A DNA stretch of 47,727 bases from a virus: IMG/VR virus record IMGVR_UViG_3300042456_000346, positions 1-47,727 of that record; one strand, given 5' to 3'. The position numbers were made by a program, and so were the translations under genes. Below, in pieces: positions 1-47,727 of this stretch (position 1 is its first letter; the number at the start of each line of letters is the position of its first letter). Under the pieces are notes generated by a model. That model did not search any database, was not told where the DNA came from, and saw only the letters and a program-made list of their open reading frames with translations.

Positions 1-404
1 AATAAAAAACAGATAACTATCTTTTGTCCTCTAGTCAACACAAATCTACCAATGGCTATTTCAAGGTTATCCTTGGTCTACCTAGCTCATCTAAAGATAA
101 GCCTCCCCTTTCTAAAAAAGGGGAGAGGCTTATTCCGAAAACGGAATGCTTGCGCGCCGCCTTTGGAGGCGGTGCCGCTTCCGTTTCGGAAATGGATATG
201 TGACGAGTAATCGTCGCATTGTGGGTCATGTGGGCCATTGCGAATGCCCCGCAATCGATCAGAAACGCCCCGTAGAGCGTTCGGAGGTGCGAAAGTGTGT
301 TCGGCTACGGTTTGGCTTGTCGCGACGCTAGAATCGAATCGATGAAATGACATGGGTTTGGATGCGCTAGATTGGCCGACCAGAAAGTTATCTGGATCGG
401 AAAG
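1..404. other. non-coding left end, version A of the structured control region
   Basis: I see no convincing gene here. The segment holds a row of strong inverted repeats: 99-131 (A-rich loop, two-base bulge), 131-193 (long stem capped by the GC-rich hairpin 154-175), 198-219 (nine pairs, loop GTAA), 237-255 and 264-281. A TTGACT promoter-like box facing left lies at 33-38. The same order of elements is present at 47270-47600 with almost no sequence identity. An open frame on the minus strand (87-353) exists, but its sequence is dictated by the palindromes. Possible roles are a transcription terminator/attenuator or a structured RNA between the end of the left operon and the start of the early operon. 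Confidence 0.5.
10..38 (-). promoter_or_regulatory. putative leftward promoter, version A
   Basis: On the minus strand TTGACT (33-38) is followed after 17 bases by TATCTG (10-15). The 15 bases around the -35 box, GTGTTGACTAGAGGA, match GTGTTGACAAGAGGA upstream of the early operon at the other end of the contig in 14 positions. It would fire off the left edge of the window. Confidence 0.4.
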
Positions 405-446
405 TTAGATGGACGATTTCGGTTTCATGTCGTCGCGTTCGCCCAC
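320..446. repeat. 127-bp direct repeat, left copy
   Basis: Identical to 47601-47727. It covers the non-coding sequence 320-404 and the last codons of the minus-strand gene ending at 405. The identity starts sharply at 320 and stops only because the contig ends. A length of exactly 127 is a common assembler word size, so this is best read as the overlap that closes the circular map. Confidence 0.9.
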
Positions 447-674
447 CGGATAAATATCGTAATCCTCCGGCAAGTCCTTCGGCACGACCCGAATCCGACC
501 TTGCGTGTACTCGCCAGGGTTGAGGTCTTTGGCCGCTTGCTCCGCTTCCTTGCGAGTCGCGAAGATGACCGTTTCGTAAATGACCGTCCTCTGCTTCAGG
601 TCCGACCAGCCAATCGCCCCGTTGATCTGGACCTTGTACCTCGTAGGCGCGAATTGATTGCGGCTCATTCGCAT
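405..674 (-). CDS. small hypothetical protein, last gene of the left operon
   Basis: 89 residues, family not recognised. It is a soluble mixed alpha/beta-looking protein with no membrane segment. A Lys/Arg/Glu-rich helix-like stretch (about residues 40-53) precedes a Pro/Asp-rich tail. The start overlaps the end of the upstream gene by ten bases, so the pair is probably translationally coupled. The minus-strand frame 388-681 is a shadow. The final 14 codons lie inside the 127-bp repeat, so the same C-terminus reappears at the right edge of the contig. Function unknown. Confidence 0.7.
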   Translation of the reverse strand: MRMSRNQFAPTRYKVQINGAIGWSDLKQRTVIYETVIFATRKEAEQAAKDLNPGEYTQGRIRVVPKDLPEDYDIYPVGERDDMKPKSSI

Positions 675-970
675 CCTCCATTTCGGATCAGCGAGACGAC
701 CGTCTCGGCATCGTCGATGAGCATCCTCCGCAGGTTAGCCCCTTCAACTGTCGTGTCGCGGTACATCCGCGCATAGAAAAGTGAGTCTTCCAAGATCGTC
801 GTCGCGCATTCAGCGTTGCGGAGCCGGTTTGCCGCTTCCTTAAGCACAGGCGAATGCATCAGGTACGCGAGTGATTCGAGTTTTTCGATCAGTTCCTTGA
901 GCGGCATCGTACTAGCCTGCACCAAAGCCGCTTCGGACATAGTCTGGTAGAATGTTTTGCGGTCGATCAT
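665..970 (-). CDS. small helical hypothetical protein
   Basis: 101 residues, rich in Ala, Leu, Glu and Arg and predicted mostly helical; no Cys pairs, signal peptide or membrane segment. It overlaps its upstream neighbour by four bases (ATGA type), which supports the start at 970. I do not recognise a family. It belongs to a run of small genes typical of host-takeover regions of phages, but nothing in the sequence itself shows that role. Confidence 0.7.
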   Translation of the reverse strand: MIDRKTFYQTMSEAALVQASTMPLKELIEKLESLAYLMHSPVLKEAANRLRNAECATTILEDSLFYARMYRDTTVEGANLRRMLIDDAETVVSLIRNGGCE

Positions 971-1209
971 AGCGTCTCCAAGTCAGGGTTTCCCTCAAAT
1001 CGCGGCATGATCCTGTCCCCGTCCTCTCGCTCGATGACCAGTTCAAGGATCTGCTGACCGTTCGCCGCGACGACGCTGCAAATATGCTTGTCGTCATCGT
1101 AAATCGAGAGCGGAGTCGCTCCGTGTTCCTTTACCTCGCCCGTGATGATGGCATTGAACAAGTCAATGATCGTCTGCGCGTTCTGTTTGGACTGAATGGT
1201 TAGTTTCAT
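967..1209 (-). CDS. small hypothetical protein
   Basis: 80 residues, acidic at the C-terminus. It begins with a Lys/Gln-rich N-terminal helix (residues 5-20), followed by alternating hydrophobic strands around residues 35-62. Its stop overlaps the next start (ATGA). It is followed upstream by a 58-base gap after the lytic transglycosylase gene. Family not recognised. Confidence 0.7.
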   Translation of the reverse strand: MKLTIQSKQNAQTIIDLFNAIITGEVKEHGATPLSIYDDDKHICSVVAANGQQILELVIEREDGDRIMPRFEGNPDLETL

Positions 1210-1267
1210 TGGTTTGTGCTGTTTTACCGTGCGGTGAAAGTGGCGTTTTTACCTGCGAGTTGAACCG

Positions 1268-1612
1268 TCAAGGATTCGTTGACAGTTGCCGGTCAATCTC
1301 GCGCATGACCCGCTTCCCGTATGCGCGTGTGAAGGATTTCTTAGCTCCTCTTGGCCCACCTTGCCAGAGCCGAGCTAAGGATTCGTCGCTGAGATTGCGC
1401 CCATAATGCGCGAAATAAGCGTTCGCGATGAAGACAGCGATGGCCCGATTCGTAACCTGCTGGTGCGCGTAATGCGTACCCATGATCCGATTGATGTCTC
1501 GGACCATGATCGGGCGGATCTGAAGCGCGCCTAGTTCGCCGTGACGGCCTCGCGCATGATCGTTTCCGTTGGATTCGATTTGGATAAGAGCGGATAAGAG
1601 CAATGGATGCAT
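1268..1612 (-). CDS. small SLT-type lytic transglycosylase (candidate endolysin)
   Basis: 114 residues, essentially only the soluble lytic transglycosylase core. The motif IQIESNGND carries the presumed catalytic Glu13; the GALQI motif at about 28-32 is the usual substrate-groove signature; an aromatic-rich stretch (YAHQQ, YFAHYGR) and the ARLWQGG motif near residues 80-86 also fit the family. Such enzymes cleave the MurNAc-GlcNAc bond of peptidoglycan, forming a 1,6-anhydro product. No signal peptide or membrane anchor is seen, so reaching the periplasm would need the holin-like proteins at 11054-11412. It sits among small unknown genes and not in the lysis cassette. It could be the endolysin or a virion-associated enzyme. 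Confidence 0.75.
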   Translation of the reverse strand: MHPLLLSALIQIESNGNDHARGRHGELGALQIRPIMVRDINRIMGTHYAHQQVTNRAIAVFIANAYFAHYGRNLSDESLARLWQGGPRGAKKSFTRAYGKRVMREIDRQLSTNP

Positions 1613-1699
1613 GATTTGATTCTCGTTTGCGGTTTATTCGTTCAATTTGCGCGTTTTTCGGATGCGCGCACCCCCGGTTTAACCGACAAATGGGACGGC
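1613..1699. other. intergenic gap with GC hairpin
   Basis: An 87-base gap in the left operon containing the inverted repeat TGCGCG...CGCGCA around 1647-1670 with a T-rich loop. It may be an internal terminator or processing site. The sequence just upstream of the transglycosylase start reads GAGAATCAAATC on the minus strand, resembling other leaders in this operon, with no Shine-Dalgarno match. Confidence 0.3.
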
Positions 1700-1951
1700 T
1701 CAAAGTCCTTTCGCCCTGGCAATGACCTCCCGCGCGTAGTCTAGGTCTTCATCGTCGGCCATTGGATGCGCCAAGCGTTCGAGTGCGGACAGAAGATCGG
1801 GGGCGGCGGCTACGAGGTAGGCGTTGGCCATCGATTCGTACTTTTGAAGCGTCAGTCCGCGCAAGTCAGCAACTTGCTCGCCTAGCGGACCGTAAATCAT
1901 CGGACCGGGACGCATTCCTATATGCCACGGGCCGGGAGTGTGGGTTTTCAT
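1700..1951 (-). CDS. HTPGPW-family small phage protein, copy 1
   Basis: 83 residues. It begins MKTHTPGPW and contains SMANAYLVAAAPDLLSALE (about 40-58). I know this pattern (HTPGPW, then a Gly-rich middle and NAxLIAAAPDLLxALE) from many unrelated phages and prophages; its function is not established. A second copy lies at 2214-2510. The bases before the start, GCCTAAACCC, are almost the same as those before copy 2 (GCCTGAACCC), so the start region was duplicated too. Confidence 0.75.
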   Translation of the reverse strand: MKTHTPGPWHIGMRPGPMIYGPLGEQVADLRGLTLQKYESMANAYLVAAAPDLLSALERLAHPMADDEDLDYAREVIARAKGL

Positions 1952-2217
1952 GGGTTTAGGCTGTGGTCGTTTACAGAAACCAATGAAAGAACAATTCGAT
2001 TCTCAGAAATTGAACCATAACTTCCTCGCTCGATCAGCCATTTCTCAAATTGAATTGTCGAATTCACAGGGAGTCCGCTTAAAGACAACGCTTCTGCAAT
2101 GGATTCAGCGTAAACCTCAATCGTTTTGGATTCGATTGTGATTATGTATTGGTTTTTGATCGGATTGTCTGGCGTTGAAGACTCAACCATCCAGTAACTG
2201 CTAGGATTTCTTTTCAC
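1948..2217 (-). CDS. hypothetical protein between the two HTPGPW paralogues
   Basis: 89 residues, not recognised. The middle contains beta-strand-like sequence (YIITIESKTIEVYAESI, about 25-41), followed by a helix-rich part. ATGA-type overlaps at both ends tie it tightly to the two HTPGPW genes, so the three are probably co-translated. The gene is somewhat more AT-rich than its neighbours. Confidence 0.65.
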   Translation of the reverse strand: MKRNPSSYWMVESSTPDNPIKNQYIITIESKTIEVYAESIAEALSLSGLPVNSTIQFEKWLIERGSYGSISENRIVLSLVSVNDHSLNP

Positions 2218-2510
2218 TCGTTTCCTTTCGCTTTGATTTTTCGTGCAAGACTTTCAGATTCTCCAATCGCTCTCTCAATTACCGGACCAATGCGCGCCCG
2301 AATCCATTCGGGCGATTCGCCAGCGTTCGAGAAAATCAATTCGAGAGCGGCGAGCATCTCAGGCGCGGAGACAATTAGGCGAGTGTTGGCCATTGTTTCA
2401 TCGCTCAATCCACCGAAGGAATCGCAGATAACCACGCGAGCGGTTTCGACTTTCACAAGCTTAGGGTGATGGAAGACTACGTGCCAAGGACCGGGAGTGT
2501 GGGTTTTCAT
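2214..2510 (-). CDS. HTPGPW-family small phage protein, copy 2
   Basis: 98 residues from the Met that aligns with copy 1 (MKTHTPGPWHVV); an upstream Met at 2555 would add 15 residues but would run over the end of the preceding gene. It keeps the SDETMANTRLIVSAPEMLAALE core (about 50-71), and adds a charged helical tail. Copies 1 and 2 share both family motifs but little else, which suggests an old duplication followed by divergence. Function unknown. Confidence 0.7.
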   Translation of the reverse strand: MKTHTPGPWHVVFHHPKLVKVETARVVICDSFGGLSDETMANTRLIVSAPEMLAALELIFSNAGESPEWIRARIGPVIERAIGESESLARKIKAKGNE

Positions 2511-2514
2511 GGGT

Positions 2515-2748
2515 TCAGGCGCGAAGGGCTTTGGTTTCAATCGCAAGTCTGACATTGTCGGCTTCCTGTTGCTGGCTTTCGTTCAGCGGTTTTCCGTCGC
2601 AAAGAATGATGGTTGGAATGTAGGAGTTTTGACCATTGGCTCGCTTAACCGCACCCGAGAAGCGATAGGATGCGCGCACAGCGGCTTTGATTGAAAGATG
2701 GGCCGAGACGGTCCGGTCGTTGAACGTGTCGTGTAGGGTGAATTTCAT
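2515..2748 (-). CDS. small hypothetical protein
   Basis: 77 residues, starting at the Met at 2748 (MKFTLHDTFND). The open frame continues to 3003, but the extension overlaps the gene at 2825-3031 out of frame and has shadow-like Arg/Pro/Ser composition, so I reject it. The protein contains an Ala/Arg helix (residues 20-40), then an IPTIILCDGKPL strand-turn segment. Family not recognised. It ends four bases before the next start. Confidence 0.6.
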   Translation of the reverse strand: MKFTLHDTFNDRTVSAHLSIKAAVRASYRFSGAVKRANGQNSYIPTIILCDGKPLNESQQQEADNVRLAIETKALRA

Positions 2749-2824
2749 GCTTTTGATTTGTTGCGGATAGATTGGCCTACCCTTTCGCACCACACTTTCG
2801 CGTGATGCGCGGAGGATGGGCCAC

Positions 2825-3031
2825 TCAATCGAGACTAGACCAGAGGGCTGTCTTGTTCCGTAAACCGGAATAGTGGACCTCGTAAATCGGAGGATTGGCA
2901 ACGCCAGTCTCGCGCCATAGGTCAATTTGCTGGCGAGCGTAGGCGACGGCGTCGTCTTGGGACTTGGCCCAATGGACAAGTTGAGGTTTCGACCCGCTCG
3001 CAAGAGAGGTCTGCATAACGTAGTAGTTCAT
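2825..3031 (-). CDS. small hypothetical protein
   Basis: 68 residues. The pattern VHWAKSQDDAVAYARQQIDLW (helix 20-40) preceded by a short strand (MNYYVMQTSL) resembles small phage proteins that transform or modify host traits, but I cannot assign a family. A 76-base gap follows before the next gene and contains GGATAGATTGGCCTACC (about 2764-2780, plus strand), a motif that recurs near 6712 and 366. Confidence 0.6.
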   Translation of the reverse strand: MNYYVMQTSLASGSKPQLVHWAKSQDDAVAYARQQIDLWRETGVANPPIYEVHYSGLRNKTALWSSLD

Positions 3032-3057
3032 GGATGCGCGGGGGATGGGTTAGGCTG

Positions 3058-3522
3058 TCATCGAACGAACGGGGCGATTTCCAGTTCAAGCTCACGAATG
3101 CGAGATTGCAACGCTTCGATTTCCGCAAGGTTCGATGCGACAAGCTCAGGCGTGAAATCGGAACGGAACGGCGCAATTTCCCAAAGCTCTTTCAAGGTGT
3201 CCCCGTCACGAATAGAACCGACTCCGAAACTCTGTTTGACGTAGGCGACAGAACCGCTTCTCGTCGGATAAGTTGCGTCAATTTCAACGTCAATGCGCCA
3301 CTCGGAATGGCGGAAGAAAACGCGGAAGCCGCGCGCGCGGAAATCCTCCGCAATCGGTTCGACAACCGCTCGAGATTGCGCGGTCCATGAGCGGTGAGGC
3401 GTTACCTTGTGAACTTTCTTCCCAACGAAAGGCGCGAGAGCTTCGCGAAGGCGCGCGGATAATTCATTCGACGCAATGGCAACGCGGTTGACGGTTTCAA
3501 TGTGGAGCGGATTTGGCTTCAT
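3058..3522 (-). CDS. hypothetical protein with C-terminal coiled coil
   Basis: 154 residues. The N-terminal half has a helix and a basic strand region (KKVHKVTPHRSW, about 35-46); the C-terminal 35 residues form a regular Leu/Ile/Glu heptad helix (LAEIEALQSRIRELELEIAPF), a likely dimerisation coil. Gene start 3522 is preceded by an A/C-rich leader with no Shine-Dalgarno sequence. The stem-loop at 3546-3598 lies between it and the upstream gene. Family not recognised. Confidence 0.7.
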   Translation of the reverse strand: MKPNPLHIETVNRVAIASNELSARLREALAPFVGKKVHKVTPHRSWTAQSRAVVEPIAEDFRARGFRVFFRHSEWRIDVEIDATYPTRSGSVAYVKQSFGVGSIRDGDTLKELWEIAPFRSDFTPELVASNLAEIEALQSRIRELELEIAPFVR

Positions 3523-3545
3523 GGATGATTTAGTTTTGATTCGGG

Positions 3546-3598
3546 CTGGATTACCCGCTATTCCCCACCGTTGCCGATGGGGAAGCGCGGGGAATCAG
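3546..3598 (-). other. inter-cistronic stem-loop, copy 1
   Basis: Nested inverted repeat: CTGGATT/AATCAG outside, CCCGC/GCGGG, then TTCCCCA/TGGGGAA closing a loop that on the minus strand reads TCGGCAACGG. The TGA stop of the gene ending at 3595 is built into the outer stem. The adjacent ATTCGGGCTGGATTACCCG is shared with copy 2 apart from one base. It could be an RNA processing, stability or coupling element. Confidence 0.55.
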
Positions 3599-3963
3599 CG
3601 GGAACCTTGCGATTCGGCAATGTCTCCCCATGAAGCGATTCGGTAGTGTCCATTCATTCGGACAATTGTCGGCGCATAAGTGTCGCCCGTGTTCAAATAC
3701 TCAACCAAAGTTCCGTTCCTAGTTTGGAAAGATTCGATTCCGAATGTCTCCAGTAACGCGTCAAGGCAGTGCAGGCGAACGTCGCTTGTGGTGGGCGGAT
3801 TGTAGCATTCGCGAATGCGCGACAATCCTGCGGGGAGCGTTTCCAATTCAGCGCGGCGCATTCGGAAAACCGCTTTCGCTTGCTCTCCTTTACCAGGGAA
3901 AGCGGATTCAATGGAAGCGACGGACGGGGAACGGAAACGGGGATTGTGGATTGTGGTTGTCAT
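3595..3963 (-). CDS. hypothetical protein
   Basis: 122 residues from the Met at 3963; the frame is open to 4017 but would overlap the gene ending at 3983. The start is directly preceded on the minus strand by four tandem ATCCC units (3962-3982), an unusual leader. The protein has an Arg/Glu-rich helix (residues 23-45) and ends with a compact strand-rich part (TLVEYLNTGDTYAPTIVRM). No family recognised. Confidence 0.65.
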   Translation of the reverse strand: MTTTIHNPRFRSPSVASIESAFPGKGEQAKAVFRMRRAELETLPAGLSRIRECYNPPTTSDVRLHCLDALLETFGIESFQTRNGTLVEYLNTGDTYAPTIVRMNGHYRIASWGDIAESQGSR

Positions 3964-3984
3964 GGGATGGGATGGGATGGGATT
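3962..3984. repeat. tandem GGGAT repeat at a translation start
   Basis: Four consecutive GGGAT units (plus strand) abut the start codon of the gene at 3595-3963. Short tandem repeats in this position can change copy number by slippage and so alter translation, but one sequence cannot show that. Confidence 0.5.
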
Positions 3985-4225
3985 AGCGTGACAAGATTGC
4001 CGGAGTTTCGACTTCATGGATTCCTAGCAAGTAACCTTTGCCAGTCGGCACGGTCAAATACTCGCCATTGCAAAGCGAAACGTGAACCTTGCCGGATTCG
4101 ATGGACGAATACCATTTTGCAACCGGCTCCGGCAATGCGCCGGAAACGTAGTGGGATGTTTCGTTGCCGCGGGGATAGGTACGGCGGACTTGTGATTGAG
4201 GTGCAAGGTACAAGATAGGTTTCAT
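3983..4225 (-). CDS. small hypothetical protein
   Basis: 80 residues with a Gly/Tyr-rich, strand-like C-terminal half (GKVHVSLCNGEYLTVPTGKGYLLG, split by turns). No Cys clusters or membrane segments. Start 4225 is preceded by GAATCAAATCAAATCCAATC on the minus strand, an A/C-rich leader with no Shine-Dalgarno match. The stem-loop at 4251-4302 lies just upstream. Not recognised. Confidence 0.65.
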   Translation of the reverse strand: MKPILYLAPQSQVRRTYPRGNETSHYVSGALPEPVAKWYSSIESGKVHVSLCNGEYLTVPTGKGYLLGIHEVETPAILSR

Positions 4226-4250
4226 GGGATTGGATTTGATTTGATTCGGG

Positions 4251-4302
4251 CTGATTACCCGTTGCGCTTCACTCTTTCGAATGAAGCGACACGGGGAATC
4301 AG
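4251..4302 (-). other. inter-cistronic stem-loop, copy 2
   Basis: CTGATTACCCG pairs with CGGGGAATCAG and an inner CGCTTCA/TGAAGCG stem closes the loop. The TGA stop of the gene ending at 4299 lies in the outer stem, as in copy 1. The outer stem sequence and flank match copy 1 while the inner stem differs but still pairs, which suggests selection on structure. Confidence 0.55.
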
Positions 4303-4637
4303 TAGCGTTCGATTCGTTGCAACGCGGATTCGATTGAGCGTTTCAAGTCGGCGCGGATTGAGTCGTTGAACTTACAAGCGGCTTCGCGAAGCTTTTCGGC
4401 ATCGGCTTTGGCGCGCTTTTCGATTGCTACGGCTTCATCATTGGCTTGGCTGATTAGCTTTTCGCAGTGGATGCGCGCTTCATGGATTGAGAGAGCGTAG
4501 GTTTCCGGCGGATAATCGCTTGCAATGGCGGATTCGATTGAGGGGAGTTGATCGGCAAGCCATGCGCCGGAATAGGAATCACGGCCAAGCTTGGCGATGG
4601 TTTCGCGGATAATTTGAATTTCTTGGGATTTGGTCAT
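4299..4637 (-). CDS. hypothetical coiled-coil protein
   Basis: 112 residues, almost wholly helical. Residues 50-110 form a continuous Ala/Glu/Lys/Arg-rich helix (ANDEAVAIEKRAKADAEKLREAACKF) with heptad character. The N-terminal third holds a second helix. No Cys pairs or membrane segment. It is flanked by stem-loop elements on both sides. Family not recognised; it could be an oligomeric scaffold or inhibitor. Confidence 0.65.
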   Translation of the reverse strand: MTKSQEIQIIRETIAKLGRDSYSGAWLADQLPSIESAIASDYPPETYALSIHEARIHCEKLISQANDEAVAIEKRAKADAEKLREAACKFNDSIRADLKRSIESALQRIERY

Positions 4638-4663
4638 GGGGATTTATAGTTTGAGTTTGAACG

Positions 4664-4702
4664 CTGAGTTCTACCCACCGTCACCGATGGGTAGCGGTTC
4701 AG
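4664..4702 (-). other. inter-cistronic stem-loop, copy 3
   Basis: CTACCCA (4671-4677) pairs with TGGGTAG (4688-4694); an outer CTGA/TCAG pair embraces it. The loop on the minus strand, TCGGTGACGG, matches the loop of copy 1 (TCGGCAACGG) except for two bases. It ends four bases before the stop codon of the gene at 4706. Confidence 0.5.
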
Positions 4703-4705
4703 GAT

Positions 4706-5116
4706 TCAAGCTTCAACGGATTCAAGTCGCTTGCTTGCTTGCCATGCCTTCCTAAGTGATTCGATTTCACCTAGAGTATCTAAGTCGCAATCGATGCCTT
4801 CATCCTGAAGTGACGAACAAATTCCGTCCGTATCGTCGCCTAACATGGAAACGAGGAGTAAATACTTCTCCCGATTGGCTAGGCTGAATTCAGCCTGAAC
4901 CGCACGGCGATAGGCCAGAAACTCCGGTGAAAGGTTGGCTTGCTTCTCCTTTACTTTCGTCCAATAGGTTTCAACGGAAACGCCCTCCTTAAGGTGAACA
5001 ACTTTCCATCCTTCTCCTCGATTGCGGAGAACTGCGCCGTTTGACCGGAGACTGAGTGAATACTTTAACGCGTTGACGCGTTCGACTTCGATGCCTTGCT
5101 TGCTTAGGGTTGCCAT
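4706..5116 (-). CDS. hypothetical protein
   Basis: 136 residues. The N-terminal 50 residues look strand-rich (VERVNALKYSLSLRSNGAVLRN, GWKVVHLKEGVSVE); the remainder is helical with an Asp-rich segment (LGDDTDGICSSL, about 92-103). It is the first sizeable gene of the left operon. The start at 5116 follows CTAAACAAAACT on the minus strand with no Shine-Dalgarno sequence. Not recognised. Confidence 0.65.
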   Translation of the reverse strand: MATLSKQGIEVERVNALKYSLSLRSNGAVLRNRGEGWKVVHLKEGVSVETYWTKVKEKQANLSPEFLAYRRAVQAEFSLANREKYLLLVSMLGDDTDGICSSLQDEGIDCDLDTLGEIESLRKAWQASKRLESVEA

Positions 5117-5139
5117 AGTTTTGTTTAGTGGGTTGAGGT

Positions 5140-5247
5140 TCAGAGTTGAGAAGCGAAGAAAAACCAGTAAAACGCGTAGCTTAGGACGGCGTAGAAAGCG
5201 GCCATGGCCACAACGGACAGGGTTTTTTGACGCAGGGTTTTGTTCAC
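5140..5247 (-). CDS. possible small membrane peptide
   Basis: 35 residues from a GTG start: a basic N-terminus (VNKTLRQK), then one hydrophobic segment rich in aromatic residues (AAFYAVLSYAFYWFFFA). This fits a single-pass inner-membrane peptide. If the promoter proposed at 5255-5283 is correct, its message would be nearly leaderless, since the GTG lies seven bases after the -10 box. The frame is open further upstream to 5409 but that part looks non-coding. Moderate to low confidence. Confidence 0.4.
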   Translation of the reverse strand: MNKTLRQKTLSVVAMAAFYAVLSYAFYWFFFASQL

Positions 5248-5254
5248 GGAGGAC

Positions 5255-5283
5255 AGACTAGAGTGGGGAGCGGAAAAGGTCAA
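5255..5283 (-). promoter_or_regulatory. putative promoter of the left (minus-strand) operon
   Basis: On the minus strand, TTGACC (5278-5283), 17 bases, TAGTCT (5255-5260). It lies in the divergent gap between the left operon and the plus-strand morphogenesis block. The -35 match is good and the -10 match weak. Confidence 0.35.
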
Positions 5284-5348
5284 AATGTTTTTTCGTTTTT
5301 TTTCAATAGTGAGTGAAAAGCGGGGATTTGCTGAGGAAAACGAGGGAA

Positions 5349-5378
5349 TTGACAGCGTCAAGATTGGGAGACTAGACA
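5349..5378 (+). promoter_or_regulatory. putative promoter of the right (plus-strand) morphogenesis block
   Basis: A perfect TTGACA (5349-5354) is followed after 17-18 bases by CTAGAC/TAGACA (5372-5378), a poor -10. Two similar palindromes overlap the -35 box and the -10/start region, as expected for a repressed promoter. Confidence 0.4.
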
Positions 5379-5384
5379 GCGTCT
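5349..5384. promoter_or_regulatory. paired operator-like palindromes
   Basis: TTGACAGCGTCAA (5349-5361) and AGACAGCGTCT (5374-5384) are both perfect inverted repeats around AGC and share the core GACAGCGTC. The cores lie 24 bp apart, a little over two helical turns, so two dimers could bind on nearly the same face. They sit in the divergent region controlling both strands. The binding protein is not known; HTH candidates in the window are at 38468-38641 and 45897-46190. Confidence 0.5.
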
Positions 5385-5438
5385 GGATTCGAAAACGAGC
5401 GATTGCCATGGGCTACCTTGGATTGCAAGGTACGGGAG

Positions 5439-5894
5439 ATGAAAGCGGAACAATGGACGAAAGCAAAGAGCCTCTATCTAGCGGGGAAGACATGGAAAGC
5501 GATTGCAAGCGAAACGGGGCTGAACCAAGCGACTCTATTGTCTAAGGCGTCAAGGGAAGGATTGCCCAAGGTACGGAAGGAGATGCGAAACACCATTTCC
5601 CCTAAAGATAATGTTTCCCTAGAAAGCCTGTCCGCCCTGGTGCGAAGCAAACTAGCCGCCGATGCCGCATCGACATTGGAACGCATCGACAGCTACGCGT
5701 TGGAAGGAATCAAAGACGAATCAACACGGGAGACTATCCTTGGGAGCGTTGCCAAGCGGTCAGCGTTGGTTTTCGGATGGTCAGAGGCTGGTGAGCAAGC
5801 GTCTGTCAGCATCAACTTGCTTGGGTCGATGCCAGATCGGATCCAGCCTGAGGTTGTTGTCCACGGAAGCCCGGCATCGGACACAGTCCGATAA
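5439..5894 (+). CDS. putative terminase small subunit (HTH protein)
   Basis: 151 residues from the Met at 5439 (a frame-internal Met at 5403 would add 12). Residues 4-45 form a helix-turn-helix: WTKAKSLYLAGKTWKAIAS, then ETGLNQATLLSKASREGLP, the pattern seen in small terminase subunits that bind pac or cos DNA. A helical oligomerisation-like middle (about 62-120) and an acidic/Pro tail follow. It opens the plus-strand morphogenesis block, but its large partner lies on the other strand at 20007-21683. It could instead be a transcription regulator. Sequence shows the HTH; the terminase role is inferred. Confidence 0.55.
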   Translation: MKAEQWTKAKSLYLAGKTWKAIASETGLNQATLLSKASREGLPKVRKEMRNTISPKDNVSLESLSALVRSKLAADAASTLERIDSYALEGIKDESTRETILGSVAKRSALVFGWSEAGEQASVSINLLGSMPDRIQPEVVVHGSPASDTVR

Positions 5895-6062
5895 TGCATA
5901 TTATCAGACTATAGGTGGACATTTTGTGTCCTATGGGTCGACGGACAGAAAAGAATTGTTTTCCTAGGGGCTGGCACGGACGGTGACGCCTAGGGGGCGG
6001 CCCCCTTTGGGGGTGGGCTTCGTTTACGATACCCCCCTCAAAAATTTTCCGACCTTTTGACC
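5895..6062. other. intergenic region with several hairpins
   Basis: 168 bases without a gene. It contains GATAAT-GCAT-ATTATC (5890-5905, overlapping the preceding stop codon), a TGGACA/TGTCC hairpin near 5917-5931, and the GC-rich inverted repeat GGGGGCGGCCCCC followed by GGGGG near 5991-6013. The last could terminate the TerS transcript or serve as a binding site. If the preceding gene is TerS, this would be a good place for a packaging site. Confidence 0.35.
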
Positions 6063-6578
6063 ATGATAAACAAAATCAAAATCGGTCAAACAGTTTCTTT
6101 ATCCTATGCAGAACGTAAGCTCGCTCATTTTTTAGCGAAGCATAGGAACGGTAACAATCGTTCATTCAACAAGGTGAACTTGAAGATCAGTTTGGAGGAC
6201 GCGCATACGGTTGATTTGGAGGGTATGTGTGGCGAGATAGCGTTTTGTAAGCTGTTCAATGTGTATCCTGATTTGGATACGGAGCGTGAGCCGCCGCATC
6301 CGCTTTATGACTGTGTGCTATCGAATGGGATGAGGGTGGATGTGAAGACGACGAAGTACGAGAATGGGAAGTTGTTGGTGGATGCGCGTAAGGGTAAGAA
6401 GACGGATGGCGTGGATTTCTATGTGTTGATGACTGGAAGTTTCCCTGGGCCGTATGCGTTCAAGGGATTCATTGCGAAGACGAAGATCATCAGGCCGGAG
6501 AGGATTGGCGAACTTTGCGGGTACAAGAGTTACATTGCGGATCAGCGGGAATTGAGTGAGTCCGCTAAATCTGATTGA
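6063..6578 (+). CDS. PD-(D/E)XK-like nuclease
   Basis: 171 residues from the ATG at 6063 (a TTG at 6057 is also in frame). The nuclease core is visible: Glu58 in GMCGEIAF, Asp83 in the LYDCVL strand, and Asp93-Val-Lys95 in RVDVKTTKYE, followed by the strand LLVDARKG. This is the E...D...DxK arrangement of the restriction-endonuclease fold, acting on DNA with metal ions. Lying between TerS and the capsid gene, it may help packaging or degrade host DNA, or be a selfish endonuclease. Which of these cannot be decided from sequence. Confidence 0.6.
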   Translation: MINKIKIGQTVSLSYAERKLAHFLAKHRNGNNRSFNKVNLKISLEDAHTVDLEGMCGEIAFCKLFNVYPDLDTEREPPHPLYDCVLSNGMRVDVKTTKYENGKLLVDARKGKKTDGVDFYVLMTGSFPGPYAFKGFIAKTKIIRPERIGELCGYKSYIADQRELSESAKSD

Positions 6579-6764
6579 CTTAGTAGGGATTCGTATGCGT
6601 CAGTGCGTGTAACGACCTTAAGCGAGGTGGTGGGTTGGTCAGCCACTGCAAACTGTCTAAGCGGCGATGACGTTCCGCATTGGTGAGGTAGGATAATCGT
6701 CCACTGTGTGGTGGATAGATGGCCTACCATAACGCAGATAACGTCGGTTTTAATTTTACTCATT
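6579..6764. other. leader of the major capsid gene
   Basis: 186 bases without a convincing gene. Contains a TCCAC/GTGGA hairpin near 6693-6708 and GGATAGATGGCCTACC at about 6712-6727, which matches GGATAGATTGGCCTACC at 2764-2780 but for one base. The last 25 bases before the capsid ATG are T/A-rich (GGTTTTAATTTTACTCATT) with no Shine-Dalgarno sequence. A strong late promoter would be expected here, but I see no clear consensus boxes. Confidence 0.3.
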
Positions 6765-8012
6765 ATGGCTTGTCCTAATGTTTTCAATGCGTTCGCCGTT
6801 GCGACTGAGTCGCTCGCGCAGGACGTTTACAAGCGCGCCTCGTATCGTTCGATGTGGTTGAACCTCATTGAGCGTGGCGAGTATCCTCAGGGTACTGGTT
6901 TGACCCAGACCTCGTTCACCACCACTTCGATTGAGCCGACTGCGGCTGAGGAGTGGTCGGCCATCACCCTCGCGTCCGGCAACCCCGGCGATAACGGTGG
7001 TGCTTGCGATGTCACCTACAATGACGTTCCGGTTGGCTACAACGCTGTCACTTGGGGGCCTGAGCGTTTTGCGCTGAAAGGTCCGCTCTTGTGTAAGGAT
7101 GATCTGACCTTTGATCATCGAGTTGAGGCGTTCTTGCGTGTGTACTTGGAGAAGTTGTCCATTCGCGCACAGCGTTCGTGGGAGACTCGTTACCAGAACA
7201 TGTTTGCCAAGTACGCCATCAAGGCGGTGGCCGACTCGTCGTTTACGCAGGTGGAGACGATTCCGTCTGGTGTGAATGAGTTGCCTTGGATTCAGACTGG
7301 TTCGGTTGGCCAGGCGTTGAATCAGGCTACCTCCGAGCTGACGCAGGAGATGTTGGATGTTGCTGCTGCTACGTTGATTCGTAATGGCGCGACGAATCCT
7401 GATAGTTCTGGGTTCATTAGCTTCTCTAGCGACGGTCCGGTGTTCCCGTTGTACATCGGCATGGAGGCTTCTCAGCGTATTGCTCAGAACAATGCTGCGC
7501 TGCGTGAGGATCTGCGGTTCGCTGACATGGGTTCTGGTGCTGGTGCCGAGCTGCTCCGTCGGATTGGCGCGAATCGGGTCATCAAGAACTTTCGCCATAT
7601 CCCGAACCTGTTCCCGCCCCGCTTCAGCTATGCTGGCGGCAAGTACACGCTCATCCAGCCCTTCACCAGCTCGTCTGGCACGAAGGGTACTGTGTTCAGC
7701 GTCAACCCGAGCTGGACGACCGCCTTGTTCGAGGGTGCGTTCATCCCGACTCCGTACGTCATCAAGAGCCATATCGTTCGCCCGGTGAACCGTGTTGGCG
7801 ACTTGAGCTGGCAGCCGACCAACTACATGGGCGAGTGGCAGTGGGTGACTGGTGCCTACAAGCTCGATGTGGATTGCGCCGATCCTCTGGAGAAGAAGGG
7901 TCAGCACTACGCTGAGTTCGTTCATGCTGTGGAGCCGATCTTCACGAACCAGGGTATGACGATCATCTTCCGTCGTTGCACCGGAGCTTTGACAACCATC
8001 ATCTGCTCGTAA
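6765..8012 (+). CDS. major capsid protein (inferred)
   Basis: 415 residues from the ATG at 6765; an upstream in-frame Met at 6708 would add a hydrophobic 19-residue stretch with no support. Features: helical N-terminus (ESLAQDVYKRASYRSMW), a long mixed-fold body, many Pro/Gly/Tyr turns and evenly mixed composition, as in HK97-fold shell proteins. The size, the terminator after it, the distinctive T-rich leader and the scaffold protein elsewhere in the genome support the call, as does the absence of any other capsid candidate. I do not recognise a close relative. It sits on the opposite strand from portal and scaffold. Confidence 0.65.
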   Translation: MACPNVFNAFAVATESLAQDVYKRASYRSMWLNLIERGEYPQGTGLTQTSFTTTSIEPTAAEEWSAITLASGNPGDNGGACDVTYNDVPVGYNAVTWGPERFALKGPLLCKDDLTFDHRVEAFLRVYLEKLSIRAQRSWETRYQNMFAKYAIKAVADSSFTQVETIPSGVNELPWIQTGSVGQALNQATSELTQEMLDVAAATLIRNGATNPDSSGFISFSSDGPVFPLYIGMEASQRIAQNNAALREDLRFADMGSGAGAELLRRIGANRVIKNFRHIPNLFPPRFSYAGGKYTLIQPFTSSSGTKGTVFSVNPSWTTALFEGAFIPTPYVIKSHIVRPVNRVGDLSWQPTNYMGEWQWVTGAYKLDVDCADPLEKKGQHYAEFVHAVEPIFTNQGMTIIFRRCTGALTTIICS

Positions 8013-8033
8013 TTCGAGTTGGATAAGTAACAG

Positions 8034-8064
8034 ACCCGCAGGTCCAAAAGGCTTGCGGGTTTTT
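8034..8064 (+). terminator. Rho-independent terminator after the capsid gene
   Basis: ACCCGCA (8034-8040) pairs with TGCGGGT (8054-8060), with further G/C pairs inside, followed by TTTTTGCTTTT. It lies 22 bases after the capsid stop and should let capsid mRNA be made in excess over downstream genes. Confidence 0.85.
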
Positions 8065-8073
8065 GCTTTTGCA

Positions 8074-8102
8074 TTGACAAGGATCAGTAGGATCTGATGC
8101 TC
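8074..8102 (+). promoter_or_regulatory. possible promoter for the genes after the capsid
   Basis: TTGACA at 8074-8079, just after the terminator; 17 bases later lies ATGCTC, a poor -10. The -35 context TTGACAAGGAT resembles the early promoter context TTGACAAGAGGAT at the right end. Suggestive only. Confidence 0.25.
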
Positions 8103-8107
8103 CCCGT

Positions 8108-8392
8108 ATGCCGAGTTTTACTCTCCCCGAAGGCGTTGAGATTCCTGAGAATTTGAAGGAAGGCGAGGCGTTCCAGACGATGGCGACGATTGTCCTTGGC
8201 AAGAACGGCAAGGCCGAGTTCATCGAGATTGATGGCATGGCTATTCCAGGCTACGAGAACAAGTCGAAGGGCAAGAAGTTGGCTGAGCGTGGCGAGGAGG
8301 AGTACGAGGAGGAGGAGGAGGAGGAGACGGCTCCTGGCGGCGGCGGTTTCATTGCTGAGGTAATGCAGCGTGGTGCAGGTCCGATGGCCTAA
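8108..8392 (+). CDS. small acidic virion-associated protein (inferred)
   Basis: 94 residues. The N-terminal 55 residues are strand-rich; then comes a Lys-rich turn (NKSKGKKLAERG), a nearly pure Glu run (about 62-73), a GGGG linker and an Ala/Gly-rich tail. Poly-Glu patches of this type occur in decoration and head-completion proteins. Its position right after the capsid gene supports a head role, but no family is recognised. The Glu codons form a GAG run that may be unstable. Confidence 0.5.
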   Translation: MPSFTLPEGVEIPENLKEGEAFQTMATIVLGKNGKAEFIEIDGMAIPGYENKSKGKKLAERGEEEYEEEEEEETAPGGGGFIAEVMQRGAGPMA

Positions 8393-8409
8393 TTCAAAGA
8401 TAAAAGCGT

Positions 8410-8853
8410 ATGGCTGACATTACATGCACTGAAACAGCGACGTTGCTAAGTGAGGTTCAGCCTCTTGGATGTCGCTCGCCGTGGGAGCGTGAGATGGCGA
8501 AACTTGCGCTTCTCAATCGCATTGCTGATGGAACTGGAACGGCGGCGGCTAATGCTGCTGGGTTTGGAACTGCTCGTTCGGTGACGGCGTCCACGGCGAT
8601 TTTGTCGAATGATTTCGCGATTATCGCAAATTCGACATCGGGAGCGATTACGGTTTCGCTTCCCCCGGCTGCGACGGCCAATGGTCGTATATTTTTCGTG
8701 AAGCGGGTGAATGCTGGCGCGAACAATGTGACTGTCGATCCGTTTGGTGCTGAAACGATTGATGGTGCCGCGACTCATGTTTTGACCGCTCAATGGCAGA
8801 GGGTTGAATTCATAAGCAACGGAACAGCGTGGTTCATCATAGCTCACCAATAA
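8410..8853 (+). CDS. hypothetical virion protein, paralogue 1
   Basis: 147 residues. The N-terminal 40 residues (ITCTETATLLSEVQPLGCRS, PWEREMAKLALLNRIAD) are a helical domain shared with the next gene. Residues 60-147 form a beta-rich domain (SGAITVSLPPAATANGRIFF, VDPFGAETIDG, WQRVEFISNGTAWFII) of the type often seen at the ends of phage fibres. The shared domain may be a virion-docking module and the beta domain the exposed part. One base separates it from its paralogue. Confidence 0.6.
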   Translation: MADITCTETATLLSEVQPLGCRSPWEREMAKLALLNRIADGTGTAAANAAGFGTARSVTASTAILSNDFAIIANSTSGAITVSLPPAATANGRIFFVKRVNAGANNVTVDPFGAETIDGAATHVLTAQWQRVEFISNGTAWFIIAHQ

Positions 8854-8854
8854 C

Positions 8855-9079
8855 ATGGCCGACGCATCATCCATCACTTGTACGGAAGCTGCTCAGTTGA
8901 TTGCCGAGGTTTCGGCGACTGGATGTCGTTCTCCGTGGGAGATGGACATGCTTGAGCTTGCGCTTTTGAATCGCATTTCTGATTCTAGCGGTGGTTCGGT
9001 CGGATTTCCGCTGACGGCGGATTTGACTTCGATTACTGCCGATGTGACGACCATTACTGCGGATCAGACCCAATTTTAA
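8855..9079 (+). CDS. hypothetical virion protein, paralogue 2
   Basis: 74 residues. Its first 43 residues match the paralogue at 8410-8853 closely (ITCTEAAQLIAEVSATGCRS, PWEMDMLELALLNRISD), but the beta domain is replaced by short repeats: ADLTSI, TADVTTI, TADQTQF. The same TAD repeat type appears in the nozzle-like protein (SITADNAEITADQTNVTADG, around 26163-26219). A tandem duplication with exchange of the C-terminal part is the simplest explanation. Confidence 0.6.
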   Translation: MADASSITCTEAAQLIAEVSATGCRSPWEMDMLELALLNRISDSSGGSVGFPLTADLTSITADVTTITADQTQF

Positions 9080-9105
9080 CAACGGTTTAGGAAACACTTC
9101 ATACT

Positions 9106-10809
9106 ATGGCACAGCAAACGATCAATGTCGGAGCCTCAGCCAACGACGGAACGGGGAGTCCGCTGCGGACGGCATTCCAGTACACGAACAGCAACTTCAC
9201 GGAGCTGTACACGGCTCTAGGAGGTGGCACTGGCCTACCTGGGGCTACGAATCAGGTGCTGTTCAATAACGGAACTGCAATCGCTGGCGATGCCGGGATG
9301 ACGTACAATCCGTCAACCGATACGATGTCGCTCGTCAACTTGGTGCTGAGCGGAACCTTTGCTGCGCGTAATGGTGACACCCCCTCCGCCATCCGCGCCG
9401 CTGCTTCCGACTACGCTGCTGTGAACTTCGATGGGACGACGGCAAGCACGCGGATTTCCTCGACGCTGACGGGACAAGCCATTGGCACGGGCGACTTCTC
9501 AATCTGGTGCCGGTTCAAGATTTCACAGGCAACGGCTAAAGCCGTATTTTCGGTAGTAGAAGACGCAAACAACTACTTTGGACTGACAACATCTTCGGGT
9601 GCTTACGGCTTGGATAAGACAATTGGAGGGGTTGCCTCCAATGCAACCATCACTGGATTTACTGGGGCTGCATTTGCCGGACAAATTGTTGATTTCGTTT
9701 TGGTGCGTAGTGCTGGTGTATTTTCTGTCTACGTCAACGGTTCTGCATACACACTCACAAACACGACTGGAAATATCAGTCTTAGCGCAGCAGCCAATCT
9801 TCGAGTCGGTGGCTACTTTACGGCTTCTCAAGTCTTCGATAAGAGGGTTTACCGCTCCGTCGTCTTCAACCGCGCACTGTCCGCTGCGGATGTCACCGAG
9901 CTTATCACCCTCGGCGTGAATCCGGCGGATCAGTGGGGGACGCAGACGGATATTATCAATGCAAGCACACTCAATGGCGGTTTTGAAACCGCTGGAGGTG
10001 GCGGCGCTGATGTGTTTGCTAATTGGACTGAAGTAACATCAGGGTCTTCCACGATCAATCGCGATACATCAATATTCTACGCTGGAACCGCATCATGCCG
10101 GTTTGATTTGGATATTACCGGAAGCTCTGTAAACCTTCAGTCTGTAACTTTTGCAAGAAATAAACGCTATCGCGTATCCTGTTTTGCAAGATCGACGGCA
10201 ACCAATGGCAGGTTGGCGGTTAATGTTGGTTCTGCGTCGTTTTCTGCGTTTGGTGCTGTTTTGGACAACTTGAGCTGGCAGGAAAGAGTATTTGAGTTTG
10301 TGACTGAAGGTGGCGGAACAGATACATTTACCATTGGTCGATTTGTTGGATCATTAAATGGTTCAATTTGGATCGATAACGTCACATTCACCCGAATCGG
10401 CGCAATCGTAGACCTCGACTTCACCGTTGGCACCGGCTACCAAGCCACCGACCGCTCGACCAACGCGCTGCACGGTACGCTGTTCAACGGTGTTGAGTTC
10501 ACGCAGCCGAGGCGTATGGCGGTTCTCTATGCGACGACTACTGCGTTTGGCAACACTCAACTCCTTGGTTCGTTGGCCATCCCGACCAACGCCATCATCG
10601 AGGACGTAATCGTCAACTCGACCGGATCGGCTACCGTGAGTCTCGGCAACGTCTCCGCTGGCACCCAGATCGTCAATGCTGCATCGGTTGTCTCTGGCCG
10701 ACAGAAGCTCACCATCGCCACACCGTTCAGCACCACCGGCAATCTGTGGGTGAACAGTTCCGCAGCCGTGACGCTCCAATTCACCATCCTCTACACCATC
10801 GCCGCTTGA
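9106..10809 (+). CDS. tail fibre / receptor-binding protein with lectin-like domains
   Basis: 567 residues. It starts with the familiar fibre N-terminus QQTINVGASANDGTGSPLRT, TAFQYTNSNFTELYTAL. Residues about 105-265 look like a LamG/concanavalin-type jelly roll (FDGTTASTRISSTL, GDFSIWCRFKI, FSVYVNGSAYTL, RVGGYF). Residues about 285-440 resemble a second carbohydrate-binding jelly roll (LNGGFETAGG, ANWTEVTSGS, WIDNVTFTRIG). A short beta-rich C-terminus follows. Such proteins bind host surface glycans. Parts of the central region are more AT-rich than the flanks, consistent with module exchange. Confidence 0.65.
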   Translation: MAQQTINVGASANDGTGSPLRTAFQYTNSNFTELYTALGGGTGLPGATNQVLFNNGTAIAGDAGMTYNPSTDTMSLVNLVLSGTFAARNGDTPSAIRAAASDYAAVNFDGTTASTRISSTLTGQAIGTGDFSIWCRFKISQATAKAVFSVVEDANNYFGLTTSSGAYGLDKTIGGVASNATITGFTGAAFAGQIVDFVLVRSAGVFSVYVNGSAYTLTNTTGNISLSAAANLRVGGYFTASQVFDKRVYRSVVFNRALSAADVTELITLGVNPADQWGTQTDIINASTLNGGFETAGGGGADVFANWTEVTSGSSTINRDTSIFYAGTASCRFDLDITGSSVNLQSVTFARNKRYRVSCFARSTATNGRLAVNVGSASFSAFGAVLDNLSWQERVFEFVTEGGGTDTFTIGRFVGSLNGSIWIDNVTFTRIGAIVDLDFTVGTGYQATDRSTNALHGTLFNGVEFTQPRRMAVLYATTTAFGNTQLLGSLAIPTNAIIEDVIVNSTGSATVSLGNVSAGTQIVNAASVVSGRQKLTIATPFSTTGNLWVNSSAAVTLQFTILYTIAA

Positions 10810-10812
10810 TCT

Positions 10813-11043
10813 ATGGAAACCGAACTCGCAATCAAAACCGAGCCGCTCGAAACCATCATCTTTGACCCTTCGATCAAGGTTTCGGAGGACAAGATCGTCG
10901 GTGGCACCGTAGTCACCTCGGCGGAAATTGAGCCACCCGATGCGTCCGGCATGGTCATCGCACGGATCTTGCCGATCGGCTACGTCATGGGCTTTCCGTT
11001 CGTTGACTCCAACGAGAACTCCATCAGGGTTGCCCTGAGCTGA
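10813..11043 (+). CDS. small hypothetical protein after the fibre
   Basis: 76 residues, acidic, strand-rich, without membrane segments. It starts four bases after the fibre gene, so it is probably a fibre-associated or assembly protein; this rests on position only. A conspicuous segment is VVTSAEIEPPDASGMVIARIL (about 33-53, including turns). No family recognised. Confidence 0.55.
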   Translation: METELAIKTEPLETIIFDPSIKVSEDKIVGGTVVTSAEIEPPDASGMVIARILPIGYVMGFPFVDSNENSIRVALS

Positions 11044-11053
11044 TCATCACGCC

Positions 11054-11236
11054 ATGACTGAGTCCCATTTTATGCGAGACATGATTGCCGCTGCTAGTGG
11101 ACCATTCATCGGCATTCTCGGGAACGCGATTTTCTCAGACCCGAATCTCAAGACGGCATCGCTCGCGTTAGGTGCCGTCACCGCTCTTCTCGTCTGTCTA
11201 GCAAAAGCCATCGACCTTTACCGCAAAATCAAATGA
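11054..11236 (+). CDS. holin-like small membrane protein 1
   Basis: 60 residues. Two hydrophobic segments: about 14-26 (AASGPFIGILGNA) and 36-53 (ASLALGAVTALLVCLAKA), with a charged tail DLYRKIK. Size, topology and position at the head of a lysis cassette suggest a holin or antiholin that permeabilises the inner membrane. The stop overlaps the start of the next gene (ATGA). Confidence 0.55.
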   Translation: MTESHFMRDMIAAASGPFIGILGNAIFSDPNLKTASLALGAVTALLVCLAKAIDLYRKIK

Positions 11237-11412
11237 ACCCTAACTTCACCTCTCTCATCCGCCATCTTCTCTCCGCCGCTGGCGGTTTCCTCGTCGCCAA
11301 AGGTTTGGCCAGTGCCGATCAAGTCGCCGAACTTGCCGGTGCCGCCGTCAGCATCATCGGAGTCGCTTGGTCGATCTTCAACAATAAGAAGAACGCCTCG
11401 AAGACTGAATGA
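11233..11412 (+). CDS. holin-like small membrane protein 2
   Basis: 59 residues. Pattern: N-terminal RHLLSAAGGFLVAKGLASAD, a helix VAELAGAAVSIIGVAWSIFN, then NKKNASKTE. It matches a widespread phage holin-like family as I remember it (small, RxxLxxxGGxLxAKG, then a WS motif and Lys-rich tail). ATGA overlaps at both ends lock it into the lysis operon. With the preceding gene it may form a holin pair. Confidence 0.6.
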   Translation: MNPNFTSLIRHLLSAAGGFLVAKGLASADQVAELAGAAVSIIGVAWSIFNNKKNASKTE

Positions 11413-11588
11413 ACTTCTTGGCCGACTTGGTGATGAAGTTGGTCATCTGGCTTCATGCACTGACGAAACAAGACATCTCAAGTGAAGACGCCAAGAAACA
11501 ATCTGATCTTAAGCGCGGTCTTCTTGATCGTGTGCGCGAGCATGAGCGTGAGCTGCGCGAGTCGAGTGATTTACGTCCCCCACGGTGA
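11409..11588 (+). CDS. possible inner-membrane spanin-like protein
   Basis: 59 residues. A short hydrophobic N-terminus (FLADLVMKLVIWLHAL) is followed by a strongly charged helix (LKRGLLDRVREHERELRE). The lipoprotein gene at 11482 begins inside it in another frame, like the Rz/Rz1 arrangement of lambda-type phages, where an inner-membrane coiled coil pairs with an outer-membrane lipoprotein to fuse the membranes at lysis. The membrane segment is short for an i-spanin, so the role is inferred from architecture. Confidence 0.5.
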   Translation: MNFLADLVMKLVIWLHALTKQDISSEDAKKQSDLKRGLLDRVREHERELRESSDLRPPR

Positions 11589-11712
11589 GCCTGTGCGCCT
11601 TGCTGAGAGCGTTAAAGCGAAAGTTTGGGTGGTTGACGCGAACGGCAAAAACGTGCGTAGTAATAACCGCATCACCATCCATGAAGGCTGGTATGCACTT
11701 CCAAAAGAATGA
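11482..11712 (+). CDS. small lipoprotein, outer spanin-like, nested start
   Basis: 76 residues. Signal peptide: basic MKTPRNN, hydrophobic LILSAVFLIVCASM, lipobox-like SVSC with Cys25 as the lipidated residue. The mature part has VPHGEPVRLAESVKAKVWVV and ends HEGWYALPKE, a pattern I recall in many phage lipoproteins. Its first 107 bases overlap the preceding gene in a different frame. An o-spanin role is likely from the context; the mature region is not Pro-rich as in classical Rz1. It implies a Gram-negative host. Confidence 0.6.
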   Translation: MKTPRNNLILSAVFLIVCASMSVSCASRVIYVPHGEPVRLAESVKAKVWVVDANGKNVRSNNRITIHEGWYALPKE

Positions 11713-11855
11713 GCAATAACGCGCCGTATAAAGGTTCTCCCGCCGTCGGTGGCAGTGGAAGCGGACCTTACAAGCAGTCTCCTCCCCCTAAGCCGCCTGT
11801 TCGACCTCAGCCTAGGCCGGTTCCGAGCGGAAGCGGTCCTTATCGAGGCAAGTAA
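11709..11855 (+). CDS. Pro/Gly-rich small protein ending the lysis cassette
   Basis: 48 residues: MSNNAPYKGSPAVGG, then two GSGPY motifs flanking a PPPKPPVRPQPRPVP core. Disordered and basic, with no membrane segment. It overlaps the lipoprotein stop (ATGA) and is followed at once by the bidirectional terminator. Unknown role; Pro-rich proteins in lysis cassettes can be spanin partners. Confidence 0.5.
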   Translation: MSNNAPYKGSPAVGGSGSGPYKQSPPPKPPVRPQPRPVPSGSGPYRGK

Positions 11856-11866
11856 TTGAAACGAAA

Positions 11867-11898
11867 ATCCCCCGGTGGCTAAGAAACCATCGGGGGAT
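11867..11898. terminator. bidirectional terminator between convergent blocks
   Basis: ATCCCCCGGTGG (11867-11878) pairs with CCATCGGGGGAT (11887-11898) around an eight-base loop. T-rich tails are present in both directions: AATTGTTTT on the plus strand, ATTTTCGTTT on the minus strand. It sits exactly between the end of the lysis cassette and the end of the minus-strand portal/scaffold block. Confidence 0.85.
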
Positions 11899-11906
11899 AA
11901 TTGTTT

Positions 11907-13070
11907 TCAGCGTCCCAACGACTTCAAGACACTCGCAACGAAGTCCTCGCTCTTGGCAGCGTTTACATTCGCCGACTTCAAGCCAGGATTCGTCGCCTTC
12001 GAACTGACTCCCGGCTCGCTGCCACGATACTTCGCTAGTTCGGCTTGCAAGCGTTTGTTTACCTCGACCTGAGAATAGAGAAGCTCACGGTATTTCGGCG
12101 CGGCAGCGGCCCAAAGAGCGGCCTTGGCGAGGTCTTCTTCGCTGTTCTCACCATTGAATATCTGCTTGGCGAGGCTCAGACGCTGGTTCAATTCACCGTT
12201 CCATTCCTCGTCGCCCTCACGCGGTTCGAAGATTTCAAGTGCGCGAGCGTTCTCGCTCACCTTCGCCCAGGTCTTACTGGCCGACTCCAATGCAGCCTTA
12301 GTACCCTCTTCGTTGTCCTTCTGGTATTTCGAGATGACCGCATCGTAATCAGCTTTCGCCTCAGACATCTCCGCAGTCTTTTCGCCGTTAATCTCGTCGT
12401 ACTTGACGATCAACGCACCGAGCTTCGCCTTCTTGGCCGGTGAAAGACCTTCAACGATGTCGTCGATCTGCGAGTTCCGGTAGTCGCTCTCAGGCGACTT
12501 GAGTAGGCCAACAAGCCGTTCTCCATCGGTGCCGACAAGACCCTTCACCGATTCGAAGACGCCATTGATCTTTCCCTCGTACTTCTTAACAAACTCAGGG
12601 TGACGCTCGATGTCGAGCAATCGGACACGCTCAGAAAGCGCATCACGCTCTTCCTGCAAGGTCTTGAGCTGAGCTTCGAAGTTCGGATTGGCAGTCTTGC
12701 CAGCCTTCAGCTCCTCTAATTGTTTCGCGAGCTGCGCCTTCTCCTCCTTGATCTTACGGAAAGCATCAGCGGCCTTCGTGGACTTGATCGACTCAGGAAT
12801 GTCCGAATCAGCGGCTGCTGAATCCTTGGCGACTGCGTCAGCTTTCTTCGCGCCAAACAACCGCTCGATGTCCATCTCGGACTTGTTAGGCTTCGCCGTG
12901 CTGTCAGCTTTCGGTTGCTTCTGCTCAACAACCTGCGAGGCAGAATTGGCCGATTCATCAGCCGATGCAGCGTCCTCAAGACCGCTTGCCTTGAATGCCT
13001 CGATGAATGAACTGCCGAAGTCCGGCATTTGCGCCGAGTTTACCAGAGGTGTATTAAGTGGTTCTTCCAT
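11907..13070 (-). CDS. capsid scaffolding protein
   Basis: 387 residues, highly charged, mostly helical. A disordered Ala/Ser/Asp-rich N-terminus (about 1-100) leads into coiled coil (AFRKIKEEKAQLAKQLEELK and TLQEERDALSERVRLLD, about 105-155), further helices and a basic tail ending in EDFVASVLKSLGR. This layout, and its place in the block with portal and large terminase, fits an internal scaffold that guides capsid shell assembly and is then removed. The capsid protein it would act on is on the other strand at 6765-8012. No protease gene is obvious. Confidence 0.65.
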   Translation of the reverse strand: MEEPLNTPLVNSAQMPDFGSSFIEAFKASGLEDAASADESANSASQVVEQKQPKADSTAKPNKSEMDIERLFGAKKADAVAKDSAAADSDIPESIKSTKAADAFRKIKEEKAQLAKQLEELKAGKTANPNFEAQLKTLQEERDALSERVRLLDIERHPEFVKKYEGKINGVFESVKGLVGTDGERLVGLLKSPESDYRNSQIDDIVEGLSPAKKAKLGALIVKYDEINGEKTAEMSEAKADYDAVISKYQKDNEEGTKAALESASKTWAKVSENARALEIFEPREGDEEWNGELNQRLSLAKQIFNGENSEEDLAKAALWAAAAPKYRELLYSQVEVNKRLQAELAKYRGSEPGVSSKATNPGLKSANVNAAKSEDFVASVLKSLGR

Positions 13071-13078
13071 AGTGTTAG

Positions 13079-13411
13079 TTAGTTTTGCTTATCAAAGGTT
13101 GCTTCAGGTTCCTTAGTAGTGTCATTCACCGACAATTTTCGAAGGTTTTCAAGACAATGCGCGTAGCCAGCGGTTACACCGGCAGCGAAAATAATGTCCG
13201 ATTCCTTGCTCACATTGGATGGCATCGGGATAGGCATCGACTCTGCAACGATACGAATTGCCATGCGTAGAATTGGAGTTCTGAGGATCTTTCCTAGCTC
13301 AGCATGCTGATCGGAATCTATCCAATCTTGGATATTTACCTCAGGCAGCTCCATCAGGTTCTTCACTGTCTCCTTGCGGTTCTTCGTCGAGCCTCTTAGC
13401 CAATTGATCAT
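13079..13411 (-). CDS. hypothetical protein between scaffold and glycan cassette
   Basis: 110 residues if started at 13411, overlapping the upstream gene by 71 bases; a later Met at 13354 (91 residues) would give a more usual 14-base overlap. Contains a helical middle and SDIIFAAGVTAGYAHCLENL (about 71-90), which resembles small head-associated proteins found next to scaffold genes. Not recognised with confidence. Confidence 0.55.
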   Translation of the reverse strand: MINWLRGSTKNRKETVKNLMELPEVNIQDWIDSDQHAELGKILRTPILRMAIRIVAESMPIPMPSNVSKESDIIFAAGVTAGYAHCLENLRKLSVNDTTKEPEATFDKQN

Positions 13412-14693
13412 ATCGTGTTGTTAGATGTCGTTTGAGTTTATGCCTCTGCGGAATTGGGTCGAGAATGTCGTCTAGCTTCATCGGCTTCTCCTTGTTGACG
13501 ACATCGCGCTTGGGTCGAATCACCTTCGTAACCTCCAGCATGTCGGCCAACGGTAGCTTGATGTAGCCGCAATCAACGTCGTTGATGCCGTACGAGACGA
13601 CGAAATGATTCTTTGCGCTGTCGTAGAACGCTCCGCACGGGAACACTACCGCAGGTAATCCCGGCCACCAGTCCTGCTGATTCGTGCCGGTGAGAAGCGG
13701 CAACGTTGTCATCCGAGCAATGCGGAACGGTGCCTTAGCCTCGAATGCGTACGCTCCCATGTAGTAACGACGCTTCTTGTTGATCCACGGCAATGAACTG
13801 TGGAAGAAGGTCCAGTACAAGCCATCGACCAGAATCGGATTCGAGCCGCCGCGCACCTCGCCAAACTTCCAGAGCGGATTGAACTCGTCTGTGACGTACT
13901 CCGCTTCCTTCTCAAGACGCCCATTAAGGCGTACTACGACATGAGGATTGGCCGAATACACCATGTGTGGCGCGTTATCGTGCGTGAAATAGAGCCAGTT
14001 CTTTTCATGGCCATCGTTCACCATCGCCTGGGCGTAGTTGTTTCCGTAGATCGGATCGAATCGGGCAACATTCAGGAACTGCTTGTCCAAGACGAACATC
14101 GCCTGATGCGCGTAGCTCTTGAATGGAACAAATGTGCAGCAGCTTAGGCCGTACTTGTCGCCGAACTTGACGATGCGCGGATCTTCGAACTGCTCGTTTG
14201 GAAAATGCGAGGTAAGGTTGAGCAACGCCTTCTTGATTGCTCCAAGATCCTTGGTCAGCTCGAAGATAACGATGTCGTTTTTCTCAAGGTAAACGTCCTC
14301 GTCCTTCTCGCGCTTATTGCGGCAGCGTCGGGTGAAAAGCAGGATCTGACCGTTTGGTTCCTGAATGATTGCAGGGTTGAAGTAGTACGTTCCAACCTCC
14401 TCAGGAAGCGTGATTTTACCAACCTCCCAGTCGCATTGTTCGGCCAGCTTGGGTACGTCGTTTTTTGCGTAGCTCATTAGAAACTCTGCTGCGAATTTGA
14501 TTTCGTCGTATTGGGAAAGCCAATGATCGCGTTCCTCGCGGACCTCGGTCAGATGCTCTTCATGTTCTTTAGCTCGAATCTCAAGCGTCTTTCGCAAATC
14601 CTCGATCTGCATGAGCAAATCGGCCTGACCATCACCACCATTTGCAAACCGCTTGAGAGCTTTAAGAGACAGACTTCGTATAATGTCTTTCAT
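13341..14693 (-). CDS. GH130-like beta-propeller protein with coiled-coil N-terminus
   Basis: 450 residues. Residues 1-75 are helical/coiled coil (LLMQIEDLRKTLEIRAKEHE). From about 95 on there are propeller-like repeats with the sequence style of glycoside phosphorylase/hydrolase family 130: FNPAIIQEPNGQILLFTRR, FEDPRIVKFGDKYGL, then VRGGSNPILVDGLYWTFFHS and YYMGAYAFEA. The EDPR motif normally carries the catalytic Asp of GH130, enzymes acting on beta-mannosidic bonds. The gene follows two glycosyltransferases and two methyltransferases with a one-base overlap, so it probably acts on the same glycan. The coiled coil may attach it to the virion. Confidence 0.55.
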   Translation of the reverse strand: MKDIIRSLSLKALKRFANGGDGQADLLMQIEDLRKTLEIRAKEHEEHLTEVREERDHWLSQYDEIKFAAEFLMSYAKNDVPKLAEQCDWEVGKITLPEEVGTYYFNPAIIQEPNGQILLFTRRCRNKREKDEDVYLEKNDIVIFELTKDLGAIKKALLNLTSHFPNEQFEDPRIVKFGDKYGLSCCTFVPFKSYAHQAMFVLDKQFLNVARFDPIYGNNYAQAMVNDGHEKNWLYFTHDNAPHMVYSANPHVVVRLNGRLEKEAEYVTDEFNPLWKFGEVRGGSNPILVDGLYWTFFHSSLPWINKKRRYYMGAYAFEAKAPFRIARMTTLPLLTGTNQQDWWPGLPAVVFPCGAFYDSAKNHFVVSYGINDVDCGYIKLPLADMLEVTKVIRPKRDVVNKEKPMKLDDILDPIPQRHKLKRHLTTRYDQLAKRLDEEPQGDSEEPDGAA

Positions 14694-15322
14694 TATGGAT
14701 ACAATTTTGTGTTCTCCTGCGTCGCGAGCCTCGGAAGAATCCCGTAAAAGTTCATTCTAGGCATCGAATCGACCAGCATCTGGATGTCGATTGGACACCA
14801 AACCTTCTGGTTCGTTTCGAGGAGTTTGCAGACACCTTCGTAATTTACAAGGTAAGCATGCGTACACATGCCGCGAACGAGCTTGTAAAGGTTCGACGCG
14901 ATGTAGCCGTGGTCTTCAATCGGGTCGGCGCAGCAGCTTCCGATGTAGACGACATGCCAGTCGCTCGGGAGATAGTCCAGATTGTCGGCCAGCTTTTTCT
15001 TCCAATCGGAGCATGTGAACTCAACGTCATCCTCGACGATGAGAAATGTGCGATGATCGGTTATCTTCGACTCGACCATCCACTTGATGGCCGACCAGAC
15101 AGAAAAATGGCTGAGTCCGGCGACGATTGTTTTGACCTTCGCCTTCTCCTTCTCGCGTGTGTGGTAGTAGTCGGTCGATATGCCGCAGTTCTCAGCCCTG
15201 AATCCGTACATCGGAACCGCATCGATTCCGAATGACTTCATGTAGCGGATGCAGCGTCGCTCCTTCTCACTCTCAGGCTTCGAGATGATGAAGCACGGCG
15301 TCTTTTCGAGCTGTAGTTTCAT
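14693..15322 (-). CDS. GT25-like glycosyltransferase 1
   Basis: 209 residues from the Met at 15322, which overlaps the upstream stop (ATGA); a further 15 codons are open upstream. Motifs of LPS/procollagen-type family 25 transferases: N-terminal strand CFIISKPESEKERR, the acidic metal-site motif FLIVEDDVEFT, GMCTHAYLVNYEGVCKLLE, and a late PIDIQML motif. GT25 enzymes move galactose or glucose from a nucleotide sugar to LPS or protein. It shares THxYxV and PIDxQM features with the gene at 15914-16516, so the two are paralogous. Confidence 0.7.
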   Translation of the reverse strand: MKLQLEKTPCFIISKPESEKERRCIRYMKSFGIDAVPMYGFRAENCGISTDYYHTREKEKAKVKTIVAGLSHFSVWSAIKWMVESKITDHRTFLIVEDDVEFTCSDWKKKLADNLDYLPSDWHVVYIGSCCADPIEDHGYIASNLYKLVRGMCTHAYLVNYEGVCKLLETNQKVWCPIDIQMLVDSMPRMNFYGILPRLATQENTKLYP

Positions 15323-15909
15323 CGGTTCGGGAGGATGTAGATGATGCCGCGACGCGCACCTACGCATCGGCTAGGGTGGTTGTAGTAGAAGCTGTAGCCG
15401 TACTTCTGTGTCAGCGTCTTGGCGCGGTAAATCGCGTCCAGCTTCTCCTTGACGTAGCCAAGACAAATGTCGTGGCCATTGTAACTGTCGTATCCAAGCT
15501 GTCCGGTCGGTTCCTTGAAGTCGTGGATGGCAATGACCGGATGCAGATCGTAGCGATTGATTGCCTCAAGCTCTTCGAGCAGCGGCAGGTAGTCGTTCCA
15601 GTGGGCGTCGAGAAAGAAGATTGTGTCGTGTCCAATTCCGTGATGCGGAATGAACCAGTTCATGCAGGCATCGCTACTGCCCTCGAACATCTCAGCGTAG
15701 ACATTCTCGCGTTTGAACTTCTCCTTAGCTTTCTCAACCAAGTCGTGGTTCAGCTCGCATGAAACGGTCTTGAGGAAGTTCTTGGCCAACCAAACGGTAG
15801 TGTCCGCTTCGTGAGTGCCGGTTTCGACAGCGGTCGTCAGCTCGAAGCGTTCTTTGAGGTAAAGAAACTCCTGCTCGATGAATGTGTCTCCATTGAAAGG
15901 TGAACCCAT
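15319..15909 (-). CDS. SAM-dependent methyltransferase-like protein 1
   Basis: 196 residues. Glycine motif AVETGTHEADTTVWLAKNF (about 27-45) for SAM binding; then SCELNHDLVEKAKEKF, the acidic strand end that contacts the ribose; FFLDAHWNDYLPLLEELEAI resembles the DAxH/W motif of Methyltransf_24/FkbM-type enzymes that methylate sugars or small molecules. It lies between the two GT25-like genes, so methylation of the transferred sugar is the most natural guess. Confidence 0.6.
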   Translation of the reverse strand: MGSPFNGDTFIEQEFLYLKERFELTTAVETGTHEADTTVWLAKNFLKTVSCELNHDLVEKAKEKFKRENVYAEMFEGSSDACMNWFIPHHGIGHDTIFFLDAHWNDYLPLLEELEAINRYDLHPVIAIHDFKEPTGQLGYDSYNGHDICLGYVKEKLDAIYRAKTLTQKYGYSFYYNHPSRCVGARRGIIYILPNR

Positions 15910-15913
15910 AATT

Positions 15914-16516
15914 TTAGTCGGCTAAAGCGCAGTCTTCTTGATCGGCAACTCGCGGGAAAATTGTGAAACATTTCAGATGCTGGCGGCTCTTGAAGTACAT
16001 CTGCAAATCGATTGGTGCAAAGACCTCTTCGTTCGTCTCGATGAGAGTCTTGAGAGCCTTTTTGCGGACGATGTAGCAGTGAGTGCAAAGCGGCATTCCT
16101 TCGAAGAGGTTTGAATCCAGCTCGCGTGAGAGCTTTCCATGCGCGCAACAAGAGCCAGGATAGAGAATATCCCAATCCTCGGGCAGCTTTGTCAGCGCAC
16201 GTTCGATTGTTTCGCGCCAATGCGGACGGAATAGGATGTCGTCCTCTAGGACCATCACCATGTCCGGCGTGGAAGGATCGAAATCCAGCGCGTTCCATAG
16301 CATCCAATGGGACATGCTGCATCCAACGTGCTTGGAGCAGATGAGGTAGCCTGAGCCGGGAGCATCTATCTCGTATGGAATGCTCGCTTTCAGGCCGGAC
16401 TTCGCGCCGTTCAGGCCATAGAAAATGCGGTAGTCCGTGATTCCAGCGGAATCAAGGTTTCTTTGTAGGCGCGGGATGCGAGAACTGCCTCGCATCGTGA
16501 TAACGACCGTTTGCAC
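15914..16516 (-). CDS. GT25-like glycosyltransferase 2
   Basis: 200 residues. TVVITMRGSSRIPRLQRNL at the N-terminus, a CSMSHWMLWNAL helix, the metal motif MVMVLEDDILF (about 86-96), GMPLCTHCYIVRKKALKTLI, and PIDLQMYF. This is the order of motifs in family 25 transferases. Compared with copy 1, it has the same length and motif spacing but low overall identity, suggesting separate acceptor or donor specificities. Spaced four bases from each neighbour in the operon. Confidence 0.7.
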   Translation of the reverse strand: MQTVVITMRGSSRIPRLQRNLDSAGITDYRIFYGLNGAKSGLKASIPYEIDAPGSGYLICSKHVGCSMSHWMLWNALDFDPSTPDMVMVLEDDILFRPHWRETIERALTKLPEDWDILYPGSCCAHGKLSRELDSNLFEGMPLCTHCYIVRKKALKTLIETNEEVFAPIDLQMYFKSRQHLKCFTIFPRVADQEDCALAD

Positions 16517-16520
16517 GGGG

Positions 16521-17138
16521 TTATTTCAGTTTTCGATAGATAGCAAAAACGCTCTCGCTCAGATCAAATCGCGAAACAAATTCGCAGCGTTTCATGACGA
16601 ACTTGAGAGCAGTCTGGGTCGATTCCCAGTTCACATCGTCCATCACGATGTAGCCGCCAACCTTGAGCTTCGGAAGCCAGTTGACGACATCGCTCGTAGA
16701 AGGCCATTCGGCGTGATTGGCGTCGATGTGAACCATGTCCATGTCGGGCAGAAACCGTGACGCATCCCATGAGGACATTCGGCAGAACTGAATCTGCTTT
16801 ACGACCTGCGCGCGAACGCAATGACCAACGAAAGATTCGTAATGCTTGTCCAGATCGAGTGTCGCCCACCATTCCTGATTGGCATTCGTCTCGTCGTCGA
16901 TGCAGTCTTCTTTCTTCCAAGAATCGATAGCGTAGACGGTTCCGCTTCCGTTCAGCTTGCAGGCTTGGGCGAGTGCGAGCGTGGACTTGCCTTCGAAAAC
17001 ACCAACTTCAGCAATGCGCTGCGGTTTCGTTTCGAGAACAAGTTTGGCGATTTCCAAACCTTTTTTCGGATCGCACCAACCGCCCATCTTCGGGAAGTTG
17101 TCGGCGATGAATTGAACAATGTTTTCTTCGTTTCCCAT
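16521..17138 (-). CDS. SAM-dependent methyltransferase 2
   Basis: 205 residues. The SAM motif IAEVGVFEGKSTLALAQA (about 41-58) is clear; GTVYAIDSWKKEDCID gives the second acidic strand; DMDMVHIDANHAEWPSTSDV and GGYIVMDDVNW match the DxxHIDGxH and D(D) motifs of Methyltransf_24 O-methyltransferases used in glycan and macrolide modification. It directly follows the portal gene with five bases between. Substrate unknown, likely the cassette's glycan. Confidence 0.7.
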   Translation of the reverse strand: MGNEENIVQFIADNFPKMGGWCDPKKGLEIAKLVLETKPQRIAEVGVFEGKSTLALAQACKLNGSGTVYAIDSWKKEDCIDDETNANQEWWATLDLDKHYESFVGHCVRAQVVKQIQFCRMSSWDASRFLPDMDMVHIDANHAEWPSTSDVVNWLPKLKVGGYIVMDDVNWESTQTALKFVMKRCEFVSRFDLSESVFAIYRKLK

Positions 17139-17143
17139 AATTC

Positions 17144-19393
17144 TTATCCCTGACGCGCCAAGTTAGACTCGGCAGTTGCATTCGCTCGCTGAATATCAGC
17201 GGTTGTCTTCGCATTCCGGCGAGCTAAATCTGCCATCGCCTTCTCGTTCTGACGCTGAATGTTGGCCATAGTTTCGGCGTTCTGGCGAGCGATTTTTGCT
17301 TGAACCTCGGCATTCATCATCGCCGTCTTTGGATCGACGCCCTGCTGAATCGCCTGAGCCTGCTGCATTTGCGCCTGAGCTTCCTGTTGCTGCTGCAACA
17401 GCTCACCAAGCTGCTGAACGGTCTGAACAACCATCTGGAGCTGCTGCGCGTACGCCTCGACCTGAGGACGACGAGTAGGATCGGTGGACAAGCGAGCCAG
17501 ATGATCTTGAACGTGCTGACCGATGCCTTGCAGGAAGAGCATAATCTCCTGCGGATTGCCGCCCTGCTGGATCGATGCAGCCGCCTCGTTCGCCGCCGCA
17601 AGATGCGTGTCGATGTGAACGATTTGATTCTGCGTATCCGTGACGATTGCCATGTTGCCCTGGCGCAAGGACGAATGCTCCAGAACAGCCAGTGCGGTCT
17701 GATCCTGAACTCGCGAAGACTGGATCTGAGTCGGCAGATAACGATCCACCATTTGTTGGCCAACCTGAGCGGCGATGTAGTCGCGCAAAAGACTGACTTT
17801 TCCGCCCTCAGGAAGAGAACCAAGAAGTCCGAGCAAAGATCCGAGGAGCTGTTGTTTCGCGAACTGAGAACCTTGGCCGACCGTGCGAGTCGCTTCAACG
17901 AAGTCGATGTCCAGCATGGCTTGAACCGGAACGCCTCGTTCGGCGCAACGACGCTGGAACTCAATCGCGTCCTTATCCGACTTGGTAATCGGGTTCAGGT
18001 TGGGATTGGAGGCTCGGTTGTACCGCTCTTCGAAGAATGAATCGAGCTGGTTGTAATACCGGCTGAGCTGCGTCTTACCGATTGCTGACTGCTGTGCCAC
18101 GATGGCTTGGATTTCAGTCGCGGTTCGTGGGTTGCCAGCCGGTTTGTTGAGCGATTGGCGATATTGAGAGAGATTGCCTTGAAGAACATTCTCAAGGTCC
18201 GCGTTGACCGCCATAGGAGCGTCGAGAACGCCAGCAATGTTCTGCTGAATGACTTCATAGTCTGGAGGGAGAATGGCATACGGTCCTTGCTGAACGACGC
18301 TTGTTTTGCTGAGAGCGTTCGGGTTGAGGGGGCGGAAGAGAATCTGCGTACGAGCGAACGCGCTGTCCACCATCGAGCAACGAAGCCGGTTCTTTAGCTC
18401 CATCGCCTGAAGCATCTTGATGCCAAGACCCTTCACACCGTGATGCTCGCCGTCACCACGGTCGTAATACATCGGATGAATGATCTGCTCCCACCGCTTG
18501 AACCGGCGCAGCTTCCGATACATGAAGCTCTCGCTGTCCCGCTCGTCAATGATGGCATGGCTGATCTGCCCATCGAACTCCTTGTAGAAGATATGGGACA
18601 TCAACACGACCTCTGACCGTGCGGAGAACGTAATGTCGTTCGAGCGAAGCTGGCGTTGGAAAAACTCCCAATCGTACTGAACGCCGGAACGATACGGCTC
18701 AGGCATCGCAGCGCGGATACGCTGACGGACATAGTTCACATCCCAACCGGCAGCAGTCGCCGCCTGCTCGTCTTGGATCTTCTCGAACAGATCATCCACG
18801 CCCATGCGAGTGCGGACGCAGGCCACCTTCCAATCGCTGACATTGGACTTGGTGCCATCGGGGACGAGAAGATCCGTCGCCATGATGGCCTTGCACCGCC
18901 AATTGGAGCCGTCTTCGAAGATTAGCGGACCATTGCCAATCAGGACCATCTCACGCTGCGAGAGCTGCATGATGTAGTCGAAGTCCTTGTCTAGCTTCTG
19001 AAGACGGTCAAACTCCTCGGTGATGATCTTCGACCATTCCTCTCGCTTATCCATGTCGTTGCCGTAAGCGGTACGGACATTTGCGTAGGTCGGAACTTCG
19101 GCGAACACATCGTAGAAGGCTGACATGGCCAACGTGAGGAACGCTTCCGATTCGCGGAAGTTGACGTTGGTACGGAACGCTTGGTTGTTTCGCCGAAGCT
19201 CTGCCGGATTGTACGGAGGATTGCCGTCAACAAGACCACGGAGCTTTGCGCGTGTGCTATTCCGCAACTCGTCGGCCATGATGAGCTTTTGGAATATCTC
19301 GCGAGCCGATGCCGCGTCGGCAATACGAGTTTCGGGAGCTTTACCCTCCTCGTTAATGGTTTCGAGCGGCAGTTGGGCTAGGTTTCCGTACAT
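17144..19393 (-). CDS. portal protein
   Basis: 749 residues, the largest of the minus-strand head block. The order is: N-terminal arm; core with NVNFRESEAFLTLAMSAFYD and repeated Tyr/Trp-rich stretches; a long helical region with SQYRQSLNKPAGNPRTATEI near the clip/stem; and a C-terminal Gln/Ala-rich coiled barrel (QMVVQTVQQLGELLQQQQEA) ending in degenerate repeats of the type ARQNAETMANIQRQNEKAMA. The size, and the location directly after terminase, fit a short-tailed phage portal (head-tail connecting protein), which forms the dodecameric DNA gate. The C-terminal repeat units are about 11 residues long. Confidence 0.75.
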   Translation of the reverse strand: MYGNLAQLPLETINEEGKAPETRIADAASAREIFQKLIMADELRNSTRAKLRGLVDGNPPYNPAELRRNNQAFRTNVNFRESEAFLTLAMSAFYDVFAEVPTYANVRTAYGNDMDKREEWSKIITEEFDRLQKLDKDFDYIMQLSQREMVLIGNGPLIFEDGSNWRCKAIMATDLLVPDGTKSNVSDWKVACVRTRMGVDDLFEKIQDEQAATAAGWDVNYVRQRIRAAMPEPYRSGVQYDWEFFQRQLRSNDITFSARSEVVLMSHIFYKEFDGQISHAIIDERDSESFMYRKLRRFKRWEQIIHPMYYDRGDGEHHGVKGLGIKMLQAMELKNRLRCSMVDSAFARTQILFRPLNPNALSKTSVVQQGPYAILPPDYEVIQQNIAGVLDAPMAVNADLENVLQGNLSQYRQSLNKPAGNPRTATEIQAIVAQQSAIGKTQLSRYYNQLDSFFEERYNRASNPNLNPITKSDKDAIEFQRRCAERGVPVQAMLDIDFVEATRTVGQGSQFAKQQLLGSLLGLLGSLPEGGKVSLLRDYIAAQVGQQMVDRYLPTQIQSSRVQDQTALAVLEHSSLRQGNMAIVTDTQNQIVHIDTHLAAANEAAASIQQGGNPQEIMLFLQGIGQHVQDHLARLSTDPTRRPQVEAYAQQLQMVVQTVQQLGELLQQQQEAQAQMQQAQAIQQGVDPKTAMMNAEVQAKIARQNAETMANIQRQNEKAMADLARRNAKTTADIQRANATAESNLARQG

Positions 19394-20010
19394 GGTCGTT
19401 TTTTCCAGCAGTAAGCTGGCAAGTTTGCGTTCTCTGTAGCGTCCGTGAAGCGGTGAAGTGTTTCAATGGGAAACCACACCATGCTTCTGATAAAGCAACC
19501 GCAAAATTCGCAGCTTTGTAGGCTTTCGTCTAGGGGTGTGCTGCCATGCTGGGAAAAGGTTTTGACCGCCTCTTTCAGCACCCGAGCGTTGCATCCAGTG
19601 CATCCGAGCGGCTTACGGTTGTAAATGCATGTCGAGCAGATTGACGCTCTTCGAGTCGCTTCCGCTTGGCTTACTTTGCCTCCGCCAACGGTCAGACCGT
19701 GCAAGAGGCTCATGCTGAAGCGGATTACATCGCCAATTTGGAGCGATTTACGGCCTTCTGGCTTACGGATTTCAACTTCATTGTACATACAATCAGCACC
19801 GTTACGACACGCATACTCGGTGATTAACGTGTCGAGATTTTCGGGAATTTTAATCGCATTGGCGGTGTAATGGTTACGAACGAACTCATGGAGCTGTGGC
19901 CAAGATCCACCCATGATTTCGATGCCAGTCTCAGGAACACGGTAATGCCACCCGCCAGGGATGACCATGTGTTCGTTCAGCACTTTGTATCCGGTGACGT
20001 TACTGCTCAT
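19378..20010 (-). CDS. Cys-rich zinc-ribbon-like protein between terminase and portal
   Basis: 210 residues. Two Cys clusters, ICSTCIYNRKPLGCTGC and LQSCEFCGCF, form a likely zinc-binding fold; further Cys occur at CRNGADCMYNE. It overlaps both neighbours (ATGA with TerL, 16 bases with the portal), so it is translated with the packaging genes. Small zinc proteins at this place can be packaging or head-assembly factors. Family not recognised. Confidence 0.65.
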   Translation of the reverse strand: MSSNVTGYKVLNEHMVIPGGWHYRVPETGIEIMGGSWPQLHEFVRNHYTANAIKIPENLDTLITEYACRNGADCMYNEVEIRKPEGRKSLQIGDVIRFSMSLLHGLTVGGGKVSQAEATRRASICSTCIYNRKPLGCTGCNARVLKEAVKTFSQHGSTPLDESLQSCEFCGCFIRSMVWFPIETLHRFTDATENANLPAYCWKKRPCTET

Positions 20011-21683
20011 AAGTCGTCGTGATAAATTGAATCAGCATCTCGAACGAGCTTTTCCCAGACCTTATCCATTCTGCTTGCTCGCGGTTCAAATGCGGCGGTT
20101 TTGCGGACTAGATCAAGCAAGACTACAGCAGCGTCGGCCAAGTCGGGCGATTTTCCGGTTCGTTGCTTCATCACGGTCTTCGATTCGACCGATATCTTAC
20201 GCTTGGAATCGTCGAACATTCGACCGCAGAACTCCTGCAACGTCTCGATGTCCATACCACCAACACGCTCCTCGACGACCCATTTTCGCATCGAGAACCA
20301 GAGTTCTGTCACCTTGCGGTCGTATGCTTCATTGCATGGCCTACTGTCCTCGTCGCTGACCGGGATGGTTGACGGAGAACCACCAAACTCAACGCGATGA
20401 ACCACACCCCATTCGCGGGTCAGAATGTCGGCCAACCCACCGCCTTCACCGCTTGAATCCAGAGCGAATTTGTCCGGTGCAACGCCACGCTTGGCGCATT
20501 CCTCTTTGACTCGATTGGCTATTTGGTAATGCACCGGCTCGGTCAGCGCGGCATTCGGTGAGATTTGAACTACATCGCCAAAGAGTACACTCGCCTTGTC
20601 GTTTGCGGTGCCAATCTTGGCAAAGCGTAGAACGCATCTATCGCCGCCAAAGCCCGGATCAAGTCCGGCAACAATTTGGACATTGGTCGTAAACACCAAG
20701 TTCTTTGTAGGCGTGTGCGTCTCGATCAGTGATTCGGAAAGCACCGTCTTGACCATGCCGTCCGGTGCCCAGAATCCGCGTGTGTACTTCCAGAATGTGG
20801 GGCTTTGCTCGCCCTCATGGCGCATAGCCGACAAAACCTGATCGTGCGTGATGAGGTATGGGTACTTTGTTCGCCCTTCGCTGATATTGGGCGATTTCAT
20901 GCCGTCGAACCGTCGGCACATCCCGCGTTCGGTCAGCCAATGCTGATCCTCAATCGTGACACTGCGCCAACCCTTTGCCGGTGTGCAGAAGCGTCCGTGC
21001 GGATCGTACTTCGAAGCAGGGTTTCCGATGACTAGCATCTTGAACTCACGGCAACCCTTGGAGAGGTTTGTACAAGCCTCGAACGCTGCCTCGGGGGTGT
21101 CCGTAGCTTCGTCAATGATGACCATCACCCGCTCGGCGTGAATACCTTGGATGTTGGCCACTGCCTTCGAGGTGTTACCTTCGGCGACGGCGATAGCGGA
21201 AATGGAATGGCGGTCGTCACCTTTGACAGCCTGTAAGGCCATTTTGGAATCGACCATGTTGCCTGGAAACCCGCGAGACTTACGAACCAAATCCTGAAGA
21301 TTGGCCCACATACGCTTGCGGATCATCTTCGCGGTCGTCGATGTCAGGACAACCGTTGACTTGGAAGGATTGGCCAGCCACCAAACGGTAGCAAAAAGCG
21401 TTGCTCCAAAGGTCTTGCCGCTCGCGCCGCATCCCGCCCATCCAACGTAGTCGTGTTCGCAGAGGCTTTCGACTTGAGCTTCAAGCCACGGATTCCAACT
21501 CATCTTTGGCCAGAGCATTTTGGTGGCGTTAACAAAATGGTCGAAAGTACCCAGTCCGCCCTCATTGGGCTGGAGCCGGTTTCGGAATGCGTAAAGCTCA
21601 AGCTCAAGATCGGGAATCTTGACCGGAGAACGAATTCCATACTTGTGCTGAATTAGTGGATGCTCAGTGGTTTGATCTGCCAT
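20007..21683 (-). CDS. terL: terminase large subunit
   Basis: 558 residues. ATPase domain: Walker A GCGASGKT (about 84-91), Walker B VMVIIDEA (186-193), coupling motif LVIGNPAS (217-224). RNase H-like nuclease domain: Asp342 in VAGLDPGFGGD, Asp409 in FALDSSGEGG, a late Asp in SPDLADAAVVLLDL (about 519-532). This motor cuts concatemers and pumps DNA through the portal. A Shine-Dalgarno-like AAGG precedes the ATG by six bases. It is separated by only 47 bases from the divergent plus-strand tail block, so both share one promoter region. Confidence 0.92.
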   Translation of the reverse strand: MADQTTEHPLIQHKYGIRSPVKIPDLELELYAFRNRLQPNEGGLGTFDHFVNATKMLWPKMSWNPWLEAQVESLCEHDYVGWAGCGASGKTFGATLFATVWWLANPSKSTVVLTSTTAKMIRKRMWANLQDLVRKSRGFPGNMVDSKMALQAVKGDDRHSISAIAVAEGNTSKAVANIQGIHAERVMVIIDEATDTPEAAFEACTNLSKGCREFKMLVIGNPASKYDPHGRFCTPAKGWRSVTIEDQHWLTERGMCRRFDGMKSPNISEGRTKYPYLITHDQVLSAMRHEGEQSPTFWKYTRGFWAPDGMVKTVLSESLIETHTPTKNLVFTTNVQIVAGLDPGFGGDRCVLRFAKIGTANDKASVLFGDVVQISPNAALTEPVHYQIANRVKEECAKRGVAPDKFALDSSGEGGGLADILTREWGVVHRVEFGGSPSTIPVSDEDSRPCNEAYDRKVTELWFSMRKWVVEERVGGMDIETLQEFCGRMFDDSKRKISVESKTVMKQRTGKSPDLADAAVVLLDLVRKTAAFEPRASRMDKVWEKLVRDADSIYHDDL

Positions 21684-21730
21684 TTTGACCTTGCGTTAAA
21701 GATTCGTGGATTCAGAGTTTTAGGAAGGTT
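21684..21730 (+). promoter_or_regulatory. divergent control region between terminase and tail blocks
   Basis: 47 bases between two divergent starts. On the plus strand TTGACC (21685-21690) is followed after 17-18 bases by GGATTC/GATTCA, a weak -10, and AGGAAGG lies just before the ATG at 21731 as a Shine-Dalgarno sequence. No convincing separate promoter for the terminase side is visible. Confidence 0.3.
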
Positions 21731-22153
21731 ATGCCTTCGCAACCATACTTCGGTTCATCCTGCTCGTCACCATGTGTGACGACTACCGAATGCCAGCCTT
21801 CAGGTGATGATTGTGCCATTATTGGCGTAATGACCATCAAAATTGGGGAGCAGTTTTCCGTTTCGCTCTTTGTTCCGGCGAATCCCCCGATTTCGTGGGC
21901 GGGAATTGTTGGGTACTCTCAGATCAGGGATGCGTCAGGCGTTCTCCTCTACGATTTTGGAACGGTGGCTGGAACCGTTGATGGCAGCGGGAATGCGACA
22001 ATCAACTTTGTGGCATCTGGTGCGTCCACCGCAATCTGGCCTGCTGGAACGTACTACGTTGATTTTTCGTTCGAGGTTGTCGGAACTTTTGGACCAAAAA
22101 CCACCGGAACTTACAAGCTTATCGTCTGTGACGGAATCACAGTCCCACCATGA
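21731..22153 (+). CDS. beta-rich tail-associated protein
   Basis: 140 residues. A short Cys-rich N-terminus (SSCSSPCVTTTECQPSGDDC) is followed by an Ig-like beta sandwich (IGEQFSVSLFVPANPP, VLLYDFGTVAGTVDGSG, GTYYVDFSFEVVGTFGPKTT). It resembles upper baseplate or fibre-linker domains in which alternating strands end in Gly/Thr turns. It is the first gene of the tail block. No specific family is assigned. Confidence 0.55.
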   Translation: MPSQPYFGSSCSSPCVTTTECQPSGDDCAIIGVMTIKIGEQFSVSLFVPANPPISWAGIVGYSQIRDASGVLLYDFGTVAGTVDGSGNATINFVASGASTAIWPAGTYYVDFSFEVVGTFGPKTTGTYKLIVCDGITVPP

Positions 22154-22500
22154 GCAGTTACGACATCTCCATTCAATTTGAAGGAACTGGAGTCGTATCA
22201 ACGATTTCTGAGAACGAGCTGGATTACACGCTTAACGTCGTAAACGTCATTTACACGGCTCCGACCGTTACGAGCGTCGGAGTTTCTGGCGGAGCAACCG
22301 GACTCACCGTTTCAAATTCTCCAATCACCACAAGCGGCGTGATGACGATTGGAGGAACTCTTGCAGTTGCAAGCGGTGGAACTGGGGCAATTACGGCTGA
22401 TTCTGCGCGGTCAAATCTTACTGCCCAGAAAACCATTACGAGCGGAACCGCGTCGCCATCTGGCGGATCTGACGGCGACATCTACCTTCAATACATCTAA
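22150..22500 (+). CDS. small fibre-associated protein with phage-structural linker motif
   Basis: 116 residues. The N-terminal half is beta-rich. The C-terminal half has GVSGGATGLTVSNSPITTSG and VASGGTGAITADSARSNL, the common phage-fibre linker pattern (SGGATGLTxxxSPIT, SGGTGAxTAxxAR), known from many tail proteins. It overlaps the preceding stop (ATGA). Probably a fibre or fibre adaptor. Confidence 0.6.
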   Translation: MSSYDISIQFEGTGVVSTISENELDYTLNVVNVIYTAPTVTSVGVSGGATGLTVSNSPITTSGVMTIGGTLAVASGGTGAITADSARSNLTAQKTITSGTASPSGGSDGDIYLQYI

Positions 22501-22503
22501 TTT

Positions 22504-24495
22504 ATGGCAGACAACGTAGGATACACACCGGGAACTGGCGCGACAGTAGCCGCTGACGACATCAGCGGAGTTTTGCATCAGCGCGTAAAAATTGGCGTTG
22601 GTGGCGATGGTGTTGCGGTTGATGTGTCATCCAGCAACCCGATGCCGATCAGCGGTACTGTGACGGCAAACACCGGCCTGTCTCAACCTCTGACGGACAG
22701 CCAACTTCGCGCCGCAGCCGTTCCGGTGAGCGGTACTTTTTTTCAAGCAACTCAACCTGTCAGTATCGCAGCGTCTGTTCCTGTTACAGGTCCGTTGACT
22801 GACGCTCAACTTCGCGCAAGTGCTGTCCCGGTGAGTGGCACGTTCTTTCAGGCAACACAGCCAGTTTCCGCAGCATCGTTGCCGCTGCCTTCCGGCGCAT
22901 CAACAGAAACCACTCTGGCAGCAGTCGAGGTGAATACGTCGACCATTGCGTCATCTACCTTTACCATTGACTCCAAAACACCCGCTCTTGTTTCCGGTCG
23001 AGTTCCGGTAGACGGATCGGGCGTTACTCAGCCGGTCAGTGGAACATTTTGGCAGGCCACCCAACCCGTTTCTGCCGCCGCTCTCCCGCTGCCTTCCGGC
23101 GCTGCTACGTCTGCCAATCAAGCTCCGCTGACAACAAGCCACCCGTCTCCAAATGCAAGTGGTGCTGTGGTTCGCCAAGTCCCATCTGAAATCTGGTCGG
23201 TGGGATTTGCTGATGTCGGCTCTTCGTTAATGGCTACTGAACTGACCCAACGCCGCCTTGGCACTGGCGTCGGTGTTTCCCAGAGTTCGTCCAATCTTGT
23301 CCTGACTAGTGGCACGACTGCCAACTCAGAGTTTCTTGCCCGCAGCGTTCAATCGTTTCGGGGTGCGCTGACCGCTCGCCAAAAAACGATCCTTTCTCAG
23401 CGCATCGCAAACCAAAACTTTGCGGTCTTACTGGCCGACAAGGTTGGCGAAGGGTTGTCATGCACAATCAACAGCGCGACAAGCATCACCGTCACACTGA
23501 CCGCTCACGGCTTCACGTCTGAGAACGTTGGCCAGTCCATGATGGTCGGTGCAATCACCGGCGCAAACGGTGTCCCCGGTCGATATGCCATCGCTTCGAT
23601 TCCGAGCGTTGACACGATCAACTTCACGGTGGCCAGTTGGCCAGCTTCCGGTTCATGCACGGTCGATCTTTTTGGTTACAACTATTTGTGGACTCAGTAC
23701 ACCGGAACGACCGCAACGGCTGCAAACGTGGATGCGCAGCGCAAGGGCTGGAATAGCGGTGTTACCACAATAACGATCAATACAACGGCGTCTGCCGGCC
23801 ACGTCGTGCAGACCTATGTAGACGGCCGAAACGTCAACTGGTCTGACACTACGGTTGCAAGCACAACCGTTTCAACGGTAACCGCACGCGGAAGCCGAAT
23901 TGAAAACATCCCGGATGACGACACCGAACTTTACGTCTATCTCTGGCTCTGGAACGGAACCACCGCTCCAGCCAGCACAACTACTTGGACGATTGGATTC
24001 CTTTCGGTCGAAGATAACGCCAACGTCCCCACTTACATAGCCGGTGTTCGACCGAATGGCGCACAGGCCGCTATTGCTGTCCTTCCGACCTCGCAGCCCG
24101 CGCTTGTGGCTGGCACTGCCGCAATCGGCGACGTGGGCCAGCAATACCGTGCAAACGCCACAGGTGCCGCTTCTGGCGCTCATTTAGTTAGTGCCGCAAC
24201 CACCAACGCCACCATTGTAAAAGGTTCTGCTGGGCGTGTGCTAGGATGGGCATTAGCAAACACCAACGCAGCGTTTCGATACGTTAAGCTGCACAACCAG
24301 ACCACAACTCCGACCGCAGGAACTGGAGTTGTCCGCACAATTGCCATCCCTCCAAACAGTTTGGCTCAAATGAAACTTGAAGGCGGCATCGCATTTTCCA
24401 CGGGCATCGGCCTTACGACCGTCACCGGCTCCGCCGACGCCGACACAGCGGCGGTCGGGGTGGGTGACATCGTTGGTGAACTTTTCTTTGCGTAA
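22504..24495 (+). CDS. large repeat-containing tail protein
   Basis: 663 residues. The N-terminal 230 residues contain internal repeats: LTDSQLRAAAVPVSGTFF and LTDAQLRASAVPVSGTFF, each followed by QATQPVS, and a third copy VSGTFWQATQPVSAAALPLP. This repeat type (LTDxQLRAxxVPVSGTFWQATQPVS) is widespread in phage tail proteins. The rest is beta-rich (SLSCTINSATSITVTLTAHG region, then GWALANTNAAFRYVKLHNQT near the C-terminus). Likely an elongated fibre or tail accessory protein. The final part resembles a small jelly roll. Confidence 0.6.
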   Translation: MADNVGYTPGTGATVAADDISGVLHQRVKIGVGGDGVAVDVSSSNPMPISGTVTANTGLSQPLTDSQLRAAAVPVSGTFFQATQPVSIAASVPVTGPLTDAQLRASAVPVSGTFFQATQPVSAASLPLPSGASTETTLAAVEVNTSTIASSTFTIDSKTPALVSGRVPVDGSGVTQPVSGTFWQATQPVSAAALPLPSGAATSANQAPLTTSHPSPNASGAVVRQVPSEIWSVGFADVGSSLMATELTQRRLGTGVGVSQSSSNLVLTSGTTANSEFLARSVQSFRGALTARQKTILSQRIANQNFAVLLADKVGEGLSCTINSATSITVTLTAHGFTSENVGQSMMVGAITGANGVPGRYAIASIPSVDTINFTVASWPASGSCTVDLFGYNYLWTQYTGTTATAANVDAQRKGWNSGVTTITINTTASAGHVVQTYVDGRNVNWSDTTVASTTVSTVTARGSRIENIPDDDTELYVYLWLWNGTTAPASTTTWTIGFLSVEDNANVPTYIAGVRPNGAQAAIAVLPTSQPALVAGTAAIGDVGQQYRANATGAASGAHLVSAATTNATIVKGSAGRVLGWALANTNAAFRYVKLHNQTTTPTAGTGVVRTIAIPPNSLAQMKLEGGIAFSTGIGLTTVTGSADADTAAVGVGDIVGELFFA

Positions 24496-24496
24496 A

Positions 24497-24676
24497 ATGA
24501 AGGTCCTGCGTTTTACTCGAGACTGCTGGGTAAGCGGCGTGTTCTACGCAGCCAACCAACCTGTTGCGTTTGGAAACCCTCCTTCTGATCAGCTCATTTC
24601 AAATGGTGACGCAATAGAAGTGACTGGAATTGGCTGCTGGACAGACCACGAAACTAATCTAGGTCGATTGGCGTAA
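24497..24676 (+). CDS. small hypothetical tail-block protein
   Basis: 59 residues starting at the ATG one base after the previous stop (MKVLRFTRDCWVSGVFYAA). Contains QPVAFGNPPSDQLISNGDAI, resembling small phage proteins that follow head or tail genes and place an acidic turn after an aromatic hairpin. The last base of its TAA is the A of the next ATG. No family recognised. Confidence 0.55.
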   Translation: MKVLRFTRDCWVSGVFYAANQPVAFGNPPSDQLISNGDAIEVTGIGCWTDHETNLGRLA

Positions 24677-24834
24677 TGCTCCTCACCCTTCTCTCAAACC
24701 AAGGATCTTCGTCATCCAACAAGTTCTGGATCAAAATATCTGGAACTTGGAAGGAAGCGATTACTTGGATCAAGATTTCGGGCGTTTGGCGTCAAGCTGA
24801 CCCCAAGATTAAAATTGCGGGAATTTGGAGATAA
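24676..24834 (+). CDS. WIKISG-repeat small virion protein
   Basis: 52 residues with three short repeats: FWIKISGTWKEAI, TWIKISGVWRQAD and KIKIAGIWR. Trp/Lys repeats of this kind (xIKVGGTWK) occur in many phage structural proteins and form beta-prism or beta-helix decorations as far as I recall. It is short and easily missed, but its ATG overlaps the upstream stop and the repeat is coding-level (Trp codons conserved). Likely virion accessory. Confidence 0.6.
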   Translation: MLLTLLSNQGSSSSNKFWIKISGTWKEAITWIKISGVWRQADPKIKIAGIWR

Positions 24835-24849
24835 GAGGACCATTTTGAT

Positions 24850-25971
24850 ATGAGCTGCACGAACCCATACGTCGTCAACATTCCAGGCCCTCGCGGTCAG
24901 GCTGGAACGAACGGAACAAATGGGACAAATGGCATTGATTCGTTTACTTACACGACGGCTCCATTTTTTGTTCCTGCTCTTGGAGCATCGGTTGTTGTTC
25001 CGGTCGATAATACTGAGTTTTTGCCTGAATCAGTCGCCGGACAGTTTTTCGTTTCCATTCAGGGTGTTGGGTACATGCAGGTTACCTCGGTCGATGGCCT
25101 GCTGCTGACCTTGCAGAATCCTGCCGCTGGTGTTCTCGGTATTGCCAATGCGGTTCCGACTACGTTGATTCCGTCCGGCTCGCTCATCACGCTGGCTGGA
25201 GCGATTGGCCCTACGGGTGCCGCAGGTGTGTCTGGCGGTGCGCCGGATGGAGCTTCATACATCTGCCGGACATCGGACGTAACCTTGACGAACGAGACAG
25301 CTCTCGATTCTTTGTCAGCCGGTTACATGAAGACCGCTGGATCTGGCGGTGCTGGTGCTGTCTCGACCGTTGCTACGGTTCCGGTCGGCGACATCAGCGG
25401 TACGTTGCCGATTGCCAAGGGTGGAACGAACCTAACGACCGCTCCACTCAACAAGATTCCGGTGGGCGATGGAACCACCTATCTCCAGAAGGAAATCGTC
25501 GGAACGGCTCCGATTGTCGTCACGAATTCGGCTGGAAACATCACGATTTCAGCACCTTCCATTTCCAGTTCGATGACGCGAGAGTTTGCGTACATCGCTG
25601 GACCTAGTGCTTCACTGCTTAATAGCGTCGAAACTCAAATTTATGTAGGAACCACTTTAGATCAACCTACAACAAACGCTCAATGGAATTCTGCATCAGG
25701 TCAATATACAGCACTAAATACTGGATATTTTAAGTTCACAGTTTGCGCTTATGCGACAGGTGATTTGGTGATAAGGTTAAAAAAGAATGGAACTATTGTA
25801 AGCCATACTTATCAAAATACTGGAGATGGACTTGTTGTTCTTACGCATATTGAAAAAGTTGTCACAGCTAACACTGACGTTTTTGCAATTTTTGCTTATG
25901 TTCCGGGTCTTTCTAATTTAACTCTACGCGACCATTCTTCTTTTACTATCGAGCGCATCGATACACTTTAA
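24850..25971 (+). CDS. collagen-like tail fibre with C1q-type receptor domain
   Basis: 373 residues. Collagen-like Gly-X-Y triplets at residues 13-30 (GPRGQAGTNGTNGTNGID), a beta-rich shaft with a second PTGAAGVSGG turn, then the linker IAKGGTNLTTAPLNKIPVGDG (about 196-216) typical of fibres. From about residue 252 the C-terminus looks like a C1q/TNF-type jelly roll (NTGYFKFTVCAYATGDLVIR, HIEKVVTANTDVFAI). The DNA for that last domain (25603-25971) is clearly more AT-rich than the rest of the gene, suggesting a recently exchanged receptor-binding tip. Confidence 0.7.
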   Translation: MSCTNPYVVNIPGPRGQAGTNGTNGTNGIDSFTYTTAPFFVPALGASVVVPVDNTEFLPESVAGQFFVSIQGVGYMQVTSVDGLLLTLQNPAAGVLGIANAVPTTLIPSGSLITLAGAIGPTGAAGVSGGAPDGASYICRTSDVTLTNETALDSLSAGYMKTAGSGGAGAVSTVATVPVGDISGTLPIAKGGTNLTTAPLNKIPVGDGTTYLQKEIVGTAPIVVTNSAGNITISAPSISSSMTREFAYIAGPSASLLNSVETQIYVGTTLDQPTTNAQWNSASGQYTALNTGYFKFTVCAYATGDLVIRLKKNGTIVSHTYQNTGDGLVVLTHIEKVVTANTDVFAIFAYVPGLSNLTLRDHSSFTIERIDTL

Positions 25972-25974
25972 TCC

Positions 25975-27828
25975 ATGAGCGAACGCGCACCACGCAGGTA
26001 CACGGACGGATCTGTTACCTTTGAGGGTGGCATTGATGCTGGCGTGATGCCTTCCGAGGTGGAAAAGAATCAGGTTGCGTTCGCCGTCAATGCCAACTTC
26101 CGAGAAGGATTCGTTTCTCCTCGCCCCGGTTACGTTCAAAAAGACTACGACCTTTGCGTCAGTATCACCGCTGACAATGCCGAGATTACCGCAGATCAAA
26201 CGAACGTGACGGCGGACGGTTGGTCAGAGGATTGCTACGGTCCTCAGGGTCTGACCGGCACGTTCCAATGCGCGCTGCCATACATCTCGGACGATGGACG
26301 TACGTTCATCCTGATGCTGATCAGTGGTAAAGTGTGGCTTTACGACTGCCTTCAGAATAAGGCCCAAAACCTCACGCTGTCCGCTGACCTAGAAAATCCT
26401 TCCAACCTGCTCGATGGCTGGATGGTTCAAGCTGAGAACTTCGTCGTTATCCAAGACGGCTTCAGCAAGCCGCTAATCTTCAACGGCACAAGCCTGCGTC
26501 GAGCGAATGACGATGAAATCAAGTGCGGTAGAGTTATGGCCTACGTCAATGGCCGCATCTGGTACGCACTGCCGAACGGCTTTTCATTCCGAGCAACAGA
26601 CATTGTTTATGGAGACGGTTCGCGAGCCAGCGTTCTCAAAGAAACCGAGAACACCTTCCTCAATGAAGGTGGTGACTTTGCGGTTCCGTCGGATTCAGGC
26701 GGCATCACGGCAATGGCCGTCCCAGGCAATCCAGACACATCGCTTGGCCAAGGACCGCTTCTCATCTTCACACCTCGCTACGTCTTCAGCGTTCAAGCTC
26801 CTGTAGACCGCAATGTTTGGAAGAACCTGAACTATCCGATTCAGGCTATCAGCTTGCTGACCAGCGGCGCGTTAGGCTCACGGTCGGCCATCACCGTCAA
26901 TGGCGATGTATTCTACCGAGCTATCGACGGCATCCGCTCGTTCATCATCGCTCGCCGGTCGTTCACCGATTGGGGCAACACGCCGATCAGTGGGGAGATG
27001 ACGCCCATCGTCGAGAACGATCAGACAAACCTTTTGTGGGCCAGCTCTGCGGTTGTCTTCGATAACCGTTTGCTGATGACTTCTCAGCCTCGTTTCGATT
27101 CAGAGGGAGTCATTCACAAGGCTATATCCGTGTTGGATATGGAGCTTATCACTTCGATGCGGAAGAAAGCTCCTCCAGCTTGGTCAGGTATCTGGACTGG
27201 CTTGAACATCTTGCAGCTCGTCAAGACCGAGAACGCTTACGGAGACGCTTGCTTTGCGATTGCTCGCGGGTCGGACGACACGATCCAGATTTGGGAAATC
27301 ACCAAGGCCGAAAGGTTCGACATGAACTTGAGTGCGACTCCCAAGAAGGAAATCGAATGGCAAGTGCAGACTCGAGCCTACAACTTCGAGGTTCCGTTTG
27401 GCTTGAAGCGACTCGATTCCGGTGACTTGTTCATTGATGAGCTTGAGGGCGATGTCTCCTTCAATGTCACCTATCGACCGGACCAGTATCCCGGCTGGAT
27501 CGAGTGGATTGACTTTGCTGAATGCGCGACTGTGACGCAGTGCTTGGATCTTTGTCCGATTACGAATTTCAAGCCGCAGTACCGGCCTAAGATGCGATTC
27601 CCGACTCCATCGGATTCGCCGTGTAACGCGACGATCAGCACTCCCGCTCGCAATCTTTACGAGGTTCAGGTCATGCTGACCATCATGGGGTATTGCCGGA
27701 TCAAGAGTCTTCGAGTTCACGCCTACGACATTCAGGAATCGAGTGTTGGCGAGTGCCGGACGGTATTCCCTGCTTGCACACCGCTTGATGTCTGCGATGT
27801 CAATCCTCTGACCTACTCGTCAGAATAG
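25975..27828 (+). CDS. tail nozzle-like / DNA stabilisation protein
   Basis: 617 residues. The N-terminus has the pattern seen in podovirus nozzle and P22 gp10-type proteins: FEGGIDAGVMPSEVEKNQVA, AVNANFREGFVSPRPGYVQK, that is a Gly-rich start, NQ, then RPG. The body is beta-propeller-like with many aromatic strands, and contains the TAD repeat (SITADNAEITADQTNVTADG, about 63-82). Late Cys-rich segments (AECATVTQCLDLCPI, CRTVFPACTPLDVCD) are unusual for this family. It would close the tail after packaging. Confidence 0.6.
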   Translation: MSERAPRRYTDGSVTFEGGIDAGVMPSEVEKNQVAFAVNANFREGFVSPRPGYVQKDYDLCVSITADNAEITADQTNVTADGWSEDCYGPQGLTGTFQCALPYISDDGRTFILMLISGKVWLYDCLQNKAQNLTLSADLENPSNLLDGWMVQAENFVVIQDGFSKPLIFNGTSLRRANDDEIKCGRVMAYVNGRIWYALPNGFSFRATDIVYGDGSRASVLKETENTFLNEGGDFAVPSDSGGITAMAVPGNPDTSLGQGPLLIFTPRYVFSVQAPVDRNVWKNLNYPIQAISLLTSGALGSRSAITVNGDVFYRAIDGIRSFIIARRSFTDWGNTPISGEMTPIVENDQTNLLWASSAVVFDNRLLMTSQPRFDSEGVIHKAISVLDMELITSMRKKAPPAWSGIWTGLNILQLVKTENAYGDACFAIARGSDDTIQIWEITKAERFDMNLSATPKKEIEWQVQTRAYNFEVPFGLKRLDSGDLFIDELEGDVSFNVTYRPDQYPGWIEWIDFAECATVTQCLDLCPITNFKPQYRPKMRFPTPSDSPCNATISTPARNLYEVQVMLTIMGYCRIKSLRVHAYDIQESSVGECRTVFPACTPLDVCDVNPLTYSSE

Positions 27829-27838
27829 CCTAACAATT

Positions 27839-28642
27839 ATGCCAAACCTTACGCTCATCACTCTTACTCCGCCGAGTCTGCCGGTTGGATATTGTCCGCT
27901 CAATTACCAGTCGTTGGCCAACGACATCATCAGCGGCACTCAAGCGACGTTCAACAGCTCGATTGGAAACTCGTTCTTCAATTACGGAGCATCGACGCCT
28001 GCGCTAAACAATCAGGTTTATCCGTGGTTGGACGAGAACGGTGAGTGGTGGGTGCGCGTCAGTGGATACTGGGCGAGAAAGAATCCTATTCCGGCCAACG
28101 GTCCTGAACGGCGCATCTTCGTTGGCACTGCTGCTGATGTCCTAAGCTACGACGGTGGCGATGGAACCGCGACATCAACAAATGTGACTTCCGGCCCAAT
28201 GTGGGAGGTTGACACAGCTTTCGATGCTCGATTCCCGGTTGGCGTTGGAGCGTTTGCAGCAAGCGGTACGGTGAATGTTCAGGGGACGACGACAACCACA
28301 TCTGTTTCTGGTGAAGACAAGCATACCCTGACTGTTCCTGAAACCCCGTTCAACGAACATACTCACGGCGTCGCTCAACTCATTGCCCCCGCAAACGACG
28401 ATTACTACCTCGTCAACAAGTCATGGACTGGACTTGGTTCGTACCCGACACAGATCCTTCAAGGTGCTGCGGGAAGCGGTGGCGGCGGTTCTGGGCCGAG
28501 TATCACGACCGGAGATGTCGGAACAACGAACGCTGACAAGACTGGCAACGACAGTCAGAACGCCATCGGCCATAACAATCTTCCGCCATTTTACGGTGTT
28601 TACTTTATCAAGCGAACGGGCCGAGTCTACTACACAAAATGA
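27839..28642 (+). CDS. short tail fibre with collar-type C-terminus
   Basis: 267 residues. The C-terminal part has the phage tail-collar signature: HTHGVAQLIAP (paired His, about 174-184) and GHNNLPPFYGVYFIKRTGR at the end, in which His residues bind metal along the trimer axis. The middle holds SGTVNVQGTTTTTSVSGEDK (beta shaft) and a Gly/Ser-rich loop with GSGGGGSGP. Likely a trimeric short fibre or baseplate fibre contacting the host. ATGA overlap with the next gene. Confidence 0.7.
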   Translation: MPNLTLITLTPPSLPVGYCPLNYQSLANDIISGTQATFNSSIGNSFFNYGASTPALNNQVYPWLDENGEWWVRVSGYWARKNPIPANGPERRIFVGTAADVLSYDGGDGTATSTNVTSGPMWEVDTAFDARFPVGVGAFAASGTVNVQGTTTTTSVSGEDKHTLTVPETPFNEHTHGVAQLIAPANDDYYLVNKSWTGLGSYPTQILQGAAGSGGGGSGPSITTGDVGTTNADKTGNDSQNAIGHNNLPPFYGVYFIKRTGRVYYTK

Positions 28643-29610
28643 AGCTTATCGTTCAGGACATCCGCTCGACAATCGCTCGGGTCATCGGCACATGTGTCGA
28701 TGATCAGCGCGTTTACGACTACATCAACCAAGCGTGTCGAAGGCTTCTACACAAGGGGTTGTGGGCGGGTTCTTACGGACGTTTCACCGTTTGCACTGTA
28801 GACGGTTGCATCACTTGGCCTCGTTCAATCGAAACCATTGAAGCCGTCGCAGACTGCTGCGGAACAGGATCTGTTCGCAACCAATGGTATGAATTCCAAG
28901 AAACCGGATTCGGACTCCTTAGCGGCTGCAACCCGTGCGCGGGAAAACAGCTCGTTGATCGTGGTACTGTTGTTTCATATCGCGATATGTCTGGCGGCAT
29001 CAATAGCTACATTCGAGTTTATCCTGGCGATGCTTCAGATGTCGGCAAAACGATAACGCTCCAAGGCTACGACTCGAACGGACAATGGATTCGCACCCAA
29101 TCAGGCGGCGCATGGATTGACGGCGAAAAGCTGACGCTCGCTTTGCCGTACGTTCAGTCTTCCAAGAAATTTACCGCACTGACCGGCGTAATCAGGGAGG
29201 CAACAAATACCGCATCGCGGTTATACGAGTTCAATCAAACAATTTTTGCTGAGATTGATCTGGCAGTTTACGACCCTGATGAAACTTTGCCGCAATATCG
29301 TCGTAGCTTCTGGACTGGTCGGAACAGCGATTCCTGCACTCAGACCGTTACGGTGATTGGCAAGATGCGCCATATCAACGCGACGACCGTCAACGACTAC
29401 CTCATTCCTCCGTGTCCTGATGCCATCAAGTTGATGGTCATGGCCATTCGTAAGGAGGAGAACGATTTGATTCAGGAAGCAGTGGCCTACGAAGCCAAAG
29501 CGGTTCAAGCTGTTCAGGAGCAGACGATGCAGTATCTGGGCGATGCGGTGGCGACGATACGCATGGTCGGTGTAGGATTGAATGGCGGTGGATTCTCGCA
29601 ATGGTTCTGA
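28639..29610 (+). CDS. head-tail adaptor-like protein
   Basis: 323 residues. The N-terminal helix VYDYINQACRRLLHKGLW followed by ITWPRSIETIEAVADC is the pattern of podoviral adaptor proteins (tail tubular protein A type) that form a ring beneath the portal. A beta-rich middle (NSYIRVYPGDASDVGKTITL) and a helical C-terminus (AIRKEENDLIQEAVAYEAKA) follow, which matches that fold. The call rests on pattern and on the neighbouring nozzle-like gene. Confidence 0.55.
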   Translation: MKLIVQDIRSTIARVIGTCVDDQRVYDYINQACRRLLHKGLWAGSYGRFTVCTVDGCITWPRSIETIEAVADCCGTGSVRNQWYEFQETGFGLLSGCNPCAGKQLVDRGTVVSYRDMSGGINSYIRVYPGDASDVGKTITLQGYDSNGQWIRTQSGGAWIDGEKLTLALPYVQSSKKFTALTGVIREATNTASRLYEFNQTIFAEIDLAVYDPDETLPQYRRSFWTGRNSDSCTQTVTVIGKMRHINATTVNDYLIPPCPDAIKLMVMAIRKEENDLIQEAVAYEAKAVQAVQEQTMQYLGDAVATIRMVGVGLNGGGFSQWF

Positions 29611-29626
29611 ACCAAAAGGATAATTT

Positions 29627-30463
29627 ATGGCAATAGGTGTTCCAGCGGCAATTTTGGGTGGAGCGGCAATCTCCGGCCTTGGAAGTTTGTTTGGTGGACT
29701 GTTCGGCGGAAAGAAACCGAAGGTTCCTGAGCTGAAGCCGATTGATTTCGCTAAGGAGCAGCAGCAGGCGATTCAGCAGAACATCGCCGCGCTTCAACCT
29801 GCAACCGAGCTGGCGCAAAAGACAACTGCCGCTGAACAGTCTCAGCTTGAGGCGCAGCTTCGTCGTGCGATTCCAGGCTATGACCAGCTTGTTCAACAGG
29901 CTGGAGCGAACATTGGTGCTGCTTTGCGTGGCGAGATTTCTCCTGAGGTTTCCGCTCAGGTTCAACGCTCAACCGCTGGACGAGCTTTGTCTGGAGGATT
30001 CGGCGCAGGATCTGGATTTGGCCGTGCGCTGACCGCTCGCGATTTAGGGCTGACTGGCATGCAGATTCAGAATCAGGGTCTTGCTCAAGCTCAGAACTTT
30101 ATCCAGCAGCAGCGGACGTTCGGCATGGTTCAACCGTTCTCGGTGAGCAGCATGTTCATCACGCCAGCGCAGCGCATTGGGGCGATTCAACAGCAGAACC
30201 AACTTCAATACGGTCGTGATTTGACCGCCGCTCAGGTTGCAGCCGCTCCTTCTCCGATGCAGCAGGCGGCTCAGACTGCGTTCACGAACTTTGGTGGTGT
30301 TGCCGGTGGCGCGCTGTCGCAGTACGGAATGTATCAGGGGTTGATGGCGCAAAATCCCGCAAATCTGTATTCTGCTCCTCCTTCTGGCTCACCATACGCT
30401 GGGGCTGGAGTTTCAACTGGATCTGACCCTCGACTTGTCGGTGTAATTCCTGAAGCTGGTTAA
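29627..30463 (+). CDS. internal virion / DNA ejection-like protein 1
   Basis: 278 residues. A hydrophobic glycine-rich N-terminus (AAILGGAAISGLGSLFGGLF) precedes a basic patch, long Gln/Ala-rich helices (QQQAIQQNIAALQPATELAQ), and a Gly-rich loop. This style (membrane-active N-terminus plus coiled coil) is common to small ejection proteins of short-tailed phages that line the channel into the cell. A clear Shine-Dalgarno AAAGGA precedes the ATG, rare in this block. Confidence 0.5.
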   Translation: MAIGVPAAILGGAAISGLGSLFGGLFGGKKPKVPELKPIDFAKEQQQAIQQNIAALQPATELAQKTTAAEQSQLEAQLRRAIPGYDQLVQQAGANIGAALRGEISPEVSAQVQRSTAGRALSGGFGAGSGFGRALTARDLGLTGMQIQNQGLAQAQNFIQQQRTFGMVQPFSVSSMFITPAQRIGAIQQQNQLQYGRDLTAAQVAAAPSPMQQAAQTAFTNFGGVAGGALSQYGMYQGLMAQNPANLYSAPPSGSPYAGAGVSTGSDPRLVGVIPEAG

Positions 30464-30468
30464 ATCTT

Positions 30469-31818
30469 ATGGCCGACCAATCTCTTCAAGCATTTCAGCT
30501 AGGCGCATCGCTGTTCGACCGCGCACAGACGCAGCAGCGGATGATGGAGCAGATGCAGATGCAGACTGCGGAGCAGATTATGCGTCAGCGGCAGTACGAT
30601 CTTCAGAACAAGATCCAGTCGAATGCTTATGCTCAGGCGTTGGCGGAGCAGGAAGCTCAGGCTGGTGAATTTGATTCGTTTCAACAGTTCAACGAACAGG
30701 TGGCCAACTATTTGAACGATCCTGAGTTGAAGGCGGCTATGCCTGCGCTTCCTCGGTTCAAATCAAAGACTTTCAATCAGGAAGCAATCAAAGCATATCA
30801 AGGTCTTCAGCAGTATTCTCCGAGAGCGAAAATCATCAAGGCTCGCGAACAGTTTGAAAAGACTAGGGCTGACATGGTTTCTGAGATGCAGAATCAAGGC
30901 ATCGACGTTTTTAATCCTCAGACCGGAGAAATTAACGAAGAGGTTTATCAAGCAAATCTTCCTGTCATCAGGGAGCAGAAAAAAGAAAAAGAGGTTCTAG
31001 GAAAACTCTCTCAAGATGTGTTTACGGAAGTGTCGCTTCTGGACAAGGCTATTCCTCTTCAAGAACGGATTAAGGCAGCTCAAGCAACCGTTGAAAACCG
31101 CAAGAAAGATCAAATCCCAGCATCTGAACGCACCAAAATGCGTTTGTCTGAAAGAGCTGTCAGCGAATACGAATCGTTGTTTGGAAAGCCTGACGCGCAA
31201 ACTGCTGACATCATCGAGTCCAACGCCATGAGTAATTCATGGAAGTTCCCTGATGGAACTGCCGAGAAACGCATTGGCGGAGATGAAACGATTGCCCGGA
31301 AGTCTGGAGAGCTGGTTAAACGGCTCGATGACTTTGAAAAAAACTACGGACCTCAAGCCATCCAGAAGTATGTGGGCATTATTGACGGCAAGGTAACTGA
31401 AATCAAAAAGCGTTTGGCTGGAGCAAAGACTAAAGAGGAGAAGGACGCTTACGCGCTGTTGCAGCGATTCCAAGATGAGTTCAATCAGGTTGCTTTTGAG
31501 CGTTCTGGTAAAGCCGTAACGACCACGGAGATGCAACGGCTCCAAGCCGCTCTTGGAAATGTTAAGAGCGAGAATTTTGCGGACGATGTTCGAAACTTCT
31601 CAGCAATGGCTGCGGAAGATTTGTACGGAACGATTCGTTCTTTCAAAGATCAGTATCGAATCCGACCTGAGCAGGTCAGGTTGGCCAACGAGCTTGTTGC
31701 GAAGTACAAGTTGCCGTTCACACCGTTCGGACAACAGCAGCCTCAAGCGGCCCCGTTGACACCAGCCACTAGCGGTCAGCCTGCAGGTACTGACTTCCGC
31801 TCAAAATACAATTACTAA
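30469..31818 (+). CDS. internal virion / DNA ejection-like protein 2
   Basis: 449 residues, mostly helical. Gln/Met-rich N-terminal coil (RMMEQMQMQTAEQIMRQRQY), several charged coiled-coil stretches, and a Pro/Gln-rich C-terminus ending SKYNY. Position between the small ejection-like protein and the 993-residue protein suggests a three-member internal core complex like those of T7 or P22-type phages. Sequence families are not recognised. Confidence 0.5.
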   Translation: MADQSLQAFQLGASLFDRAQTQQRMMEQMQMQTAEQIMRQRQYDLQNKIQSNAYAQALAEQEAQAGEFDSFQQFNEQVANYLNDPELKAAMPALPRFKSKTFNQEAIKAYQGLQQYSPRAKIIKAREQFEKTRADMVSEMQNQGIDVFNPQTGEINEEVYQANLPVIREQKKEKEVLGKLSQDVFTEVSLLDKAIPLQERIKAAQATVENRKKDQIPASERTKMRLSERAVSEYESLFGKPDAQTADIIESNAMSNSWKFPDGTAEKRIGGDETIARKSGELVKRLDDFEKNYGPQAIQKYVGIIDGKVTEIKKRLAGAKTKEEKDAYALLQRFQDEFNQVAFERSGKAVTTTEMQRLQAALGNVKSENFADDVRNFSAMAAEDLYGTIRSFKDQYRIRPEQVRLANELVAKYKLPFTPFGQQQPQAAPLTPATSGQPAGTDFRSKYNY

Positions 31819-31822
31819 AAAC

Positions 31823-34804
31823 ATGCCACTCAACGAACAGGATCGGCTGAAGCTGGACGGCATTGTTTCGCAAATGGAATCCAACGGCGAAAAGCCAGAG
31901 GACATCCAATTTGTAGTCAACGATTTCAAGTCAAAGTACGAACGTGCTGCCGCTCCCGCCACGATTGCGGAGATGCGTCGTCGCGAGGAGCAGGGGATGG
32001 TTGCTGCGTTGCCTGAAGCAGAAGTTGCTGCTGCTGTCGGATCGACCGCTCAGTTGAATCAGGCGGTGCAGGATGCCGGTAAAGTTGGCCAGCAAGAAGG
32101 TGGATTCATGGCTGGCTTGAGAGAGACGTTCCGTGGATTAGGATCTGGCGGTGCTGGTCTGGCCGGTGGAGATGTTCTCCGTGCGCCTATTGCTGGTCCT
32201 GAAACTCCTGAAGGTAAGCAGTTTAGAGATGCGGCTCGTTTTCAGGCTGGAATAGCAGCAGGAATAGTTGCTCCAGAGTTGCTTGCTGCTGCATCACCAG
32301 AAATAGCTGCCGCTTTAACTGCTGCCGGTGGAGCAACTCGCGCAGAACGTGCCGGTAAATTCCTTGGCCGTGTGGGAGCGGAAGCTGTTAGCGGGGGTGC
32401 TGGCGGCGCAGCCACTGGTGCTGTTGAAGCGTTGCCTGAGCTTGCTCGCGGAGAATACGGAAAAGCTGGCGAAACGATTGGCGAAAATGTTCTAGCGGGG
32501 ACAGTGCTTGGTCCGCTTGTCAGCGAGGTTGGTGTTCCGCTTGTTGCTGCTGGTGCTAGGCAGTTGGTTAAACCAGCAGTCGCTACCGGAAAATTTCTCA
32601 CTGGAGAAGGATTCAAAGGTGCGATGGCGACATTCTTTCGGCCAAGATATTCGCCGAGAGTTGGTTCGTTAGAGACTTCTCAACTTCGAGACATCATTGA
32701 GTCGTCTACCGGAGTCAGAGTTCCGGTTGGGGTTGCTGAGGCGATTGGCGAGCCGGGACTTGTCGAAGCAATCAAGAACGCTCCAGTTGGTGCGGAGGTT
32801 ACACCTCAGCACATGGAAAGCCTCAAGAGGCTGATCGTCCTGAATGCCACCGAGCTGGGCGGAAAGAACACGGGAATCACGACCGATGAGCTAGCAAAGA
32901 GTGCTGTCGATATTTTGCGGAAGCGACTCGGAGCTGTCTCAAAGCCTTACGAAGACGCAATCGGAACGCTTTCAGCTCAGTTGAAGCCTTCAATCGACAA
33001 GGGTTTGATTGATGTTCAGAACTCAGCCAACGCACTGATTCCTGGCACCGCCGCAACGCCGTCATTTCTTGGCAACAAGTTCCGTGAACTACAACAAGCT
33101 GGATACGATTTCTTCAAGCAAACCGACACCAAGAATTTCAACACGCTTCGAAACGATCCTACCTATCAAAAGCTGACCGTAAAAACTCCGAGCATGTCTG
33201 AGTGGGCCAACAACATCGATGCTCAAGCGGTTCAGATGTTCAAAGGCACACCCGAACAAGCTGGTGGACTTGTTGATGAGTTTGGATTTCAGATTCCCAA
33301 GGAAGAGGTTCTCGCGACTCGCGGAATTCCTTCAACCTATCCAAAGGGTACTCGTGAATATGTGGCCGCTATCGGCAACATGACCGAAGATCAGTCCATT
33401 GATGCGCTTAGGAGATATCGCACTCAGATTGGAGATTCCATCGGAAAGGACGACCTGCTTCCCGGCCTTTCTGACAAGGCAAAGAAGGATCTGTACAAGG
33501 CAATCACCACGGACATCGACAATGCAATTTCCAATCTCCCAACAGGAACTCTTCGAGAAAAACTCGACGTTGCAAACAAGTTCCATCGCGAAAACGTAGA
33601 CAAGTTCGTTGGCCGTCAAGTTCAGTCGCTGATCAAAGATGTTGGCGCAGAAGGAGGTGCTGGACCGGCATCTATTGCCAGCAAGCTAGAGTCTGCTGAC
33701 GCCCCCACTTTTCTTGAGTCAATCAAGAGTGCGGCTCGACCGGAAGACGCTGCTGCAATCGATTCTACCGCGAAAGAATATCTGTTCAATCAAGCTGCAA
33801 AGTCTGGTCTTGATCCGGTTACTGGTGAGATTTCCGTTTCTAAAGTCGTCAACTACATCAACGGTCTTGCGCCTGAAATCCAAAGCAAATTCTTCCCGAA
33901 CTCGAAGCAAATTGCAGGTCTTGCAAAGCGGCAATCTGCGCTGTCTGGACTCGATCCTAACAAGGTTGTTTCAAGCCTGACTGTAGATGCCAATGTCCTT
34001 TCTGATGCTCTTGGTTCAAAGGCACCTGAGGTTCAAAAGACAATTGCTGAAGCCATAAAAGCGGCTGGAGAAAGGGACAAACAGTTGCGCGGCACAATTC
34101 TTGGCGCACTTAAGAAAGCGTCTTCGAGCGATGTAACTGACATTGTTTCCCAGAATCCTAAAAAGTTCATAGGCGGAATTGTTGACGGCTCGTACACGCC
34201 AGAACAGAGCCGAGTGGCACTCGATATGATTGGTCGTGAAAGCCCAATGCTGGTGCAGCAACTTCAGTTTCAATACGTCAATGACTTGATCGAAAAGTAC
34301 ACCACCTCAGGTGTTTTAAACACCAAGCAGTTGGCGGCTGAACTTGCTGGTGAATCTGTTGTTGGTAAGGCGAGCGATGTCCGAAATTACGCCAATGCGG
34401 TCTTAGGAACTGGAAAGGTTTCCAGCCTCAAGTCTGTCTTGGACAATGTTTCAAAGTTGGAAAAGCTGAAGGCTCCAATCGCGTCGAACGATCCGTTTGT
34501 GGAGGCTATGGCGAGAACTACTGGTGCTGCGGTTGGTGCCGCAGTTGGAAGCGTTGCTCGCGTCGGTCCTATTGGAACAGCGAACCAAGCGGCCCAGATG
34601 ATTAAGCTCGCTCCTCGCGTGAAGTACAAAATTGCCTCTTACGTTCTTTCAACGCCTGAGTTGAGAGAGCTTGCTATGAAGCCAATCGGTCGATTCTCAA
34701 AGGATGAGCTGAATGCTGTTCTCCGTGGAACCGCTCAAGCTGTCGCCGCCACCGAAGGCGAGGAATCTCCCGACATCGACGAACTACAAAACCTCGAACG
34801 ATGA
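31823..34804 (+). CDS. large internal virion protein (ejection protein 3)
   Basis: 993 residues, the largest gene. Acidic helical N-terminus (EQDRLKLDGIVSQMESNGEK), Ala/Gly-rich hydrophobic segment (about 140-185, AGIAAGIVAPELLAAASPEI), then long helical regions and a second Ala/Gly patch (RTTGAAVGAAVGSVARVG, about 898-915). No lytic enzyme motif is evident. Its size, composition and position fit the large internal core protein of short-tailed phages; a tape measure cannot be strictly excluded, but no tube or baseplate genes accompany it. Confidence 0.55.
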   Translation: MPLNEQDRLKLDGIVSQMESNGEKPEDIQFVVNDFKSKYERAAAPATIAEMRRREEQGMVAALPEAEVAAAVGSTAQLNQAVQDAGKVGQQEGGFMAGLRETFRGLGSGGAGLAGGDVLRAPIAGPETPEGKQFRDAARFQAGIAAGIVAPELLAAASPEIAAALTAAGGATRAERAGKFLGRVGAEAVSGGAGGAATGAVEALPELARGEYGKAGETIGENVLAGTVLGPLVSEVGVPLVAAGARQLVKPAVATGKFLTGEGFKGAMATFFRPRYSPRVGSLETSQLRDIIESSTGVRVPVGVAEAIGEPGLVEAIKNAPVGAEVTPQHMESLKRLIVLNATELGGKNTGITTDELAKSAVDILRKRLGAVSKPYEDAIGTLSAQLKPSIDKGLIDVQNSANALIPGTAATPSFLGNKFRELQQAGYDFFKQTDTKNFNTLRNDPTYQKLTVKTPSMSEWANNIDAQAVQMFKGTPEQAGGLVDEFGFQIPKEEVLATRGIPSTYPKGTREYVAAIGNMTEDQSIDALRRYRTQIGDSIGKDDLLPGLSDKAKKDLYKAITTDIDNAISNLPTGTLREKLDVANKFHRENVDKFVGRQVQSLIKDVGAEGGAGPASIASKLESADAPTFLESIKSAARPEDAAAIDSTAKEYLFNQAAKSGLDPVTGEISVSKVVNYINGLAPEIQSKFFPNSKQIAGLAKRQSALSGLDPNKVVSSLTVDANVLSDALGSKAPEVQKTIAEAIKAAGERDKQLRGTILGALKKASSSDVTDIVSQNPKKFIGGIVDGSYTPEQSRVALDMIGRESPMLVQQLQFQYVNDLIEKYTTSGVLNTKQLAAELAGESVVGKASDVRNYANAVLGTGKVSSLKSVLDNVSKLEKLKAPIASNDPFVEAMARTTGAAVGAAVGSVARVGPIGTANQAAQMIKLAPRVKYKIASYVLSTPELRELAMKPIGRFSKDELNAVLRGTAQAVAATEGEESPDIDELQNLER

Positions 34805-35088
34805 AAACCTCCCTCTCCAAGAAAGGTAACACTTGGCGCGGACGTAAGGTGACACTGAATTCTCCGCGCAAGATCGAAGGCGTGACTCCGTATCCGAAGA
34901 AGAAGACTGTCTTCGTGAAGAACGACAATGGAAAGGTCGTCGTCCTTCATTTCGGTGATGTTCGATACTCCGACTTCACCAAGCACAAGAACCCGAAGCG
35001 TCGGGCCAATTTTCGCTCCCGTCACAACTGCGCGGAAGCGAAGGACAAAACAACGCCCAAATATTGGGCATGCAAAAACCTCTGGTAA
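34801..35088 (+). CDS. small basic phage protein with Cys/Trp C-terminus
   Basis: 95 residues, very basic. Features: KKTVFVKNDNGKVVVLHFGD, YSDFTKHKNPKRRANFRSRH and a closing NCAEAKDKTTPKYWACKNLW. I recall this C-terminal pattern (RHNCxxAKDKTTPxYWxCxxW) in head-region proteins of many marine and environmental phages; function unknown. The start overlaps the stop of the 993-residue gene (ATGA). Confidence 0.6.
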   Translation: MKTSLSKKGNTWRGRKVTLNSPRKIEGVTPYPKKKTVFVKNDNGKVVVLHFGDVRYSDFTKHKNPKRRANFRSRHNCAEAKDKTTPKYWACKNLW

Positions 35089-35089
35089 T

Positions 35090-35278
35090 ATGGACAAGAT
35101 GAAACTTGGCGGTGGCGGACGTTACGAGAAGCTCATCGGCGAGCTTGAGAAGAAGGGTGTGAGAGAGCCTCGCGCTTTGGCCGCCGCAATCGGACGCAAA
35201 AAACTTTCCAAGGAAAAATTTCAGTCATTATCCGCCAAGGGTCGGCGTCGCGCTGAACGCGAGAAGGCTAACGCTTAG
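35090..35278 (+). CDS. small basic phage protein, last gene of the tail block
   Basis: 62 residues from the ATG at 35090, one base after the previous stop. MKLGGGGRYEKLIGELEKKG followed by ALAAAIGRKKLSKEKFQSLS and a KGRRRAER tail resembles small basic proteins (GRxxxLxxxLxxKGxxxPxALAAxIGRKKxGxxKF) found near head genes in many phages. Its last 11 bases overlap the end of the convergent primase-helicase gene, leaving no room for a terminator. Confidence 0.6.
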   Translation: MDKMKLGGGGRYEKLIGELEKKGVREPRALAAAIGRKKLSKEKFQSLSAKGRRRAEREKANA

Positions 35279-37079
35279 GTCGTCCGCCCCACGGCTTCTT
35301 AGCTGCCGCCTTATCGACTACGAATACCTCAGGCGGTGCGTAGTCCCAGGATATGGTTCCTACACCTCGCTGGATGACGATGGAGCCGGTTTTGTTTCCG
35401 TTCTTGTCCTTCAGTCCTGACCTGTCTCCTCGCTTCGCCATTCCGAGCATGAAACGTCGCGGCTGATTGAATCCGACTTCCTTCAGGACAATCACCTCTC
35501 TCGCCCAATTGGTCAGATCAGACGATCCGAAGCCTGAGTAGGCCATATCTGCCACGCTCTCAGGTTTGTCGTCCTTACCCTTCGGCTTGGGGAAGTGATG
35601 AACCAGCACGATGACGACTCCCGTCTCCATCATAATCGGTTGGAGCAGATGTCGCGTAAAGTTCGCGCATACCTCGATGTCCGATGGATTGCCGCCGATG
35701 TACGAGAGCAGAGGGTCGATGTAGACAATGTCTACTTTCGTTTTTCGGATGAGACGACGCAGCATGGTCGTGAAATCTACGCCGGTACGAACAGCCTCGC
35801 GAAAGAAGAGCATGTCCGCACGGCGCAATCCATTCTGCCAATCGCTTCCGAAGACCATCTGCGCGGCTCCCTTCAGGGCATCATGCTGATCGGCAATGTC
35901 GTTCTCAGCTTGAACGTAGGCCACCTTCAATGGTCGTACCGGCTGACAACCGAACCAATCTGAGCCTATGGCCCACCTCAGTCCTTGGTAGAACGCCATC
36001 GAGCTTTTGCCGCATCCGCTCTGACCGACAAAGAGAACCGATGAACCGCGTCGAATCCATCTGTCGCCAATGAGATTGTCAGGGTCATTCTCAGGATCGT
36101 AATCGATGATGCTCTGGAGCGTGAACTCCTGAGGCATGTCCTGGGACTCCAGATAGTCCGTGAACGCATCCCAGTTCACGACACCTACATTGATGGCCAA
36201 CAGCTTCTGTTCCTTGCCATCGCGCATCACGCCAGCCAAGCGGCTAAACCTGCTCGCGTTCTTGTTCTTCGGATCGATGCCGAGGGCTTCGAGATGACGA
36301 TAAACAACGTCGCGACGCTCGCCCCATTCCTCTTTGTTCGCCGCTTCGACTCTGACCCAGCCGTGCAGGCTCTTGCCGCCTGAATCAATGACGACCGATA
36401 GCGGCAGCTTCGAATCCTTAAGAATCGTCCATTGCTCGTCCTTCGTCTTCTCGTCCATCTCGACCAGCACATGGCGGAATGCTGACACGCCAGAATCCGA
36501 TCCGGTTTCGTCGAGACACGGGTTGACCCGTACATACGCGCCACGGCTGTCAGGACCGTTCCACATGGAACTTATGGGCGGCGTGAAATGCTTCTCAATC
36601 CATTCGTCGCGCTTGAGGAACGTACCCTTGGACGCTGGCCTACCTTTACCTTCCTCGTCGCAGATGATGTCGTTGCAGATGCATACAACTTCATCCTGCT
36701 CGAAGCAGGCTTTGAGAAAGTCGATAGTTGTAAATCGGGATTCCGGTTGCGGAATTGCTTGGATCTTCTGGACGACGAACTTTCCGGTCGTTGATACGGG
36801 CGTTCCGCTCTGTGCGGAAAGAAGCCATCCCTTCGGCTTGTCGTGCGCTACATTCATCGCTTGATTCACCTTGTGGGCCAATTCGCTGGTCTTCCACGGT
36901 GGAACGCACTTCGCGTTGTATTCGGCGAGCAGATCTTCGGCAGATCCTCGCGACAGCTCGAAGCCATGCACTAGAGCGGTGGCTACTGCGAAGGTTGCGT
37001 TATGACCGCCCTGGCCGCTGACGGCACCGGGGGTGTTGCGAAGCCATGCTCTTGCACGGTCGATATTTGAATTGCTCAT
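35268..37079 (-). CDS. primase-helicase (archaeo-eukaryotic primase plus RecA-like helicase)
   Basis: 603 residues. N-terminal helical domain of PriCT type (residues 1-75, WLRNTPGAVSGQGGHNATFA). A primase-like domain about 170-300: HVLVEMDEKTKDE with Asp near 207, SVVIDSGGKSLHGWVRVEA near 232-250 (the His and strand of the RepB/AEP fold), and NASRFSRLAGVMR. RecA/RepA-like ATPase: Walker A VGQSGCGKSS near 348-357, Walker B VDIVYIDPLL near 448-457, and GVVIVLVHHFPKPKGK. It would unwind and prime the phage replication fork for the host polymerase. It is the last gene of the replication operon. Confidence 0.75.
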   Translation of the reverse strand: MSNSNIDRARAWLRNTPGAVSGQGGHNATFAVATALVHGFELSRGSAEDLLAEYNAKCVPPWKTSELAHKVNQAMNVAHDKPKGWLLSAQSGTPVSTTGKFVVQKIQAIPQPESRFTTIDFLKACFEQDEVVCICNDIICDEEGKGRPASKGTFLKRDEWIEKHFTPPISSMWNGPDSRGAYVRVNPCLDETGSDSGVSAFRHVLVEMDEKTKDEQWTILKDSKLPLSVVIDSGGKSLHGWVRVEAANKEEWGERRDVVYRHLEALGIDPKNKNASRFSRLAGVMRDGKEQKLLAINVGVVNWDAFTDYLESQDMPQEFTLQSIIDYDPENDPDNLIGDRWIRRGSSVLFVGQSGCGKSSMAFYQGLRWAIGSDWFGCQPVRPLKVAYVQAENDIADQHDALKGAAQMVFGSDWQNGLRRADMLFFREAVRTGVDFTTMLRRLIRKTKVDIVYIDPLLSYIGGNPSDIEVCANFTRHLLQPIMMETGVVIVLVHHFPKPKGKDDKPESVADMAYSGFGSSDLTNWAREVIVLKEVGFNQPRRFMLGMAKRGDRSGLKDKNGNKTGSIVIQRGVGTISWDYAPPEVFVVDKAAAKKPWGGRPKR

Positions 37080-37300
37080 TCGATTCCAAGTTGTTTTCTC
37101 GCGAGTTCTCCAGACTTGCCAAGGTCAGTCGTGGCTATCTCCTGAAGAACAGAATTTGATTTCTCTAGCTTCTGAAAAAGGAGAGCAAGCTCTTTGGGAG
37201 TCATCAGGTACTTGCTCCATTGTTGAATGGGTATGGAGCGAGACTTGAACTTCGCAAAGAGCTGCTCTTGTGCGGCGATGTAATGTTTAGGGCTTCGCAT
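37076..37300 (-). CDS. small helical hypothetical protein
   Basis: 74 residues, helical, Lys/Gln/Leu-rich (QEQLFAKFKSRSIPIQQWSK; LALLFQKLEKSNSVLQEIA). It overlaps the primase-helicase start (ATGA), and a partner or loader role for that enzyme is possible on position alone. Not recognised. Confidence 0.6.
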   Translation of the reverse strand: MRSPKHYIAAQEQLFAKFKSRSIPIQQWSKYLMTPKELALLFQKLEKSNSVLQEIATTDLGKSGELARKQLGIE

Positions 37301-37472
37301 CTAGCAGTACGAACTTGGCATTGAATTCAGCCTTCGTTCGAACGTAGAGCTTTCGCTTGCCTTCCCGCATGTAGGCCACTCCTTGCCACTTGGTTTCTCC
37401 GATCCGTATCTCTACGTCGTCGGAGAGGAGTTCAACCTGCACCGAACTGTTTCCTAAGTTCTTGTATTTCAT
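37287..37472 (-). CDS. small hypothetical protein
   Basis: 61 residues from the Met at 37472 (MKYKNLGNSSVQVELL); the frame is open to 37520. Beta-rich throughout (DDVEIRIGETKWQGVAYMR, RKLYVRTKAEFNAKFVLLD). Overlaps both neighbours: 41 bases with the upstream gene and 14 with the downstream one, tight even for this operon. Not recognised. Confidence 0.5.
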   Translation of the reverse strand: MKYKNLGNSSVQVELLSDDVEIRIGETKWQGVAYMREGKRKLYVRTKAEFNAKFVLLDAKP

Positions 37473-37632
37473 CTTCGGAAGCGTCGTCAAGATGACCAGA
37501 ACCGCTCGCATGCCAGACACCGTCTGGGTTTCGCTGAGGCTTCGGCTTGCTCATCCATCCACGGAGGATGGCATACTCAACAAGGTTCGGGGCTTCCTTC
37601 AACAACTGTTGTCGCGTGATTTCAGATTTCAT
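37432..37632 (-). CDS. small hypothetical protein
   Basis: 66 residues. A helical start (ITRQQLLKEAPNLVEYAILR) is followed by a Gly/His/Asp loop and an acidic helix (DDASEDEIQELRKQF). The overlap with the upstream stop is 11 bases. Not recognised. Confidence 0.55.
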   Translation of the reverse strand: MKSEITRQQLLKEAPNLVEYAILRGWMSKPKPQRNPDGVWHASGSGHLDDASEDEIQELRKQFGAG

Positions 37633-37822
37633 CGGGTAGAGTCCGTTTGCCGCGTCGTTTGTTGGGTCGTTTCATCCCGAATGCGCCTCCGATTTCATCG
37701 CCGAATCCACGGCGGATAAGCCACTCCTTGTACTTCTGATCGAAGTAATCGAAGTCGATTCGGATTGGTGTTTCATCGGCATCTGCCACTCTGATCGTTG
37801 CGGGTTTGTTGAGGTTGGTCAT
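37622..37822 (-). CDS. small hypothetical protein
   Basis: 66 residues. Acidic/aromatic middle (DFDYFDQKYKEWLIRRGFGD) and a basic tail (MKRPNKRRGKRTLP). ATGA overlap with its upstream gene. Not recognised. Confidence 0.6.
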   Translation of the reverse strand: MTNLNKPATIRVADADETPIRIDFDYFDQKYKEWLIRRGFGDEIGGAFGMKRPNKRRGKRTLPDEI

Positions 37823-38013
37823 TTGTATATCTCGGTTATGTGTTTGTATTGTTGCTCGGCTTGGCCGCAGTGGTAGCAGAGGTCATTCCCCCCGTCACAA
37901 CCGCAGCCGACAGTCTTGAAGAGAACCTTGGCCAAGAATTGGTATTCTGCGATGGCATTCCGCAGGGTTTCGATGTCGGTTTCTTCCGCTAACAGTTTTG
38001 TTTGTTCGCTCAC
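37819..38013 (-). CDS. small Cys-rich hypothetical protein
   Basis: 64 residues. One helix (IETLRNAIAEYQFLAKVLF), then TVGCGCDGGNDLCYHCGQAE with a C-x-C...C-x2-C arrangement that could bind zinc. ATGA overlap with the resolvase gene, so it may be a regulatory partner. Family not recognised. Confidence 0.6.
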   Translation of the reverse strand: MSEQTKLLAEETDIETLRNAIAEYQFLAKVLFKTVGCGCDGGNDLCYHCGQAEQQYKHITEIYK

Positions 38014-38471
38014 CTTCCGCCTCCCAGAGCATAGTGAAGGATCAGAAGTGCATCGCAGTTGCTCAAGGTGACTTCGAGGTTCGGATAGAGTTCCTGCGCC
38101 TTAGACCTCAGCTTACGCTTCCATTCTGGCCCTGTCGCACAGGATTTGCGTCCGCCTAGGCCAAGCGGTTCTTGCCAGACCTTCGGCTCGACTCGATGCA
38201 GCGCATAGCCTTGAGCGTAGCCTAGACCCTGAATGATGCCGTAGTTCTCATGGAGCGTCGCCATGCTCGCGGACGATGTGAGCTTGCTCACGAACTTCGG
38301 AACCTTTTCGACCCATAGATGGCTATCTGCTAATTTGAACTCCATTAGTAGTTTGGCCATGTCGGGCAATGACTCAGGCATCGAGTAAAGGAAAATGCCA
38401 TGATTCGTGTTCACGGCTAATCCGCCGCCAACACCTGGATCGACCGCTACGATTGATTGATTTGTTTTCAT
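38010..38471 (-). CDS. RuvC-like Holliday junction resolvase
   Basis: 153 residues from the Met at 38471, which overlaps the preceding stop; the open frame extends to 38513. RNase H-fold motifs: Asp11 in IVAVDPGVGGGLAV, Glu55 in LWVEKVPKF, Asp140 in LSNCDALLILHYAL. A basic loop (KVWQEPLGLGGRKS) lies between. The acidic residues bind metal for cutting branched DNA formed in replication and recombination; resolution before packaging is a common phage need. Confidence 0.75.
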   Translation of the reverse strand: MKTNQSIVAVDPGVGGGLAVNTNHGIFLYSMPESLPDMAKLLMEFKLADSHLWVEKVPKFVSKLTSSASMATLHENYGIIQGLGYAQGYALHRVEPKVWQEPLGLGGRKSCATGPEWKRKLRSKAQELYPNLEVTLSNCDALLILHYALGGGR

Positions 38472-38641
38472 TGATTCCTCCTGATCTGACCGCGCTTCAC
38501 CTTCGAAATCCATCCAAGGCTGACCGCGTAGTCTTCCGCAATCTGTCGGTATGTCTTTCCACCTTTGAGGTCTTGCAAAACCTCCTCAACTACTGCATTC
38601 GGAATGTGTCCGTTCAATGGGACGTAAGTGTTTGTTTTCAT
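38468..38641 (-). CDS. small HTH protein
   Basis: 57 residues. VVEEVLQDLKGGKTYRQIAE then DYAVSLGWISKVKRGQIRRN forms a compact helix-turn-helix of the resolvase/Sigma-70 region 4 type, in which YRQIAEDYAVS is helix 2 to turn and GWISKVKRG the recognition helix. Probably a DNA-binding regulator; a candidate ligand for the palindromes at 5349-5384. ATGA overlap with the resolvase. Four bases separate it from the SSB stop. Confidence 0.65.
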   Translation of the reverse strand: MKTNTYVPLNGHIPNAVVEEVLQDLKGGKTYRQIAEDYAVSLGWISKVKRGQIRRNQ

Positions 38642-38645
38642 GTTG

Positions 38646-39005
38646 TTAATAGCACAGGATTGTTACTTGTTCCGCAGCGATTCGAACCGCTGATTTTGTT
38701 GCTCCGTCCTCGCTCCATTTCTCGACCTTCACACGGCCTTTGACACGCACCAGCGCGCCATTGGCGACTTCCATGATCTTCTCAGCCACTTGTCCCCACG
38801 ATGACAACTCGAACTCATCGAAGTCTTCGTGGAATCGGCCATCTGCATCCGTCCAATGGCGAGCGATTGAGATGACCCGTCGGACCATCAATGCGCCGCT
38901 CTTGGTTTCTGTTTGTCGGCTGATGCCTCGTAGTTCTCCGATCAGATAAACTACGTTCTCTGTGGGCGTGGCAGTATCATTTAATGTCGTATTTGATGCA
39001 CTCAT
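38646..39005 (-). CDS. ssb: single-stranded DNA-binding protein
   Basis: 119 residues from the Met at 39005 (ATGA overlap with the helicase). OB-fold pattern: VVYLIGELRGISRQTETKSG, VRRVISIARHW, DEFELSSWGQVAEKIMEVA, GALVRVKGRVKVEKW, then the last strand AVRIAAEQVTILCY. The acidic C-terminal tail of host-type SSB is missing, as in many phage versions, so interaction with host partners may differ. Confidence 0.75.
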   Translation of the reverse strand: MSASNTTLNDTATPTENVVYLIGELRGISRQTETKSGALMVRRVISIARHWTDADGRFHEDFDEFELSSWGQVAEKIMEVANGALVRVKGRVKVEKWSEDGATKSAVRIAAEQVTILCY

Positions 39006-40078
39006 TGGAAAACGCAACCTAGTTGACGGTAGCATTCCATTCGCTTCTTTGCGTGGTATGCTCCGATGGGGTGGAACTTGTCAGAAAAGTCCAGAATTGT
39101 CGCACAGTTTTTGGAATCTGTTTTCCGTAATGCGCGGCTCGCTCGCTGGATCGTCTTCTGAGACGACCTGCCACCGCTGACCATGATCAGCAGCTCGACA
39201 TTCGGCAGATCCAATCCTTCGTCGGCCAATGATGTGGCAATCATGGTCCGCAGGTTTCCGGCCTTGAACTCTTCCATCGCCGCCTTGCGCTGTTTCTTGC
39301 CGATCTTCGAATGGACAAGGAGCGAACGTGGAATGGCTGCTTCGTACTCCTCGCCCAGCGTGATGCGCGGGATAAGGATGAGCGTCTGCATGTCGAGGTG
39401 TTCAATCGCGTAGTTGATGGCGTACTGATTGCGCACATCATTCTGGCAGATGCCGATGTCCACTAGGGATTCCCAGGCGCACATGCGTTTTAATTCGTCG
39501 TCACTTATTCGCATGTACCGCCGTCTTGTTACAAAAAGCCGGTCGATGTTGTCGTCGATCTTCTGCTTCAGGTTCAGATCGGTGGCGTCGGAAAGGTGGA
39601 GGTAAGCGTCGGCCAATGAATCGCCGATGTCGCTTCGCTTGATTTCGTAGGTGCGATTGTAGAAGAGCCTTCGCGTTACGGCGTTGCGTTCTGGATCGTC
39701 GCACCAAGGGGTTGCGTCGAATCCGTAGTGCAGCCCGTTACAGGACTCGATGATGCGACGCCATCCAGCGGCAGGACTGTGCTTCGCTTCGTCCACTATA
39801 AGAAGGTTCTTCTCGCTGAAGTCTACCGACTCATGCGGACAACGAACGTCTACGATGCTGTCAGCAATTCCCGCGACTCTCAACGATGTGCGCGCTTGCT
39901 GACATGTCTCGCGTGTTGGAGCAAGCCATCCAAACCACATGTTAGGATATAATTCGTGGTAATGCTTGATGATGCTCGCGGCAATCCATGTCTTGCCGCT
40001 GCCAGCCGGTGCGATGATCAGGCCGTCGCTAGTTTTGGCCCACTCTACTGCGTTCTTTTGGTAGTTTCTCAGATTCAT
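39002..40078 (-). CDS. SF2 DNA/RNA helicase
   Basis: 358 residues. Motif I APAGSGKTW (23-31), Ia WLAPTRETCQQ, motif II LLIVDEAKHS (DEAK, about 93-102), motif III-like GFDATPW, motif IV LILIPRITLGEEY, then TMIATSLADEGLDLPNVELL (motif V) and QRASRALRK (motif VI). This is a short restriction/UvsW-like SF2 helicase with little beyond the core. Roles may be branch migration or origin melting, fitting the neighbouring resolvase and SSB. Confidence 0.85.
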   Translation of the reverse strand: MNLRNYQKNAVEWAKTSDGLIIAPAGSGKTWIAASIIKHYHELYPNMWFGWLAPTRETCQQARTSLRVAGIADSIVDVRCPHESVDFSEKNLLIVDEAKHSPAAGWRRIIESCNGLHYGFDATPWCDDPERNAVTRRLFYNRTYEIKRSDIGDSLADAYLHLSDATDLNLKQKIDDNIDRLFVTRRRYMRISDDELKRMCAWESLVDIGICQNDVRNQYAINYAIEHLDMQTLILIPRITLGEEYEAAIPRSLLVHSKIGKKQRKAAMEEFKAGNLRTMIATSLADEGLDLPNVELLIMVSGGRSSQKTIQRASRALRKTDSKNCATILDFSDKFHPIGAYHAKKRMECYRQLGCVFQ

Positions 40079-40159
40079 AGTTTTAGGAAATTTGCCCCTC
40101 CGCCCACTGCTTCATAGCGAGCGAAGGGTATTGTGCCGCCCACACGGGAGGCTTCGCCG

Positions 40160-40342
40160 TCAAGCGTTAGATGCCGATGAAGTGCGTGGTTCTTGCGTGA
40201 CACGCTTTCCATCGATCATCTTTCGCAACGCCTGGGTAGCGAGAAAGCCGATTTTGATTCCGTTCTCTTCGCAGTACTTGCGAATCTCTTCATGCAGATC
40301 GGAATCGATGGTGATGACTGTCTTCTTGTTTTTGGTTTTCAT
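40160..40342 (-). CDS. ribbon-helix-helix-like small protein 1
   Basis: 60 residues: TVITIDSDLHEEIRKYCEEN followed by GIKIGFLATQALRKMIDGKR, a strand then two helices, as in ribbon-helix-helix repressors, which dimerise and bind operator DNA by the beta strand. A disordered tail follows. ATGA overlap with its neighbour. A second RHH-like gene lies at 43686-43853. Confidence 0.6.
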   Translation of the reverse strand: MKTKNKKTVITIDSDLHEEIRKYCEENGIKIGFLATQALRKMIDGKRVTQEPRTSSASNA

Positions 40343-40569
40343 GGTTTTTGCTCCTTACACTGCTTCATTGCTGCGTCGATTGCGGCTCGAAGCGTCGGCC
40401 AATCAGATGTATTGATTCCGATCTTCCCATAGCCTTCCATGCTTTGAGATATTTCTACGAACTCTCCTGCGGCTTCATCGACTATTTCGATTTCGGTTGC
40501 TGACTCTGCAAAGAGTGGACTTCCGTCTGGCAAGACTGACCACTTAATCGGTCGGGTTATGAGTTTCAT
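40339..40569 (-). CDS. small hypothetical protein
   Basis: 76 residues, acidic. Short strands (SVLPDGSPLFAES; ATEIEIVDEAAGEFVEISQS) and a C-terminal helix (TLRAAIDAAMKQCKEQKP). The last residues, CKEQKP, echo the KEAKP/KEAKL tail of the array genes upstream and likewise carry a GGAG-type ribosome binding site for the next gene. Not recognised. Confidence 0.6.
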   Translation of the reverse strand: MKLITRPIKWSVLPDGSPLFAESATEIEIVDEAAGEFVEISQSMEGYGKIGINTSDWPTLRAAIDAAMKQCKEQKP

Positions 40570-40868
40570 GGTTTCAACGCCTCAAAGGCTATCTGAGATT
40601 CGGTCGAACGGTTGCCACGGTAGTCCTGATCGGCGATTCGGCGGAGGGCGGATTCTAGGTGGCGGATGCGGTCAACCAGATTGAGAGTGTGTATGTTCAG
40701 CTTCTTGAACGATTCGTTCGCCGCTTTCAGTTCTTGCTGAGCCTTGTCATTCTGTTTCTCAAGGCAGAATGCGTAGTCGTTTTGATAGTATTTTCGGCCA
40801 CAATGCATTTCGTCTCCACCCGCCGTTATTGTCATTGGCCAGCCGCATTTTTCGCAAGTATCGCTCAT
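40566..40868 (-). CDS. zinc-ribbon plus coiled-coil small protein
   Basis: 100 residues. DTCEKCGWPMTITAGGDEMH is followed by a lone Cys at HCGRKYY and another at AFCLEK, a plausible zinc knuckle. After it comes a coiled coil (QQELKAANESFKKLN, VDRIRHLESALRRIAD), which is related to the DRIKRLEE coil of the array genes. It may therefore be a diverged member with an added metal site. Confidence 0.6.
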   Translation of the reverse strand: MSDTCEKCGWPMTITAGGDEMHCGRKYYQNDYAFCLEKQNDKAQQELKAANESFKKLNIHTLNLVDRIRHLESALRRIADQDYRGNRSTESQIAFEALKP

Positions 40869-41092
40869 GGCTTTGCCTCCTTAGATTGTTCCCACATTAC
40901 GGAACGTGGTTCGTCGGTGTAAAAATGTTGCACCATCATGTCCCCCGCTTCCTCCATCTGCTTGATGCGGTCTTCCAGTTGCTTGATCCGATCCTCCATC
41001 TTGCGGACTTCGAGAGCGATGAGTCGGAGTTCGCGGGACTGGTGGCAATTGGGAGACTCCGATAGGAAAAGGATTTTTTGCTCTACACTCAC
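40865..41092 (-). CDS. DRIKRLEE coiled-coil array protein 1
   Basis: 75 residues from GTG at 41092 (VSVEQKILFLSES); upstream frame is open to 41122 but overlaps the previous gene. Shares VSVEQxIL and the RELRLIALEVRKMEDRIKQL block with the genes at 41322 and 42225. It repeats DRIKQLEDRIKQMEEAGDMM and ends SKEAKP. The C-terminal codons supply the AAGGAGG ribosome binding site of the next gene. Function unknown; a coiled-coil oligomer is likely. Confidence 0.65.
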   Translation of the reverse strand: MSVEQKILFLSESPNCHQSRELRLIALEVRKMEDRIKQLEDRIKQMEEAGDMMVQHFYTDEPRSVMWEQSKEAKP

Positions 41093-41325
41093 AGCTTGGC
41101 CTCCTTCTTGGACTGTTTCCATTCACGCAATGCGGAATCCACATCCAATCCACCGATGTGACTTCGATTGTAAAGTAGCCAGATGAAAACCAAGTCTCCT
41201 GCGTCTTTCAGCTTCTCAATGTTGTCCTCCAGCCGCTTGATCCGCTCAAGAAGTTCTGTCTTGTCCCGACTTAGATCGCTGATCGCATTGCAATATGCGA
41301 CGTGTGCATCGACTATGTGGCTCAC
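41089..41325 (-). CDS. DRIKRLEE coiled-coil array protein 2
   Basis: 78 residues, GTG start at 41325 overlapping the upstream stop as GTGA. Coil ELLERIKRLEDNIEKLKDAG in the middle, then a Trp/Tyr-rich part (LVFIWLLYNRSHIGGLDV) and the tail KKEAKL. The start is seven bases after a full AAGGAGG encoded within the upstream gene. Confidence 0.65.
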   Translation of the reverse strand: MSHIVDAHVAYCNAISDLSRDKTELLERIKRLEDNIEKLKDAGDLVFIWLLYNRSHIGGLDVDSALREWKQSKKEAKL

Positions 41326-41342
41326 AGCTTGGCCTCCTTGGC
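41322..41342 (-). promoter_or_regulatory. embedded ribosome binding site at a GTGA junction (representative)
   Basis: The minus-strand sequence GCCAAGGAGGCCAAGCTGTG encodes A-K-E-A-K-L and the overlapping TGA stop, and at the same time supplies AAGGAGG seven bases before the GTG start of the next gene. The same arrangement appears at the junctions near 41089, 41654, 41965, 42446, 42679 and 42909. It decides the GTG starts used here for the array genes. Confidence 0.8.
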
Positions 41343-41657
41343 TTTGCGCCAGTTGGCTATCTGCTTCTGATCGTAAGAATCGTGACAGATTTCCTCATAA
41401 GCATTCGCCATTTCATCCCCCGCCTCCTCCAGCCGCTTGATCTTCGCGATTGCATCCTCGTAGGACATCATAGTCGCAAGACTGTTTGCTGCCGCAACAG
41501 TGCGAGCCTCCTCCAGCCGCTTGATGCGGTCCTCTAGTTGTTTGATCCGATCCTCCCTCTTGCGGACTTCAAGAGCGATGGCGCGGAGTTCGCGGGAGTC
41601 GCGCCATGCTGAAACATTCGCGTTCACTACGTCCAGTATTCGTTGTTCCACACTCAC
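41322..41657 (-). CDS. DRIKRLEE coiled-coil array protein 3
   Basis: 111 residues from GTG at 41657. VSVEQRILDVV, then RELRAIALEVRKREDRIKQL, DRIKRLEEARTVAAAN and IAKIKRLEEAGDEMANAYEE: three coil cassettes in one protein, showing internal expansion. Ends KAKEAKL. The proteins at 40865 and 42225 share its N-terminal half almost word for word, so these three are recent relatives. Confidence 0.65.
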   Translation of the reverse strand: MSVEQRILDVVNANVSAWRDSRELRAIALEVRKREDRIKQLEDRIKRLEEARTVAAANSLATMMSYEDAIAKIKRLEEAGDEMANAYEEICHDSYDQKQIANWRKAKEAKL

Positions 41658-41968
41658 AGCTTGTCCTCCTTGGCTTTGGTCCAAAATTCCTGACCCACAC
41701 GCTCAGACCATGGGAACATCGCATCCCCCGCCTCCTCCAACCGCTTGATGCGGTTGTTTGCTGCAATAAGTTCATCAAGGGCTTTGCAGTGACTTCTGGA
41801 ATGTTCAGAAAAATCTCTCAGAACCTTCTCAGTTACGAACACCGCATCATCTCGCTCCTTAGTCACCGCGTTGAGTTCGCGTTCCATGAGCTTCATCTCA
41901 CCGGCTAGATCGTACATCGTGGCGTGAGGTTTAAAGTACGCCGCATCCGTCCTCGGTGTATCGCTCAC
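41654..41968 (-). CDS. DRIKRLEE coiled-coil array protein 4
   Basis: 104 residues from GTG at 41968. N-terminus VSDTPRTDAAYF matches the MSDTPRTDA start of the neighbouring gene; then LMERELNAVTKERDDAVFVT, a coil, LIAANNRIKRLEEAGDAMFP and a tail KAKEDKL. SDTPRTDA N-termini are common in phage proteins I know. Mixed ancestry within the array is visible. Confidence 0.65.
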   Translation of the reverse strand: MSDTPRTDAAYFKPHATMYDLAGEMKLMERELNAVTKERDDAVFVTEKVLRDFSEHSRSHCKALDELIAANNRIKRLEEAGDAMFPWSERVGQEFWTKAKEDKL

Positions 41969-42228
41969 GGCTTGGCCTCCTTGGCTTCGAGTGCTTCTGA
42001 CGATTTGTCGATTGCGTACCAGCAAGCGTCTATCATTGCTCGATTGTTGTTGTCGCGGTTCCAGTATTCTCTAATGCACTCAAGCGCCTCCTCCAGCCGC
42101 TTGATGCGGTCGTTGGCTGCGTTAAGTTCGCGTTCGAGTTTCCTAGCGAAAAACGATCCAACAACGAAATGATGATCATCTAAGGAGTGTGGTAATTCTT
42201 CCGCATCCGTCCTCGGTGTATCGCTCAT
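41965..42228 (-). CDS. DRIKRLEE coiled-coil array protein 5
   Basis: 87 residues, ATG at 42228 (MSDTPRTDAEELPHSL). ARKLERELNAANDRIKRLEE is the conserved coil, followed by ALECIREYWNRDNNNRAMID and tail EAKEAKP. The stop overlaps the next GTG. Its N-terminus pairs it with the gene at 41654. Confidence 0.65.
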   Translation of the reverse strand: MSDTPRTDAEELPHSLDDHHFVVGSFFARKLERELNAANDRIKRLEEALECIREYWNRDNNNRAMIDACWYAIDKSSEALEAKEAKP

Positions 42229-42449
42229 TGCTTCCTCCTCTCCTCCTCCAGAATCGCCAGCATACCGCTCGCAACATGACCGTCTGAGCCGTCCCTAAAA
42301 AACGCCATTGCTGCTCGGTGAATGCGGTCTTCCAGTTGCTTGATCCGATCCTCCATCTTGCGGGCTTCAAGAGCGATTGCGCGGAGTTCTTTACCGTAGA
42401 ACCAGCTCGGTGCTTCAGCGATGTCCAGTATTCGTTGTTCAACACTCAC
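42225..42449 (-). CDS. DRIKRLEE coiled-coil array protein 6
   Basis: 74 residues from GTG at 42449 (VSVEQRILDIAEAP). Contains RELRAIALEARKMEDRIKQL-type block (KELRAIALEARKMEDRIKQL here) and DRIHRAAMAF in place of the second coil; it ends in LEEERRKQ and not the usual tail, so the following gene's ribosome binding site (GAGGAGAGGAGG) is encoded by EEERR. Function unknown. Confidence 0.65.
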   Translation of the reverse strand: MSVEQRILDIAEAPSWFYGKELRAIALEARKMEDRIKQLEDRIHRAAMAFFRDGSDGHVASGMLAILEEERRKQ

Positions 42450-42682
42450 AGCTTGGCCTCCTTGGCTTTGTTCCACTGCTTAATTGCTTCCGATTGCAGG
42501 AAACTGATGTCTCCCGTGTTTTTTGGGCAGAAATACCACAGCAACGCATTACCCGCATCCTCCAGCCGCTTGATGCGGGCTTTGAGTTCCTCTTGGTTTT
42601 GCTGGTTGTGGTTTTCGGTGGCTATCAGGTCCATATCAATCTTAGCTGCAGTTGAACTTGTGAAACATTCAATGGCACTCAC
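42446..42682 (-). CDS. DRIKRLEE coiled-coil array protein 7
   Basis: 78 residues, GTG at 42682. Unrelated N-terminus (SAIECFTSSTAAKIDMDLIA), then EELKARIKRLEDAGNALLWY and the tail KQWNKAKEAKL. The retained coil plus tail with a replaced N-terminus shows that modules are shuffled in this array. Confidence 0.6.
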   Translation of the reverse strand: MSAIECFTSSTAAKIDMDLIATENHNQQNQEELKARIKRLEDAGNALLWYFCPKNTGDISFLQSEAIKQWNKAKEAKL

Positions 42683-42912
42683 GGCTTGGCCTCCTTGGCT
42701 TGTAGTGCGACTCTTGCTGCGATTATCGCTGACTGCTCTTCAGGATTCCAGAATCCAGCGTCTCCGCTGTTGGCCAGATCAACGATCCATTTTACGGTGC
42801 CTTCGAGCGCCTCCTCCAGCCGCTTGATGCGGTCTTTCAAAGCAATTATTTCTTGGCTTTGTAGAGCGTTCAGTTTATTGCATTTTACCCATTCGTTTTG
42901 TTCAGTTTTCAC
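42679..42912 (-). CDS. DRIKRLEE coiled-coil array protein 8
   Basis: 77 residues, GTG at 42912. N-terminal coil LQSQEIIALKDRIKRLEEAL, then WIVDLANSGDAGFWNPEEQS and the tail ALQAKEAKP. GTGA and ATGA type overlaps on both sides. Function unknown. Confidence 0.6.
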   Translation of the reverse strand: MKTEQNEWVKCNKLNALQSQEIIALKDRIKRLEEALEGTVKWIVDLANSGDAGFWNPEEQSAIIAARVALQAKEAKP

Positions 42913-43148
42913 AGCTTGGCCTCCCTCGCTTTGAGCATTGCGTCGGCTGCTGCGTATGCAGCTTTTGCGTCATCATCCCAAGTTGGGCATCCTCCATTAG
43001 CAATCAACCCCTGCAACGCCGCCGCTGCGAAGTAGTCCCTAAGTGCCATCCCGCTTTGCGGACTTGTGTGTCCATCAGCTCCAGTTCGAGGAAACGCCGG
43101 CCCTCCGTCGTTGATCATTTTCGTGGGGTCAGGAATATGATCGTTCAT
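42909..43148 (-). CDS. small conserved phage protein (DGGPAFP type)
   Basis: 79 residues from the ATG at 43148, overlapping the upstream stop. Contains MINDGGPAFPRTGADGHTSP, QSGMALRDYFAAAALQGLIA, a pair of motifs I know from many phages (NDGGPAFP..., GMSLRDYFAA.ALQG); function unknown. It ends KAREAKL with the same embedded ribosome binding site as the array genes. Confidence 0.7.
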   Translation of the reverse strand: MNDHIPDPTKMINDGGPAFPRTGADGHTSPQSGMALRDYFAAAALQGLIANGGCPTWDDDAKAAYAAADAMLKAREAKL

Positions 43149-43498
43149 TTCGCCTCCTCCACGACCCCACAGGGTTTCCAAGTAACCCCGCCGTCGGTGC
43201 TGTGTTCGTATTTCTCACACCAGTCCTTTCTGTTTTCTTCGCTGGATGTGCGGTCGATCAACCAACGTGTTTTTGGGTGTTCACGATTCCTCGCCTGCGC
43301 CCCTAGCGGCACCTCATCCGCAGTCCACGGGCGGAGGACAGGGGTGGGTTTGATGTGGTATGCGCTTATGTCGTTAACCCAATTCCAAGATGGATTATCT
43401 GTCGCTTGAGGGGAAGTTACAAACTCCGATACCACTTCCTTCCCATCCACAAATGCCTGCATGACACGGATGGCTTCTTTGGTTTGTTCGATGTTCAT
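43145..43498 (-). CDS. hypothetical protein
   Basis: 117 residues. TKEAIRVMQAFVDGKEVVSE at the N-terminus, then WNWVNDISAYHIKPTP, LRPWTADEVPLGAQARNREH and YEHSTDGGVTWKPCGVVEE. The pattern RPWTxxEVPxGAxxR...KxW is one I recall from phage proteins of unknown function. Tail VEEAK again lies over a GGAGG sequence for the next gene. Confidence 0.65.
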   Translation of the reverse strand: MNIEQTKEAIRVMQAFVDGKEVVSEFVTSPQATDNPSWNWVNDISAYHIKPTPVLRPWTADEVPLGAQARNREHPKTRWLIDRTSSEENRKDWCEKYEHSTDGGVTWKPCGVVEEAK

Positions 43499-43689
43499 TG
43501 CTTGTCCTCCACTTTTACCATCTCCACAAAGTTCAATCGGTTCTTTTCGTTTATCGCGATGCCCAATCCGCTGCGACGACAGTAGAGTTCAATTGCGTTG
43601 TAGACCCTTTCGCTTGTTGGCTTGGGCAGATAGAGTTCTAGCAGCCCTCTGAATGTGATGCAGAACGTTTCCTCGGTTTTCTTGCTCAT
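43495..43689 (-). CDS. small hypothetical protein
   Basis: 64 residues. TFCITFRGLLELYLPKPTSE then RVYNAIELYCRRSGLGIAIN suggests a short helical DNA-binding-like or oligomeric protein, but I do not recognise the family. ATGA overlaps on both sides, next to the RHH-like gene. Confidence 0.6.
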   Translation of the reverse strand: MSKKTEETFCITFRGLLELYLPKPTSERVYNAIELYCRRSGLGIAINEKNRLNFVEMVKVEDKQ

Positions 43690-43853
43690 TGTTGCTCCTT
43701 TCGCTTGAGGTATTCTTGAATCGCTTCGTCGGCCACGCCTTGCATGTTGTAGCCGTTCTTTTGAGCGTACGACTTCAACTCGGCATGAGTCTCAGGACTG
43801 ACCAACACAAACTTCACCGGCTCTCGAACTCGCTTTGGTTTTTTATCGTTCAT
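43686..43853 (-). CDS. ribbon-helix-helix-like small protein 2
   Basis: 55 residues: basic start MNDKKPKRVREP, strand VKFVLVSPETHAELKSYAQK, turn NGYNMQGVADEAIQEYLKRK. Strand plus two helices fits an Arc/CopG-type repressor. Its stop overlaps the next start (ATGA). It and the 60-residue RHH-like gene flank the coiled-coil array on both sides. Confidence 0.6.
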   Translation of the reverse strand: MNDKKPKRVREPVKFVLVSPETHAELKSYAQKNGYNMQGVADEAIQEYLKRKEQQ

Positions 43854-43908
43854 TGTATTCTTAGGTTTTGAGCGTTATCGCGGAATGCGCTCCCCTCCGT
43901 GATACTGA

Positions 43909-44331
43909 TTAGAAAGGCTTCTCTTCAGGTAAGAGCGGAGCCGCTGCCTTCATCTTCTTCACACGGTATGCCTTCTTCTTCTCGCCATTCTCTTCGTATT
44001 CTTCAATGCCAACCGTGATGGCCAACTCCAATCCGATCATCGACCGGAGGAATGCGGCGTAACTGCCCTTCTTGCCGAGGAAATCCACTTCGGTTCCGTC
44101 CGGCACGTTATGATTCGTCGCTGCCACAAGCTGGTTCACACGGAACCAGACATTCTCCTGGTTGATGAAACGGTCGGTGATGCTCAATCCATCATCGGTG
44201 ACAAACCTCACTTTGCAGACCTCTCGACCCTTGGCGTCGAGACTCTCTTCGACCTTGGTAACGGTGACGATGTACTCGCCTTCTGCGTTGATGTAATTGG
44301 TTTCTGCGTCTTTACGATTTACGGTAAACAT
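43909..44331 (-). CDS. DUF669-like protein (putative ssDNA-associated)
   Basis: 140 residues. GEYIVTVTKVEESLDAKGRE, VRFVTDDGLSITDRFINQEN, an OB-like set of strands, VPDGTEVDFLGKKGSYAAFL and YRVKKMKAA near the end. Length and position between exonuclease and helicase genes agree with the DUF669 family, which accompanies phage recombination genes and is thought to bind single-stranded DNA. No catalytic motif. Confidence 0.6.
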   Translation of the reverse strand: MFTVNRKDAETNYINAEGEYIVTVTKVEESLDAKGREVCKVRFVTDDGLSITDRFINQENVWFRVNQLVAATNHNVPDGTEVDFLGKKGSYAAFLRSMIGLELAITVGIEEYEENGEKKKAYRVKKMKAAAPLLPEEKPF

Positions 44332-44348
44332 GGGTTCTGATTTTGTTG

Positions 44349-45143
44349 TTATTGTTCGGATTTATTCAAGACCCACTTAGGGCATGAAAGAGTTTGCACG
44401 GCTGTCGGATAAGCTGGCCAACTATCCAGTGCTTTGCATTCGTGGAGCAGCGTGATGGACTTCCTGCGAAGGTTCGCACCGGCCTGAAGCCATTCGGAGT
44501 CCAGCTTGTAGATGCCAATCGCATACGGTGCCTTACGCTCGACCGCTACGAAGATGAAGTTCTCCGCGCCTGTCATCTCCAGATAATGCGCGGCTTGAAT
44601 GTGGTAACCAAAACTCGTTACGGTACGGCTGAAGCCTTCAACCGTCGCGTCGTCGGTCGTCTTAATATCGACGAGCGTATGGTCTTCAATCCACAGATCG
44701 GGACGCGCCTTGAGAGGTAGGCCAGTCTCCTCGTCTTCAGCGAAAACGCTCGCCTCGATCTTGTGCGGCAGATGAATGATGTCCCAGAACGGATGGCGGC
44801 GGACGCTGTTCGCGACGCCCTGGATTTCAATGTCCTCAGCGTGAGTCATGTGAATGCGTGACTTATGCTGCTCCTTCCACGCTTTGCCTTCCTTCGTACG
44901 ACCGTCGATGTCAGGCGGAACGACCGCAACGACCTGCGAGTATAAGTGCGGCTCCAGAACAGCGGTATGAATCGCCGTACCCATCTGCATCGCCTTCGTC
45001 GGATCCTGATGCTCCTCCAGCGCGGCTTTGTAGTGCGCCGGGGACTTGAGGATCTTGGTCATCATGCTTTTCGAGAGAGCGTCAACGGCATGGTACTTCT
45101 CAGCAGCCATGTTGAAATTGATGTGTCGGTTTAGAATGCTCAT
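44349..45143 (-). CDS. RecE/lambda-exonuclease-like PD-(D/E)XK nuclease
   Basis: 264 residues. His59 in MGTAIHTAVLEP, Asp149 in KARPDLWIED, Asp159-Ile-Lys161 in LVDIKTTDDA and the QAAHYLEM helix (Gln183, Tyr187). This is the Exo VIII (RecE)/Cas4-like layout that resects double-stranded ends 5' to 3'. The neighbouring annealing-type protein completes a two-gene recombination pair, with ATGA overlap. Confidence 0.8.
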   Translation of the reverse strand: MSILNRHINFNMAAEKYHAVDALSKSMMTKILKSPAHYKAALEEHQDPTKAMQMGTAIHTAVLEPHLYSQVVAVVPPDIDGRTKEGKAWKEQHKSRIHMTHAEDIEIQGVANSVRRHPFWDIIHLPHKIEASVFAEDEETGLPLKARPDLWIEDHTLVDIKTTDDATVEGFSRTVTSFGYHIQAAHYLEMTGAENFIFVAVERKAPYAIGIYKLDSEWLQAGANLRRKSITLLHECKALDSWPAYPTAVQTLSCPKWVLNKSEQ

Positions 45144-45973
45144 TCGGTCGGAGGGATAACGAACGCCTTGGCCTTGGAGATGAAACCATCCGCATCGGCG
45201 ATGATCATGTTGGCCACCTTGGTCGAGACATCGCGGAAGTTCTGACCTTCCTTGATGAGGTTCTTGGAGAGCAGGAACGCATTCGCTGCCTCAGAATGTG
45301 GCTCAAGAATCTGCTCCAATTTGTCTGTCAGCGAGAAGGCCGGTTCCGGCGTCACATTGACCGTCTGGCGCGTCGGAGCGGTCGGAGCGGGTGCTGGTGA
45401 GGTGGCGAAGTCGGCGGCTTCCTCGGGCGAATATAAACCGGCGACAACTTCAGGTGCGAGCATTCGAATCGCCTTCGAGATGCAGCGCGCACGGAGCATG
45501 GCCGACGGATCTTTCTGCCAACCGCTTCCAGGCTTAGCCGGTAGCAGGCCCGCAACCTTCGCGTCCTCGGTCGTGAATCCGATTTCGCATTCGTTGCCGT
45601 CGTACTTCCAGACGCCAATCGCAGCCGTCGAATCAAACTGCTTCCAGATGACCTTTCCGCCGCGAGTACGGTATCCGGCGAGCATCGCATCGGAACGCAT
45701 CGTCAAAGAGCCGTTCACAAGGTGAAACTCACGCTTGAAGTCGAACGGAGTCTTGCGCGTTGCCAGACATTCGAGAGCAATCATGTTGCCTTGCTCGTCC
45801 TTCTGGCAGTTGAAGACGCCGCTTCGGGCAATCCACGATCCTAGCTCCTTGACCGCTTCAAGGGAGGTTCCAATGCGGGAGTAGAATTCCGCGCTGTCAG
45901 AGCTGACCGAAGTCAGTGGTTGCGGTGGTGTCGGGGACGGTACTGCTACCGTCAGTGTGCTGTTGCTGTTCAT
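45140..45973 (-). CDS. RecT/Redbeta-like single-strand annealing protein
   Basis: 277 residues. EFYSRIGTSLEAVKELGSWI, LECLATRKTPFDFKREFHLV, DAMLAGYRTRGGKVIWKQF, and WQKDPSAMLRARCISKAIRM with APEVVAGLYSPEE, a signature of RecT-like annealases (WxxMPxxMLxxRAxSxAxR...PxxxxGxYxxEE). A Pro/Ala/Thr linker (about 194-215) leads to a C-terminal helical domain. It would pair with the RecE-like nuclease. The start overlaps the preceding HTH gene by 77 bases. Confidence 0.65.
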   Translation of the reverse strand: MNSNSTLTVAVPSPTPPQPLTSVSSDSAEFYSRIGTSLEAVKELGSWIARSGVFNCQKDEQGNMIALECLATRKTPFDFKREFHLVNGSLTMRSDAMLAGYRTRGGKVIWKQFDSTAAIGVWKYDGNECEIGFTTEDAKVAGLLPAKPGSGWQKDPSAMLRARCISKAIRMLAPEVVAGLYSPEEAADFATSPAPAPTAPTRQTVNVTPEPAFSLTDKLEQILEPHSEAANAFLLSKNLIKEGQNFRDVSTKVANMIIADADGFISKAKAFVIPPTE

Positions 45974-46190
45974 TTGTATTCGCTGTCTGTTTTGGTTTTC
46001 TCGGTGCGTACGGGTTCACGGCTCCGGTCATTGCTCGACTCTCAAGAATCGCCGCGATGTCGGCTTCCGTGAACAAAATGCGTCGGCCAATTCTCCTGTG
46101 CTGGATGCCATCGGTGCGAACGATACGCCGTAGCGTCTCGCAGCAGATTTGCAGCATCGCGGCTGTTTGTTTGGCGGTATAAACTTTCAA
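45897..46190 (-). CDS. excisionase-like HTH protein
   Basis: 97 residues. KVYTAKQTAAMLQICCETLR, RIVRTDGIQHRRIGRRILFT, EADIAAIL: the winged helix-turn-helix of MerR/excisionase type (helix TAAMLQICCETLRRIV, wing RRIGRRILFTEADI). A Thr/Gln-rich disordered tail follows. Since no integrase is present, it is more likely a transcription regulator of the early operon than a true excisionase. Confidence 0.65.
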   Translation of the reverse strand: MKVYTAKQTAAMLQICCETLRRIVRTDGIQHRRIGRRILFTEADIAAILESRAMTGAVNPYAPRKPKQTANTNEQQQHTDGSSTVPDTTATTDFGQL

Positions 46191-46204
46191 GGTTGAAAAG
46201 GGAT

Positions 46205-46335
46205 GGCAACCGGATGTTCATCAAGGGTGAAAATCCAAAAACCCCATCGCGAGTTCTCTTCGCGCTCTATTTCCGGTTGCCAAAAATTGGTCATCGTTGC
46301 GGATGTAGTGTTGCAGTTGTCGGGAGTCGTGTCAA
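46205..46335 (-). promoter_or_regulatory. putative internal promoter and inverted repeat upstream of the HTH gene
   Basis: In the 164-base gap 46191-46354, TTGACA on the minus strand (46330-46335) is followed after 17 bases by AACACT (46307-46312). Downstream lies a wide inverted repeat, GGCAACCGG (46205-46213) and CCGGTTGCC (46273-46281), which could form an attenuator-like stem in the 5' leader or two half-sites for a looping repressor. Confidence 0.4.
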
Positions 46336-46354
46336 CGGCGATTTGAAGATTTTT

Positions 46355-46768
46355 TCAACGACCGTGCGCCGCCAGCCTGTCGTAGATTTCCTTGAGGTAG
46401 GCTTCCTGCTCCGGCGTTCCACTCACGCCGCTTGAGTTTAGAAAGCTCACGCGCTGGTTCATCAGGTGCTTCTTCCGGCCAGCCCAATCTCGATCAGATT
46501 CCCCGTCGTTACGGTGGATTGTGTATGGCCCGTGGCTTAGCTCCAGCGTGTACGTTTCGGCATTCGGGTTGATCGGCTTCTGTGGAGGCTGCGGAATAAA
46601 GTCTTCCGATGAGGACTTTGATTTTGGCGATTCCAACAAGAATGCGATTTTTGAATCTCGCTCCCTGTTCATGGCTTCGCCGTCCTCAAGCCGCTTCAGG
46701 ACTTTCTGAAGGACAGCGGTGACTGTCTCCAGTTTCTCTTTCGTGACGAATTGATTGGTGGTTTCCAT
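46355..46768 (-). CDS. hypothetical early protein with coiled-coil N-terminus
   Basis: 137 residues. LETVTAVLQKVLKRLEDGEA coil at the N-terminus, a Ser/Lys/Pro-rich linker (KSKSSSEDFIPQPPQKPINP), a strand-rich part (ETYTLELSHGPYTIHRNDGE) and a charged helix (RDWAGRKKHLMNQRVSF). Not recognised. Confidence 0.6.
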   Translation of the reverse strand: METTNQFVTKEKLETVTAVLQKVLKRLEDGEAMNRERDSKIAFLLESPKSKSSSEDFIPQPPQKPINPNAETYTLELSHGPYTIHRNDGESDRDWAGRKKHLMNQRVSFLNSSGVSGTPEQEAYLKEIYDRLAAHGR

Positions 46769-46779
46769 AAGAGTTAGAT

Positions 46780-47259
46780 TTAGGCGATTACTTCGTTCAG
46801 GAGCTTCTTCATCTCATCGATGTCGTCCTCACCGTCGTTGGCGGTCGGCTCTTCAGCAGGAGCTTCCTCCTCGGAAGTCTTCTTGCCCTTTCGCTTGGAC
46901 TTGTTGCTCTTCTTCAGATCCTCGACATCCTTTGACAGTCTCCGAAGCTCGGATCGAACCGAAGCAACCTGTCGCTCCAAGGACCGATGCTCCCGCAGCA
47001 TCGACAGCTCGCTTGTCTCCGCATCGATCGGCCTGAACGAACACCCCTTCCATTGCCGCTCGATCTTGTCGAAGACCAGCACCCGACACTTCGGATGGCG
47101 CATCGAGTTGAAGAGCCGAACCGCCTTGGCCATGTCGCAGGACATCTCCTGGCAGATGTAGGCCAGTACTTCAGACTTCGCCGTGTCAACGTCGTGCGTC
47201 TTCGGCGGCATCTCGCTGAACATTTTTCTGGGGGTTTTACCCGATGGTAGAAAGCTCAT
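46780..47259 (-). CDS. first gene of the early operon, charged coiled-coil protein
   Basis: 159 residues. The N-terminal 75 residues look globular (ICQEMSCDMAKAVRLFNSMR, HPKCRVLVFDKIERQWKGCS); then a coiled coil (REHRSLERQVASVRSELRRL), a Lys-rich patch and a very acidic tail (EEEAPAEEPTANDGEDDIDE). It is the first gene after promoter B. Not recognised; acidic tails of this type occur on phage DNA-mimic or polymerase-interacting proteins, but nothing decides between such roles. Confidence 0.6.
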   Translation of the reverse strand: MSFLPSGKTPRKMFSEMPPKTHDVDTAKSEVLAYICQEMSCDMAKAVRLFNSMRHPKCRVLVFDKIERQWKGCSFRPIDAETSELSMLREHRSLERQVASVRSELRRLSKDVEDLKKSNKSKRKGKKTSEEEAPAEEPTANDGEDDIDEMKKLLNEVIA

Positions 47260-47269
47260 ATCGAACTCT

Positions 47270-47298
47270 AGTCTGCGGTTAGATCATCCTCTTGTCAA
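47270..47298 (-). promoter_or_regulatory. putative early promoter, version B
   Basis: TTGACA (47293-47298) on the minus strand, 17 bases, CAGACT (47270-47275). The -35 context GTGTTGACAAGAGGA is nearly the same as in version A at 23-40. It points at the first gene of the long replication operon. A perfect -35 and poor -10 suggest need for an activator or a host factor with relaxed -10 preference. Confidence 0.45.
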
Positions 47299-47600
47299 CA
47301 CCATGTTTTTCGTTTCCTGAATCCACGGTTCGTTTCCTACACTTCTCGGTTAGCTTGCGTTGTTATCTATTTCACTAAAATGAAACCCTCCTTGGTATTA
47401 AAAAACCAAGGAGGTAAGGGTTTCATCCTGAAACCGTTTTGCTTCGCTCCCCGCCTTGAACGGCGGTGTCGCAAACGGTTCGGATGAAACGGAAGAGAAA
47501 ACGCCGATCGATCGACCTATCGACATATCGCTCAAACGCTCTAAACGCCTCGCTGGCGCGTTTTGATTGTCGGATGATGTGTCGGTAGCGGACGGGGCTT
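47299..47600. other. non-coding right end, version B of the structured control region
   Basis: No convincing gene. Hairpin 1 at 47380-47426 (ATGAAACCC...GGGTTTCAT with CCTCCTTGG/CCAAGGAGG), hairpin 2 with stem AAACCGTTTTGC/GCAAACGGTT and GC-rich tip at 47431-47480. Hairpin 2 can extend through TTTCATCC (47421-47428) with GGATGAAA (47482-47489), which would break the base of hairpin 1, so the two are partly exclusive. A later AAACGCC/GGCGCGTTT hairpin lies at 47543-47563. Element order matches version A at the left end. A terminator/antiterminator switch or structured RNA is possible. Confidence 0.5.
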
Positions 47601-47727
47601 TCGCGACGCTAGAATCGAATCGATGAAATGACATGGGTTTGGATGCGCTAGATTGGCCGACCAGAAAGTTATCTGGATCGGAAAGTTAGATGGACGATTT
47701 CGGTTTCATGTCGTCGCGTTCGCCCAC
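47601..47727. repeat. 127-bp direct repeat, right copy
   Basis: Identical to 320-446. Bases 47686-47727 are the C-terminal coding part of the same gene as 405-674. Joining 47727 to 447 closes a circle of about 47,281 bp. Confidence 0.9.
47686..47727 (-). CDS. C-terminal fragment of the left operon's last gene
   Basis: The final 13 to 14 codons and stop of the gene at 405-674, cut by the end of the contig. It is a copy produced by the terminal overlap, not a second gene. Confidence 0.8.
   Translation of the reverse strand: MGERDDMKPKSSI

What the first reader, a model, noticed from the sequence alone, without database searches (positions are those of the whole stretch)
40566..42912. Tandem family of small coiled-coil proteins with shuffled modules
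Eight or nine consecutive genes of 74-111 codons share the coil DRIKRLEE, in DNA repeats close enough to allow recombination (eight listed copies). Two N-terminal types recur, VSVEQRIL (40865, 41322, 42225) and SDTPRTDA (41654, 41965). One gene has three coil units (41322). The array is flanked by two ribbon-helix-helix-like genes. Inference: a diversity-generating set of oligomerising proteins, perhaps anti-defence inhibitors with exchangeable heads.
Basis: partly seen in the sequence, partly recalled or inferred. Interest (0 to 1): 0.65.

Follow-up and report, generated by a model that had tools for sequence, protein, structure and literature searches.

The report
Mix-and-match phage gene array
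A virus of an unknown bacterium carries a row of nine small genes built like interchangeable heads and tails joined by a shared coiled-coil, and comparison with dozens of related viruses shows that heads, tails and whole genes are being swapped at two short repeated DNA joints; what the proteins do is not known.

Summary
Nine minus-strand genes (42912-40566) form a translationally coupled run with 4-nt stop/start overlaps and strong Shine-Dalgarno (SD) sites. Each encodes head - coil (RIK[RQ]LEE) - tail; no two tails in the array are alike. In 37 non-redundant related phages the same interval spans 1.4-5.1 kb with 4-16 genes. Homology between arrays breaks at two recurring DNA joints: the SD/stop-start junction (24.6% of distinct break points within 10 nt; shifted null 8.0%, 0 of 500) and the coil (25.1% of remaining breaks within 15 nt; null 7.9%, 0 of 500). 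Thirteen of 16 recurrent tails carry two or more heads; 10 of 16 recurrent heads carry two or more tails. Modules at 85-97% DNA identity occur in phages whose helicase is only 60-65% identical. Coil codons are fixed far beyond codon usage. Annealase/exonuclease genes lie beside arrays in different backbones. Best reading: the joints are homology sites at which phage recombination assembles new small proteins. Anti-defence function is plausible but untested; the closest analogue is lambda Ea22. No isolate, host or curated family matches the coil proteins.

The parts
42679..42912 (-). coil gene 1 (77 aa), head MKTEQNEW, tail EALEGTVKWIVDLA
   Evidence: same tail with other heads in L008, L137, L147
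42446..42682 (-). coil gene 2 (78 aa), head MSAIECF, tail AGNALLWYFCPKNTGD
   Evidence: L084 has the same tail with a TPRMD head; window-like identity in L084 starts at window 42577, the edge of the coil linker
42225..42449 (-). coil gene 3 (74 aa), VEQRIL head, tail DRIHRAAMAFFRDG
   Evidence: tail also on an SDTPISD head in L008
41965..42228 (-). coil gene 4 (87 aa), SDTPRTDA head, tail EALECIREYWNRDNN
   Evidence: tail 97% DNA identical in L164 and L165, whose head differs
41654..41968 (-). coil gene 5 (104 aa), SDTPRTDA head, tail AGDAMFPWSE
41322..41657 (-). coil gene 6 (111 aa), VEQRIL head, three coil units, tail AGDEMANAYEEIC
   Evidence: tail shared with L008
41089..41325 (-). coil gene 7 (78 aa), head MSHIVDAH
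40865..41092 (-). coil gene 8 (75 aa), VEQKIL head, tail AGDMMVQHFYTDEP
40566..40868 (-). coil gene 9 (100 aa), CxxC head resembling a zinc-binding domain, tail LRRIADQDYRGNRS
   Evidence: the tail recurs on four heads
42909..43148 (-). non-coil gene upstream of the array (79 aa, NDGGPAF type)
   Evidence: phrog_2201, E=9e-22
43145..43498 (-). coupled non-coil gene (117 aa, WTADEVPLG type), recurrent in relatives
43495..43689 (-). coupled non-coil gene (64 aa), recurrent in relatives
43686..43853 (-). ribbon-helix-helix-like gene, upstream bracket
   Evidence: Omega_Repress/56B_RHH, E about 8e-5, below curated cut-off
40339..40569 (-). coupled non-coil gene (76 aa) downstream of the array
40160..40342 (-). 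ribbon-helix-helix-like gene, downstream bracket
   Evidence: weak Pfam match; conserved in place in relatives
42555..42577 (-). coil linker copy; further copies at 42809-42831, 42086-42108, 41730-41752, 41506-41528, 41422-41444, 40947-40969
42451..42463 (-). junction linker copy (SD before a stop/start overlap); further copies start at 42914, 42684, 41970, 41659, 41327, 41094, 40870
44349..45143 (-). RecE-type exonuclease
   Evidence: phrog_412, E=6e-76
45140..45973 (-). RecT-type single-strand annealing protein
   Evidence: phrog_561, E=6e-23

Best explanation
The region is an accessory operon of small, translationally coupled genes, probably early, whose products are chimeras: a variable N-terminal head, a shared heptad coil and a variable C-terminal tail. 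Two short DNA joints alternate along it: (1) the codons of the coil, about GCATCAAGCGGCTGGAGGAGGC, and (2) the junction, about GCCAAGGAGGCCAAGC(T/C)GTGA, which is at once the end of one gene, the Shine-Dalgarno site and the start of the next. Because every coil joins in the same frame and every junction supplies a ribosome-binding site and a start, recombination at either joint gives an expressible product: coil exchange swaps heads and tails, junction exchange inserts or removes whole genes. SHOWN: the architecture, head/tail re-pairing, break points at the joints, cross-lineage sharing, and protein-level constraint. INFERRED: that the phages' own RecT/RecE- or Bet/Exo-type systems do it during co-infection, and that the coil oligomerises. 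CONJECTURE (about 0.35): the proteins are exchangeable host-interaction adaptors, in the manner of lambda Ea22, including possible anti-defence factors.
For: 37 non-redundant arrays of 1384-5079 nt and 4-16 genes; 321 of about 359 adjacent gene pairs overlap by exactly 4 nt. 132 coil proteins fall into 43 head and 42 tail clusters with 81 pairings; 13/16 recurrent tails have two or more heads, 10/16 recurrent heads two or more tails. Distinct homology ends: 24.6% within 10 nt of a junction (null 8.0%) and 25.1% of the rest within 15 nt of a coil (null 7.9%), each 0 of 500 circular shifts (all ends). Near-identical pairs: L086/L089 are 100% identical to L086:7587, one base past the 7583-7586 stop/start overlap, then switch; L165 has one extra gene exactly between two junction copies; L164/L165 carry a 54-bp tandem duplication ending in coil microhomology; L084 joins an L086-type head to a window-type tail. 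Window modules at 85-97% DNA identity occur where helicase is 60-65%, RecE 28-40% and primase 42-45% identical. Coil third positions agree 0.857 versus 0.382 expected; the second Arg is CGG in 38/39 although CGG is 11% of Arg codons. pN/pS: heads 0.52, tails 0.44. Annealase/exonuclease genes sit near arrays in different backbones. Four Rad52-like phage recombinases are efficient on short or diverged homology (PMC3945230).
Against: All sequences are metagenomic assemblies; repeats can create chimeric contigs, so single events, L084 above all, may be artefacts (the aggregate rests on many contigs). Break points at gene ends also arise by selection for intact genes, without targeting. My gene caller rewards 4-nt overlaps. 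Identical coil codons could reflect recent shared origin rather than homology-guided exchange. No recombination was observed. Two of nine coils show no heptad signal in the shuffle test.
Confidence: 0.72

Rival explanations
1. Ordinary mosaic ORFan region: random illegitimate recombination filtered by selection for intact genes. The joints are conserved only because one needs an SD site and the other a coil.
For: Phage mosaic breaks are expected at gene ends anyway; shuffled ORFan regions are known (PMC4503421). The junction core AAGGAGG is functionally constrained.
Against: Breaks also concentrate inside genes at the coil (25.1% vs 7.9%). Coil synonymous positions are fixed far beyond codon usage. 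The extra gene in L165 is flanked by junction copies.
Confidence: 0.2
2. The array arose mainly by tandem duplication and divergence inside one phage lineage, with little exchange between phages.
For: Related paralogues within the array (three VEQRIL heads, two TPRTDA heads) and a 54-bp tandem duplication in L164/L165.
Against: Tails in one array are nearly all different while the same tails recur in other phages with other heads. Window modules occur at 85-97% DNA identity in distant backbones.
Confidence: 0.05
3. The coil DNA is conserved as an internal Shine-Dalgarno/start (GGAGGAGGC...ATG) that makes tail-only proteins, a gene-within-gene arrangement, rather than as a recombination joint.
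For: The coil codons contain GGAGGAGG; in 85 of 196 AGD-type tails an in-frame ATG lies 11 nt downstream. Genes-within-genes with variable C-terminal products are known (Rpn proteins, PMC10327210 abstract).
Against: In the rest that codon is mostly Leu, Ala or Ile (71, 24 and 11 of 196), as a heptad core would predict; EAL-type tails lack it. It does not explain homology breaks at the coil.
Confidence: 0.1

Closest known systems
[quoted passage not shown]
   Same: Early accessory genes near phage recombination genes; variable N-terminus, central coiled coil, exchangeable C-terminal domain; dispensable for replication in lambda.
   Different: Usually one or two ea22 genes, not a run of nine; Ea22 is about twice as long; no matching sequence family; no alternating DNA joints described in the passages read.
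PeSL promoter-terminator cassettes that shuffle genes in T4-type phages (Arbiol 2010, Comeau 2014; known here through PMC4503421)
   Same: A short repeated DNA element between genes promotes modular shuffling.
   Different: Here the gene-to-gene joint is an SD plus stop/start overlap with no promoter or terminator, and a second joint lies inside genes.
Recently emerged protein-domain mosaicism in phages (PMC10684548)
   Same: Near-identical fragments on otherwise unrelated proteins.
   Different: That survey required aligned fragments of at least 50 aa, so modules of about 30-45 aa would be missed; known hotspots are tail fibres, spikes and endolysins.
'ORFanage' region of cyanophage S-PM2 (PMC4503421)
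   Same: A block of small ORFans whose order is not conserved among relatives.
   Different: No repeated joints and no head/coil/tail structure reported in the passages read.

Membership tests
Ea22/Ead-type proteins | sequence match to a known Ea22/Ead family | tested here: not met
   No Ea22/Ead family among Pfam, PHROG or NCBIfam matches of the coil proteins
Ea22/Ead-type proteins | variable N-terminus, central coiled coil, exchangeable C-terminal part | tested here: met
   Heads, coil and tails separable and re-paired; heptads in 7 of 9; helix 21-84 in 41965-42228
Ea22/Ead-type proteins | tetrameric; pro-lysogenic | not testable with these tools
   No assay; no phage integrase found in the record
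PeSL cassettes | promoter plus stem-loop terminator between genes | tested here: not met
   Genes overlap by 4 nt; promoter- and terminator-like sites not above shuffles, none terminator-like on the coding strand
Diversity-generating retroelement | reverse transcriptase | tested here: not met
   No RVT_1 match in the record, which may be incomplete
Recently emerged domain mosaicism | fragment at least 70% identical shared by otherwise unrelated proteins | tested here: met
   Several tails above 70% identity on unrelated heads
Anti-defence gene island | protein shown or matched to inhibit a defence system | tested here: inconclusive
   No PADLOC match, but that library holds defence rather than anti-defence proteins; RHH-like bracketing genes only suggestive

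The most novel reading that the evidence does not exclude
A dedicated combinatorial protein-diversification array: two alternating, selected DNA joints, one inside genes and one at the stop/start, let phages of distant backbones draw heads, tails and whole genes from a shared pool, so that nearly any crossover yields a translated oligomerising adaptor with a new specificity.
Probability: 0.3. Interest if true: 0.85.

Novelty: new variant of a known kind. Interest (0 to 1): 0.66.

Why it matters
It offers a concrete, testable anatomy for how phages make new small proteins: which DNA joints, which recombinases, which products. It joins two known themes, shuffling by short repeats between genes and coiled-coil proteins with exchangeable ends, within one locus shared by phage lineages with distant core genes. 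If the products prove to be host-interaction or anti-defence factors, it would be a natural combinatorial library, and the joints would be probes for finding more.

Tried and rejected
Array region against cultured phages at DNA level: no match. Coil protein 41965-42228 against cultured phages by tblastn: no match. RecE and terminase hits in cultured phages are below 60% identity. Two scans of 84,980 bacterial and archaeal species genomes, with the TPRTDA-type alignment and with the helicase alignment, gave no relative, so the host stays unknown and no provirus was seen. Curated families and defence models: nothing useful. DGR rejected on available sequence. Internal-start reading kept only as a rival. 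Fold search not run: the models are long single helices, for which fold matches would mean little. Tail non-redundancy within arrays (1-2 shared of 237 pairs; 6.8-8.5 expected by label shuffle) is only suggestive, because orthologues inflate the expectation. One family call failed on a wrong coordinate and was repeated.

Full report
OBSERVATION. On the minus strand, 43853-40160 is one coupled run: an RHH-like gene, three non-coil genes, nine coil genes (42912-40566), one more non-coil gene and a second RHH-like gene. The coil linker (7 matches with up to 3 mismatches; 0 in 100 shuffles) and the junction linker (8 matches with up to 1 mismatch; 0.09 expected) occur in this window only in or at the edge of this array. 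The shared C-terminal KEAK[LP] is the translated form of the next gene's ribosome-binding site, AAGGAGGCCAAGC(T/C)GTGA, in which TGA ends one gene and (G/A)TG starts the next.

SURROUNDINGS. Upstream lie RecT- and RecE-type genes (45973-44349); downstream a helicase, an SSB-like protein and a primase. The record has no match to integrase or reverse transcriptase models. It is a virus record of 47,727 bases and may be incomplete.

RELATIVES. RecE and helicase scans gave 71 loci with both anchors and 37 non-redundant arrays. The interval between the gene after RecE and the helicase spans 1384-5079 nt and 4-16 genes. About 359 adjacent gene pairs include 321 with a 4-nt overlap; the caller rewards such overlaps, so the exact share is soft. 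In the three closest relatives analysed the helicase is 99-100% identical in protein, yet arrays differ.

SHUFFLING. Splitting 132 coil proteins at the coil gives 43 head clusters, 42 tail clusters and 81 pairings; 13 of 16 recurrent tails have two or more heads and 10 of 16 recurrent heads two or more tails. One caveat: the largest tail cluster was formed by single linkage and merges several tail types, so it overstates head variety for that cluster; the other twelve multi-head tails do not depend on it. Examples in the window: tail DRIHRAAMAFFRDG is on VEQRIL here and in L009 but on SDTPISD in L008; EALEGTVKWIVDLA is on MKTEQNEW here and on SDTPRTDA in L008; EALECIREYWNRDNN is on SDTPRTDA here and on a longer unrelated head in L164-L166.

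BREAK POINTS. Among 2524 HSPs between arrays, ends collapse to 1372 distinct positions. 24.6% fall within 10 nt of a junction (circular-shift null 8.0%, sd 0.8) and, of those more than 30 nt from any junction, 25.1% fall within 15 nt of a coil (null 7.9%, sd 1.0); neither was reached in 500 shifts. Pairs of near-identical contigs show single steps: L086 and L089 are 100% identical over 7587 nt, up to one base past a stop/start overlap, then differ; L165 has one extra 83-aa gene between two junction copies relative to L164/L166; L164/L165 have a 54-bp tandem duplication ending at coil microhomology relative to L166; L084 matches L086 over its first 491 nt (99.6%) and the window from its position 360 on (99.8%), giving a different head on the same tail. 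L084 could be an assembly chimera.

DNA-LEVEL SIGNAL. In 39 RIKRLEEA coils from 27 phages, third positions agree in 0.857 of comparisons versus 0.382 expected from array codon usage (maximum 0.410 in 30 simulations); the second Arg is CGG in 38 of 39 although CGG is 11% of Arg codons. This fits conservation as DNA or repeated spread of one sequence, and cannot by itself tell the two apart.

CROSS-LINEAGE EXCHANGE. Window modules are found at 85-97% DNA identity in phages with helicase 60-65%, RecE 28-40% and primase 42-45% identical, or with none of these detected in the fetched stretch; aligned blocks often start and stop at joints. Arrays occur beside RecT/RecE (window, L170) and beside Bet-like/exonuclease genes (L179); an exonuclease lies near that of L177.

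PROTEINS. pN/pS is 0.52 for heads and 0.44 for tails, against 0.14-0.18 for RecE, SSB and helicase and 0.50 for the downstream RHH-like gene: coding, under purifying but relaxed selection. AlphaFold2 gives a disordered N-terminus and one helix (21-84) for 41965-42228, pLDDT 75, and helices 3-13, 18-90 and 94-110 for 41322-41657, pLDDT 85; pTM is low (0.40, 0.46). Seven of nine proteins exceed shuffles in a heptad test; 42446 and 41654 do not. Oligomeric state was not tested.

MECHANISM. Shown: architecture, re-pairing, break-point location, cross-lineage sharing, protein constraint. Inferred: exchange by phage annealases during co-infection; published work shows such recombinases are efficient on short or diverged homology (PMC3945230). 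Conjecture: the products are exchangeable host-interaction adaptors; lambda Ea22, with variable N-terminus, coiled coil and exchangeable C-terminal domain beside recombination genes, is the nearest functional analogue. Anti-defence activity is neither supported nor excluded.

NOVELTY. Known kinds: shuffling through repeated intergenic elements, exchangeable ends on coiled-coil early proteins, recent domain mosaicism. I found no paper in the held library describing two alternating joints in a tandem coupled array; the literature search was small (nine searches). Hence 'new variant of a known kind'.

Noticed in passing
L009:5148-5798, L019, L023 and other relatives: A gene of about 215 aa, resembling thymidylate synthase ThyX by eye, sits between the conserved early gene and the RHH-like gene in many relatives but is absent from that place in the window.
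   Followed up: no
coil copies, e.g. window 41717-41749: Coil codons contain GGAGGAGG and, in 85 of 196 AGD-type tails, an in-frame ATG 11 nt downstream: possible internal start.
   Followed up: partly
window 43109-43148 and heads in L054, L074, L124: A leader M[SN]DHIPDPTKMI precedes both NDGGPAF-type and TPRTDA-type proteins: perhaps a third joint.
   Followed up: no
L079 gene 5, L147 gene 6: Fusions of a WTADEVPLG-type N-terminus to a VEQRIL-like or coil-bearing head plus tail.
   Followed up: no
window 14693-17138: By eye, two glycosyltransferase-like genes and a methyltransferase-like gene near the structural genes.
   Followed up: no
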